Assembly: GCA_905236245.1 (NCBI GenBank)
Contig: CAJOPC010000034.1
Coordinates: forward strand, 1-43,118
Direction of reading: 5' to 3'
From: an uncultured Alphaproteobacteria bacterium
GTDB taxonomy: Bacteria > Pseudomonadota > Alphaproteobacteria > CAAHEQ01 > UBA3637
DNA: 43,118 nucleotides
Shown here: positions 1-43,118 of the stretch, one piece after another
Position numbering within the stretch: position 1 is the stretch's first letter
How the letters are laid out: the number at the start of each line of letters is the position of its first letter
Notes under the pieces: model-generated
What the model saw: the letters and a program-made list of their open reading frames with translations, nothing else
The model's database searches: none
What the model was told of the DNA's origin: nothing
Translations under genes and position numbers: made by a program

Positions 1-1
1 G

Positions 2-1573
2 AGAGTAAATGAGAACAAACAATTAGAACTAAATGAAGCAGATGTGGATAAACTGTTGCTTCATAGATTGGAACAAATCCAAGCATTTTTGGAAAATAAT
101 ACAGAAGACATAAAAGCCAAGCGTAAGACTGAGGCAGATATTATCCTGTTTCCAAATGGGAAAAAGGAAGCTGACATCAGGCAACTGATGACAACAATGT
201 TGATAGATTATTTGAAGGGGCTTATGGATAAAAGCAAAGCTAATATTACTTTGCGGACAATTTATCACCAATTAAAAAATAAGGAAATTGAGTTAGGATT
301 AGTTAAAGAAGGTGACAAATATGATTGGCTAAAAGCGTTTTCAACACACATCAGCCAATTAGACCATTATGCCAAGAAAGCAGTGGAAACAGAAAGAGAC
401 GAGAAGACCTATACGCCAAAGAGTGCCAAGGTAGTAACTCTTCTGCGAACATATGATGCCATGAAAACAGATGAGCGTATTCATCATTCTATGGCGGCAA
501 CCCATTGGGAAAAGTTCTTTAAAAGGTATGCCAAGATGAAGGAAAATCTGAAAGGTATAACAGACCATCGGTTAGATAACAGTTATATGGCTATTAAATT
601 AGCTTTTTTGTTAATGAAAAAAGAATGTATTGAAGATATTACACCGCAGGATTGTCGTGTATTGTGCGAAAGGATATACACTGTTCCCAAAAGGTGGCAT
701 ATTGCCGAGAAACAAGGAGCAAATATATTTGACCTATTGACAACAAATCAGGATAAAACCTTGGCTCGTGCGACAATTAAATCATCTTTAATCACTTTTA
801 AGGATTTTATGCGATATGCCGTAAAAGAGGAATTGATACAAAACAGTTTGGGGGACTTTATAGACCTACCTCAAAAACTTCAAGGAACAAGTAGAAGTCC
901 ATTCACGAATGAGGAACTTCATAAAATATTTAATCCTAAAACATATCCGAATCCACACTCTATAAAGGAAATGGCTAAATTCTGGATACCTATAATTGCT
1001 TTATACCACGGATGTCGTCAAAACGAGATTTGCCAATTGGATGTAAATGACATTGTTAGGGAAAAAGGTGTTTCTTGTATTTCTATTAACAATAAAGGTG
1101 AAGATAAATCTGTAAAGAACAAAGGATCAAACAGAGTAATTCCTATTCATCCAAAGGTAATTGATATGGGATTTTTGTTTTTTGTGGAGTATCAGCGCAG
1201 GGAAAAACAAGAGAAATTATTTTCGTGCCTTACAAAAACCAAAAGAAATGGGTATGGTAAAATAGTTCAAAGTTGGTTTGCGAGATATTTAGATAATATT
1301 GGTATTACAGAGAAGGACAAGGTATTCCATTCATTTCGACATACCTTTGAAACAAAAGCAACTGAAAAATTAATATCTCCGCAGTATCAGAATGCTATTT
1401 GTGGTTGGGTAGATCAAGGTGTTGGGCAGAGAGTATATGCTCATAAGAAAGATATAAGAGTTATGCTGAATGAACTAGCAAAAATTAACTACCCAATCAA
1501 TCGGGAACTGTCAGAATTGAAGAAGTCATTCATGGATAGTTATGTTATGAGGTATCTACGGGCAAAAAACTAA
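2..1573 (+). CDS. Tyrosine recombinase / phage-type integrase, 5' end probably outside window
   Basis: This is a site-specific tyrosine recombinase that would integrate and excise a mobile element. Counting from the in-frame GTG at 44, the catalytic residues are recognisable: Arg325 in an HGCRQNE box, His429 and Arg432 in an HSFRH box (HxxR), Trp455 in place of the second His, and nucleophile Tyr465 in RVYAHKK. The roughly 300 N-terminal residues would hold the arm- and core-binding helical domains. The frame is open back to base 2 and the GTG at 44 has no Shine-Dalgarno, so the true start probably lies upstream of the window. The gene points at the 3' end of a tRNA-Val gene about 300 bp away, the classical arrangement for an element integrated into a tRNA. 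The family is clear; which kind of element it serves cannot be told. Confidence 0.9.
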   Translation, partial: RVNENKQLELNEADVDKLLLHRLEQIQAFLENNTEDIKAKRKTEADIILFPNGKKEADIRQLMTTMLIDYLKGLMDKSKANITLRTIYHQLKNKEIELGLVKEGDKYDWLKAFSTHISQLDHYAKKAVETERDEKTYTPKSAKVVTLLRTYDAMKTDERIHHSMAATHWEKFFKRYAKMKENLKGITDHRLDNSYMAIKLAFLLMKKECIEDITPQDCRVLCERIYTVPKRWHIAEKQGANIFDLLTTNQDKTLARATIKSSLITFKDFMRYAVKEELIQNSLGDFIDLPQKLQGTSRSPFTNEELHKIFNPKTYPNPHSIKEMAKFWIPIIALYHGCRQNEICQLDVNDIVREKGVSCISINNKGEDKSVKNKGSNRVIPIHPKVIDMGFLFFVEYQRREKQEKLFSCLTKTKRNGYGKIVQSWFARYLDNIGITEKDKVFHSFRHTFETKATEKLISPQYQNAICGWVDQGVGQRVYAHKKDIRVMLNELAKINYPINRELSELKKSFMDSYVMRYLRAKN

Positions 1574-1684
1574 ATGTCATAAATGGGTTGTGTCACATAG
1601 ATGGGTATCTGTCATTGATGTGTTAAGTGTCTTTCAAAGGCATTCGTCCAAAAGGGCAGCTGTCTTCAAAAACCATCTGTCGTT

Positions 1685-1744
1685 AAAATGTTACAAAACC
1701 AGCTGAATAAAATGTATATATTTGTGCCAGAAAATGTTACAAAA
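1685..1744. repeat. Two 14-bp direct repeats AAAATGTTACAAAA
   Basis: The same 14-mer occurs at 1685-1698 and 1731-1744, a spacing of 46 bp. It lies in the noncoding stretch between the integrase stop and the tRNA-Val gene. The core TGTTAC also occurs in two of the three repeats at 1777-1815. The repeats are seen directly; a role as recombinase arm-type sites is inferred from position. The rest of 1574-1874 holds two hairpins listed separately and no convincing gene. Confidence 0.6.
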
Positions 1745-1745
1745 T

Positions 1746-1770
1746 AGGGGCATTTTCACCCCCTGTTTTT
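1746..1770 (+). terminator. Probable rho-independent terminator downstream of integrase
   Basis: AGGGG pairs with CCCCT across a 9-base loop and is followed by GTTTTT. It is the first terminator-like hairpin after the integrase stop. The stem is only 5 bp. Confidence 0.5.
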
Positions 1771-1776
1771 ATGTCT

Positions 1777-1815
1777 TTGTGTTACACCTTTGTGCTACAC
1801 CCCTGTGTTACACCC
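1777..1815. repeat. Three tandem 13-bp repeats containing GTGTTACAC
   Basis: Three adjoining 13-bp units (1777-1789, 1790-1802, 1803-1815) each carry the near-palindrome GTGTTACAC, with GTGCTACAC in the middle copy. They lie between the integrase and the tRNA-Val 3' end. Regularly spaced short repeats here fit binding sites for the recombinase or an excisionase; this is inference from position. Confidence 0.6.
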
Positions 1816-1836
1816 CCAAATCCGCCAAAAGAGCAT

Positions 1837-1864
1837 AAAAAAACGCCTTATAAATCAAGGCGTT
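1837..1864 (-). terminator. Rho-independent terminator of tRNA-Val(TAC)
   Basis: An 8-bp stem AACGCCTT/AAGGCGTT with a 7-base loop is followed on the minus strand by a run of Ts. It starts 11 bases after the encoded CCA end. A similar hairpin follows the second tRNA-Val gene in this window. Confidence 0.8.
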
Positions 1865-1874
1865 ATTTTGAAAA

Positions 1875-1951
1875 TGGTGGGCGATTACGGATTCGAACCG
1901 CAGACCCTATGCGTGTAAAGCATATGCTCTAACCAACTGAGCTAATCGCCC
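1875..1951 (-). tRNA. tRNA-Val, anticodon TAC
   Basis: The cloverleaf folds on the minus strand. The acceptor stem is GGGCGAT/ATCGCCC, the D arm GCTC...GAGC, the anticodon stem TATGC/GCATA around loop TTTACAC (anticodon TAC), and the T arm TGCGG-TTCGAAT-CCGTA. The discriminator is A and CCA is encoded at 1875-1877. Its 3' end faces the integrase, so it is the likely attachment site of the element on the left. Confidence 0.95.
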
Positions 1952-1970
1952 TCCGCAAAAAGACGATATA

Positions 1971-1999
1971 GTTATATCATCCTTTCAAAAAAATGTCAA
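1971..1999 (-). promoter_or_regulatory. Sigma-70 promoter of tRNA-Val(TAC)
   Basis: TTGACA (1994-1999) is separated by exactly 17 bp from TATAAC (1971-1976), read on the minus strand. The predicted start is about 13 bases before the mature tRNA 5' end. Confidence 0.75.
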
Positions 2000-2004
2000 T
2001 AAAA

Positions 2005-2781
2005 TTATTTGTCGGATATAAATTTTTCCGCTTCTTCAATAGCTGCACGAATTTCCTTTTCATGCTGCAAACAATACGCATACCCTTCTTCAAACAGGCC
2101 AATAAGGCCTTTTTGGACATGAATTTCATCTAATGTTTTCAAAATCGGTTTTCCATTAATTTTCATTGTATAAAAGTAATCATATACATTTCCACGCCAT
2201 TCAGAAAGATTTTTAATGGGAGTATTTTCCACCATAGTATTTTGAACCATTTCAGAAAATATCCACTTCAAATGCGGGTTATCATACTCTTTCGGATCAT
2301 CGTGGAAATGTTCTTGCCATTTATAAAACCACACAAAATGCATAATCTCATGAAAACATGTACGCATAATCCTGTCGATTTTCATATCACAAAATACATA
2401 AAACGTATGATTGTCCAAATATCTGGGGCAAATAGGATTTAAGTTCACGTACGCTTTCATATCATTTAAAATGGGATCAACATCTACATCATATGCCTTG
2501 GAAAAAGCAGCATTGATTTCTTTAGCATTTGAATTCCATAAAGTTTGGCATTTAGTAACAAGTTTTTTAAAATCTCCCAACTTATTCTTACAAACTTGGG
2601 TTAAAATACCTTTGACATATTCCATACGTTCTTGTTCTGACAAAGCAAGTGCTTTGTTTTTATCAATTTGATACGCTGTGTACACACAATCGCGCCAATA
2701 GGGCGAAATACCATCTTCCTGTGTCCATAAGGTAGAATTAAAAACTTGATTTAAGGTCGGCACACGAAAAGTTAATTTCAT
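2005..2781 (-). CDS. Uncharacterised protein with HExxH motif (putative metallopeptidase)
   Basis: A 258-residue protein with no signal peptide or membrane segment. It carries HEIMH (His144, Glu145, His148), the zinc-binding and catalytic signature of gluzincin-type metallopeptidases, and Glu177 in FSEM is a candidate third ligand 29 residues further on. I do not recognise the family. The ATG at 2781 is chosen because it sits one base after the accC stop (TAA-T-ATG); the frame is open further upstream but that part would overlap accC. It is probably translationally coupled to accC. Sharing an operon with acetyl-CoA carboxylase genes is unusual and gives no firm functional hint. A peptidase role rests on a short motif that can occur by chance, although the surrounding helix (RTCFHEIMHFVWF) looks right. 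Confidence 0.7.
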   Translation of the reverse strand: MKLTFRVPTLNQVFNSTLWTQEDGISPYWRDCVYTAYQIDKNKALALSEQERMEYVKGILTQVCKNKLGDFKKLVTKCQTLWNSNAKEINAAFSKAYDVDVDPILNDMKAYVNLNPICPRYLDNHTFYVFCDMKIDRIMRTCFHEIMHFVWFYKWQEHFHDDPKEYDNPHLKWIFSEMVQNTMVENTPIKNLSEWRGNVYDYFYTMKINGKPILKTLDEIHVQKGLIGLFEEGYAYCLQHEKEIRAAIEEAEKFISDK

Positions 2782-2782
2782 A

Positions 2783-4129
2783 TTAGCCTTTTCTGTTGTT
2801 AATGAACCCTTCCAGCCAATGAATATCGTATTGGCCATCAATAAAGTCTGGGCTCTGCACAATCTCTTGATGCAAAGGAATGGTCGTTGATATCCCTTCA
2901 ATCACAAACTCACCTAAGGCACGACGCAACCGCATCAAAGCACCATTACGTGTCCGCCCCGAAACAATCAATTTAGCAACCAAGCTATCGTAGTTAGATG
3001 GCACATCACAACCGGCATACATGCCTGAATCCACACGCACAGCTAAACCGCCCGGCACATGCCACTGTCCTATCTTACCGGGACAAGGCACAAATGTATC
3101 CGGATTTTCCGCATTGATACGGCATTCTATCGCCGCACCATTAAATTGAATATCTTCTTGGCGAATATCCAAATTTTGACCGGCAGACAAACGAATTTGT
3201 TCACGGACAATATCTAAACCTGTAATGGCCTCAGTAATAGGATGTTCCACTTGAAGTCGCGTATTCATTTCCATAAAATAAAATTGACCATTTTCATATA
3301 AAAATTCAACGGTTCCCACATTGGAATATCCAACCTTTTGAACAAAATCGACCACCATTTTACCCAAACTTTGACGCTGCTCTGCGTTCAAAGCTGGAGA
3401 TGGAGTCTCTTCCAAAATCTTTTGGTGATTTCGTTGCAAAGAACAATCTCTTTCTCCCAAGTGAATAGCATGTCCATAATTATCAGCTAAAACTTGAACT
3501 TCTATGTGTCTAGGATGAGCTAAATACTTTTCAATATACACATCATCATTCCCAAAAGCGGAACGCGCTTCATTTTGAGCCAAAGTAAAAGCCATTTCCA
3601 TTTCTTCGGCTTGATTCACAACACGCATGCCTTTTCCGCCGCCGCCGGCAGCAGCTTTGATAATAACGGGATATCCCAATGCTTCACCCCATTGAATTGC
3701 ATCTAAAACCGTTTTAACGGCCTCATCCGAACCGGGAATCACAGGTAAACCAAATGATTTAGCAAGCTTACGCGCCTCTACTTTATCACCCATCTTGCGG
3801 ATCATTTCGGGTTTAGGACCAATCCATACCATACCATGAGCTTCCACCATATCTGCAAAATCTGCATTTTCCGACAAAAAACCATAACCGGGGTGAATAG
3901 CATCAGCCCCTGTCATTAAAGCGGCAGAAATGATATTTGCTTTATTTAAATAAGATTCTTTTGCCCCAGCAGGGCCAATACAAACAGCTTCATCCGCTAA
4001 TTTAACATGCATAGCGTTCACATCTACCACAGAGTGAACGGCAACAGTTTTAATGCCCATTTCACGACAAGCGCGATGGATACGTAAGGCAACTTCTCCA
4101 CGATTGGCAATTAAAACTTTTTCAAACAT
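2783..4129 (-). CDS. accC: Acetyl-CoA carboxylase, biotin carboxylase subunit
   Basis: The protein catalyses ATP-dependent carboxylation of the biotin on AccB, the first half-reaction of malonyl-CoA formation for fatty-acid synthesis. Its 448 residues match the family length. It begins with the typical MFEKVLIANRGE, has the glycine-rich ATP-grasp loop GGGGKGMR, then YIEKYLAHPRHIEVQVL and the EMNTRLQVEHPITE active-site block. Three bases separate it from the accB stop (TAA-AAG-ATG), so accB and accC form one operon, as is common in bacteria. The carboxyltransferase beta gene accD lies about 10 kb away; accA is not in the window. Confidence 0.97.
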   Translation of the reverse strand: MFEKVLIANRGEVALRIHRACREMGIKTVAVHSVVDVNAMHVKLADEAVCIGPAGAKESYLNKANIISAALMTGADAIHPGYGFLSENADFADMVEAHGMVWIGPKPEMIRKMGDKVEARKLAKSFGLPVIPGSDEAVKTVLDAIQWGEALGYPVIIKAAAGGGGKGMRVVNQAEEMEMAFTLAQNEARSAFGNDDVYIEKYLAHPRHIEVQVLADNYGHAIHLGERDCSLQRNHQKILEETPSPALNAEQRQSLGKMVVDFVQKVGYSNVGTVEFLYENGQFYFMEMNTRLQVEHPITEAITGLDIVREQIRLSAGQNLDIRQEDIQFNGAAIECRINAENPDTFVPCPGKIGQWHVPGGLAVRVDSGMYAGCDVPSNYDSLVAKLIVSGRTRNGALMRLRRALGEFVIEGISTTIPLHQEIVQSPDFIDGQYDIHWLEGFINNRKG

Positions 4130-4132
4130 CTT

Positions 4133-4558
4133 TTATTCCATTTCAAATAATGGTTGTTGATATTCAACAGGTGCACCAGATTCAACCAAAATCGATTTAA
4201 TAACCCCATCTTTTTCGGCAACAACAGGGTTAAAAGTTTTCATGGCCTCAACCATACATAAAGTTTGACCAGCTTTTACCTTGTCCCCTACTTTAACAAA
4301 TGTTGGAGCATTAGGATTCGGCGACATATAAACAATTCCGACAATCGGAGAACAAACCAAACTCTTTTGTGTTTCCTCCACTTGCGGCGCCTCAACCTTC
4401 GGTTTTGCTACTGGTACCACAGTTGTAGGAACAGACTCGGCGACACGATTAGCAACACGCAAACGCACGCCGTCTTTTTCATAATCGATCTCGTTTAACC
4501 CTGTTTCTTGCAACAAGTGAGCCAAGTCTTTAATAATATCTTCTATCTGTTTATCCAT
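4133..4558 (-). CDS. accB: Biotin carboxyl carrier protein of acetyl-CoA carboxylase
   Basis: A 141-residue carrier that presents biotin to AccC and to the carboxyltransferase. The C-terminal biotinyl domain carries the biotinylation motif EAMKTFNP with Lys107 as acceptor. A flexible Val/Pro/Lys-rich linker (about residues 40-65) joins it to an N-terminal helical segment. It is the first gene of the accB-accC operon and has an AAGGA-type Shine-Dalgarno before ATG 4558. Confidence 0.97.
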   Translation of the reverse strand: MDKQIEDIIKDLAHLLQETGLNEIDYEKDGVRLRVANRVAESVPTTVVPVAKPKVEAPQVEETQKSLVCSPIVGIVYMSPNPNAPTFVKVGDKVKAGQTLCMVEAMKTFNPVVAEKDGVIKSILVESGAPVEYQQPLFEME

Positions 4559-4583
4559 AAGTATCCTTTTGTTTCTGTGGTAT

Positions 4584-4589
4584 ATTATA
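4584..4589 (-). promoter_or_regulatory. Possible -10 box for accBC
   Basis: A perfect TATAAT on the minus strand lies 26 bases before the accB start. No good -35 box is visible at 17 bp, so this is only a -10 candidate. Confidence 0.35.
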
Positions 4590-4671
4590 CCGCAAATCTT
4601 TTAAAAGCCCTAAACAACTTTTATAACAAAATATTACAAACATTTTACTAGATTTTTCTTTTTAACTTTTG

Positions 4672-4677
4672 TATGAT
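4672..4677 (+). promoter_or_regulatory. Possible -10 box of a leaderless cckA transcript
   Basis: TATGAT ends 7 bp before the ATG at 4685. The -35 region (TAGATT at 17 bp) is weak. The box overlaps the alternative ATG at 4673, which therefore would not be in the mRNA if this promoter is used. Confidence 0.4.
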
Positions 4678-4684
4678 ACAAAGT

Positions 4685-6811
4685 ATGTTTAGAAAAAAGC
4701 TCAATAGCGCATATACTGAAATTTTAAACGCCCTGCCCTATGCAGCGCAAATTCGCACTTTTGAAAACAAAATACTTGCCTCAAATGAAGCTGGCGTAGA
4801 CCTTTTGGGACAAGGAGAAAACCCCTTTTTATTTCTTCAAAAAACATCGGCAAAAGAGGACTTAAAAAAACTGGAAATGGCCTTATGGCAACACACACAG
4901 TTGGATTTTGAAATACCTCTTAATGGCACTTTTTGGAAAATTCAGCTAAGACTTTTAAAAAAGAGTGTTTTGATTACAGCCCAAAAAGATCCCATACTAC
5001 AACAAAATCAAATGTCTGAAAATCAAATCAGACTTTTCCAAGACATTATCCAGCATGTCAACTTTCCTCTTTATCTTTGCGATATTTCCGGCGAGCTTAT
5101 TTATATCAATACAAGCTTTGCCGATTTAATTGGCCATCCTTTCTCGGATATATTGGGCCAAAACATTATGTCATTTTTGGAAATTCCCGAACTAAAATTC
5201 ATACCTTTTTTTGAATCAGAAGCCACAGTTTCTACCGTTCAAGGAAATTGTTCCTTTTTGGTCCGTCAAAGAGAAGTCAGTGCACAAAAATCATCTTTGT
5301 TTTGTGGGACATTACATCCCGTTATGGCTCCGGCCCTAACTTCTCCTCAAACAGAGTTGCCTATACCCTACCTGCAAATAAATCCAGAAAATCAAGCTGT
5401 TTTACGGGCAAACAATACTTTTTTAAAAACGTTTAAACTTAAATCTTGTCCACAAGAGTTACAAAGTATCTTTTCACCAAAAGCATTAGAAACTTTGCTG
5501 ACACATCTTCAAAAAAACAGCAAACAAGAGCAACAACCCATTGAGCTAGATTTAAATGAAGAAAATAGTTATCAGGTCTATGTCGGAGACAAAACAAATT
5601 CTTCAGAAATTGATCTTTATTTTATCGATATTACACCACACAAAAATTTAGAAAACCAAATGATTCAAGCCCGAAAAATGCAAGCTATAGGTCAACTGAC
5701 TGGTGGAATAGCGCATGATTTTAACAACATTTTAACGGCAATTATGGGGTTCACAGATTTATTATTACAAAAACATACTGCCGGAGATTCTTCCTTTGCG
5801 GATTTAATGCATATCAAGGGAAATGTCCAAAAAGCAGCCGGTTTAGTCGGACAATTACTAACCTTTTCACGGAAAACACCCGTTCAAGAACATTTAATTT
5901 CCGTTCACGACACCTTTGTGGATTTAACTTCACTTTTGCAACGTGCCATCGCCCCACTTTGTCATTTAAAGGTGGAATACAAAAGAAACCTTGGCTTTAT
6001 AAAAATGGATACAAACCAATTCACTCAGGTCTTTTTGAATTTTGCAATCAATGCAAAAGATGCCATGCCGCAAGGTGGTGATTTAACAATCAATCTGACA
6101 AAAGAAGAAGTTAAAAAAGCTCGTGTCTGCGGAAACGATACGATGCCCGCCGGCTCTTATCTCAAAGTCACTATTGCGGATAGTGGATCAGGCATAACCC
6201 CCGAAGTTTTACCACATATTTTTGATCCATTTTTCACCACCAAAAAGAAATCCAATCAATCCGGAACAGGCTTGGGATTATCTACGGTATACGGTATTAT
6301 TCACAGTGCCAGCGGCTTTATAAAGGTCAACAGCGTTCCCAATGTCGGAACAACTTTTACAGTCTACCTACCTCGTTTTGAACAAAGGGATACACAAATT
6401 GATTCACAACCAACGGAAATTCAAAATGTCTTCTTACCGGAACCAAAGGCACCAATTTTGTTGGTTGATGACGAAGAAAGTATCCGCACCATTACAGCCA
6501 GAGCCCTACAAACTAAAGGCTTTGAAGTGGAACAAGCTGCAAGTGCCGAAGCCGCTTTAGCTATCCTTGAAAAAAACAAAAATTTCCAATTATTGATCAC
6601 GGATATGATTATGTCCGGCATGGATGGCGAACAACTGATTTCATCAGCAAAGAAATTATTACCCGATTTGCCATGTTTATTAATGTCTGGCTATTCTGAA
6701 TCTTTTGAAAAACATACTTCTCATAAAGCCAAAAATTTTGACTTTATCGCAAAGCCGTTTGTATTAGCGGATTTATTGACTAAGGTCAAAGAAATACTGG
6801 AAAAGAAATAA
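4685..6811 (+). CDS. cckA: CckA-like hybrid sensor histidine kinase
   Basis: A hybrid kinase resembling CckA, which in alphaproteobacteria phosphorylates CtrA through ChpT. From the ATG at 4685 (708 residues) the order is: a divergent N-terminal region, a PAS-like domain (about 110-200), a second degenerate sensor region, HisKA with phosphoacceptor His344 in the hallmark GGIAHDFNNILTAI, a HATPase domain (NFAINAKDAM, DSGSGI, GTGLGLS), and a C-terminal receiver with Asp640 in LITDM and a KPF motif. Unlike Caulobacter CckA, I see no N-terminal transmembrane helices. ATG 4673 is an alternative start in the same frame; neither has a Shine-Dalgarno. ChpT and CtrA are not in the window. The stop abuts the stop of convergent nadK. 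Confidence 0.85.
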   Translation: MFRKKLNSAYTEILNALPYAAQIRTFENKILASNEAGVDLLGQGENPFLFLQKTSAKEDLKKLEMALWQHTQLDFEIPLNGTFWKIQLRLLKKSVLITAQKDPILQQNQMSENQIRLFQDIIQHVNFPLYLCDISGELIYINTSFADLIGHPFSDILGQNIMSFLEIPELKFIPFFESEATVSTVQGNCSFLVRQREVSAQKSSLFCGTLHPVMAPALTSPQTELPIPYLQINPENQAVLRANNTFLKTFKLKSCPQELQSIFSPKALETLLTHLQKNSKQEQQPIELDLNEENSYQVYVGDKTNSSEIDLYFIDITPHKNLENQMIQARKMQAIGQLTGGIAHDFNNILTAIMGFTDLLLQKHTAGDSSFADLMHIKGNVQKAAGLVGQLLTFSRKTPVQEHLISVHDTFVDLTSLLQRAIAPLCHLKVEYKRNLGFIKMDTNQFTQVFLNFAINAKDAMPQGGDLTINLTKEEVKKARVCGNDTMPAGSYLKVTIADSGSGITPEVLPHIFDPFFTTKKKSNQSGTGLGLSTVYGIIHSASGFIKVNSVPNVGTTFTVYLPRFEQRDTQIDSQPTEIQNVFLPEPKAPILLVDDEESIRTITARALQTKGFEVEQAASAEAALAILEKNKNFQLLITDMIMSGMDGEQLISSAKKLLPDLPCLLMSGYSESFEKHTSHKAKNFDFIAKPFVLADLLTKVKEILEKK

Positions 6812-7576
6812 TTATCCCTTCACCGCGTCCAATTTTCTTTCTTTAAGCAAAGTAATCATTTTATTTGGAGCTTGCTGAATTGTAACTGAACGAACTCCGG
6901 AAACACGTTGTTGACCATCCCATTCCGCGCAAACGGGACGCTTTGGAGATTTAGATTTGCCATATGTTGCCTCTAACGGGCGCACATAAATCTTTGAATC
7001 TGAAGCTACAACAGCATGGAAATCACTTTTTGAACAAATAGATTGCATAGAAATCATGTCCCCCGGCATTTGCCTACCACCTGCTGCAGCAAAATACCCA
7101 CTACTGCCGATATTTGTTGGAACAACTAATCCATCTCCCAAAAAAGTTTGTTCCAAAAAAGGCCGACTTCTTCTATTCGCTTCTTGAACAACTACATGCA
7201 ATCTAGCTGCTTGAGGAGAATCACGCAAAACCACGACATCATTGTATGCATATCCTTTTACAGGTTTTGGGGCCTCTGTTCTAACAGAAAACTGAAGCGG
7301 CACCACTTGCACCTCATCTGCTTGCTCCACACGATCAGGCAAATTGTCCAAAGAATACTCATTCAATAAAGCTCCGACATGTCCCGCTTTAAGTCCAAAC
7401 ACTGGAATACGATAATTCAATAAAGCCTGAAAACCTCTAATCACACCACCATCACCACTGATAATAACCAATACATCAGCTTTCGCTAAATCGACCTGTC
7501 CATAGCGTTTAACACAAGCCATTAAATCGCGCATCGCTTTTGGATTGTGTGGATCTGCCATAAATGTAAACTTCAT
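6812..7576 (-). CDS. nadK: NAD kinase
   Basis: NAD kinase makes NADP from NAD and ATP. The 254-residue protein shows the family landmarks in order: ISGDGG (about residues 39-44, at the place of the canonical GGDGT), FGLKAGHVGALL (the NxGxxGFL region), YNDVVVLR (NEV block), and DGLVVPTNIGSSGYFAAAGG (the family's DGLIVSTPTGSTAY block). The first motif is degenerate: Ser replaces the first Gly and Gly replaces Thr. ATG 7576 is chosen because GGAGG lies 6 bases upstream and the predicted transcription start (about 7591) excludes the ATG at 7609. It has its own perfect promoter and converges with cckA. Confidence 0.85.
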   Translation of the reverse strand: MKFTFMADPHNPKAMRDLMACVKRYGQVDLAKADVLVIISGDGGVIRGFQALLNYRIPVFGLKAGHVGALLNEYSLDNLPDRVEQADEVQVVPLQFSVRTEAPKPVKGYAYNDVVVLRDSPQAARLHVVVQEANRRSRPFLEQTFLGDGLVVPTNIGSSGYFAAAGGRQMPGDMISMQSICSKSDFHAVVASDSKIYVRPLEATYGKSKSPKRPVCAEWDGQQRVSGVRSVTIQQAPNKMITLLKERKLDAVKG

Positions 7577-7593
7577 ATTCCCTCCAAGGATGA

Positions 7594-9507
<1,914 letters not shown>

Positions 9508-9521
<14 letters not shown>

Positions 9522-9831
9522 TAAATACATTCAAGAACAAACTAATTTATTAATAAAAAAGGCCAACAATCTGGAAAAGCGTGAACAACGGGTCTTTGTT
9601 TATAATGTGACTATCTTAACCATTTACGGTTTTCAAGTTGCTGTTCCCGTTATTATTTCGATTTTTTTGGGAACTTTTTTGGATCGCATCTGGGACATTC
9701 CCCATCTTTCATGGACTTTGAATTGTATTTTAATTGGTTTTATCCTCGGATTTTATAATGCGAACCGTTGGTTTTATAATGCTATTGAATTACAAAAACA
9801 TAAAAAACACATAAGGAAACAAAAGAAATAA
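9508..9831 (+). CDS. atpQ: N-type ATPase accessory membrane protein AtpQ (AtpI / gene 1 family)
   Basis: A 107-residue protein with two predicted membrane helices (VTILTIYGFQVAVPVIISIFL, then a LSWTLNCILIGFILGFY segment) and basic termini. This is the pattern of the ATPase gene-1/AtpI family, called AtpQ in N-ATPase operons. A Shine-Dalgarno AAAGGAGG precedes ATG 9508 inside the end of atpC. Family members have been proposed to act in assembly or in divalent-ion transport; the exact role is unsettled. The assignment rests on topology, size and position between atpC and atpR. Confidence 0.82.
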
Positions 9832-10124
9832 TGTTAGAATTAACTATATGGCAGATCATAATTTGTATAACCTTTGGCGCAATCTTAGCCAGTGTTTATT
9901 TATGCTTATTATGGCAAACAATCCGCCTGCTCCCTCGCGTCAAAAAAAAGGGATTATTCCTATTGATTTCCGCAATATTTAGGCTGGCACTTTTGATTGT
10001 CTTAGCTGTGTTTGCTAGTCAAAATAATGTGGGGAAGTTTTTATGTATTATTGTGGGATTTATTATCACTCGCCTCATTTTGGTTGGCAAATTTAAGGAA
10101 CATATAAAGGAACGGCTGAAATGA
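9831..10124 (+). CDS. atpR: N-type ATPase membrane protein AtpR
   Basis: A 97-residue, three-helix membrane protein with two Args flanking hydrophobic helices (SAIFRLALLIVLAVFA; IITRLILV). AtpR occurs in N-ATPase operons between atpQ and atpB and has been proposed to interact with the conserved carboxylate of the c subunit. The start overlaps the atpQ stop (TAATG), and its own stop overlaps the atpB start (ATGA). The identification is by position, size and topology more than by strong sequence recall. Confidence 0.82.
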   Translation: MLELTIWQIIICITFGAILASVYLCLLWQTIRLLPRVKKKGLFLLISAIFRLALLIVLAVFASQNNVGKFLCIIVGFIITRLILVGKFKEHIKERLK

Positions 10125-10816
10125 TTGAAAGTTTGGATTATCAGATTATATTTACCATTTTTGGGGTTCCTATTAACGCAACCTTGTTTTACACATGGCT
10201 TTTAATGGCGGTTTTAATTTTGGGATCATGGTTAGCAACCCATCATTTAAGCACAGGACCACATATAGGTCGTACACAAGCAGTTTTGGAAATCTTAGTT
10301 GGCAGTTTTAAGCAACAAATCAAGGATGTTGCAAATGATAATCCATTGAAATATTTATCGTTTATCAGCACACTATTCGTCTTTATTGCTTTTTCAAACT
10401 TATTGTCGATCATCCCTTGGTTTCAACAGCCTACTGCCAGCTTGTCCACCACATCTGCATTTGCATTTTGTGTCTTCATTGCTATTCCCTATTATGGCAT
10501 TGTCAATGCAGGCGTTCGCGGTTACTTTAAAAAATTTGTTTCACCGACACCAATTTTATTACCGTTAAATATATTATCTGATTTTTCCTCTACTTTTGCC
10601 TTGGCGTTTCGCCTTTATGGAAACATGCTGAGCGGCGGAGTCATCGTGTCTGTCGTTATGATGCTTGTTCCCTTTTTCGTGCCATTACCGGTGCAGTTGT
10701 TAGGTTTACTAACCGGAATGATTCAGGCATATATTTTTGCGCTTTTGGCTATCGTATATGTATCGGCGGTAGCCCCTGTGGAAGGTTTTGAACTCGATAC
10801 AAAGAAAGGAGAATAA
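10121..10816 (+). CDS. atpB: N-type ATPase Fo subunit a
   Basis: The stator membrane subunit that forms the ion half-channels against the c ring. The 231-residue protein has about five to six hydrophobic helices and the essential Arg at position 164 in LAFRLYGNMLSGG, followed by the conserved QAYIFALLAIVYVSAA-like helix. It overlaps atpR by 4 bp and is followed one base later by atpE, preceded by its own AAGGAG. Confidence 0.95.
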   Translation: MIESLDYQIIFTIFGVPINATLFYTWLLMAVLILGSWLATHHLSTGPHIGRTQAVLEILVGSFKQQIKDVANDNPLKYLSFISTLFVFIAFSNLLSIIPWFQQPTASLSTTSAFAFCVFIAIPYYGIVNAGVRGYFKKFVSPTPILLPLNILSDFSSTFALAFRLYGNMLSGGVIVSVVMMLVPFFVPLPVQLLGLLTGMIQAYIFALLAIVYVSAVAPVEGFELDTKKGE

Positions 10817-10817
10817 A

Positions 10818-11090
10818 ATGGATGCAGTTAGTTTAATTGGATCAATCTCTGTGTTGGCTGCTGGATTATGCGTTGCTATTGGTGGTATTGCTCCAGCAAT
10901 CGGAGAAGCCAACGTTGCGGCAAACGCTTTACGTGCCATGGCCCAACAACCGGATGAATCCTCAAATATCACACGAACATTGTTTGTTGCAATGGCGATG
11001 ATTGAATCAACGGCAATTTATGCTTTCGTGATTACCGTCCTAATCTTATACTTCAATCCGTTCTGGCGATATATAGCTGGCACACCATAA
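10818..11090 (+). CDS. atpE: N-type ATPase Fo subunit c with Na+-type ligand set and second carboxylate
   Basis: A 90-residue, two-helix rotor subunit. The second helix has MIESTAIYAF: Glu63, Ser64, Thr65 and Tyr68 align with Glu65, Ser66, Thr67 and Tyr70 of the Ilyobacter tartaricus Na+ site. At the position of Ilyobacter Gln32 there is Glu30 (spacing to the second glutamate is 33 residues in both), so the ring would have two carboxylates per subunit. This fits N-ATPases. Whether the ion is Na+ or H+ cannot be read with certainty, since ion preference within this subfamily has been debated. ATG 10818 is chosen for its upstream AAGGAG; the frame extends upstream into atpB. Confidence 0.95.
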   Translation: MDAVSLIGSISVLAAGLCVAIGGIAPAIGEANVAANALRAMAQQPDESSNITRTLFVAMAMIESTAIYAFVITVLILYFNPFWRYIAGTP

Positions 11091-11102
11091 TGAGGCATAT
11101 CC

Positions 11103-11879
11103 ATGGGTTTTGATGCTGTAACTTTTTTAGCACAAATTGTTAATCTACTCGTTTTGATTTGGCTGTTGAAACGTTTCTTGTATCGTCCTGTTTTGCAAAT
11201 TATTGAAAAACGGCAACAGGAAGTTTCATCAGCTATCAAATCAGCAGATGAAAAATTGTCAAATGCGGCCGCTTTAGAATCTGAATTACTTCAAAAGCAA
11301 CTCGATTTTGATGCCGCCAAACAAAAACGACTGGATGCCCTAGACAAAGAAATAGCCCAGTTGGAAAAAGAAAAACTGGCAGAGCTAAATTCAGAAATCA
11401 AATTTAAACAGCAAAGGCTCCAAAGTGAATTGGAAAATAATTGGGCAAAAGTTGATGGAACAATCCGTCAATTTTTGGCACAACAATTTCTGTTATTATC
11501 ACATAAAGTTTTAACGGAATGGTCCAATGAAACACCTATGGATATGGCTATTAAGCTATTCCAAAAACGTGTTTTGAGCATGTCCAAAATCCAAAAAAAT
11601 AAGATTGCAAATTTAATTAAAAATCAAAAAGTTATAGATGTTAATTCTTCTACAAAATTAACTAAAAAACAACAAGAATTAATTATCCAAATTTTAAAAC
11701 AATCTTGGACAATTTATCCAAAGACAAAAATTAATTTTCATATCTCATCCTCTTTGGTTTTAGGGATTGAGATACGTTTTCAAACAATGAAATTGGAATG
11801 GTCTATACAATCCTATTTGAACGATATAGAACAAAAGTTAGGCCATATGTTAAAAAATTTTACAGGGTCTGAGAAATGA
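11103..11879 (+). CDS. atpF: N-type ATPase subunit b with delta-like C-terminus
   Basis: The peripheral stalk subunit: one N-terminal membrane helix (FLAQIVNLLVLIWLLKRFLYRPV) followed by a long charged coiled coil (about 35-130). At 258 residues it is much longer than a normal b subunit of about 160. The C-terminal part (about 190-255) reads like the end of a delta subunit: LTKKQQELIIQIL, then SSLVLGIEIRFQTMKLEWSI, then a terminal helix, matching the 'dpsLiGGi.i..gd.viDgSi' pattern. No separate delta gene exists in this operon, so this subunit may replace delta. The resemblance is by eye. Confidence 0.92.
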   Translation: MGFDAVTFLAQIVNLLVLIWLLKRFLYRPVLQIIEKRQQEVSSAIKSADEKLSNAAALESELLQKQLDFDAAKQKRLDALDKEIAQLEKEKLAELNSEIKFKQQRLQSELENNWAKVDGTIRQFLAQQFLLLSHKVLTEWSNETPMDMAIKLFQKRVLSMSKIQKNKIANLIKNQKVIDVNSSTKLTKKQQELIIQILKQSWTIYPKTKINFHISSSLVLGIEIRFQTMKLEWSIQSYLNDIEQKLGHMLKNFTGSEK

Positions 11880-11896
11880 AAGGCTGAGAAATGAAA
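11869..11896 (+). repeat. 15-bp tandem duplication at the atpF/atpA junction
   Basis: The 13-mer CTGAGAAATGAAA occurs at 11869-11881 and again at 11884-11896. The first copy contains an ATGA in which the atpF stop (TGA 11877-11879) overlaps an ATG at 11876. The second contains the atpA start at 11891. The first ATG now opens only a three-codon frame (ATG AAA GGC TGA). Confidence 0.75.
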
Positions 11897-13402
11897 AAAG
11901 CAACGGTCAAAACAAAGTCTATTCAAAAAGCTGTTCAAACCACGCCTCCAAAACTTAAACTAAAGGAGATCAGCGAAATTCAATCTATTTCTGCTGGCAC
12001 AGCACTTGTTTCAGGTTTATCCGAAGCTCAAATTAATGAATTATTATCCTTCAAAGACGGCGTAATCGGAATGGTGTATAGTCTCAATGAAGATGGGGCT
12101 GGCGTTGTCTTTTTAAGCAATGCAGACAACTTAAAGGCCGGCGATCAAGCAACAAGAACGGGACGTATTTTAGAGGTCCCAGTAGGTGATGAGTTATTAG
12201 GGCGAGTCATTGATCCGTTGGGAAATCCTTTAGATGAACAAGGTTCTATTTCTTCGAAAAAAACACGACCAATCGAATGTCCTGCCGCCGCCATCATGGA
12301 TCGTGCTCCGGTTGAGACCCCGCTACAAACAGGCATAAAAGCTATCGATTCCTTTACACCTATTGGACGCGGACAGCGCGAACTTATTTTAGGCGATAGA
12401 CAAACAGGAAAAACCGCTATTGCAGTCGATACAATTCTCAACCAAAAAAAGACTGGCGTTATTTGTATTTATTGTGCCATTGGTCAACGTAGCACTGATA
12501 CGGCTAGAGTTATTGAACAACTGAAAAAAGGCAACATGCTTCAACAAAGTGTTGTCGTCGTTGCTAATGGAGAAAACGAAGCTGGCCTTCAATTCATCGC
12601 CCCCTATGCAGCTACATCTATCGGCGAATGGTTTATGTTACAAGGCAAAGATGTTTTGATTATCTATGACGATTTAACCGCTCATGCACGCGCTTATCGG
12701 CAAATGTCCTTGCTTTTAAGAACGCCCCCTGGACGAGAAGCATATCCCGGCGACATCTTCTATATCCACTCTCGTTTATTGGAGCGATCAACGCATTTAA
12801 ATGAAAAGTTGGGTGGAGGATCTTTGACTTCTTTACCGATTGTTGCAACTGAGGCCGGAAATATTTCTGCTTACATTCCAACAAATATTATTTCAATTAC
12901 GGACGGGCAAATCTACTTATCCACGAATCTATTTCAAAAGGGTATCATGCCAGCAATCGACACAGGGCGTTCCGTTTCACGTGTTGGTGGCGAAGCACAA
13001 CTGCCAGCTTACCGTCAATTATTGGGGCCGTTGAAACTGTTCTATTCTCAATTTGAAGAATTAGAATCCTTTTCTAAATTTGGCGTTCAATTGGATGAGG
13101 CAACACAGCAAAAACTAAATCGAGGGTATGCCATCCGTTTTGTTTTGCAACAAATGCAATTTCAAACAATGGATGTAGCCACACAAATTGCTGTATTCTT
13201 GGCGGTCAATAACGGATTATTTGACGGTCTTTCCAATGCTCAAATTGTAAAAGCACAAAATGCCATTGGAAAAATACTTCATCAACGTTTTACTAATATC
13301 GTTAACAAGATCACAATCAAACGAGAAAAGTTAGATGAAAATACGCAAAAAACGCTTTTATCTGCCTTTCGTCAAGCCATTCAAAGCAAAGAGATGAAAT
13401 GA
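11891..13402 (+). CDS. atpA: N-type ATPase F1 subunit alpha
   Basis: The 503-residue non-catalytic nucleotide-binding subunit of F1. It has the P-loop GDRQTGKT, CIYCAIGQR, the alpha-specific LIIYDDLTAHARAYRQMSLLLRTPPGREAYPGD stretch (abridged: LLLRTPPGREAYPGD) and the GRSVSRVGG Arg finger region. The N-terminus is a basic, Lys/Thr-rich stretch before the usual LKEISEIQSI. It starts in the second copy of a short duplication after atpF, and its stop overlaps the atpG start (ATGA). Confidence 0.96.
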   Translation: MKKATVKTKSIQKAVQTTPPKLKLKEISEIQSISAGTALVSGLSEAQINELLSFKDGVIGMVYSLNEDGAGVVFLSNADNLKAGDQATRTGRILEVPVGDELLGRVIDPLGNPLDEQGSISSKKTRPIECPAAAIMDRAPVETPLQTGIKAIDSFTPIGRGQRELILGDRQTGKTAIAVDTILNQKKTGVICIYCAIGQRSTDTARVIEQLKKGNMLQQSVVVVANGENEAGLQFIAPYAATSIGEWFMLQGKDVLIIYDDLTAHARAYRQMSLLLRTPPGREAYPGDIFYIHSRLLERSTHLNEKLGGGSLTSLPIVATEAGNISAYIPTNIISITDGQIYLSTNLFQKGIMPAIDTGRSVSRVGGEAQLPAYRQLLGPLKLFYSQFEELESFSKFGVQLDEATQQKLNRGYAIRFVLQQMQFQTMDVATQIAVFLAVNNGLFDGLSNAQIVKAQNAIGKILHQRFTNIVNKITIKREKLDENTQKTLLSAFRQAIQSKEMK

Positions 13403-14325
13403 CATTAGAACAATTAAATAGACGCATTAAAACAACATCTGACTTGGGGGAAATCGTCAATACGATGAAAATGCTCTCCTCTGTTTCTGTTGGGCAATAC
13501 GAAAAAGCACTTGCCTCTTTAACTCAATACGCGCATACTGTTCAAGATGCTTTCCACGGGCTTTTTACACAAGATTTTTTTAAATACGAACCACCGAAAG
13601 TGCCTGCGCAAAATCCAAAAGTTTTATCTATTTTAATTGGAACAGACAATGGTTTGGTGGGAAAGTTCAACAGAACTTTATTCAATTTCTCTCAAGAATA
13701 CCTGCAAGATCTTTCCCCTAAGGGAGAAAAGTACTTTATTACAGTTGGAAAACGCATGGGGGTTTTGGCACAAATTGATCAGCTTCCAATAGAGGCAAGT
13801 TATCCCGGATCAAATTCTGTAAAAGAAATTGCACAAAATGCAACACTCATCCTGACTAAAATCAATGAAGTTGTAACAAAACACAAAGTTGATTTAGTCT
13901 ATTTGTTTAACAACAAAAAAAAGGGGGCAACAGCATTTACCCCTCGTGCCAGACAATTGATTCCTCTTCCTCAAGAGCGTATGTATCAACTTAAAAGGAA
14001 AAAATGGGATGGAAAGACTTTGCCCTATATTAGTGCAGACAAACACGAATTGTTCAGCGCCCTGCTCCATGAATATTTGATTATTACTTTATCACATGAT
14101 TTGACATCCAGTTTAACAAGCGAACATTACACCAGGATGATTCATATGCAAGAGGCCCAAAAAAATATCAATGATTCTTTGGAAAACTTTAATTTGGAAT
14201 ATCAACAGCTGCGCCAAACACAAATTACGGACGAACTTATTGATATAGTTTCCGGCGCAGAAGAGATGAATAAAAAGAAAAATCAATCACCACTTGACTT
14301 TTCTGTAAAAAAAGCTGTAAAATAG
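13399..14325 (+). CDS. atpG: N-type ATPase F1 subunit gamma
   Basis: The central shaft of F1, 308 residues. The N-terminal helix MTLEQLNRRIKTTSDLGEIVNTMKMLS is the conserved gamma start (LK.RI.S...T..IT.AM.MVA), and the C-terminal helix (about 235-290) completes the coiled coil (MIHMQEAQKNINDSLENFNLEYQQLRQTQITDELIDIVSGAE, abridged: QTQITDELIDIVSGAE). It is the last gene of the atpDCQRBEFAG set. ihfB follows after 34 bp with its own Shine-Dalgarno. Confidence 0.94.
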   Translation: MTLEQLNRRIKTTSDLGEIVNTMKMLSSVSVGQYEKALASLTQYAHTVQDAFHGLFTQDFFKYEPPKVPAQNPKVLSILIGTDNGLVGKFNRTLFNFSQEYLQDLSPKGEKYFITVGKRMGVLAQIDQLPIEASYPGSNSVKEIAQNATLILTKINEVVTKHKVDLVYLFNNKKKGATAFTPRARQLIPLPQERMYQLKRKKWDGKTLPYISADKHELFSALLHEYLIITLSHDLTSSLTSEHYTRMIHMQEAQKNINDSLENFNLEYQQLRQTQITDELIDIVSGAEEMNKKKNQSPLDFSVKKAVK

Positions 14326-14359
14326 GAACAGTGTTTTAATAAAACTGAAAGGAAAAAAA

Positions 14360-14641
14360 ATGATTAAATCTGAACTCGTTGATAAACTGGCAGAAACAGA
14401 AAATATTTCAAAAACTGTGGCGAAACGTATTGTAAACACAATTTTTGACACCATCACAGAAACCTTGTCTCAGGGCAATCGCGTTGAGTTGCGTGAATTT
14501 GGCGTGCTATCCGTCCGCACAAGAAAAGCACGGGCTGGTCGCAATCCAAAAACTGGCGCCTCCGTTTCCGTTTCCGAAAAGAAAGTTCCGTTCTTTAAAG
14601 CGGGAAAAGCCGTGAAACAGGCATTAAATAAAGCTGCCTAA
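14360..14641 (+). CDS. ihfB: Integration host factor beta-like DNA-bending protein
   Basis: A 93-residue HU/IHF-family protein. It begins MIKSELVDKLAE, the typical IHF-beta start, and carries the RVELREFGVLSVRTRKARAGRNPKTG arm region (abridged: ARAGRNPKTG) with the DNA-intercalating Pro in RNPKTG. The C-terminus is VPFFKAGKAVKQALN. IHF bends DNA at recombination, replication and promoter sites. HU is the alternative, but the N-terminal sequence favours the IHF-beta branch. AAAGGA precedes the ATG. It sits between atpG and accD. Confidence 0.82.
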   Translation: MIKSELVDKLAETENISKTVAKRIVNTIFDTITETLSQGNRVELREFGVLSVRTRKARAGRNPKTGASVSVSEKKVPFFKAGKAVKQALNKAA

Positions 14642-14652
14642 GGATCTTATTC

Positions 14653-15498
14653 ATGAACTGGATTACAAGTCACACCAGGCCAACCGTTAAAAAGGCCAAT
14701 ATTGTCAAGGATATCCCTGACAATTATTGGGACAAATGTCCTGGTTGTGGCAATATGTTATTCCATTCAGAAATTCAAAAAAATCATTTGGTTTGTCCGT
14801 CGTGTCAATATCACTTTCACTTATCTGCACTAGAACGAGCAAAGCTACTCTTTAATAATGGTGTTTTCACACCTATTGTCCTCCCAAAAGTTAAGGAAGA
14901 TCCTCTTCAATTTCATGACATCAAGAAATACTCTGATCGCTTGAAGCAAGCCCGAAAGAAAACGGGATTGGATGAGGCAATTTTTTTGGCGCACGGACAA
15001 ATGGGACGCCATCCCGTTGTTTGTGGCATTTTTGATTTTAATTTTATGGGTGGCTCAATGAACACTGCGGTAGGAGAAGCCATTGTTAAAGCTGTGGATG
15101 CAGCTATTGCACGCAAAGCAGCCCTAGTTCTTGTTCCCGCCTCTGGCGGTGCCAGAATGCAAGAAGGCGTTTTATCGTTGATGCAAATGGCCCGAACAAT
15201 TTTGGCCGTTAAGAAATTAAAGGAAAAAAAATTGCCATACCTTGTATTGCTAACCGACCCAACAACGGGCGGCGTGACGGCATCTTTCGCCATGTTGGCA
15301 GACATTACCTTGGCAGAGCCAGGCGCAACCATTGGATTTGCGGGCGCACGTATTATTGAACAAACTATTCGGGAAAAACTACCTAAAAACTTCCAAAAAT
15401 CCGAATATTTGCTTGAACATGGTATGATTGATCAAATCGTTCCTCGAGATCAAACCCATGACAAGATCGTCCATTTCCTTGATTTGTTAATGTCGTAA
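14653..15498 (+). CDS. accD: Acetyl-CoA carboxylase carboxyltransferase subunit beta
   Basis: The subunit works with AccA to transfer the carboxyl group from biotin to acetyl-CoA. The 281-residue protein has the N-terminal C4 zinc ribbon (CPGCGNMLF...CPSCQYHF) and the crotonase-fold core with GGSMNTAVGE, PASGGARMQEG, LLTDPTTGGVTASFA and FAGARIIEQTIREKLP. Length and order are typical. It follows ihfB by 11 bp and probably shares its transcript. folC, a frequent accD neighbour in alphaproteobacteria, is absent here. Confidence 0.96.
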   Translation: MNWITSHTRPTVKKANIVKDIPDNYWDKCPGCGNMLFHSEIQKNHLVCPSCQYHFHLSALERAKLLFNNGVFTPIVLPKVKEDPLQFHDIKKYSDRLKQARKKTGLDEAIFLAHGQMGRHPVVCGIFDFNFMGGSMNTAVGEAIVKAVDAAIARKAALVLVPASGGARMQEGVLSLMQMARTILAVKKLKEKKLPYLVLLTDPTTGGVTASFAMLADITLAEPGATIGFAGARIIEQTIREKLPKNFQKSEYLLEHGMIDQIVPRDQTHDKIVHFLDLLMS

Positions 15499-15513
15499 TA
15501 CATCAGCAAAATA

Positions 15514-15540
15514 ACAAAAAAATCAATCTGTTAAAACAGA
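15514..15540 (-). terminator. Probable terminator between convergent accD and the DUF2155 gene
   Basis: TCTGTT-AA-AACAGA is an inverted repeat at 15527-15540. On the minus strand it is followed by TTGATTTTTTTG. It directly abuts the DUF2155 stop and may serve both convergent genes. The tight centre means the real stem is short. Confidence 0.5.
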
Positions 15541-15936
15541 CTATTCATTTTTTGAAATAATGTCTGTATTTTTGGGATTCTCTGCCCGCTCAACACAATC
15601 CACAACCCAAACATCATACATGCTGTGATCCATGGCTGACAAAGCCGGCTCAGATGAAAACATCCAACCTTTAAAAACAACATCCCCTTCGTCTTTGTCC
15701 GTAATAGTCATGAAAACGGCGTTTTCGGGGGTTTCCTCCGGCGGATGTTTCAAGCATCTTTCCGCTAAAATTTGTAAATCACCATATTCATAAGTTTGAT
15801 TCAAATGAACGGTTAAAAAACTGGTCCGTCCTGTCGTTTTATCTAATGCCTGCAACAAAACAGTATCTGTCGAAATATCTTTTGCAGCAACTTGCGAAAC
15901 AAGACCAACCAAACCTAATAAAAGCAACTTTTTCAT
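15541..15936 (-). CDS. DUF2155 domain exported protein
   Basis: A 131-residue exported protein with a cleavable signal peptide (KKLLLLGLVGLVSQVAA). The body fits DUF2155, a family common in alphaproteobacteria and often located near mlaD and acc genes: LLQALDKTTGRTSFLTVHLNQTYEYGDLQI (abridged: ALDKTTGRTSFLTV), LAERCLKHPPEETPENAVF, and KGWMFSSEPALSAMDHSMYDVWVVDC (abridged: GWMFSSEPALSAMDHSMYD). The two Cys (RCLK and VDC) could form a disulphide. The function is unknown. It is last in the mlaD-mlaD-DUF2155 operon. Confidence 0.85.
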   Translation of the reverse strand: MKKLLLLGLVGLVSQVAAKDISTDTVLLQALDKTTGRTSFLTVHLNQTYEYGDLQILAERCLKHPPEETPENAVFMTITDKDEGDVVFKGWMFSSEPALSAMDHSMYDVWVVDCVERAENPKNTDIISKNE

Positions 15937-15946
15937 TTATGCCTCA

Positions 15947-16390
15947 CTATTTAGTGGATAAGAAAATAAATTCCGACACACTGTCTTCCAATGATTTATA
16001 GTTTTTAGTTTGCTTAATTCGATCTTTATCGTTTAAAAAAGCCCGCGCCTTCCCCGGTTCCAAGCGGATATATTTTTCTCCCATAATTCCGGAATCAGAA
16101 ATAGCGGCAATTGTATCAATCGGCAACAAAACATCCGAGTGAATATCCAAATAAACATCTACTGTATAATCTTCTTGATTAAGTTTTGTTTTTAAAACGG
16201 AACCAACCTTTAAACCTGCAATACGCACATCCGCGCCATGTTCTAAGCCACCGATTTTGGAAAAATTAGCCACAACCGTATATCCGGCCACAGTTTTTGT
16301 ATCGATTTTTGAACAAGCAAAGAACAAAAACAAAAATGTAAATGCCAAAACGAAAAAACCTAAAACTGTTTCAATTGGATTTTTCTTCAT
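15947..16390 (-). CDS. mlaD: MlaD-family (MCE) lipid-transport protein, second copy
   Basis: A 147-residue MCE-domain protein anchored by one N-terminal helix (TVLGFFVLAFTFLFLFFAC). The MCE core is clear: YTVVANFSKIGGLEHGADVRIAGLKVGSV and ISDSGIMGEKYIRLEPG (abridged). MlaD hexamers bind phospholipid between the MlaFE transporter and the periplasm. ATG 16390 is chosen because AAGGAG lies 7 bases upstream; a GTG at 16411 would place that Shine-Dalgarno inside the gene. The start overlaps the preceding paralogue by 20 bp. No mlaE or mlaF is nearby. Confidence 0.85.
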   Translation of the reverse strand: MKKNPIETVLGFFVLAFTFLFLFFACSKIDTKTVAGYTVVANFSKIGGLEHGADVRIAGLKVGSVLKTKLNQEDYTVDVYLDIHSDVLLPIDTIAAISDSGIMGEKYIRLEPGKARAFLNDKDRIKQTKNYKSLEDSVSEFIFLSTK

Positions 16391-16850
16391 TCTTTTCTCC
16401 TTTTTTATCACGCATATAGCCTAAAACTTTTTCTAGTAAATCATTTAAAATCATAACATCCTGCGTATAACCAAATTCCCCAAAGGACGGCAATATTTCA
16501 TCATCTGCACCGGGAACAATTTCAATATGTTTAGTCCCCATAATGCCATCTGTTTCAATTTGCGCCGAAGAATCAACGGACAAATGATAATCTTTGTCCA
16601 ATACCATCCTTATTTTAATTCGATAATCATCAGCAAATTCTTGGCTTACAACACGACCAACCTTCATACCTGCCAAACGAACATCCGCCCCATTATTTAA
16701 TCCATCAGTCTTGTTGAAATAACCATAAAGTGTAAACCCAGAAACATTTTGTTGCCGAGCAGATCTGCCATGCAACAATACTAAGCTCAACCCTAACAAC
16801 ACTGCAAAGGTAAAGCCAACATATATTTTCTTACGTTCTTCTTTCATCAT
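16371..16850 (-). CDS. mlaD: MlaD-family (MCE) lipid-transport protein, first copy
   Basis: A 159-residue MCE protein with one N-terminal membrane anchor (VGFTFAVLLGLSLVLLHG). Its core, FTLYGYFNKTDGLNNGADVRLAGMKVGRVV and IETDGIMGTKHIEIVPGADDE (abridged), is the same fold as the next gene, so this is a tandem pair. The C-terminus is a charged helix (VLGYMRDKKGEKNEEK). It is first in the operon and starts ATGATG. The promoter -10 box ends 7 bp before the first ATG, which suggests a leaderless mRNA. Confidence 0.85.
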   Translation of the reverse strand: MMKEERKKIYVGFTFAVLLGLSLVLLHGRSARQQNVSGFTLYGYFNKTDGLNNGADVRLAGMKVGRVVSQEFADDYRIKIRMVLDKDYHLSVDSSAQIETDGIMGTKHIEIVPGADDEILPSFGEFGYTQDVMILNDLLEKVLGYMRDKKGEKNEEKSN

Positions 16851-16857
16851 ACGTTCT

Positions 16858-16886
16858 ATTTGACAAAATTATTTTACACTTGTCAA
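16858..16886 (-). promoter_or_regulatory. Promoter of mlaD operon, predicted leaderless
   Basis: TTGACA (16881-16886), 17 bp, TCAAAT (16858-16863) on the minus strand, then 7 bp to the ATG at 16850. Its -35 box lies 10 bp from the -35 box of the divergent bepA promoter. Confidence 0.6.
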
Positions 16887-16896
16887 GAATTCTTTC

Positions 16897-16925
16897 TTGA
16901 CGCAGGCATTTTTTTATCCTAAAAT
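16897..16925 (+). promoter_or_regulatory. Promoter of bepA-like gene, predicted leaderless
   Basis: TTGACG (16897-16902), 17 bp, TAAAAT (16920-16925), then 7 bp to the ATG at 16933. There is no Shine-Dalgarno before that ATG. Confidence 0.7.
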
Positions 16926-16932
16926 CATTTTC

Positions 16933-18234
16933 ATGAAATATTTGAGGATTTTTTTATTGTGTTTTTTATGCCTGTGGGCCCAAGCTGCCTCAGCGTTTTC
17001 CGTTATTCGGGACACAGAAATTGAAGAAACCGTCTTGGGATGGGTTAAACAGATATTTGACGCCGCAGGATTAGCCTCTGAAAATGCAGACATTGTCTTA
17101 ATCAATGATCCCAGTTTAAATGCCTTTGTGGCTGGCGGGCAAACAATCTTTATCCATACAGGCCTTTTTATGAACGCGGAAAGTATTGATGATGTTATGT
17201 TTGTTCTATCGCATGAGACAGGCCATATTGTTGGCGGTCACATCACACGTGGTATTGCTGCCATGGAAAAAGCACAAACGGCCACCCTTATTTCAACAAT
17301 TTTGGGCGGTGTATTGGCCGTAGCTTCCGGCCGGCCGGATGCAGGAATTGCCATTATGATTGGCAGTCAAGGTTCCGCTTTGGGACAATTTATGTCCTAT
17401 CGCCAAACAGAGGAAAGTTCTGCCGATCGCACGGCTGTTGATGTCATGAAAAAACTCGGCTACTCTATGCAGGGATTTTTGAACATTATGAAAAACCTGA
17501 AACGTTTGGAGCGATTAAATTCAAGTGATGACGAAGGATACCTTCGCACACACCCCTTTACACAAACCCGTATTAATGATTTAAATCGCTTTACCAAAGA
17601 TGCTCCTGATGTAAAAAAAGATGCACAATTCGATCGTATTAAGGCAAAACTCGTTGGATTTATGCAAAAGCCGGCAGATGTTATCCAACGTTATAAGGGC
17701 AATAATTTTACGGACAAATATGCTCGAGCAATTGCCTTGTATCGACGCCATGACTTTAAAGATTCTTTTGGGTTGTTAGACAGTCTCCTTAAAGAAAATC
17801 CTAAAGATGCTTATTTACATGAGCTAAGAGGACAATTTGCTTTTGAAAAGGGACGTGCCAACGAAGCAGTCGAACATTATAGCAAAGCCAATCAATTAAA
17901 ACCGCACCAACCTTTGATAGAAATTTCATTGGCACAAGCCTATTTGGAGGGCAAATCAAAGGATAATGCTCAAAAAGCTTTAGATTTACTAACAACTGCC
18001 GTCATTAAAGAGCCGGATATTGCTTTAGCGTGGCGTTTAATGACAACGGCTTATCATCGTCTTGGCAAAGAATTGGAAGCCGAATATGCCATGGTTGAGT
18101 ATGATCGAACATCCGACCATTTGAAACGCGCACAAAAGCGTGCCAAAGACACTTTGGAAAAAATGAACAAATCCCATCCGTATTATCAACGGTTACAAGA
18201 TATTATAGCGTTGGATAAGAAACAAGAAAAGTAA
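16933..18234 (+). CDS. BepA-like M48 zinc metallopeptidase with TPR repeats
   Basis: A 433-residue exported protease resembling BepA/YfgC, which maintains outer-membrane proteins such as LptD. It has a signal peptide (MKYLRIFLLCFLCLWAQAASA), the M48 zinc site HETGH (His94, Glu95, His98) with the ExxxD helix EESSAD (Glu161, Asp165), a hydrophobic segment between them, and from about residue 240 several TPR-type helices. Metal ligands are intact. ATG 16933 is chosen because the in-frame TTG at 16897 is part of the -35 box. It ends 5 bp from the convergent Cys-rich gene. Confidence 0.88.
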   Translation: MKYLRIFLLCFLCLWAQAASAFSVIRDTEIEETVLGWVKQIFDAAGLASENADIVLINDPSLNAFVAGGQTIFIHTGLFMNAESIDDVMFVLSHETGHIVGGHITRGIAAMEKAQTATLISTILGGVLAVASGRPDAGIAIMIGSQGSALGQFMSYRQTEESSADRTAVDVMKKLGYSMQGFLNIMKNLKRLERLNSSDDEGYLRTHPFTQTRINDLNRFTKDAPDVKKDAQFDRIKAKLVGFMQKPADVIQRYKGNNFTDKYARAIALYRRHDFKDSFGLLDSLLKENPKDAYLHELRGQFAFEKGRANEAVEHYSKANQLKPHQPLIEISLAQAYLEGKSKDNAQKALDLLTTAVIKEPDIALAWRLMTTAYHRLGKELEAEYAMVEYDRTSDHLKRAQKRAKDTLEKMNKSHPYYQRLQDIIALDKKQEK

Positions 18235-18239
18235 TATAC

Positions 18240-19037
18240 TTACTCCGCTATACACGCGTCTGCACCATTCCAACTGGTACCTTTAGATATTGTGCCAGAG
18301 CAACACCCGCCATACACACATCTTCCGTCGCTATTGCGCGTATCGCAATAAGGTGTTTGTCCTGGATAACAGCAAGTCTGTAATAAACAATTATCGCTTT
18401 CGTCATGCTCTGCACAGATCAATTCTTGTCCTTCCTTACAACACAGATCCGCACCATCTAAACCAGCTTCCTTATGCACTGTACCATTACAACAAAAATA
18501 GTGGCAACCATAAGAAGCTTTATAAACGCAATAAGATACCTCCTCGTTTTTACAACAAAGGTATTGCCGCTCCCCGTCAAGCCGTTCAAACGGTCCATGC
18601 ACCGTCTTCCCCTTTGGGCAACATGAAGAAGAATAAATGCAATTTCCTTCAATATCTCGGGCAGAACAATACAATTCGCCATCACAGCAAGAGTTGACTG
18701 GACGTGGCGGTCCCATACTATAATCATAATCAAGATATGCATTTTGATTACCAGAACAGCAGTGACCTAAATCCTCTCTACAACATTGATATTCATCCGT
18801 TTCTGCATTTTGTTTACACACGTTATCTAATTGACAACAATAATCACCACATTGTTTTTCGGTAGGACAAGTTTCTTTCTCCGAGCCACCATCTTTGCTG
18901 TCCACATGCACACCGATGGAATCAACACCTGTGCCACGATAGACAGAGGTCTTGCGACTCTTACCTCCATGTCCGCCAAAGGCCAAAACTGAGGTTGCCA
19001 CCAAAATTGCCGTTCCGAATAATAAAACTTTTTTCAT
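18240..19037 (-). CDS. Cys-rich exported protein of unknown function
   Basis: A 265-residue protein with a signal peptide (KKVLLFGTAILVATSVLA) and 32 Cys, about 12% of residues and all after the signal. Many are CC pairs with regular spacing, as in CCKEGQELIC...CLLQTCC and CC...YC...C...CC, so it is built from about five degenerate disulphide-rich units. Between units lie short Gly/Asp-rich turns. There is no membrane anchor or lipobox. I do not recognise a family. The composition resembles the Cys-rich zone of the autotransporter encoded at 24.5-28.7 kb. AAAGGA precedes the ATG. The upstream region holds a terminator-like hairpin and a (GT)15 tract that may affect expression. Confidence 0.8.
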   Translation of the reverse strand: MKKVLLFGTAILVATSVLAFGGHGGKSRKTSVYRGTGVDSIGVHVDSKDGGSEKETCPTEKQCGDYCCQLDNVCKQNAETDEYQCCREDLGHCCSGNQNAYLDYDYSMGPPRPVNSCCDGELYCSARDIEGNCIYSSSCCPKGKTVHGPFERLDGERQYLCCKNEEVSYCVYKASYGCHYFCCNGTVHKEAGLDGADLCCKEGQELICAEHDESDNCLLQTCCYPGQTPYCDTRNSDGRCVYGGCCSGTISKGTSWNGADACIAE

Positions 19038-19062
19038 CTTTTATCCTTTCATTGTTAAATTA

Positions 19063-19090
19063 CAAAAACACCCTTGCCCAACGGCACGGG
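19063..19090 (-). terminator. Terminator-like hairpin in the leader of the Cys-rich gene
   Basis: On the minus strand CCCGTGCC (19083-19090) pairs with GGCAAGGG (19071-19078) with one G-A mismatch and a 4-base loop, followed by TGTTTTTG. It lies 26 to 53 bases before the start codon of the Cys-rich gene, so it could be an attenuator or the end of a short RNA. A second inverted repeat (ATCGGC-GTC-GCCGAT) sits about 10 bases further upstream. Confidence 0.5.
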
Positions 19091-19131
19091 TTAATTGATC
19101 GGCGTCGCCGATTTTGCTCGGCAAGCTTTTA

Positions 19132-19166
<35 letters not shown>

Positions 19167-19277
19167 AAAATAAGGGCTATCGCCTTATTCGTGCTACTTA
19201 TTTCCTTTAAAATGACAAGACCATTTCTACACATAGCTTTATTCTTACACCTACTTTCACATCTTGTCAAGGACAAA

Positions 19278-19304
19278 TAAAAAATCCCCGGCGATGCGGG
19301 GATT
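19278..19304 (-). terminator. Rho-independent terminator of the 155-residue membrane protein gene
   Basis: AATCCCCG pairs with CGGGGATT around a 6-base loop, followed on the minus strand by TTTTTTATTTG. It starts about 20 bp after the gene's stop codon. Confidence 0.8.
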
Positions 19305-19323
19305 TTATAGACAACCAAAAGGA

Positions 19324-19791
19324 TTAACCGCCTTGACGTCCGCGGTTAACAATTTCTTGCTTTACCGCAGGAGACAGCTCCCGTTTTTTCCCTTTAACAG
19401 GGGCAACATTTGCATTTTCCACTGTCTGAACAGGACTACCCATCTCTGCCTCATCCACTTTGCATGGAGAGTGGCTCAAATCGTCCCGCATACTGCTATG
19501 TTGCTTTTTTTGTTTGATATATCTATACAATGCCGGAATACCTCTGGCTGCAATCGCGGCCAAACACAAACCAGCGGAGATCATAAATAACTTTGGCGTC
19601 ACATGAGGAATCATTTCTCCTATGTTGCTCAAAACCTTACTAACCGCATTATCTCCCCAATATGCGATGGATGCCGTCGTGAGTGCCGCCAATCCTAATG
19701 CCAAGAAACCCCACTTATGCGACTTAAGACCATCGAAAGCAGCACCACCAAAACTTTTTATTTTTTGTAACCAACTCTTCATATTAGCCAT
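19324..19791 (-). CDS. Small membrane protein of unknown function
   Basis: A 155-residue protein with two predicted membrane helices (about WGFLALGLAALTTASIAYWG and LFMISAGLCLAAIAARGIPA) and a hydrophilic, charged C-terminal tail of about 60 residues. The N-terminus is basic and has no cleavable signal. I do not recognise a family. ATG 19791 is chosen for the GGAG 5 bases upstream. It is a single-gene unit with its own promoter and terminator, between the Cys-rich gene and divergent clpX. Confidence 0.7.
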   Translation of the reverse strand: MANMKSWLQKIKSFGGAAFDGLKSHKWGFLALGLAALTTASIAYWGDNAVSKVLSNIGEMIPHVTPKLFMISAGLCLAAIAARGIPALYRYIKQKKQHSSMRDDLSHSPCKVDEAEMGSPVQTVENANVAPVKGKKRELSPAVKQEIVNRGRQGG

Positions 19792-19814
19792 GTTTTCTCC
19801 TCTCTTCATATATT

Positions 19815-19842
19815 ATTCTAACATATTTTTCCTATCTGTCAA
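19815..19842 (-). promoter_or_regulatory. Promoter of the 155-residue membrane protein gene
   Basis: TTGACA (19837-19842), 16 bp, TAGAAT (19815-19820) on the minus strand, with the start codon 23 bases further on. Confidence 0.65.
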
Positions 19843-19906
19843 CTAATTAAAATAACACTTGTTTTTTAAGCGGATATGTGATATTTTATAATCAAAGGAG
19901 TCCTTT

Positions 19907-21193
19907 ATGAGCGAAGATAAAACTTTACATTGTTCTTTTTGCGGACAAAGTCAGAATGAAGTTCAAAAATTGATTGCAGGAAAGTCCATCCGCACAGATG
20001 ACGGAAAGATGGAAACTGTTTTTATTTGTGATAAGTGCATTAAACTATGCCAAGATATTATTACGGAAGAACAAGAAAATGCAATAGATCCTCAAATGGA
20101 ACTTCCTGGCACAGATAAAATCAAGCTTAAAACGCCCAGCGAATTAAATGCTTTTTTAGACACCTATGTGATAGGTCAAGAAAAAGCCAAGAAAGTATTA
20201 TCCGTCGCAGTATATAACCATTACAAACGCCTCAACAGTTTAGATACACCCAATGATGTTGAATTGGAAAAATCTAATATTTTACTTGTTGGGCCAACCG
20301 GTTGCGGAAAAACATTACTTGCCAAAACGTTGGCAAAAACTTTGGATGTTCCATTTGCCATCGCAGATGCCACGACTTTGACAGAGGCCGGCTATGTCGG
20401 TGAAGATGTCGAAAACGTTGTTTTGAAATTATTGCAAGCAGCAAACTATGATGTTGCAAAGGCAGAACGTGGTATCATTTACATAGACGAAATCGATAAA
20501 ATTTCACGCAAAGCCGACGGACCATCCATTACGCGTGATGTTTCCGGCGAAGGCGTGCAACAAGCCCTATTAAAAATGATGGAAGGCACTGTTGCCAGTT
20601 TACCCCCTCAGGGTGGTCGCAAACACCCAAATCAAGAATATATCAAAGTGAATACACAACATATTTTATTTATCTGTGGTGGAGCCTTTGACGGATTGGA
20701 AAAAGTCATTGCGCATCGGGATGCCGCCTATTCTGTTGGTTTTGGTGCCGATGTAAAAACAAAGAAGCAAAAAACATTAGGTATGATGTTAGATAAATTG
20801 GAACCTGATGATTTATTAAAATACGGATTGATTCCAGAATTTATCGGCCGCCTGCCGGTCCATGTCACTTTACAAGACTTGGATGAGTCAGCTCTTGTGC
20901 GCATCTTAAAAGAGCCTAAAAATGCATTGGTAAAACAATATCAAGCACTGTTTAAAATGGAGGGTGTTGAATTGGATATTACCGATAAAGCTTGTACTGC
21001 CATCGCAAAACAAGCGCTGAAACGTAAAACAGGCGCCCGTGGGCTACGTGCCATTATGGAAAGTTTGTTATTAGACTTGATGTATCGCCTACCCGATATG
21101 AAGGGGCTAGAACAAGTCATCATCAATGAAAAAGTTATCAATGGTGATGCCGAACCGCAATTGGTTTATAAAAAGGAAGCTGCATCTGCTTAA
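19907..21193 (+). CDS. clpX: ATP-dependent Clp protease ATP-binding subunit ClpX
   Basis: The AAA+ unfoldase that feeds substrates to ClpP. The 428-residue protein has the N-terminal C4 zinc-binding domain (Cys9, Cys12, Cys41, Cys44), Walker A GPTGCGKT (129-136), Walker [11 protein letters not shown], the pore loop GYVGED, and [10 protein letters not shown] in the C-terminal subdomain. clpP, its usual upstream neighbour in alphaproteobacteria, is not here. TATAAT at 19887-19892 is a likely -10 box without a clear -35. The Shine-Dalgarno AAAGGAG is part of a palindrome AAAGGAGTCCTTT that ends just before the ATG. Confidence 0.97.
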
Positions 21194-21208
21194 CCAAAGG
21201 ATTTATGA

Positions 21209-21931
21209 ATGAAAATCTCTTTAAATGAGGCCATAAATTTAGAAAAGAAAATTCAATTGGACACTATTCCCGAATTAGATGCCCAACAGATGGCTTTACT
21301 TAACAAGCTACACCTATTTGCTATACATCAAACCTCATATAATGAGGAAGCTAAGCGAATCCCTGTTAAAATGAGCTACAAAGTCAATGATGAATTGAAA
21401 TTGGCTATCATTGCTATCTTAACAACCTGTTCCCTATTGGACATTAAACGCTCTGGCAGAGAAAATCGAAAATTTTTTGAAGATCAAATCAAAATTATAC
21501 AAAAAGATAATACAGCAAAGACAATCGATTTTGGCAAGATTCGTCCAGGCTTACTGCAAGAATTTTTGGTGCCGGAAATTGTTGAAGATTGGATTTTATA
21601 TAGAGATGTCAACGGCGACGGAATTTACGCTCTTATGGATTCAAAAACCTATTTGCAAGGGTTAAAAGACTATGCAAAAGGCGGAGAGCCGGTCTATGAG
21701 TTCGCCCGTTTTTATCGCACATATATGCGGGATAGATTATTCCAACAAACAGAACAAAAAAAGCGTGTTCAAGACATCGCTGTTAGATCTTTAATAGATC
21801 AAGTTATCCAACAACGGCTTGCCGATGGGTGTTCCCCTCAAACTCTGTTGGAAAATGCCTTAGGAGGCAATTACGACAATTTACTTTCAAACGAAAAAGC
21901 GCCTTCAATCAAAGCGCTCCCAAAGAAATAA
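21209..21931 (+). CDS. Unknown protein between clpX and lon
   Basis: A 240-residue, mostly helical soluble protein with no signal peptide or long hydrophobic segment. I do not recognise it. One feature stands out: DVNGDG at residues 133-138, which has the spacing of an EF-hand calcium loop (D-x-N-x-D-G), but a single loop without visible flanking helices is weak evidence. It follows clpX by 15 bp with a modest AAGGA Shine-Dalgarno, so it is probably cotranscribed with clpX. Its 3' end carries, on the opposite strand, the terminator of the small gene at 21932-22006. Confidence 0.7.
   Translation: MKISLNEAINLEKKIQLDTIPELDAQQMALLNKLHLFAIHQTSYNEEAKRIPVKMSYKVNDELKLAIIAILTTCSLLDIKRSGRENRKFFEDQIKIIQKDNTAKTIDFGKIRPGLLQEFLVPEIVEDWILYRDVNGDGIYALMDSKTYLQGLKDYAKGGEPVYEFARFYRTYMRDRLFQQTEQKKRVQDIAVRSLIDQVIQQRLADGCSPQTLLENALGGNYDNLLSNEKAPSIKALPKK
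21894..21918 (-). terminator. Terminator of the 24-codon gene
   Basis: On the minus strand AGCGCTTT pairs with AAGGCGCT (one T-G wobble, 5-base loop) and is followed by TTTTTCG. It lies 13 bp after the small gene's stop, inside the 3' end of the convergent gene. Confidence 0.7.
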
Positions 21932-22006
21932 TTATTTTCCGCTGTTAAGAAAGCCCGAAAAGGCTAATACCATAAAAAGAGAAACTAAAATATCATTTAA
22001 TTCCAT
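21932..22006 (-). CDS. 24-residue hydrophobic small protein
   Basis: The frame ATG 22006 to TAA 21932 encodes 24 residues. The N-terminus is MELNDILVSLF, then MVLAFSGFL, then NSGK: a short acidic start, one hydrophobic helix of about 15 residues and a polar end. It looks like a single-span membrane peptide. Its control signals are much stronger than chance would give: a perfect promoter (22034-22062), AGAGGAG 7 bases before the ATG, and a terminator 13 bp after the stop, predicting a transcript of about 130 nt. The stop abuts the stop of the convergent 240-residue gene. I know of no homologue. The RNA could instead be, or also be, a regulatory RNA. Confidence 0.65.
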   Translation of the reverse strand: MELNDILVSLFMVLAFSGFLNSGK

Positions 22007-22033
22007 AGTCAATCTCCTCTGAAGAATATATGT

Positions 22034-22062
22034 ATTATACTCCACACTAATAAAATTGTCAA
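22034..22062 (-). promoter_or_regulatory. Perfect-consensus sigma-70 promoter of the 24-codon gene
   Basis: TTGACA (22057-22062), exactly 17 bp, TATAAT (22034-22039) on the minus strand. The predicted start is near 22027. It is divergent from the lon promoter. Confidence 0.85.
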
Positions 22063-22075
22063 GAAGTTATTGACT

Positions 22076-22104
22076 TTTTCATTTTTTGCATACATATTTA
22101 TAAT
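22076..22104 (+). promoter_or_regulatory. Likely lon promoter
   Basis: TATAAT (22099-22104) has TTTTCA (22076-22081) 17 bp upstream. A better -35 box, TTGACT at 22070, would need a poorer -10 (CATATT). No sigma-32-type CCCCAT box is seen. Confidence 0.5.
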
Positions 22105-22123
22105 ACGATAGAAAGGTGTATTC

Positions 22124-24445
22124 ATGACAGAAAAAGCAACAGATGGTATTTACCCCGTATTGGCCCTTCGTGATATTGTTATTTTCCCTAATGTTGTCGT
22201 CCCATTGTTTGTTGGACGAGACAAGTCGATTGCTGCATTAGAAAGCGCAATGGCGGAAAAAAAGCCAATCCTTTTGATTGCTCAAACGGATGCCCAAATG
22301 GATACGCCTCACACTGGGGATCTATATCGCGTCGGCACATTGGCAAATATTCTGCAATTACTAAGATTGCCGGATGGCACTATAAAGATTTTGGTGGACG
22401 GAACAACACGTGCTCGCGTTATGGATTGGACACAAAGTGAACCTTTCTTTGAAGCTCATGCGGCCTCTGTGCCGATGAAGGAAGAAGATCAGGATAAAAT
22501 CGATACTCTTGTTCGCTCCGTCATGGAACAATTTCAAACATATGTCCAATTATCTGGCACTATTTCCCCAGATATTTTAACCGCGGTTTCACAAATCAAA
22601 GATCCTGTAAAATTTGCAGATATCATCGCAACACATTTATCCATAAAAATTGAAGAAAAACAAAAGCTGTTAGAAATCGCATCTTTAGATGATCAGCTTT
22701 CGGCTTTGTTTGCCGCTATGGAAAAAGAAATTGAAGTTTTGAACATGGAGCGAAATATTCGCAAACGTGTTAAAAAACAAATGGAAAAATCCCAACGTGA
22801 ATACTATTTAAATGAACAAATCAAAGCTATTCAAAAAGAATTAGGTGATTCTGCGGAAGACGCAAGTGAATTGGGCGAATTAGAAAAGAAAATTAATGCA
22901 GCCCATATGTCAAAGGAAGCCACCGAAAAAGCTTTGACAGAGCTTAAACGTCTCAAAATCATGGGTAATATGTCTGCAGAAGCCGGCGTTATTCGAAACT
23001 ATATTGAATGGTTAATTGCCCTACCCTGGACTGCTCAAAAGAAATTACAATTGGACTTAAAAAAAGCTGAGCAAATTTTAGATGAAGATCATTATGGATT
23101 AAAGAAAGTAAAAGAACGTATTTTGGAATTTTTAGCCGTTCAAAAACGTGTGGGACATGTCAAAGGATCTATTTTGTGTTTGATTGGTCCGCCTGGGGTT
23201 GGCAAAACAAGTCTTGGTCAATCTATCGCTCGGGCGACCGGACGCACCTTTGTTCGTGCCAGTTTAGGTGGCATGCATGATGAAGCAGAAATTCGCGGAC
23301 ATAGACGCACCTACATTGGATCGATGCCCGGAAAAATTATTCAAAGCATGAAAAAGGCCGGCAACTTAAATCCTCTCTTTTTATTGGATGAAATTGATAA
23401 AGTTGGAAATGATTATCGCGGCGATCCCGCCTCCGCTTTATTGGAAGTTTTAGATCCGGAACAAAATAAAACATTCTCAGACCATTATTTGGATGTAGAT
23501 TATGATTTGTCCAATGTAATGTTTATTTGCACGGCAAACGATACTTCCTCTATGCCCTCTCCTCTTTTGGACAGAATGGAAATTATTCGTTTATCCGGCT
23601 ATACAGAAGATGAAAAATTGGAAATTGCTAAACGCCATTTGGTTCCACGCCAATTGGATTTAACGGGGCTTAAAAAAGATGAATTAACCTTTGATGATGC
23701 GGCTTTGTTAGAATTAATCCGCTCTTATACAATGGAAGCCGGCGTCCGTCAATTGGAACGTGAAATCGCAAAAATTGCACGCAAAGTTGTCAAAGAATTA
23801 CAAACAAAATCCATTCAACAAATTGTTATTACCCCTAAAAATGTGAAAAAATATGCTGGTGTTCCGCGCCACTTCTTCGGTATTGCAGATAAGGAAGATC
23901 AAATTGGCGTTTCCAATGGGCTTTATTACAGCGAAGTCGGTGGCGGAATTATGCCTCATGAAGTGCTAACCATGTCTGGAACGGGCAAATTAACATTTAC
24001 CGGGAAATTAGGCGATGTTTTCAAAGAAACTGTGGAAGTAGCAAGATCTTATGTTCGTGCCCATGCCAAAGATTTTGGCATTGATGAAAAGAAATTGAGC
24101 AAACAAGACATCCACCTTCATGTGCCGGAAGGAGCGCAACCAAAAGAAGGGCCTTCCAGCGGTGTTGCTATTGTGACCGCTCTTGTATCTGCTTTAACCG
24201 GAGCCCCAGTAAAAAAACAAATTGCCATGACAGGAGAAATAACTTTACGGGGACGCATTCTGGCTATCGGCGGATTAAAGGAAAAATTGTTGGGCGCCTT
24301 ACGTGCAGGCATCAAAACGGTCTTTATTCCTACTGAAAACAAGAACGACTTAGAAGATCTTCCGGATAATGTTAAAGATAATTTGGAAATCATTCTTGTT
24401 TCTCGCATTGAAGAAGTTCTCCAACATGCTCTAAAAAAAGCATAG
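22124..24445 (+). CDS. lon: ATP-dependent Lon protease
   Basis: The 773-residue LonA protease degrades misfolded and regulatory proteins in the cytoplasm. It has the N-terminal substrate domain (YPVLALRDIVIFPNVVVPL), a coiled coil (about 200-265), an AAA+ domain with Walker A GPPGVGKT (355-362) and Walker B LFLLDEIDK, and a C-terminal protease domain with Ser679 in EGPSSG and Lys721 in GGLKEKLLGA, which is the Ser-Lys dyad. All key residues are present. The Shine-Dalgarno is AAAGG. clpX lies upstream with one gene between. No hupB follows, unlike in many alphaproteobacteria. Confidence 0.97.
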   Translation: MTEKATDGIYPVLALRDIVIFPNVVVPLFVGRDKSIAALESAMAEKKPILLIAQTDAQMDTPHTGDLYRVGTLANILQLLRLPDGTIKILVDGTTRARVMDWTQSEPFFEAHAASVPMKEEDQDKIDTLVRSVMEQFQTYVQLSGTISPDILTAVSQIKDPVKFADIIATHLSIKIEEKQKLLEIASLDDQLSALFAAMEKEIEVLNMERNIRKRVKKQMEKSQREYYLNEQIKAIQKELGDSAEDASELGELEKKINAAHMSKEATEKALTELKRLKIMGNMSAEAGVIRNYIEWLIALPWTAQKKLQLDLKKAEQILDEDHYGLKKVKERILEFLAVQKRVGHVKGSILCLIGPPGVGKTSLGQSIARATGRTFVRASLGGMHDEAEIRGHRRTYIGSMPGKIIQSMKKAGNLNPLFLLDEIDKVGNDYRGDPASALLEVLDPEQNKTFSDHYLDVDYDLSNVMFICTANDTSSMPSPLLDRMEIIRLSGYTEDEKLEIAKRHLVPRQLDLTGLKKDELTFDDAALLELIRSYTMEAGVRQLEREIAKIARKVVKELQTKSIQQIVITPKNVKKYAGVPRHFFGIADKEDQIGVSNGLYYSEVGGGIMPHEVLTMSGTGKLTFTGKLGDVFKETVEVARSYVRAHAKDFGIDEKKLSKQDIHLHVPEGAQPKEGPSSGVAIVTALVSALTGAPVKKQIAMTGEITLRGRILAIGGLKEKLLGALRAGIKTVFIPTENKNDLEDLPDNVKDNLEIILVSRIEEVLQHALKKA

Positions 24446-24471
24446 GTGTTTCACGTTAAATAATTCACAGA

Positions 24472-27400
24472 TTAGTACTTATACGACAAACCGAGCAACG
24501 CTCTGTAATCTGGCTGAGCTCCGGCCATATGATCTGGGTGCAAACGCATCATCAACTCACTGCGCCAATCATAAGTATCGGTTTCAACCATATAATATAA
24601 CCCAAGATCATACTCCCGCGAATTGGGCTTTAAAGAAACCTTTTGCTCATCAAAATAAACTCTATCGACATACATATCTCGTGCAACTGGCAAGTTAAAG
24701 GTCGCATGCCCTTCACGAATTCTAAGTGGTGAAGAAAATTGCAATCCAATTGTTTTTTCATCATCTGCTTGATAACGTGCATCAAAGGCGAAACTATCAC
24801 TGATCACATCTTTAATTTTCACAAGGCTCCTCGTTTGAGGAATTGAACTACGTCCATAATAATATGCCGCAGACAAAGTCACAGATTCTAAAGGTTTATA
24901 TTCAACACTGGCACCTGTAAAATACGTCTTGCCGTCATCTGTTGCAAAAGCTCCGCTTCCGTTCATACCTAGCAATGCATCTTTTTCTTTCATCATACCG
25001 CCAACAGCTTTGAAGGTCAAAGACCTATGTGGACGATAAGACACCTCAGAATTCAACACATGAACAGAGTGCTTAAACTCTTCATCTTTTGATGAATCCG
25101 TTTCATAGAAAGCATTTTTACCTGTGGTCACACCCATTAAAAATTTCAACTTCTCACTTCCCCATTGTTGAGCCAAAGAATAGCTGTCCTTCATATTTAT
25201 AAATGGATTTGCCAATACTTTATCAATATGTAATTTTTCATTAATGGTATCCGAACGATATGAGAACTTTAATTGAGATGACTCGTTAAAACGATAATTC
25301 ACATCTAAAATACCCAAACCGAGCAAGTTTTTATCTGTTTTGCTGGAAGCAAACGAAAAACTCAACTTGTCTTCAACGCCTGCTTTTTGAACTTTTGTTT
25401 TGGACATAAAGGATCTAAAATCTCGCTTAAAGGAATCTGGATCACGCAATGCGGATTTTACCTTTCCTTCAATAGATACCGCAAAAGGTCGATTATAATC
25501 ATCCAATGCCAAGACTGATTTAGGCGCTTTATTTTCCACCTTTTTATTGATTCCTTTTGGCAAAGCTAACCTTGTATCGGATAATGGTTGTTTACTAGAA
25601 ACCGATTGAGTTGTAGGCGTTTGTAAATCCCCCAATGGTTCCGTGGCCGCTTTTAGATCCACCATACCATGACCGTAAATTTTACTAATTTCATAGGTAT
25701 TGCCAAAACTATCCGTCCAAGTACTCAAAGAATCTGATATAGTTGAATTGAGAGCCCCTCCCCAATTTACCAAGTTTTTATTAGCACTCCGGAATAAAAT
25801 CTCTACAATTTGTTGACTGGTCAAATGCGGATAAGCAGACATCAATAAAGCGACAGAACCAGTTACCACCGGAGTTGCCATAGAGGTTCCCTGTGCATAA
25901 CCATAGGAAACTTTACTTGTTCCTTCAGTTATGTAAGCGTGGGAACTATTATCTTGAACTGTCGAATAAATACCCCACTCACTATGAATTTCGGTAAGAT
26001 AGTCATAATACGCATTCAAATTTCCCGTTGTAGGATTGTCTCGATAAATATCAATTAACTCTTCCAAACGATCATTGTTAACTTCTACGCCTCTGCTGAT
26101 ATCTCCACCAGGAGCGGTTAAACAATATCCTGCCGCCGCACCACAATATTGAGAATAAGACGCAAGCTTATTATCTTTATCCGCAGCGACAACGGTAATA
26201 AATAAATTTGTTTGATCGTATTGACTTCCTGGCAGGAATTCCGTTGACAAAGGAATACCACAATCGATACTGGCTTCGTGATAATTACCATCATTTCCTG
26301 CAGCCTTCACAGATACGATATTATTTTCAGCAGCAATTTGGTACATCCTAATAGCTGAATCAGACTCATGGAGCGTAGCTGATTTACCCACAGCATACGA
26401 TACTTCATCAGTGGAATTTCTAGTAGGAGCACCAAAGCTCATATTAACAACACGAACTCCTTCGTTTTTCAAAGTTTCCATGGTTTCATCGAATCCATAC
26501 CCATGCCATTTACCTCCAACAAAAAAAGCCCCTGGTCGACTGGCAACTACCAGCTCAGCATTGGGGGCAACACCCATCATTCCTAATTCATTTTGAGTCG
26601 CTCCGATGATGCCTGCCACATGCGTTCCATGATCATTTCCGCTCATATTTGAATAACGCTCAACCGAGGTCTCATCAGAAGAAATATCATGAGGTGCAGG
26701 ATCATTTTTCAATGCATCCCAATCGTATGTGGAAGAATACTGCGAAAAGCTGCTAGAAACCGTACTAGCCGTCCACCAACCATCGCTATCATTTCCTGCA
26801 TCAACCACATCAAAATCTGTAGCCCCTGTTTTATAAAAAACAAGATCGCCATACTCCGTGCCATTTTCTGTTTTTCGAGCCTTAAAACCATAACAATGTG
26901 TTGTATCACCGTTTCTACATGGGCCATAATCAAAATTGTATCCATACACTTTATTGTTGTCGCCTTTTACGATATTGCCTTTTAAATCAGGATGATTGAT
27001 GTCAAAACCATTATCCATAATTCCCACTCGAACTTTACTGCCAGTCGAATAATTTCCATCATCACCTATCAACTCACCAGTTTCTGAATTTCTGTTCACA
27101 ACATATCCGTTATATCCTCTGGCATAAGCATATTGCGCATTAATTTGCTCTAAAAAGCGACCCTTTTTAAATTCATTGGTCACATAGTTAGCAGGAGCAC
27201 CATTAGCAGGATGTGCCCCTATGTTTGGAAAATCAACGCTTACACAGGCACCATCTTTGACTGCATAACCAGGTGCACAAATACATGAATCAATGCCTTC
27301 TGATCCCTTGGGAGATGTAGCTCCCGTTGGACAATTGTTACATGTTGTTCCCACTGCGTATTGGTTTGCAGGACATTCAAATATACACTTCTTTTTATCC

Positions 27401-28659
27401 TCACTTATAGTATAAGGATCCTCACAATTCGTTATTTTTAATAAAGTATCTCCAGCAGAATAACAAGGGGCACTACATGTTGCATGCTCTGGGCAACTCG
27501 CTATATTAACATATCCTTCTCCGCAATTAACAGGAGAACAAGTATCTCCTTCATATCCTGACTGACAATCTGAGAACAAATGCGTTTCCGTTCCACCACG
27601 CCAACATGTTTGACAATCTACAGCATGTTCCGGGCAAGTCCCTACAGTGTATCCATTACATTCATTTTCTTCACATTTTACATAAGTATTTCCACCTGCT
27701 TCGCATGTCTCTCCTGGAATAGCGTGATATCCCGTTCCGCAACCAGATACATATCCAGGGCAAACTGCCAATCTACATTCCTTATATAATTCTTGACCAG
27801 ATTGACAAGTATTGCCTGTTTCTTCATAATCTCCTGTACATTCCTTTGTTGTATATGGGCAAACGATAGGGGTACAATTATCTCCTTCATATCCATCCTG
27901 GCATTTCGAGAAAGAATACGTTTCTGTCGTACCACGCCAACATGTTTGACAATTTTGGGCATATTCTGGGCACGAACCTACTTTATACCCGCTACATGCA
28001 TTTTCTTCACATTTTACATAAGTTTTACCATTTGTTTGACATTGATCTCCCGATATTGGATGCCATCCTTGCCCACAGCTCTCGACATAATCTGAACACT
28101 TGTTTCCGCCAGAACTCTTTGAATGGCCACCGCCGCCACCACTTGTGGCCATAGCAACAATACCACCTGCAATAACTGCAGCGCCAACACCAATACCGGT
28201 CCAACCAAGAACACCTATACCTTCACTTGTCTTGGTAATACCAGTATAACTTCCAGCATCTGCCCAAGTCGACGCCATAGCGGGCTGTCTTGCAAACTCA
28301 TTATATCCATTAGCCCACACCGGATAAGAATAATTATTTTGCATTAAAATTTGTCGATAAGCCATGGGAATTTGACGCATACAACTTGCATTAACATTGG
28401 CTCCTGCACGAATTAAAGTTGCGACGCCCACGCGATTTTGACGCCATACTTCCTCACACAAAGCGGTATTACCTTTGCTGTCAGGCAATTCTAATGAATA
28501 ACCTTTTTTTCTGATGTTTAATATGGCTGTTAAATTTCCCGTTTCTGCGTGATAAGCCAATGCGCGACGTGGAGTCACGCGGATCATCTCAGCCTTTGTC
28601 GGGCTACACAAAGCCATAGCAACTAATAAGACAATCCCTTGTTTCAACGCAGATTTCAA
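24472..28659 (-). CDS. Subtilisin-like (S8) autotransporter with ankyrin-like and Cys-rich modules
   Basis: A 1395-residue surface protein. In order: signal peptide (1-23); ankyrin-like repeats (about 41-90, ending AGANVN); a hydrophobic Gly/Ala stretch (about 147-178); a Cys-rich zone (188-472) with a duplicated module and a GCC2/GCC3-like end (CNNCPTGATSPKGSEG); an S8 peptidase domain with Asp549 (GIMDNG), His677 (NDHGTHVAG), oxyanion Asn789 (AAGND) and Ser926 (GTSMATP); a linker; and a C-terminal region of alternating strands (about 1095-1395) ending LGLSYKY, as expected for an outer-membrane barrel. The start is TTG 28659 with GGGAG 6 bases upstream. The catalytic triad is complete. The barrel call rests on strand pattern and the aromatic C-terminus. 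An active surface or secreted protease is likely; the substrate is unknown. Confidence 0.9.
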   Translation of the reverse strand: MKSALKQGIVLLVAMALCSPTKAEMIRVTPRRALAYHAETGNLTAILNIRKKGYSLELPDSKGNTALCEEVWRQNRVGVATLIRAGANVNASCMRQIPMAYRQILMQNNYSYPVWANGYNEFARQPAMASTWADAGSYTGITKTSEGIGVLGWTGIGVGAAVIAGGIVAMATSGGGGGHSKSSGGNKCSDYVESCGQGWHPISGDQCQTNGKTYVKCEENACSGYKVGSCPEYAQNCQTCWRGTTETYSFSKCQDGYEGDNCTPIVCPYTTKECTGDYEETGNTCQSGQELYKECRLAVCPGYVSGCGTGYHAIPGETCEAGGNTYVKCEENECNGYTVGTCPEHAVDCQTCWRGGTETHLFSDCQSGYEGDTCSPVNCGEGYVNIASCPEHATCSAPCYSAGDTLLKITNCEDPYTISEDKKKCIFECPANQYAVGTTCNNCPTGATSPKGSEGIDSCICAPGYAVKDGACVSVDFPNIGAHPANGAPANYVTNEFKKGRFLEQINAQYAYARGYNGYVVNRNSETGELIGDDGNYSTGSKVRVGIMDNGFDINHPDLKGNIVKGDNNKVYGYNFDYGPCRNGDTTHCYGFKARKTENGTEYGDLVFYKTGATDFDVVDAGNDSDGWWTASTVSSSFSQYSSTYDWDALKNDPAPHDISSDETSVERYSNMSGNDHGTHVAGIIGATQNELGMMGVAPNAELVVASRPGAFFVGGKWHGYGFDETMETLKNEGVRVVNMSFGAPTRNSTDEVSYAVGKSATLHESDSAIRMYQIAAENNIVSVKAAGNDGNYHEASIDCGIPLSTEFLPGSQYDQTNLFITVVAADKDNKLASYSQYCGAAAGYCLTAPGGDISRGVEVNNDRLEELIDIYRDNPTTGNLNAYYDYLTEIHSEWGIYSTVQDNSSHAYITEGTSKVSYGYAQGTSMATPVVTGSVALLMSAYPHLTSQQIVEILFRSANKNLVNWGGALNSTISDSLSTWTDSFGNTYEISKIYGHGMVDLKAATEPLGDLQTPTTQSVSSKQPLSDTRLALPKGINKKVENKAPKSVLALDDYNRPFAVSIEGKVKSALRDPDSFKRDFRSFMSKTKVQKAGVEDKLSFSFASSKTDKNLLGLGILDVNYRFNESSQLKFSYRSDTINEKLHIDKVLANPFINMKDSYSLAQQWGSEKLKFLMGVTTGKNAFYETDSSKDEEFKHSVHVLNSEVSYRPHRSLTFKAVGGMMKEKDALLGMNGSGAFATDDGKTYFTGASVEYKPLESVTLSAAYYYGRSSIPQTRSLVKIKDVISDSFAFDARYQADDEKTIGLQFSSPLRIREGHATFNLPVARDMYVDRVYFDEQKVSLKPNSREYDLGLYYMVETDTYDWRSELMMRLHPDHMAGAQPDYRALLGLSYKY
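27538..28098 (-). repeat. Tandem Cys-rich module inside the autotransporter gene
   Basis: Residues 188-262 and 300-374 of the protein are two copies of the same module, a period of 112 residues. In the last 49 residues of each copy 36 are identical, including YVKCEEN, QTCWRG, and GYEGD followed by C. The Cys positions are conserved. Confidence 0.8.
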
Positions 28660-28723
28660 CTCTATCTCCCTAGCAACATATTATTCTAATCTTATGCTAA
28701 CTAAACAAAATAGAAAAAGCAAG

Positions 28724-28837
28724 CTATTTTTTAACAATTTTACTGATTATTTTGCCTTTTGAAAACAGGTTGATAACATCCTTAAATAACAGCGCTCCTA
28801 TCTTCCCAAAATTCACTCTTGCATGTTCCAGTGACAT
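28724..28837 (-). CDS. Possible 37-residue cationic amphipathic peptide
   Basis: An open frame from ATG 28837 to TAG 28724, between the tRNA-Val(GAC) terminator and the autotransporter gene. The peptide reads MSLEHARVNFGKIGALLF, then KDVINLFSKGKIISKIVKK: a likely amphipathic helix with a Lys-rich C-terminus. There is no Shine-Dalgarno and no clear promoter, and a frame this long arises by chance fairly often in AT-rich DNA. GTG 28816 is an alternative start. It could be real, a remnant or chance. Confidence 0.25.
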   Translation of the reverse strand: MSLEHARVNFGKIGALLFKDVINLFSKGKIISKIVKK

Positions 28838-28852
28838 GTACAAAACAGACAC

Positions 28853-28877
28853 AAAAAAAGCCTTGAAAAATCAAGGC
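28853..28877 (-). terminator. Rho-independent terminator of tRNA-Val(GAC)
   Basis: GCCTTGA pairs with TCAAGGC around a 4-base A/T loop and is followed on the minus strand by TTTTTTT. It begins about 10 bases after the CCA end. Confidence 0.85.
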
Positions 28878-28887
28878 ATTTAATAAA

Positions 28888-28964
28888 TGGTGGGTGTGAT
28901 TGGACTCGAACCAGCGACCTTTACGATGTCAACGTAACGCTCTAACCACCTGAGCTACACACCC
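28888..28964 (-). tRNA. tRNA-Val, anticodon GAC
   Basis: The minus strand folds with acceptor stem GGGTGTG/CACACCC, D arm GCTC...GAGC, anticodon stem TTACG/CGTAA around TTGACAT (anticodon GAC), T loop TTCGAGT and encoded CCA at 28888-28890. The T stem GCTGG/CCAAT has one C-A mismatch and one G-T pair, so it is slightly irregular, but all other parts are sound. Confidence 0.92.
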
Positions 28965-29023
28965 TTTGTCCGAAAACAGTATATTTTTACACTATTTTAA
29001 TTTAAAAAGCAAGAACTTTTTTC

Positions 29024-29052
29024 TTGCAAGTCAATTTTTTTTTGCTTATAGT
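29024..29052 (+). promoter_or_regulatory. Promoter of murJ, predicted leaderless
   Basis: TTGCAA (29024-29029), 17 bp, TATAGT (29047-29052), then 6 bp to the ATG at 29059. There is no Shine-Dalgarno before that ATG. Confidence 0.7.
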
Positions 29053-29058
29053 TTGAAT

Positions 29059-30639
29059 ATGTCGTTATTAAAAAGCATAGCAACTGTAAGTGGAGGAACC
29101 GCCATTAGCCGTGTGGTAGGTTTCATTAGGGATATCTTAATTGCCCGTTTTTTGGGGGCCAGCATGGCCGCCGATGCCTTTTTTGTTGCTTTACGTTTTC
29201 CAAATTTATTTCGCAGTTTATTCGCCGAAGGCACATTGAATGTTGCCTTTGTTCCTTTGTTTACGGGAGAATTACATAAAAGCAAACGGCAAGCCTTGAA
29301 CTTTGCAAAAGCCGTCTACAGTTTTCTTTTTTATATCTTATTGATTTTTGTCATCATAATGGAAATTTTGATGCCTGCGCTGATGTTCTTATTTGCGCCA
29401 GGCTTTGATGAAATTCCCGGAAAGCTTGAATTAACGACATCTCTTTCCCGTATCACATTCCCATTTTTGATGTTTGTTTCATTGGTTTCATTACTGGCGG
29501 GAATTTTAAATTCTGTTGGTAAATTTTGGGCGGCCGCCTTTACCCCAACAATTTTAAACTTATGCATGATTGGCAGTTTGTTATGTCTCACCCCTTTTAT
29601 ATCTGGAACAGATGCACCTGCATATGCACTTGCCTGGGGCGTTTTAGGTGCAGGCATGATAGAACTTTTATTCCTAAGTTGGCACATAAAAAAATCTGGA
29701 TATATATTTGGCTTGATATCACCGATTAAAGCCATATTCCATATGACAAAAGAGGTTAAAACTCTTCTCAAAAAAATGTTGCCCGGTATATTGGGATCTG
29801 GTGTTTATCAAATCAATTTATTTTTAGATACATTGTTTGTTTCTTTAGTTGGTGCAGGTGCTATGTCTTGGCTCAATTATGCACAACACTTATTCCAATT
29901 ACCAATCGGGATTATTGGGGTTGCCATAGGAACAGCTCTATTACCAGTATTATCTCACCATATAAAATCTGGCGAACGAGATCAAGCCAATACTCAACTT
30001 AACCGAGGACTTGAACTTTCCATTGCCATGTCTGGTGCATCTATGATCGGACTTATATTTTTAGCAACTCCCATTATTCAAACACTTTTTGAACATGGAG
30101 CTTTTACAGCGGATGACACCATTCACACAGCGCGTGCATTGATTGTCTTTGCTATAGGGCTCCCCGCCTATATGATGATCAAAGCACTTTCACCTTTCTT
30201 TTATGCACGAGGGGACACAACAACCCCTGTGAAAATTGCCATTATAGGTGTTATTCTCAATACAATTTTGGCTTTAACCTTGATGCAATTCTTAGGATAT
30301 GTTGGAATTGCATTAGCGACAGGCCTAACAACTTGGATTAATGCAACGCAATATTGGTTGCGTCTCAGAAACAACAAGGAGTTCAGTTTAGATAATTTAT
30401 TCAAATATCGGGTCAAACGCATTATTTTGTCTTGTATAATTATGGCCGTCAGCTTATGGTTTGGTAGATGGGGCATGCAATTCCTATCCACAAACACTGA
30501 TAAATTAGCCCAAATTTTAGCATTAGCTTTGCTAGTTGCATTAGGAAGCGCCACCTTCTTAATTTCTTTGTTGACAACTCGTGCATTTTCTGTTAAACAG
30601 ATAGTGATGCTATTAAAGCATAGGGGGCGTCATGTATAA
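29059..30639 (+). CDS. murJ: Lipid II flippase MurJ
   Basis: The 526-residue multi-spanning protein flips lipid II across the inner membrane for peptidoglycan synthesis. It begins MSLLKSIATVSGGTAISRVVGFIRDILIARFLG (abridged: GGTAISRVVGFIRD) and continues ADAFFVALRFPNLFRSLFAEG, both hallmark MurJ blocks with the conserved Arg residues. About 14 hydrophobic helices follow. ATG 29059 is chosen because the upstream in-frame codons overlap the tRNA-Val gene region and the promoter. The last 8 bp overlap the next gene. Confidence 0.95.
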   Translation: MSLLKSIATVSGGTAISRVVGFIRDILIARFLGASMAADAFFVALRFPNLFRSLFAEGTLNVAFVPLFTGELHKSKRQALNFAKAVYSFLFYILLIFVIIMEILMPALMFLFAPGFDEIPGKLELTTSLSRITFPFLMFVSLVSLLAGILNSVGKFWAAAFTPTILNLCMIGSLLCLTPFISGTDAPAYALAWGVLGAGMIELLFLSWHIKKSGYIFGLISPIKAIFHMTKEVKTLLKKMLPGILGSGVYQINLFLDTLFVSLVGAGAMSWLNYAQHLFQLPIGIIGVAIGTALLPVLSHHIKSGERDQANTQLNRGLELSIAMSGASMIGLIFLATPIIQTLFEHGAFTADDTIHTARALIVFAIGLPAYMMIKALSPFFYARGDTTTPVKIAIIGVILNTILALTLMQFLGYVGIALATGLTTWINATQYWLRLRNNKEFSLDNLFKYRVKRIILSCIIMAVSLWFGRWGMQFLSTNTDKLAQILALALLVALGSATFLISLLTTRAFSVKQIVMLLKHRGRHV

Positions 30640-31468
30640 ATTTCTATTTGCTATGTTAATCTTTTGCGGAAATGTTGCACACGCAACATCCTTAGACAAT
30701 GCAATACAACAGCTTTCACAAGAAATTCCTGGCACCATTGTGACACCCACTACAACAGAAGAATTACAAAGCTTATTTAAAGATGCAACGCTCACTTCTG
30801 TTCCCCGAATCTTTGTTGATCGATTGCCTGATGACTTTGCGGAAAATGGCTCTCATGAGTTATATGCCAAGGTTATCACTGCTTTGATTTTACGCTCAAA
30901 CGAACAGATTTTAAGAGAAAAAATGTTGTTAGGTGCCTTAAAACGGAAGTTTGAGAAAAATGAAGATTGGTCGGAACAAGAAAGCGCCTTTTTCAACAGC
31001 CTCGTTGAAAAGTATGATGCCATTGCCGTAAAAACAAAAGCAACGCAACTTGAACAATTATCTCTTAAAATTGATGAAATTACTCCAGGACTGGCCTTAG
31101 CACAGAGCGTTTATACAACAGATTGGGGCAAAAGAAATATGCAATCTCCCTATGCCCAAAAGGGGTGGTTAGACGATAAAAACTATACAGAAACCACATA
31201 TAATTCTTTGATAAAGGCCACCGAATCTTATGTCGAAGAGATGAACTCAGAGCCGAGTTATTGGCCTTGGCGGGAATACAGACGACGCGCAGCACATCGG
31301 CGAGCAACGGAAAATCTGCCTTATCTATTGGCTGGCAAACTAATGTCTTATCAATTAGAGGATCCGGACTACACCAGGTCATTACAGCAAATAATTACGG
31401 ACAATCCGTTTATTATAAAAAAATTATTTCATGCAACATTTTCAGACGAAAAAGGAGAGTCTAAATGA
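30632..31468 (+). CDS. Exported protein of unknown function
   Basis: A 278-residue protein with a signal peptide (KFLFAMLIFCGNVAHA) and a largely helical, charged body. Aromatic residues cluster near YWPWREYRRRAAHRR (about residues 208-222). I do not recognise a family. ATG 30632 overlaps the end of murJ by 8 bp and has AGGGGG 4 bases upstream; its stop overlaps the next start. It is thus tightly coupled between a lipid II flippase and a DUF192 protein, which suggests, but does not show, a periplasmic envelope role. Confidence 0.75.
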   Translation: MYKFLFAMLIFCGNVAHATSLDNAIQQLSQEIPGTIVTPTTTEELQSLFKDATLTSVPRIFVDRLPDDFAENGSHELYAKVITALILRSNEQILREKMLLGALKRKFEKNEDWSEQESAFFNSLVEKYDAIAVKTKATQLEQLSLKIDEITPGLALAQSVYTTDWGKRNMQSPYAQKGWLDDKNYTETTYNSLIKATESYVEEMNSEPSYWPWREYRRRAAHRRATENLPYLLAGKLMSYQLEDPDYTRSLQQIITDNPFIIKKLFHATFSDEKGESK

Positions 31469-31974
31469 AAAAAACAACAAAAAATATTGTTCGTGGGAAA
31501 AAGCTTGTTCAACGCGAAGAAAATCATGTTTTTCTTAAATTAGCCGTTTTGTTTGTCATTGTTGTTATCGCAATCATTGGTTTATGGGTAAACTTTTTCG
31601 GATCACATGACTTAAACATCCAAACACCAAATGGAGTTGTTTCCTTTAAGGTAGAACGCGCTTTGACTCCTGCCCAACAACAAAAAGGCCTTATGTTTCG
31701 CGAATCCTTGGGCGAAAAGGAAGGGATGATCTTTTTGTTTGCAAAAAATCGGATAGCTCAAATGTGGATGAAAAATACATTTATTCCTTTGGACATGATC
31801 TTTTTTGACGACAATGGGCATGTTGTGTTGATTCATCGCAATGCACAACCTTTGGATCTTAAATTAATTTCAAGTGTTGTTCCTGTGGCTGGTGTTTTAG
31901 AAATAAATGCCGGAGCAAGCAAAAAATTTGGCATCAATACACGTTCCAAACTTGACCTAAAGATGGTTAGATAG
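31465..31974 (+). CDS. DUF192 family membrane-anchored protein
   Basis: A 169-residue protein with a basic N-terminus, one membrane anchor (about residues 25-45, LKLAVLFVIVVIAIIGLWV) and a DUF192 domain. Hallmarks are the RALTPAQQQKGLMFRESLGEKEGMIFLF stretch (abridged: QKGLMFRESL, EGMIFLF), MWMKNTFIPLDMIFFD and VLEINAGASKKFGI. The domain function is not established. It overlaps the preceding gene by 4 bp (ATGA) and converges with tsaC, whose stop is 3 bp away. Confidence 0.9.
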   Translation: MKKTTKNIVRGKKLVQREENHVFLKLAVLFVIVVIAIIGLWVNFFGSHDLNIQTPNGVVSFKVERALTPAQQQKGLMFRESLGEKEGMIFLFAKNRIAQMWMKNTFIPLDMIFFDDNGHVVLIHRNAQPLDLKLISSVVPVAGVLEINAGASKKFGINTRSKLDLKMVR

Positions 31975-31977
31975 AAT

Positions 31978-32919
31978 TCAATCTTTGTAGGAAGCACGCT
32001 TAATGCGATCATTGATTGCTCGGCCTAATCCTTCCATTGGAATAGGAGCAATGGCGATTTTTGTGTATTTTGTTTGTTCTTCCGCTTGATGCATATACGC
32101 AAACAAGTTGGCGGTAGCTTCACGCAAGTCCCCACTTTTGCTTAAATTTAAATGACCATCAATTTGACCAAAACCAATCATAAACTCATCATCATTTGGA
32201 TGAATTACATTGATTCTGGTTTCATACTTGGGGGCATAATGTTTCAGCATTTGCCCCGGAGAAGATGGCAAATTTGGATTACCTCCTGAAATTAATACAG
32301 GCTCTCCTAAAAAGGAACTGATTTCCTCCATAGGAATACCCCCTGCTCGCAACAAGACAACATCCTTACTCGTCAAATCAATAATAGTAGATTCCACACC
32401 CACTCCGCACGCACCGCCATCTAAAATCATCGGCACTCGATTTCCTAAACTACGCTCAACATGAGAAGCCGTTGTCGGACTAATACTCTGGGATCTATTT
32501 GCAGAGGGCGCCACAATAGGCGTTTCACTTTTGCGAATAAGCTCTAACGCCACGGAATGATTTGGCATACGCACACTAACGGTTGGCAAGCCAGCGCAAG
32601 CTAAATCAAGAGATTCCACAAATTGTTTGCGCTTTAAAACCATAGTAAGCGGCCCCGGCCAAAACTTTTTTGCCAAAGCCTTAACTCGAGAATCAGTCTG
32701 AGCATAATCTTTTAAAAAATCTACATCAGCAATATGAGAAATCAGCGGATTAAATGTCGGACGATTTTTGGCTTCAAAAATTTTCGCAACAGCCTTTGGA
32801 TTATAGGCGTCAGCTCCTAGCCCGTAAACTGTTTCAGTTGGAAAAGCTACAACCTCTCCTTGTTGAATCAAGTGAGCAGCTTTAGCTATATTCTCATCTG
32901 TTGCATTAAAAATCGGCAT
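31978..32919 (-). CDS. L-threonylcarbamoyladenylate synthase, Sua5 type
   Basis: The enzyme makes threonylcarbamoyl-AMP for the t6A modification of ANN-decoding tRNAs. The 313-residue protein has the TsaC core (GEVVAFPTETVYGLGADA, KRPTFNPL-type FEAKNRPTFNPLI, FWPGPLTMVL, VPMPNH-like VSVRMPNH, PIVAPSANRSQSISPTTA) and the C-terminal Sua5 extension (about 200-313), so it is the long form. The ATG at 32919 follows directly on a terminator hairpin; the 3' arm of that hairpin supplies GAGG, the only Shine-Dalgarno-like sequence. It lies downstream of the ferredoxin gene. Confidence 0.93.
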   Translation of the reverse strand: MPIFNATDENIAKAAHLIQQGEVVAFPTETVYGLGADAYNPKAVAKIFEAKNRPTFNPLISHIADVDFLKDYAQTDSRVKALAKKFWPGPLTMVLKRKQFVESLDLACAGLPTVSVRMPNHSVALELIRKSETPIVAPSANRSQSISPTTASHVERSLGNRVPMILDGGACGVGVESTIIDLTSKDVVLLRAGGIPMEEISSFLGEPVLISGGNPNLPSSPGQMLKHYAPKYETRINVIHPNDDEFMIGFGQIDGHLNLSKSGDLREATANLFAYMHQAEEQTKYTKIAIAPIPMEGLGRAINDRIKRASYKD

Positions 32920-32947
32920 AAAAAATCCTCGGGCATTAAACCCGAGG
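32920..32947 (-). terminator. Rho-independent terminator between ferredoxin gene and tsaC
   Basis: On the minus strand CCTCGGG pairs with CCCGAGG around a 7-base loop and is followed by ATTTTTT, which runs directly into the tsaC ATG. The GAGG in the downstream arm is 7 bases before that ATG. Confidence 0.85.
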
Positions 32948-32961
32948 TCTCTTAGTAAAAA

Positions 32962-33198
32962 CTATTTTGCTGGTGGGAATTTAGCGGCGTTTTCCGCATT
33001 ATATTGGACCCACTTTTGATCTGCTTCGTCAGAGGATTTAATAGCGCCCTGTGGGCATTCACTCAAACAAACACCGCAGTCAATACAAGCATTTGGATCA
33101 ACCACCATTTGTGTTTCACCCTTATGGAAAGCACCTACTGGACAAACTTCGGCACAAGCACCACACAAAACACATGAATCATTTACTACTGAAGGCAT
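32962..33198 (-). CDS. 2[4Fe-4S] ferredoxin
   Basis: A 78-residue low-potential electron carrier. Two CxxCxxCxxxCP clusters are complete: CVLCGACAEVCP near the N-terminus and CIDCGVCLSECP in the middle. The C-terminal tail of about 25 residues (DQKWVQYNAENAAKFPPAK) is longer than in minimal clostridial ferredoxins, as in several proteobacterial ones. It has its own promoter and AAGGAG Shine-Dalgarno, and a terminator follows. The partner enzymes are not in the window. Such ferredoxins are common where pyruvate:ferredoxin oxidoreductase, hydrogenase or Rnf operate. Confidence 0.95.
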   Translation of the reverse strand: MPSVVNDSCVLCGACAEVCPVGAFHKGETQMVVDPNACIDCGVCLSECPQGAIKSSDEADQKWVQYNAENAAKFPPAK

Positions 33199-33231
33199 AT
33201 TTTTCTCCTTTAAAAAAATTGAACGAGTCTA

Positions 33232-33260
33232 ATGATAGGTTACTTTATATAAAAATGCAA
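33232..33260 (-). promoter_or_regulatory. Promoter of the ferredoxin gene
   Basis: TTGCAT (33255-33260), 17 bp, TATCAT (33232-33237) on the minus strand, followed by AAGGAG before the ATG at 33198. Confidence 0.65.
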
Positions 33261-33320
33261 GTCTTTTTTTTAAATTCTTCAAAAAAGTAGCCTTTATCTA
33301 AGGGGGATCAAGATTTCTCG

Positions 33321-33349
33321 TTGACAATTCAATGCAAATATGCTAGAAT
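33321..33349 (+). promoter_or_regulatory. Strong sigma-70 promoter of the 267-residue unknown gene
   Basis: TTGACA (33321-33326), 17 bp, TAGAAT (33344-33349). The predicted start near 33356 leaves a 55-base leader that includes a CCTTTTTTA stretch and AAAGGAAA before the ATG. Confidence 0.8.
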
Positions 33350-33411
33350 TCCGCGCGAAAAATAGGTGATAGTGCCTTTTTTATTGGTTTATTCCGGCTG
33401 AAAGGAAATAT

Positions 33412-34215
33412 ATGTCTACAGAAAATAATATCTCATTAAACAATAGAGTTTATGCATTTCAAATGCAACTTCCCTTTGATGTGCCTTTTACCCCTGTTTC
33501 AGAACACTTTGTCTTAGCAGATACTTTGGAAAACGGTGAAAATTCTTTCAATACTTTTGCTTATTATTACCAAACTATTCAAAAAAATATGCGCAAAAAT
33601 GACCAAGGAGAATTTGTGGATATCTATGGCAATTATGTTCGCTCACTTAAAATGGACATTTTCGGCAACATACAATCTTTATTCCTTGTGGCTCCATACG
33701 GAGATTCAAAACTCATTTTACAAGGAGAACCAGGCAAGCACTTTGAAGTTCAAGGAAATTTCAACTCGAACTTATACAGATATGTTTTTGAGAACGGGCA
33801 AATTGCTCTATCGCGCAGGTTTGACGAAAATGGAATAAGTCGCAAAGAATACAAAAACGGCATTTTGGTCTCTGAATATTCCGTTCGCCATGGCCATATC
33901 TTTTCAGAAAAGAAGTGGTCTGAAGATGGCAAAACTTTGCTCCGCAAAAAAGAAAGCTTTATGGACGAAAAATTAATTGAACATGTATCAACGGAATTTG
34001 TTGATAAAAAAGGAGATCGTTATACACGAGAAGATTTACGTAAAGATGGAAGACTTTTACGTTCGACAATGTTCAAAAATCGATCCCCCGATTCAAAACA
34101 ATTGTTATGGTCTTGCGAGCATACCTTGGATGGGCACACTTATTTTTATAATAGCCAAGGCATGTTAACCAGAACTGTATATCCCAATGCTAGGGGAAAA
34201 AGAATCCTACAATAG
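33412..34215 (+). CDS. Unknown protein with MORN/YwqK-like repeats
   Basis: A 267-residue protein with no signal peptide or membrane helix. The middle and C-terminal parts consist of short beta-type repeats such as YVFENGQIALSRRFDENG, then YKNGILVSEYSVRHG and WSEDGKTLLRKKE. These resemble the repeats of MORN or YwqK-type proteins, where successive 'ENG' or 'EDGK' turns link strands. The function is not known. It is a single-gene unit with a strong promoter, between the divergent ferredoxin gene and convergent rpoD. The repeat assignment is by eye. Confidence 0.7.
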   Translation: MSTENNISLNNRVYAFQMQLPFDVPFTPVSEHFVLADTLENGENSFNTFAYYYQTIQKNMRKNDQGEFVDIYGNYVRSLKMDIFGNIQSLFLVAPYGDSKLILQGEPGKHFEVQGNFNSNLYRYVFENGQIALSRRFDENGISRKEYKNGILVSEYSVRHGHIFSEKKWSEDGKTLLRKKESFMDEKLIEHVSTEFVDKKGDRYTREDLRKDGRLLRSTMFKNRSPDSKQLLWSCEHTLDGHTYFYNSQGMLTRTVYPNARGKRILQ

Positions 34216-34298
34216 GGCCACGTCCTTACGGTTTCACGCCCACAAACACGGCAGAAATCTAATTTTGCTCTTATGATTTATCAATGTTTTTTAGAGGA

Positions 34299-36293
34299 CT
34301 AACCGTCTTCTAAGAAGCTACGCAGTTTGCGTGAACGCGTCGGATGTTTCAATTTACGCAAAGCTTTTGCTTCAATCTGACGAATACGCTCACGGGTCAC
34401 GGAAAATTGCAAACCAACTTCCTCTAATGTATGATCAGAGTTCATACCAATACCGAAACGCATACGCAAAACACGTTCTTCACGAGGTGATAAAGTAGAC
34501 AACACCGCCGTACAAGATTGACGCAAGTTGCTTTGAATTGCCGCCTCCAAAGGCTGCAAACTATTTTTGTCTGCAATAAAATCACCTAAATGGCTATCCT
34601 CTTCATCACCCACAGGTGTTTCCAAAGAAATAGGATCTTTGGCAATCTTCATCACTTTCTTAATTTTCTCCGGCGTCATATTCACACGAGGGGCCAATTC
34701 TTCCGGAGTCGGCTCATGACCAGTTTCTAATTGCATTTGACGGCTGGTCCGAACCATTTTATTGATTGTTTCAATCATATGGACCGGGATACGAATTGTT
34801 CTCGCTTGATCAGCAATAGCACGTGTAATAGATTGACGAATCCACCAAGTTGCATAAGTTGAAAATTTATTTCCGCGTTTATATTCAAACTTATCAACCG
34901 CCTTCATCAAACCAATGTTTCCTTCTTGAATCAAATCCAAGAACTGCAAATTACGATGCATATAGTGTTTAGAAATAGAAATCACCAAACGCAAGTTTGC
35001 TTCAATCATTTCTTGTTTGGCCTTTTTCATTTCTTGACGGCCCTTACGCACAACATTGACCAACTGTCTATATTGAGAAACAGGCATTTTCGTTTCCAAT
35101 AAAAGCCCCTTCATAGCCGACATAATATCTTTTGCTTCGGATAAAGATGTTGTAACAAAAGCTTTCCAATTTTTATCCTTTTTATTTTTCAATGTGTCCA
35201 ACCATTTAGGATTCAACTCACTTAAGGCGTAAACTTTCAAGAAATCATCCCGATCAATTTTATGATTGCTGGCTAAACGCAATAATTTACCCTCCAACAT
35301 CATCAATTTTTGATTCAGATCATTGATTGTATCCATAATCTCGCCCAAACGAGCCTGACTTAAATGCAAAATTTTGATCTGTTCAACCAAATCACGTTGC
35401 AAGGCAGCATACTTATCATGCGCTGCTTGGGTAATTTTTTCTTTGTAAGCTATTTGCTTGACACGAGTGACTTGTAACTTGGCAAATTTACGATAGAGCT
35501 CTTCAATTTTTTCAAATGTCTTTAAAATCGTCGGGCGCAAACTTTCTTCCATTTGATCCAAGGATAAAATATCATCATCTTCATCTACTTCCTCTGGATC
35601 TGGCTGTTCCTGAGCCTCCATTTCCTCTTCTTCAATGATATCAAGCTTCTTTTTACGACCTGGCTTTTCGACAGCTTTTGTAACAACTTCCGGTTCTGGC
35701 TTTGGAGCAACAACGGGCTCTGAAGATTTTGGCAAATCCTCCATCGCACTTTCCAAATCAATCAAATCGCGCAAAGGTAATGTGCCCTCTTCAACCTGTT
35801 GATGCCAATTTTGTAATAAGACATAGGTAGGAGCACATTCCGCCAACCCGTTCATCATCACATTAAAGCCGGCTGCGATACGTTTAGCAATTGCAACTTC
35901 TCCTTCACGAGAAAGCAAATCAACTGCACCCATTTCCTTCAAATACAAACGCACGGGATCTTTAATACCAACAGCATCCGAAGAGGTTGTCGTTTCGGCT
36001 TCACTAGCCTGTGGCAATTCTTCTTCCACAGTCTGAGCCACGCCATTTTCTGTAATTTCTTCCACATCGTCCGAACTATCCACCAAACTGATTCCCAGCT
36101 CAGTAAATGAATTGACAAGCTGCTCCCACTTTTCCTCAGTTTGATACTCCGGTGGCAAACAGCGTCGCAATTTCTCAACGACAATATAACCACGCTCATG
36201 ACCCTGCTCAATTAAGGCCTTCATTAGCGTTTTCAAATCTGCTGTATTTTCATTGTTGGTATCAGTTTTTTTATTCTTTGTAGTGGAACTCAT
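34299..36293 (-). CDS. rpoD: Primary sigma factor RpoD (sigma-70)
   Basis: The housekeeping sigma factor, 664 residues. Region 1.1 is at the N-terminus, region 1.2 at [11 protein letters not shown], then a long non-conserved insert with an acidic stretch ([21 protein letters not shown], about residues 220-245). Regions 2.1-2.4 follow ([51 protein letters not shown]), then region 3 and region 4.2 ([20 protein letters not shown]). It is the third gene of yqeY-dnaG-rpoD but also has its own promoter in the 73-bp gap after dnaG. The spacer of 9 bases after GAGGGG is slightly long. Confidence 0.97.
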
Positions 36294-36308
36294 AAACGGC
36301 GACCCCTC

Positions 36309-36324
36309 TTCATTTTAAAATGAA
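36309..36324. promoter_or_regulatory. 16-bp perfect palindrome at the rpoD transcription start
   Basis: TTCATTTTAAAATGAA is a perfect inverted repeat lying just downstream of the predicted rpoD start (about 36326), ahead of the Shine-Dalgarno. It could be an operator or an mRNA hairpin. The AT-rich composition makes chance possible. Confidence 0.45.
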
Positions 36325-36332
36325 CGTTTCGT

Positions 36333-36361
36333 ATTTTACATTATTTTCAAGGAAAAGTCAA
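36333..36361 (-). promoter_or_regulatory. Internal promoter of rpoD
   Basis: TTGACT (36356-36361), 17 bp, TAAAAT (36333-36338) on the minus strand, in the gap between dnaG and rpoD. Confidence 0.7.
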
Positions 36362-36366
36362 TCAAA

Positions 36367-38091
36367 TTATTTATTTTTCATCAATTCTTTCATTTCTTCT
36401 TGCAAAGCCATCAATTCTTCTTTAATCTCGAGGCTTTCATTTTCTAAATAATCTCTTGTTTTCATGTCAATTTCGGCCTTTAACATATTCCTTTTTGCCG
36501 TTGTAATTATGGTTCGAATTTGGGCAACCACTTCCTCACTATTCAACTGCCCTTTTTTCATCGTCTGAAGAATAGGATTCAAAAGCTCTCGTTGCTCAGA
36601 AGAAAGCATATCCAACAATTGCTCACTCGTTATGGCTGATTCGTCCAACAAAATTCCTATGATTTGATCAAATAATGCCTGCAATTCCGCATTAGAAAAA
36701 TGCACATAGTGTCCCATTTCTTCAATAAAGGGAGCACTCAGCTCGGGATACATGACAATATATGCCAATAATTGAGGAGAATCCACGGGACTCAACAAAG
36801 GCACCAAGGAGGACACCACCCGTTTTTTGGATCTGCCTAAATTTTTTAACCTTTTTTGTATTTCCTTTAAATAATAATTCCGGACTTTTGCATCTTCAAT
36901 TTTATTGACGACTTCAATAGCATCTTTTTCCAATTTTGCCAAACGCTCTGGTGTATCCAAAGTACGACCATCCAACAACATTTGCCACAGGGCCCAAATA
37001 AATGGCTTTGCGCCATCAATTTCCTCTTGGAATAACTTGGTCGATTGCTTGCGTATCATATCATCTGGATCCATACCTTCCGGCAAATACGCAAATTTTA
37101 AAGATTTACCCGGTCGCAAAATAGGAAGAGCTCTGTTGAGTGCACGCACCATAGCCTTTTGACCGGCACCATCCCCATCGAAACAAATTACAGGCTCATC
37201 ACACATGCTCCATAACAATTTGATTTGATCTTCTGTAAAAGCTGTTCCTAAAGGAGCCATCGCCTGTGTAAAACCCGCTCCATGCAATGAAATGACATCA
37301 ACATTTCCTTCAACAACCAAGGCTATATTTTTCTTACGCACTGTTTCTATTGCCTGAGGTAGGCCATACAACAAATCCCCTTTATGGAACAAATCTGTTT
37401 CTGGAGAGTTTAGGTACTTAGGCTCTCCTTTATGCAACATACGGCCACTAAAACCAATCACTTGCCCGCGTCGATTCATCACAGGAAACATAATACGATC
37501 ATAAAAATAATCGTGATAACCATTTCCATCTTTGTTAGGAGCAATTAGGCCCAAGGCTTGCATATCTTTCACAGAAAATTTTTCAGCGACAAGGTGGGCC
37601 AAAAGCCCCGAACCGGCGGGGGCAAATCCCAAACGAAAGCGTTTGGCCAACTCGGAACTCATCCCACGACCGATCAAGTATTTTTTGGCCTCATTGCCGA
37701 TTGCACTGAATAAATTGGTTTGAAAATATCGACACGCGGTTTCCATGATTTTAAGCAAAACGGCTTTCTTTTCAGACTGTTCCACCATCTTAGGATCTGG
37801 TGTAGGCATTTTTAATCCTGCCATTTGCGCCAAGCTTTCAACAACCTCCATGAAAGGCATCTTTTCGGTTTCCATGACAAATTTAATCTGATCCCCATGG
37901 GCTCCGCAACCAAAACAATGATAAAACCCTTTATCATCATTTACGGTAAAAGAGGGAGTCTTTTCCTTGTGAAAAGGACACAAGCCCGTATATTCACGCC
38001 CTTTGTGTGTCAATTTGACTTTTCGCGCCACAATCGTTGAAAGGGGTAATTTTTCACGGATTTCATCTAAAAAGGCGCTTGGCACAATCAT
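36367..38091 (-). CDS. dnaG: DNA primase
   Basis: The 574-residue primase synthesises RNA primers at replication forks. It has the N-terminal CHC2 zinc-binding domain (Cys38, His41, Cys59, Cys62 in CPFH...CFGCG), the RNA polymerase-like core (YDRIMFPVMNRRGQVIGFSGR, abridged), and the TOPRIM motifs VVEGNVDVISLH and VICFDGDGAGQKA. The C-terminal helicase-binding part (about 430-574) is poorly conserved, as usual. It starts 3 bp after the yqeY stop and belongs to the macromolecular-synthesis operon. Confidence 0.96.
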   Translation of the reverse strand: MIVPSAFLDEIREKLPLSTIVARKVKLTHKGREYTGLCPFHKEKTPSFTVNDDKGFYHCFGCGAHGDQIKFVMETEKMPFMEVVESLAQMAGLKMPTPDPKMVEQSEKKAVLLKIMETACRYFQTNLFSAIGNEAKKYLIGRGMSSELAKRFRLGFAPAGSGLLAHLVAEKFSVKDMQALGLIAPNKDGNGYHDYFYDRIMFPVMNRRGQVIGFSGRMLHKGEPKYLNSPETDLFHKGDLLYGLPQAIETVRKKNIALVVEGNVDVISLHGAGFTQAMAPLGTAFTEDQIKLLWSMCDEPVICFDGDGAGQKAMVRALNRALPILRPGKSLKFAYLPEGMDPDDMIRKQSTKLFQEEIDGAKPFIWALWQMLLDGRTLDTPERLAKLEKDAIEVVNKIEDAKVRNYYLKEIQKRLKNLGRSKKRVVSSLVPLLSPVDSPQLLAYIVMYPELSAPFIEEMGHYVHFSNAELQALFDQIIGILLDESAITSEQLLDMLSSEQRELLNPILQTMKKGQLNSEEVVAQIRTIITTAKRNMLKAEIDMKTRDYLENESLEIKEELMALQEEMKELMKNK

Positions 38092-38094
38092 ATG

Positions 38095-38553
38095 TTATCC
38101 CGCTAACAATCCTTTGATAATACCTGATGCGGCACCAAAATCCATTTGACCGGCATATTTTTCGCGTAATGCCGCCATCACCTTACCCATATCTTTCATA
38201 GAACTTGCACCAACTTCGGCGATGATGGCTTTAATTGCCTCTTCCACTTCTTGTGCACTCATTTGTTTTGGCAAGAAAGCTTGGATCACATCAATTTCCG
38301 CCTGCTCATGAGCAACCAAGTCAGCTCTATTCCCCTTTTGATACATTTCAATGCTTTCTTTACGCTGTTTGATCATGCCTTGCAACAACGATAAAATTGT
38401 CGCATCATCCACACCGTCCATAACACCTTTAATTCGAGCATCAATATCTTTTTGCTTAATGGCAGCTTGAACCAACCGCAGAGTATTTACTTTTTCTGCA
38501 TCTTTATTTTTCATAGCCTCAACCAATGTATTTTTTATATCATCACGCAACAT
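38095..38553 (-). CDS. GatB/YqeY domain protein
   Basis: A 152-residue YqeY-family protein, related to the tail domain of GatB. Recognisable parts are the start LRDDIKNTLVEAMKNKD, then TLRLVQAAIKQKDIDAR and the C-terminal MKDMGKVMAALREKYAGQMDF (abridged: MKDMGKVMAALREKY). It may act on tRNA or tRNA-dependent amidation, but the role of stand-alone YqeY is unproven. It is first in yqeY-dnaG-rpoD, the usual order in many proteobacteria, with AAGGAG before the ATG. Confidence 0.92.
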   Translation of the reverse strand: MLRDDIKNTLVEAMKNKDAEKVNTLRLVQAAIKQKDIDARIKGVMDGVDDATILSLLQGMIKQRKESIEMYQKGNRADLVAHEQAEIDVIQAFLPKQMSAQEVEEAIKAIIAEVGASSMKDMGKVMAALREKYAGQMDFGAASGIIKGLLAG

Positions 38554-38578
38554 GTTTTCTCCTTTTTTTGGTACCTGT

Positions 38579-38607
38579 ATTGTACCTTTTTTTTACAAAA
38601 ATGAAAA
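38579..38607 (-). promoter_or_regulatory. Promoter of the yqeY-dnaG-rpoD operon
   Basis: TTTTCA (38602-38607), 17 bp, TACAAT (38579-38584) on the minus strand, divergent from the prepilin peptidase promoter. The -35 box is the same as the candidate at lon. Confidence 0.55.
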
Positions 38608-38615
38608 GAAAAATC

Positions 38616-38644
38616 TTGCGTTAAAACAAAATTTATAGAATAAT
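38616..38644 (+). promoter_or_regulatory. Promoter of the prepilin peptidase gene
   Basis: TTGCGT (38616-38621), 17 bp, AATAAT (38639-38644), followed by AAGGAG before GTG 38666. Confidence 0.55.
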
Positions 38645-38665
38645 ATCACCACAAGGAGTTTTTAG

Positions 38666-39349
38666 GTGTTTTTAATATACAGTTTTATTGCAGGTTTCTT
38701 TATACCACTCATTGCGGTTCGTTTAGGCAAGATATTACCGGCACCTACGGGCACCATTTTGATGCAAATTTGGCATTTGCCACGTTTTCCCAAAATTCAC
38801 AATCCAATTTTAACCGCCCAACTTAAACGAAAATGGGGTAAATTGTTCTGCGCTACATTTGGCTATGGCCTCGCATACAGTTTATTAGTGTATTATAGCG
38901 CAAATTTTTTACCAACCATCATGTTTCCTTATGTCTGTGCATTTATGTGGTTAGTATTGACGCTTATAGCAACAGACTTTTGCTGCATGCTACTTCCAGA
39001 TTGTTTTACTATTCCATTATTGATCCTTGCTTTTTTATTCTCCGTTGAAACAAAAATAATTCCTCCTCTACACTGCCTGTATGGAGCTATTTTTTCCTAT
39101 ATTCTCATTACCTTATCCACGTTTGTTTTAAGTTTCTTTCGTCGGGACTTTTTCGGCGGAGGGGACAGCAAAATGATTATTGCTATTGGCGCATGGCTTG
39201 GTATTCAAGGATTGAATTATACTCTGCTTTTATCCTTTTTATTATTTGTAATTTATGCCCTATTAAAACGGCAAAAAACGGGGCCTTACGGGCCGGCATT
39301 GGGATGTGCTGCGATCATAACTTTTCTAATTATTTACAACAATCTTTAA
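38666..39349 (+). CDS. A24 prepilin peptidase
   Basis: A 227-residue inner-membrane aspartic peptidase that cleaves type IV prepilin-like leaders. It has about six hydrophobic helices. The two catalytic aspartates are Asp104 in ATDFCCMLLPD and Asp167 in the family motif FFGGGDSK. The N-terminal part has no CxxC zinc motif and no clear methyltransferase domain, so it may be a peptidase-only member as in CpaA/TadV, though it is longer than those. The start is GTG with AAGGAG 7 bases upstream. No pilin gene is in the window. Confidence 0.88.
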   Translation: MFLIYSFIAGFFIPLIAVRLGKILPAPTGTILMQIWHLPRFPKIHNPILTAQLKRKWGKLFCATFGYGLAYSLLVYYSANFLPTIMFPYVCAFMWLVLTLIATDFCCMLLPDCFTIPLLILAFLFSVETKIIPPLHCLYGAIFSYILITLSTFVLSFFRRDFFGGGDSKMIIAIGAWLGIQGLNYTLLLSFLLFVIYALLKRQKTGPYGPALGCAAIITFLIIYNNL

Positions 39350-39366
39350 TTTTACAAAAATAATAC

Positions 39367-39395
39367 TAGACAACTTATTAAAAAAAAGTTATAAT
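39367..39395 (+). promoter_or_regulatory. Promoter of rodZ
   Basis: TAGACA (39367-39372), 17 bp, TATAAT (39390-39395). The predicted start is at about 39402, just before the ATG at 39405. Confidence 0.7.
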
Positions 39396-39425
39396 TCGTC
39401 CCATATGAAAAGAAAGGTGATTACA

Positions 39426-40343
39426 ATGCCAAGAAGAAAAAAAGAAAACCTTGTTCATTTTGATATTGATACATTGTCTAAACAGACAAGTTCTAAGGAT
39501 GCTGCTCAACCTGCTTCTTTAGGGCAAGCACTTCGTGCAAAAAGAGAAAAAAAGAAACTCACTCTCGAGGAAGTAGCTAAAAAGCTTTGTATCAAAGAAG
39601 TATACTTGCATGCATTGGAAGATGGCCATTACTATGCTTTTCCGAATCGGGTTTATGGCATTGGTTTTTTACGCAGCTATTCCAAATTCTTGGGCTTGGA
39701 CGCAGATATGATGGTTGCACAATTTCATGCAGAAACTTCCGACCTTAAAGAAGCTCCATTGGATATGCCTGTTATCGAAAAACATTTGGCTTTGCCTTCA
39801 AAAAAATTTTTGGGACTTATGTTCGGAGTCATGGTTATTTTCTTAATTATATGGTTTGCTATTGCTTTCTGGCTCAACACAGATATCTTTGAAAAAGTTT
39901 CTATGCCGCAACCTGTTGAGGAGGTTCCTCAACAAACAGAGGTTTTAGCACCGGAGACAGAAGAACAAGTACCAGCCATCGTAGATGAGGCAACTCCCGT
40001 TCCTGAAGAGGTTCAATCAGTTGTTCAACCTGAACCTGCCCCAGCCGCACCGCAAGCGCCTGCACCCGTTCCTGAAAAAGAAATTGATGCTGCTGTTTTC
40101 CAAGCAAAAGCCGCTTTCGTTGCCCAAAAAGATGTTTGGGTTCGCTTGTATAATACAGAAACAAAGAAGGTTATTTTAGAAAAAGTTTTAAAGAAAAATT
40201 ATTCCTTTATACCTGAGTCGGATTTAAAGGTTTTGGAAGTCACAACAGGTCGTGGCAATTTGCTAGACCTTTATAAAAATGGCCAAAAAGTTAAAACTTT
40301 TGGACAGGAAAAGAATCGTTCTCTGGCTGAATTCGCTGATTAG
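39426..40343 (+). CDS. rodZ: RodZ-like cytoskeletal/cell-shape protein
   Basis: A 305-residue protein with an N-terminal Cro/C1-type helix-turn-helix (SLGQALRAKREKKKLTLEEVAKKL region, about 33-95, with YGIGFLRSYSKFLGLD), one membrane helix (about residues 133-155, LGLMFGVMVIFLIIWFAIAFWL), a Pro/Glu/Ala-rich periplasmic linker, and a C-terminal DUF4115-like beta domain (VWVRLYNTETKKVILEKVLK...). This is the RodZ architecture; RodZ links MreB to the wall machinery. ATG 39426 is preferred because GAAAGGTG lies 8 bases upstream. ATG 39405, two bases from the predicted transcription start, is the alternative and adds 7 residues. Confidence 0.88.
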   Translation: MPRRKKENLVHFDIDTLSKQTSSKDAAQPASLGQALRAKREKKKLTLEEVAKKLCIKEVYLHALEDGHYYAFPNRVYGIGFLRSYSKFLGLDADMMVAQFHAETSDLKEAPLDMPVIEKHLALPSKKFLGLMFGVMVIFLIIWFAIAFWLNTDIFEKVSMPQPVEEVPQQTEVLAPETEEQVPAIVDEATPVPEEVQSVVQPEPAPAAPQAPAPVPEKEIDAAVFQAKAAFVAQKDVWVRLYNTETKKVILEKVLKKNYSFIPESDLKVLEVTTGRGNLLDLYKNGQKVKTFGQEKNRSLAEFAD

Positions 40344-40401
40344 CATCACATTTTTGCATATATTTTGATTCACTTAAACATTTTAAGGAAGGGATTTTCA
40401 T

Positions 40402-41466
40402 ATGGATTATCAGGAAAAATTAAAAACTATTTTGGATCGAGCAGATGAATTGACAAAGCTGCTTACAACAGAAATGGATACACAAAAAATCATTCAACTT
40501 TCAAAAGAGTTAAAATCTTTGGAAGATGTCGTCCGTGTTGGAAAAGAATATCTTGCCGCTTGTAAAGGATTAGTGGACGACGAACAAATGATGAATGATA
40601 ACTCTTTGGACGCCGAGATGAAACAAATGGCAACAGATGAGTATTATGAATTAAAAGAAAAGATACCAGATTTGGAAAAACAAATTCAAATATTGTTGAT
40701 TCCAAAAGATGAAACGGACGACCGCAACGTTATTTTGGAAGTTCGCGCCGGAACAGGCGGAGAAGAGGCAGCCCTTTTTGCTGAAGAATTATTCCGCATG
40801 TATGAACACTATGCCATGAAACAAGGGTGGCGTTTTGAAACGCTATCTTTAAATGCGACAGGGCTTGGCGGATACAAAGAAGCAGTTGCTCAAATCACTG
40901 GAGACGGCGCCTTTGGTCGATTAAAGTTTGAATCAGGCGTACATCGTGTTCAACGCGTTCCAGAAACAGAATCCAGCGGTCGTGTGCATACCTCCGCAGC
41001 TACTGTTGCCGTTTTACCGGAAGCTCAAGAAGTCGATGTTCAAATCAATCCGGATGATTTGGAAATTACCACATGCCGCGCCAGTGGTGCCGGTGGTCAG
41101 CACGTGAATAAAACAGATTCAGCAATTCGTATCGTTCATAAGCCAACAGGCATTGCTGTGGAGTGCCAGGAAGAGCGCTCACAATTTAAGAATAAAGACA
41201 AAGCTATGATGCGTTTACGCACCCTGCTCTATGATATGGAAAGGCAAAAGTTGGATGCCGAGCGTGCTTCCAATCGTAAAAGCCAAGTTGGCAGTGGCGA
41301 TCGTTCCGAACGAATTCGGACTTATAACTTTCCACAAGGGCGCGTTACGGATCATCGAATCAACAAAACGTCCTATCAACTTCCAACCTTTATGGAAGGT
41401 GATTTAGACGAATTCATTGATGCCTTGATAACCGAAGAACAAATGGCAAAATTGGCTGAAATATAA
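40402..41466 (+). CDS. prfA: Peptide chain release factor 1
   Basis: Release factor 1 terminates translation at UAA and UAG. The 354-residue protein has the codon-recognition motif PET (187-189, the PxT of RF1, which separates it from RF2's SPF) and the catalytic GGQ (231-233) in [19 protein letters not shown]. The preceding [14 protein letters not shown] block is also diagnostic. AAGGAAGGG lies 8 bases before the ATG. Its stop overlaps the prmC start, the usual pairing since PrmC methylates the GGQ glutamine. Confidence 0.97.
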
Positions 41467-42182
41467 TGAACGAAATATCTTTGTTTGACAAAAGGTTATT
41501 ACAAGAAGCTTCTTCCTCGGACGAAGAATTTAGTTCGTTTGTGAAACGGCGTTTGGCGGGCGAACCCGTTGCCAAAATTATCGGCAAAAAAGGATTTTGG
41601 AAAGGCGATTTTATTGTTTCAAAAGATGTCCTTGATCCTCGGCCAGATTCCGAAACTTTGATTGAGGCTGTGCTGGGAAAATTCTCTGACAAAGAAGAAA
41701 CTTTGCGCATCTTAGATTTAGGAACCGGCAGCGGTTGCTTAATACTTTCCCTATTGGGCGAATACAAATCTGCAGCGGGCGTTGGTATAGATATTTCCGA
41801 AAAAGCCATTGAAATTGCCAAGAAAAATGCCCACACAGAACGCGTTCAATTCATCCAACACGATATGACAAAAGATTTATCGGACTTAGGCAAATTCGAT
41901 ATTATGATTTCCAATCCGCCATACATTCCAACGGCTGAAATTCAAACATTAGATAAAGATGTGAAAGATTACGATCCCTTGATTGCTTTGAATGGGGGCA
42001 CGGACGGACTTGATTTTTATCGTGCATTGGCCAAACAACATTTGGCCCCGCACCTATTTATAGAAATTGGTAAAGATCAAGAAAAACAAATCATCCCTCT
42101 ATTTGAAACAGAGGGATGGCAATTTGTCCAATCATGGAAAGACTTAGGCGGCATTACCCGCGTATTATATTTTAAAGATTAA
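41466..42182 (+). CDS. prmC: Release factor glutamine methyltransferase PrmC
   Basis: The SAM-dependent enzyme methylates the GGQ glutamine of release factors. It has the SAM-binding motif ILDLGTGSGCLILSL (DLGTGSG at 84-90) and the catalytic NPPYIP (from Asn150). At 238 residues it is about 40 residues shorter than E. coli PrmC; the loss is in the N-terminal helical domain (only about 35 residues precede AKIIGKKGFW), so release-factor binding may be reduced. The start overlaps the prfA stop (TAATG). The stop overlaps that of the convergent ddh gene in a TTAA sequence. Confidence 0.93.
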   Translation: MNEISLFDKRLLQEASSSDEEFSSFVKRRLAGEPVAKIIGKKGFWKGDFIVSKDVLDPRPDSETLIEAVLGKFSDKEETLRILDLGTGSGCLILSLLGEYKSAAGVGIDISEKAIEIAKKNAHTERVQFIQHDMTKDLSDLGKFDIMISNPPYIPTAEIQTLDKDVKDYDPLIALNGGTDGLDFYRALAKQHLAPHLFIEIGKDQEKQIIPLFETEGWQFVQSWKDLGGITRVLYFKD

Positions 42183-43087
42183 TATCCTTCCAATTTATCA
42201 TCTGCCGTTACGCCAGGCAAACAATCAATCAATGGTCGCTCAATCAAGGTATAAGCACCATAATCTGCCCGTTCTTTTGCACGGATACATGCCCGCACAC
42301 AAGATACCATCACATTGGCCGTAAACTCGGGATTTTCCCCGGATACATTATACAATTGATGCACTTCCATAGAAGTCCGTTCCACTTCTCCCTCGTGATG
42401 TAATGTATTGTATTTATTGATATCTTTTACGAATAAAACTTCCGTTGGGGCATCCACGAAATACGGGTCTTTCTTAATTGCTTTTTCAACAGCTTCCGCC
42501 TTTGCGCCGTCAGCTAACTCTACATAAACACGCCGCTTATGTTTGCCACGGCCGTTTGCCAAAGTTAAAGCAACCGCATCCGCTACACCTTCAATGGCTT
42601 TCACCGCGACAGTATGTCCCATACTGCGGCCACCCTTTTCACCACCGAATGTGGTTGTTGTCTGGCCTGTGATTGCCACAATCTTCATCAAAGCACGCAC
42701 AACGGAATCGGTACCCGGATCCCATCCACAACCGATCATTGATACTACGTTATGTGCTTTTGCATCTAAATCGGCGGCTTTACGCAAAGCAGGAATATTT
42801 TGGTGTTCATCATAACTATCCACCGTGCAAATACCCATCTTTTGATACATTTTCATCTTTTCGGGTACTTCGCGAGATGGCACACATAAAAGCGCTACAT
42901 CCACATGATCCAGCTCGGAAATATCGGAAACAACCGTTGTATGTTTTAACTCTTCACGATTTTTCAACAAACTTGCCGGCCGACGCACAACGCCCGCCAA
43001 CGCAATATCTTTACACTCCTCAATAGCACGTTTACATCCGCGCCCCACATTTCCCCAACCTATAATTGCTACATTTATTCTTTGCAT
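42179..43087 (-). CDS. ddh: meso-diaminopimelate D-dehydrogenase
   Basis: The NADPH-dependent enzyme converts tetrahydrodipicolinate and ammonia directly to meso-diaminopimelate for lysine and peptidoglycan, bypassing the four-step succinylase route. The 302-residue protein has an N-terminal Rossmann fold (INVAIIGWGNVGRGC), CVPSREVPEK, the DSYDEH region, MIGCGWDPGTDSVVR and FGGEKGGRSMGHTVAVK, a pattern typical of this family. AGGAG precedes ATG 43087 and TATAAT (43112-43117) lies at the window edge. In alphaproteobacteria the enzyme is uncommon, so transfer is possible. Assignment is by recall of these blocks. Confidence 0.9.
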   Translation of the reverse strand: MQRINVAIIGWGNVGRGCKRAIEECKDIALAGVVRRPASLLKNREELKHTTVVSDISELDHVDVALLCVPSREVPEKMKMYQKMGICTVDSYDEHQNIPALRKAADLDAKAHNVVSMIGCGWDPGTDSVVRALMKIVAITGQTTTTFGGEKGGRSMGHTVAVKAIEGVADAVALTLANGRGKHKRRVYVELADGAKAEAVEKAIKKDPYFVDAPTEVLFVKDINKYNTLHHEGEVERTSMEVHQLYNVSGENPEFTANVMVSCVRACIRAKERADYGAYTLIERPLIDCLPGVTADDKLEGY

Positions 43088-43118
43088 TATAGAATCACTC
43101 CTGTCATTTCATTATATA

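Follow-up and report, generated by a model that had tools for sequence, protein, structure and literature searches.

A 24-codon gene lies beside lon, on the opposite strand, in the 43,118-nucleotide stretch of DNA analysed here (the window), and that it is real, rather than a chance reading frame, is close to certain. Comparison with related genomes indicates that its product is a member of a new small family of peptides, restricted to one subclade of one genus. The comparative support, which comprises frame, near-consensus promoters, position, and tandem copies, is unusually clean for a gene of 24 codons; genes this short are generally missed by automatic annotation. The family, predicted to consist of small membrane peptides, is well defined and open to experiment. 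The features of the region are as follows.

21209 to 21931, plus strand: orf240, the convergent neighbour, 240 codons, genus-restricted and of no known family.
21893 to 21918, minus strand: hairpin of 8 bp (including one G-U) with a short T-run, a possible intrinsic terminator that the terminator scan did not call.
21932 to 22006, minus strand: peptide ORF, 24 codons plus TAA, MELNDILVSLFMVLAFSGFLNSGK, supported by homologues and purifying selection.
22014 to 22020, minus strand: Shine-Dalgarno site AGAGGAG, ending 7 bases before the ATG at 22006.
22034 to 22062, minus strand: sigma70 consensus promoter TTGACA-N17-TATAAT (12 of 12 matches), supported by its sequence, by shuffles, and by comparable promoters at seven of eight homologous copies.
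22070 to 22104, plus strand: likely lon promoter region, with TTGACT at 22070-22075 and CATACATATTTATAAT from 22089.
22124 to 24445, plus strand: lon, the divergent neighbour.

The gene order is clpX, orf240, the peptide gene (opposite strand), and lon. An earlier note on this DNA had placed the peptide gene between clpX and lon; lon does adjoin it, but clpX is set apart by the 240-codon gene. The perfect promoter described in that note is borne out on the minus strand, with the −35 hexamer at 22062-22057, a 17-nucleotide spacer, and the −10 hexamer at 22039-22034, and transcription is predicted to start at about 22027. The Shine-Dalgarno site and the 24-codon frame were likewise found as described. 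The coding part runs from 22006 to 21935, and the TAA stop (21934-21932) abuts the TAA of orf240, as had been claimed, so that the hexamer TAATTA spans 21929-21934.

Dinucleotide shuffles of the stretch upstream of the ORF yielded a 12-of-12 site in at most 0.05% of cases. The 1.12-Mb assembly contains 21 perfect promoters of the TTGACA-N17-TATAAT form, and 91 sites with at most one mismatch compared with 15 for a reversed control. Four relatives each carry 22-35 perfect sites (control, 0-1). The perfect sites tested lie mostly ahead of short or highly-expressed-looking genes, including ribosomal-protein-like ORFs. Because the genome counts far exceed the controls, and given the types of gene downstream, a perfect site can be taken, in this group, as a meaningful indication that a gene is strongly expressed, and the promoter at 22062-22034 would mark the peptide gene as such. 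The earlier remark that few promoters in the window come so near to consensus needs one qualification, namely a second perfect site at 7626-7598 on the minus strand.

Searched for directly, the peptide turned up in two further species of the genus, at 68% and 55% identity. For the wider homologue hunt, the DNA upstream of lon was read in 30 relatives, followed by profile searches that covered 43 genomes of the order. Together these gave eight homologous copies, distributed over five species of the genus. Two species carry a single copy of 24 residues (G000 and G010), while the remaining three of the five carry two copies each: 34 and 24 residues in G002, 24 and 33 in G004, and 30 and 31 in G007. 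All eight copies lie at the clpX-orf240-lon junction, between orf240 and lon and on the strand opposite to both, and no convincing copy away from this junction was found in the 43 genomes. The next profile match (E = 0.002), within a 602-codon frame of G010, looks like a generic hydrophobic stretch and was rejected as a homologue. The two peptide units of G007 are 71% identical over 96 bp spanning promoter and start, which, at the level of sequence comparison, shows that the pair arose by tandem duplication. In the orf240-lon interval, the 24-residue copy and the 33/34-residue copy stand in one order in G002 and in the reverse order in G004.

No match to the peptide was found in Pfam, NCBIfam, or PHROG, and no relative in the PDB; comparison of all eight peptides with Pfam and NCBIfam up to E = 10 likewise gave no convincing match, the best Pfam E-value being 0.046. 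In the literature searched, no paper dealt with a small peptide encoded upstream of lon. A mobile or phage origin was rejected, as searches of viral contigs, phages, and plasmids gave zero matches. On a midpoint-rooted ClpX tree, the five peptide-bearing species form one supported side, and in this subclade orf240 lies between clpX and lon. In the other sampled members of the genus in which both genes were found, orf240 and lon are apart and the peptide is absent; among other genera, many members have clpX-like sequence reaching directly up to lon. A role for the peptide as companion of orf240, as opposed to the lon junction, was rejected because G001, G005, G006, and G009 have an orf240 homologue elsewhere without the peptide. 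The orf240 product itself carries a strongly conserved, EF-hand-loop-like WILYRDVNGDGI segment, and an AlphaFold2 model built from three sequences was of low confidence, with a mean pLDDT of 41.6.

A sigma70-type promoter of its own, matching the consensus at 10-12 of 12 positions, precedes each of seven of the eight copies, and the leaders of these promoter-bearing copies are about 16-20 nt long with a clear Shine-Dalgarno site. The second G004 copy is without its own promoter and probably shares the mRNA of the first. Frameshifts and stops were looked for in close relatives, as the earlier note had proposed; the frames are open, an outcome that favours a gene. The length change between copies amounts to one whole codon (SGK/GK). 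Differences at codon positions 1, 2, and 3 number 6/2/12 between G000 and G004, 8/3/13 between G004 and G010, and 7/3/16 for the 33/34-residue pair, and are thus concentrated at third positions. In pairwise NG86 comparisons, dN is below dS wherever dS is estimable, with synonymous sites near saturation. In a further coding test, the same substitutions were re-placed at random, which introduced a stop into 15-63% of simulated sequences, and amino-acid identity was compared with that of the remainder. For G000/G004 and for the 33/34-residue pair, the observed identity lay far above the simulated values, and none of about 11,000 simulations for each reached it; P was 0.004-0.03 in three further pairs, and two were not significant, all from the small number of five species and eight copies. 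The original description of a compact, strongly promoted gene for a single-span hydrophobic peptide is thus upheld by the homologues in five species, their intact frames, the third-position bias, and the conservation of the promoters.

All eight peptides are 24-34 residues long and have one hydrophobic segment, the best 17-residue stretch averaging 1.64-2.51 on the Kyte-Doolittle scale. The N-terminal half is net negative in every peptide, and the C-terminal half carries a charge of +1 or +2 in seven peptides and no net charge in the eighth; the 24-residue peptide of the source genome has a lysine at its C-terminus. With this make-up, the peptide would be expected to span the inner membrane once. 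The positive-inside rule relates charge to the orientation of a membrane span and, given the acidic N-terminal half and the mostly positive C-terminal half, most likely places the C-terminus in the cytoplasm. With fewer than 50 codons, conservation between species, coding selection, and a predicted transmembrane segment, the family is predicted to belong to the single-span small membrane proteins.

As to function, the explanation judged best, with an even chance of being right, is that of a membrane microprotein with a single span, produced constitutively, which binds a larger membrane protein and tunes it. Transcribed from a constitutive sigma70 promoter that matches the consensus in full, the mRNA would have a leader of about 16-20 nt and a good Shine-Dalgarno site; the 24-residue product would be translated, enter the inner membrane as a single span, and pack by its helix against a larger membrane protein, tuning or stabilising it. 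CydX, AcrZ, KdpF, and MgtR bind in this way, within the membrane, to larger membrane proteins that they tune or stabilise. Like these and YohP, the peptide falls in the range of 24-37 residues and has one hydrophobic helix with little sequence constraint inside it. For example, CydX tolerates large substitutions and is only loosely constrained inside its helix (PMC6005532), and YohP has 27 residues (PMC7549839). Unlike CydX, KdpF, AcrZ, and MgtR, the peptide matches no family model and is not linked to genes of known membrane complexes. Most subunits of universal complexes are not confined, as this family is, to a single subclade of a genus, which speaks against a microprotein of this kind.

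The main rival, possible though rather unlikely, is a type-I-toxin-like peptide whose free translation would depolarise the membrane and which would otherwise be held down by RNA or slow translation. The ldr, ibs, and zor genes of E. coli encode type I toxins amplified in tandem. Like LdrA-D, IbsA-E, and ZorO/ZorP, the peptides are tiny, hydrophobic, arranged in tandem, served by strong promoters of their own, and mostly basic in the C-terminal half; with 24-34 residues and hydropathies of 1.64-2.51, for which membrane insertion is predicted, they are small hydrophobic peptides of the kind that defines this class. The family is also patchy and fast-evolving, and tandem copies occur in three of five species. 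This role ranks as the main rival because earlier screens found such toxins through tandemly duplicated small hydrophobic proteins, the search criterion that yielded ZorO (PMC8309996). The Shine-Dalgarno site lies within predicted pairing in G000, G004, and G010 (mean unpaired probability 0.11-0.20), which favours this rival, but its pairing partners vary between species. An antisense RNA was rejected for want of a candidate: no opposing promoter is conserved across the copies, and no long complementarity to the leader exists within 1 kb on either side, the best being 13 bp with 4 G-C, inside the convergent coding gene. In these respects, and in their leaders of just 16-20 nt, the peptide genes differ from ldr, ibs, and zor. 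The PXXXGC motif of Fst/Ldr is missing from all eight peptides, and plasmid or phage copies were not found. The arrangement also recalls TimP/TimR and TisB/IstR-1, in which a small hydrophobic protein gene has a divergent transcription unit directly upstream; the divergent unit is an RNA in those systems, whereas here it is the lon mRNA, in which no complementarity to the peptide leader was found such as has been reported for TimR.

The peptide and lon promoters stand in a conserved, tight back-to-back pair. In the source genome, the −35 box of the peptide promoter is 7 bp from the −35-like box of lon, and in all five species 4-8 bp separate the −35 box of the copy nearest lon from the TTGAC(A/T) box that probably belongs to the lon promoter. 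At this spacing, RNA polymerase bound to one promoter would be expected to impede binding to the other. In related, though not identical, geometry, polymerase binding to symmetric bidirectional promoters in one direction prevents binding in the other (PMC12825309). A role purely in cis would exploit this: the strong divergent promoter, with a short throw-away ORF, would restrain or supercoil the lon promoter, or insulate lon from clpX-orf240 read-through, and no clear plus-strand terminator was found between orf240 and lon. Such a role is improbable and, by itself, inadequate because it leaves the amino-acid conservation unexplained; a throw-away ORF needs none. Second copies are moreover far from lon, and the five bidirectional promoters tested in the cited study had basal transcription too low for competition (PMC12825309). 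Peptide and lon output may nonetheless be coupled through promoter competition, and the consequence of the conserved pair for protease supply is directly testable.

A fuller version of this coupling, in which peptide and lon form one module and Lon sets the peptide level, either with the peptide as substrate or via promoter competition, to give a switch in protein quality control at the membrane, is quite improbable. Under it, a stress shift of polymerase to the lon promoter would lower the peptide, and vice versa. The link to the AAA+ proteases raised in the earlier note has gained from the association with lon in five species and is still positional only. In most members of the bacterial family, the TTGAC(A/T) box is followed by a CATACATATATAT-like element, which may serve as the core of the lon promoter or as a regulator site. 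In the window it occupies 22089-22104; upstream of lon in L004-L033, across most genera of that family, it stands 35-77 nt ahead of the lon coding match, and 128-137 nt ahead of it in two. In the source genome, the strict CATACATATATAT pattern with upstream TTGAC occurs only in the lon intergenic region, once per strand, and the idea that the element is common to other genes was rejected.

Finally, a small regulatory RNA with a fortuitous ORF, acting in trans or antisense to the 3' end of orf240, as the earlier note had proposed for the convergent gene, would account for the strong promoter and for a hairpin able to terminate the transcript after about 135 nt, about 38 nt of which would overlap orf240, but the codon-like substitutions, the lack of a conserved fold, terminator, or overlap, and the absence of an Rfam match for the peptide-gene region make it highly improbable. 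The hairpin reported in that note exists, within the 3' end of orf240, with a stem at 21918-21898; the 8 bp claimed require a G-U pair and are then followed by four Ts, whereas five Ts leave 7 bp. A conserved terminator was rejected: the terminator scan called none at this hairpin, and four relatives have nothing comparable downstream of the peptide gene, the hairpin being present in the source genome only. The single-sequence fold of the peptide gene is unremarkable (z = −1.2). The covarying stems that would have marked an RNA did not emerge from RNAalifold, which across the copies gave only −3.3 kcal/mol, with three of 15 pairs changed on both sides, and a structured RNA was rejected. Because neither RNA structure nor terminator is conserved, the selected product is, as judged from these comparisons, the peptide and not the RNA.

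Three further observations concern the surroundings. In G001, a genome of the same genus that is 97% complete, ClpX is present and no match was found to the N-terminal 307 residues of Lon. A large cysteine-rich ORF at 24472-28659 (minus strand) has a subtilisin-like domain (GHGTHVAG); its C-terminal part looks like an autotransporter barrel. At 7681-14325 (plus strand), ATP synthase genes are arranged as beta, epsilon, small membrane proteins, a, c, b-like, alpha, and gamma-like, an order that we take to depart from the one usual for F-ATPase and to resemble that of the N-ATPase (Na+-translocating) operon.
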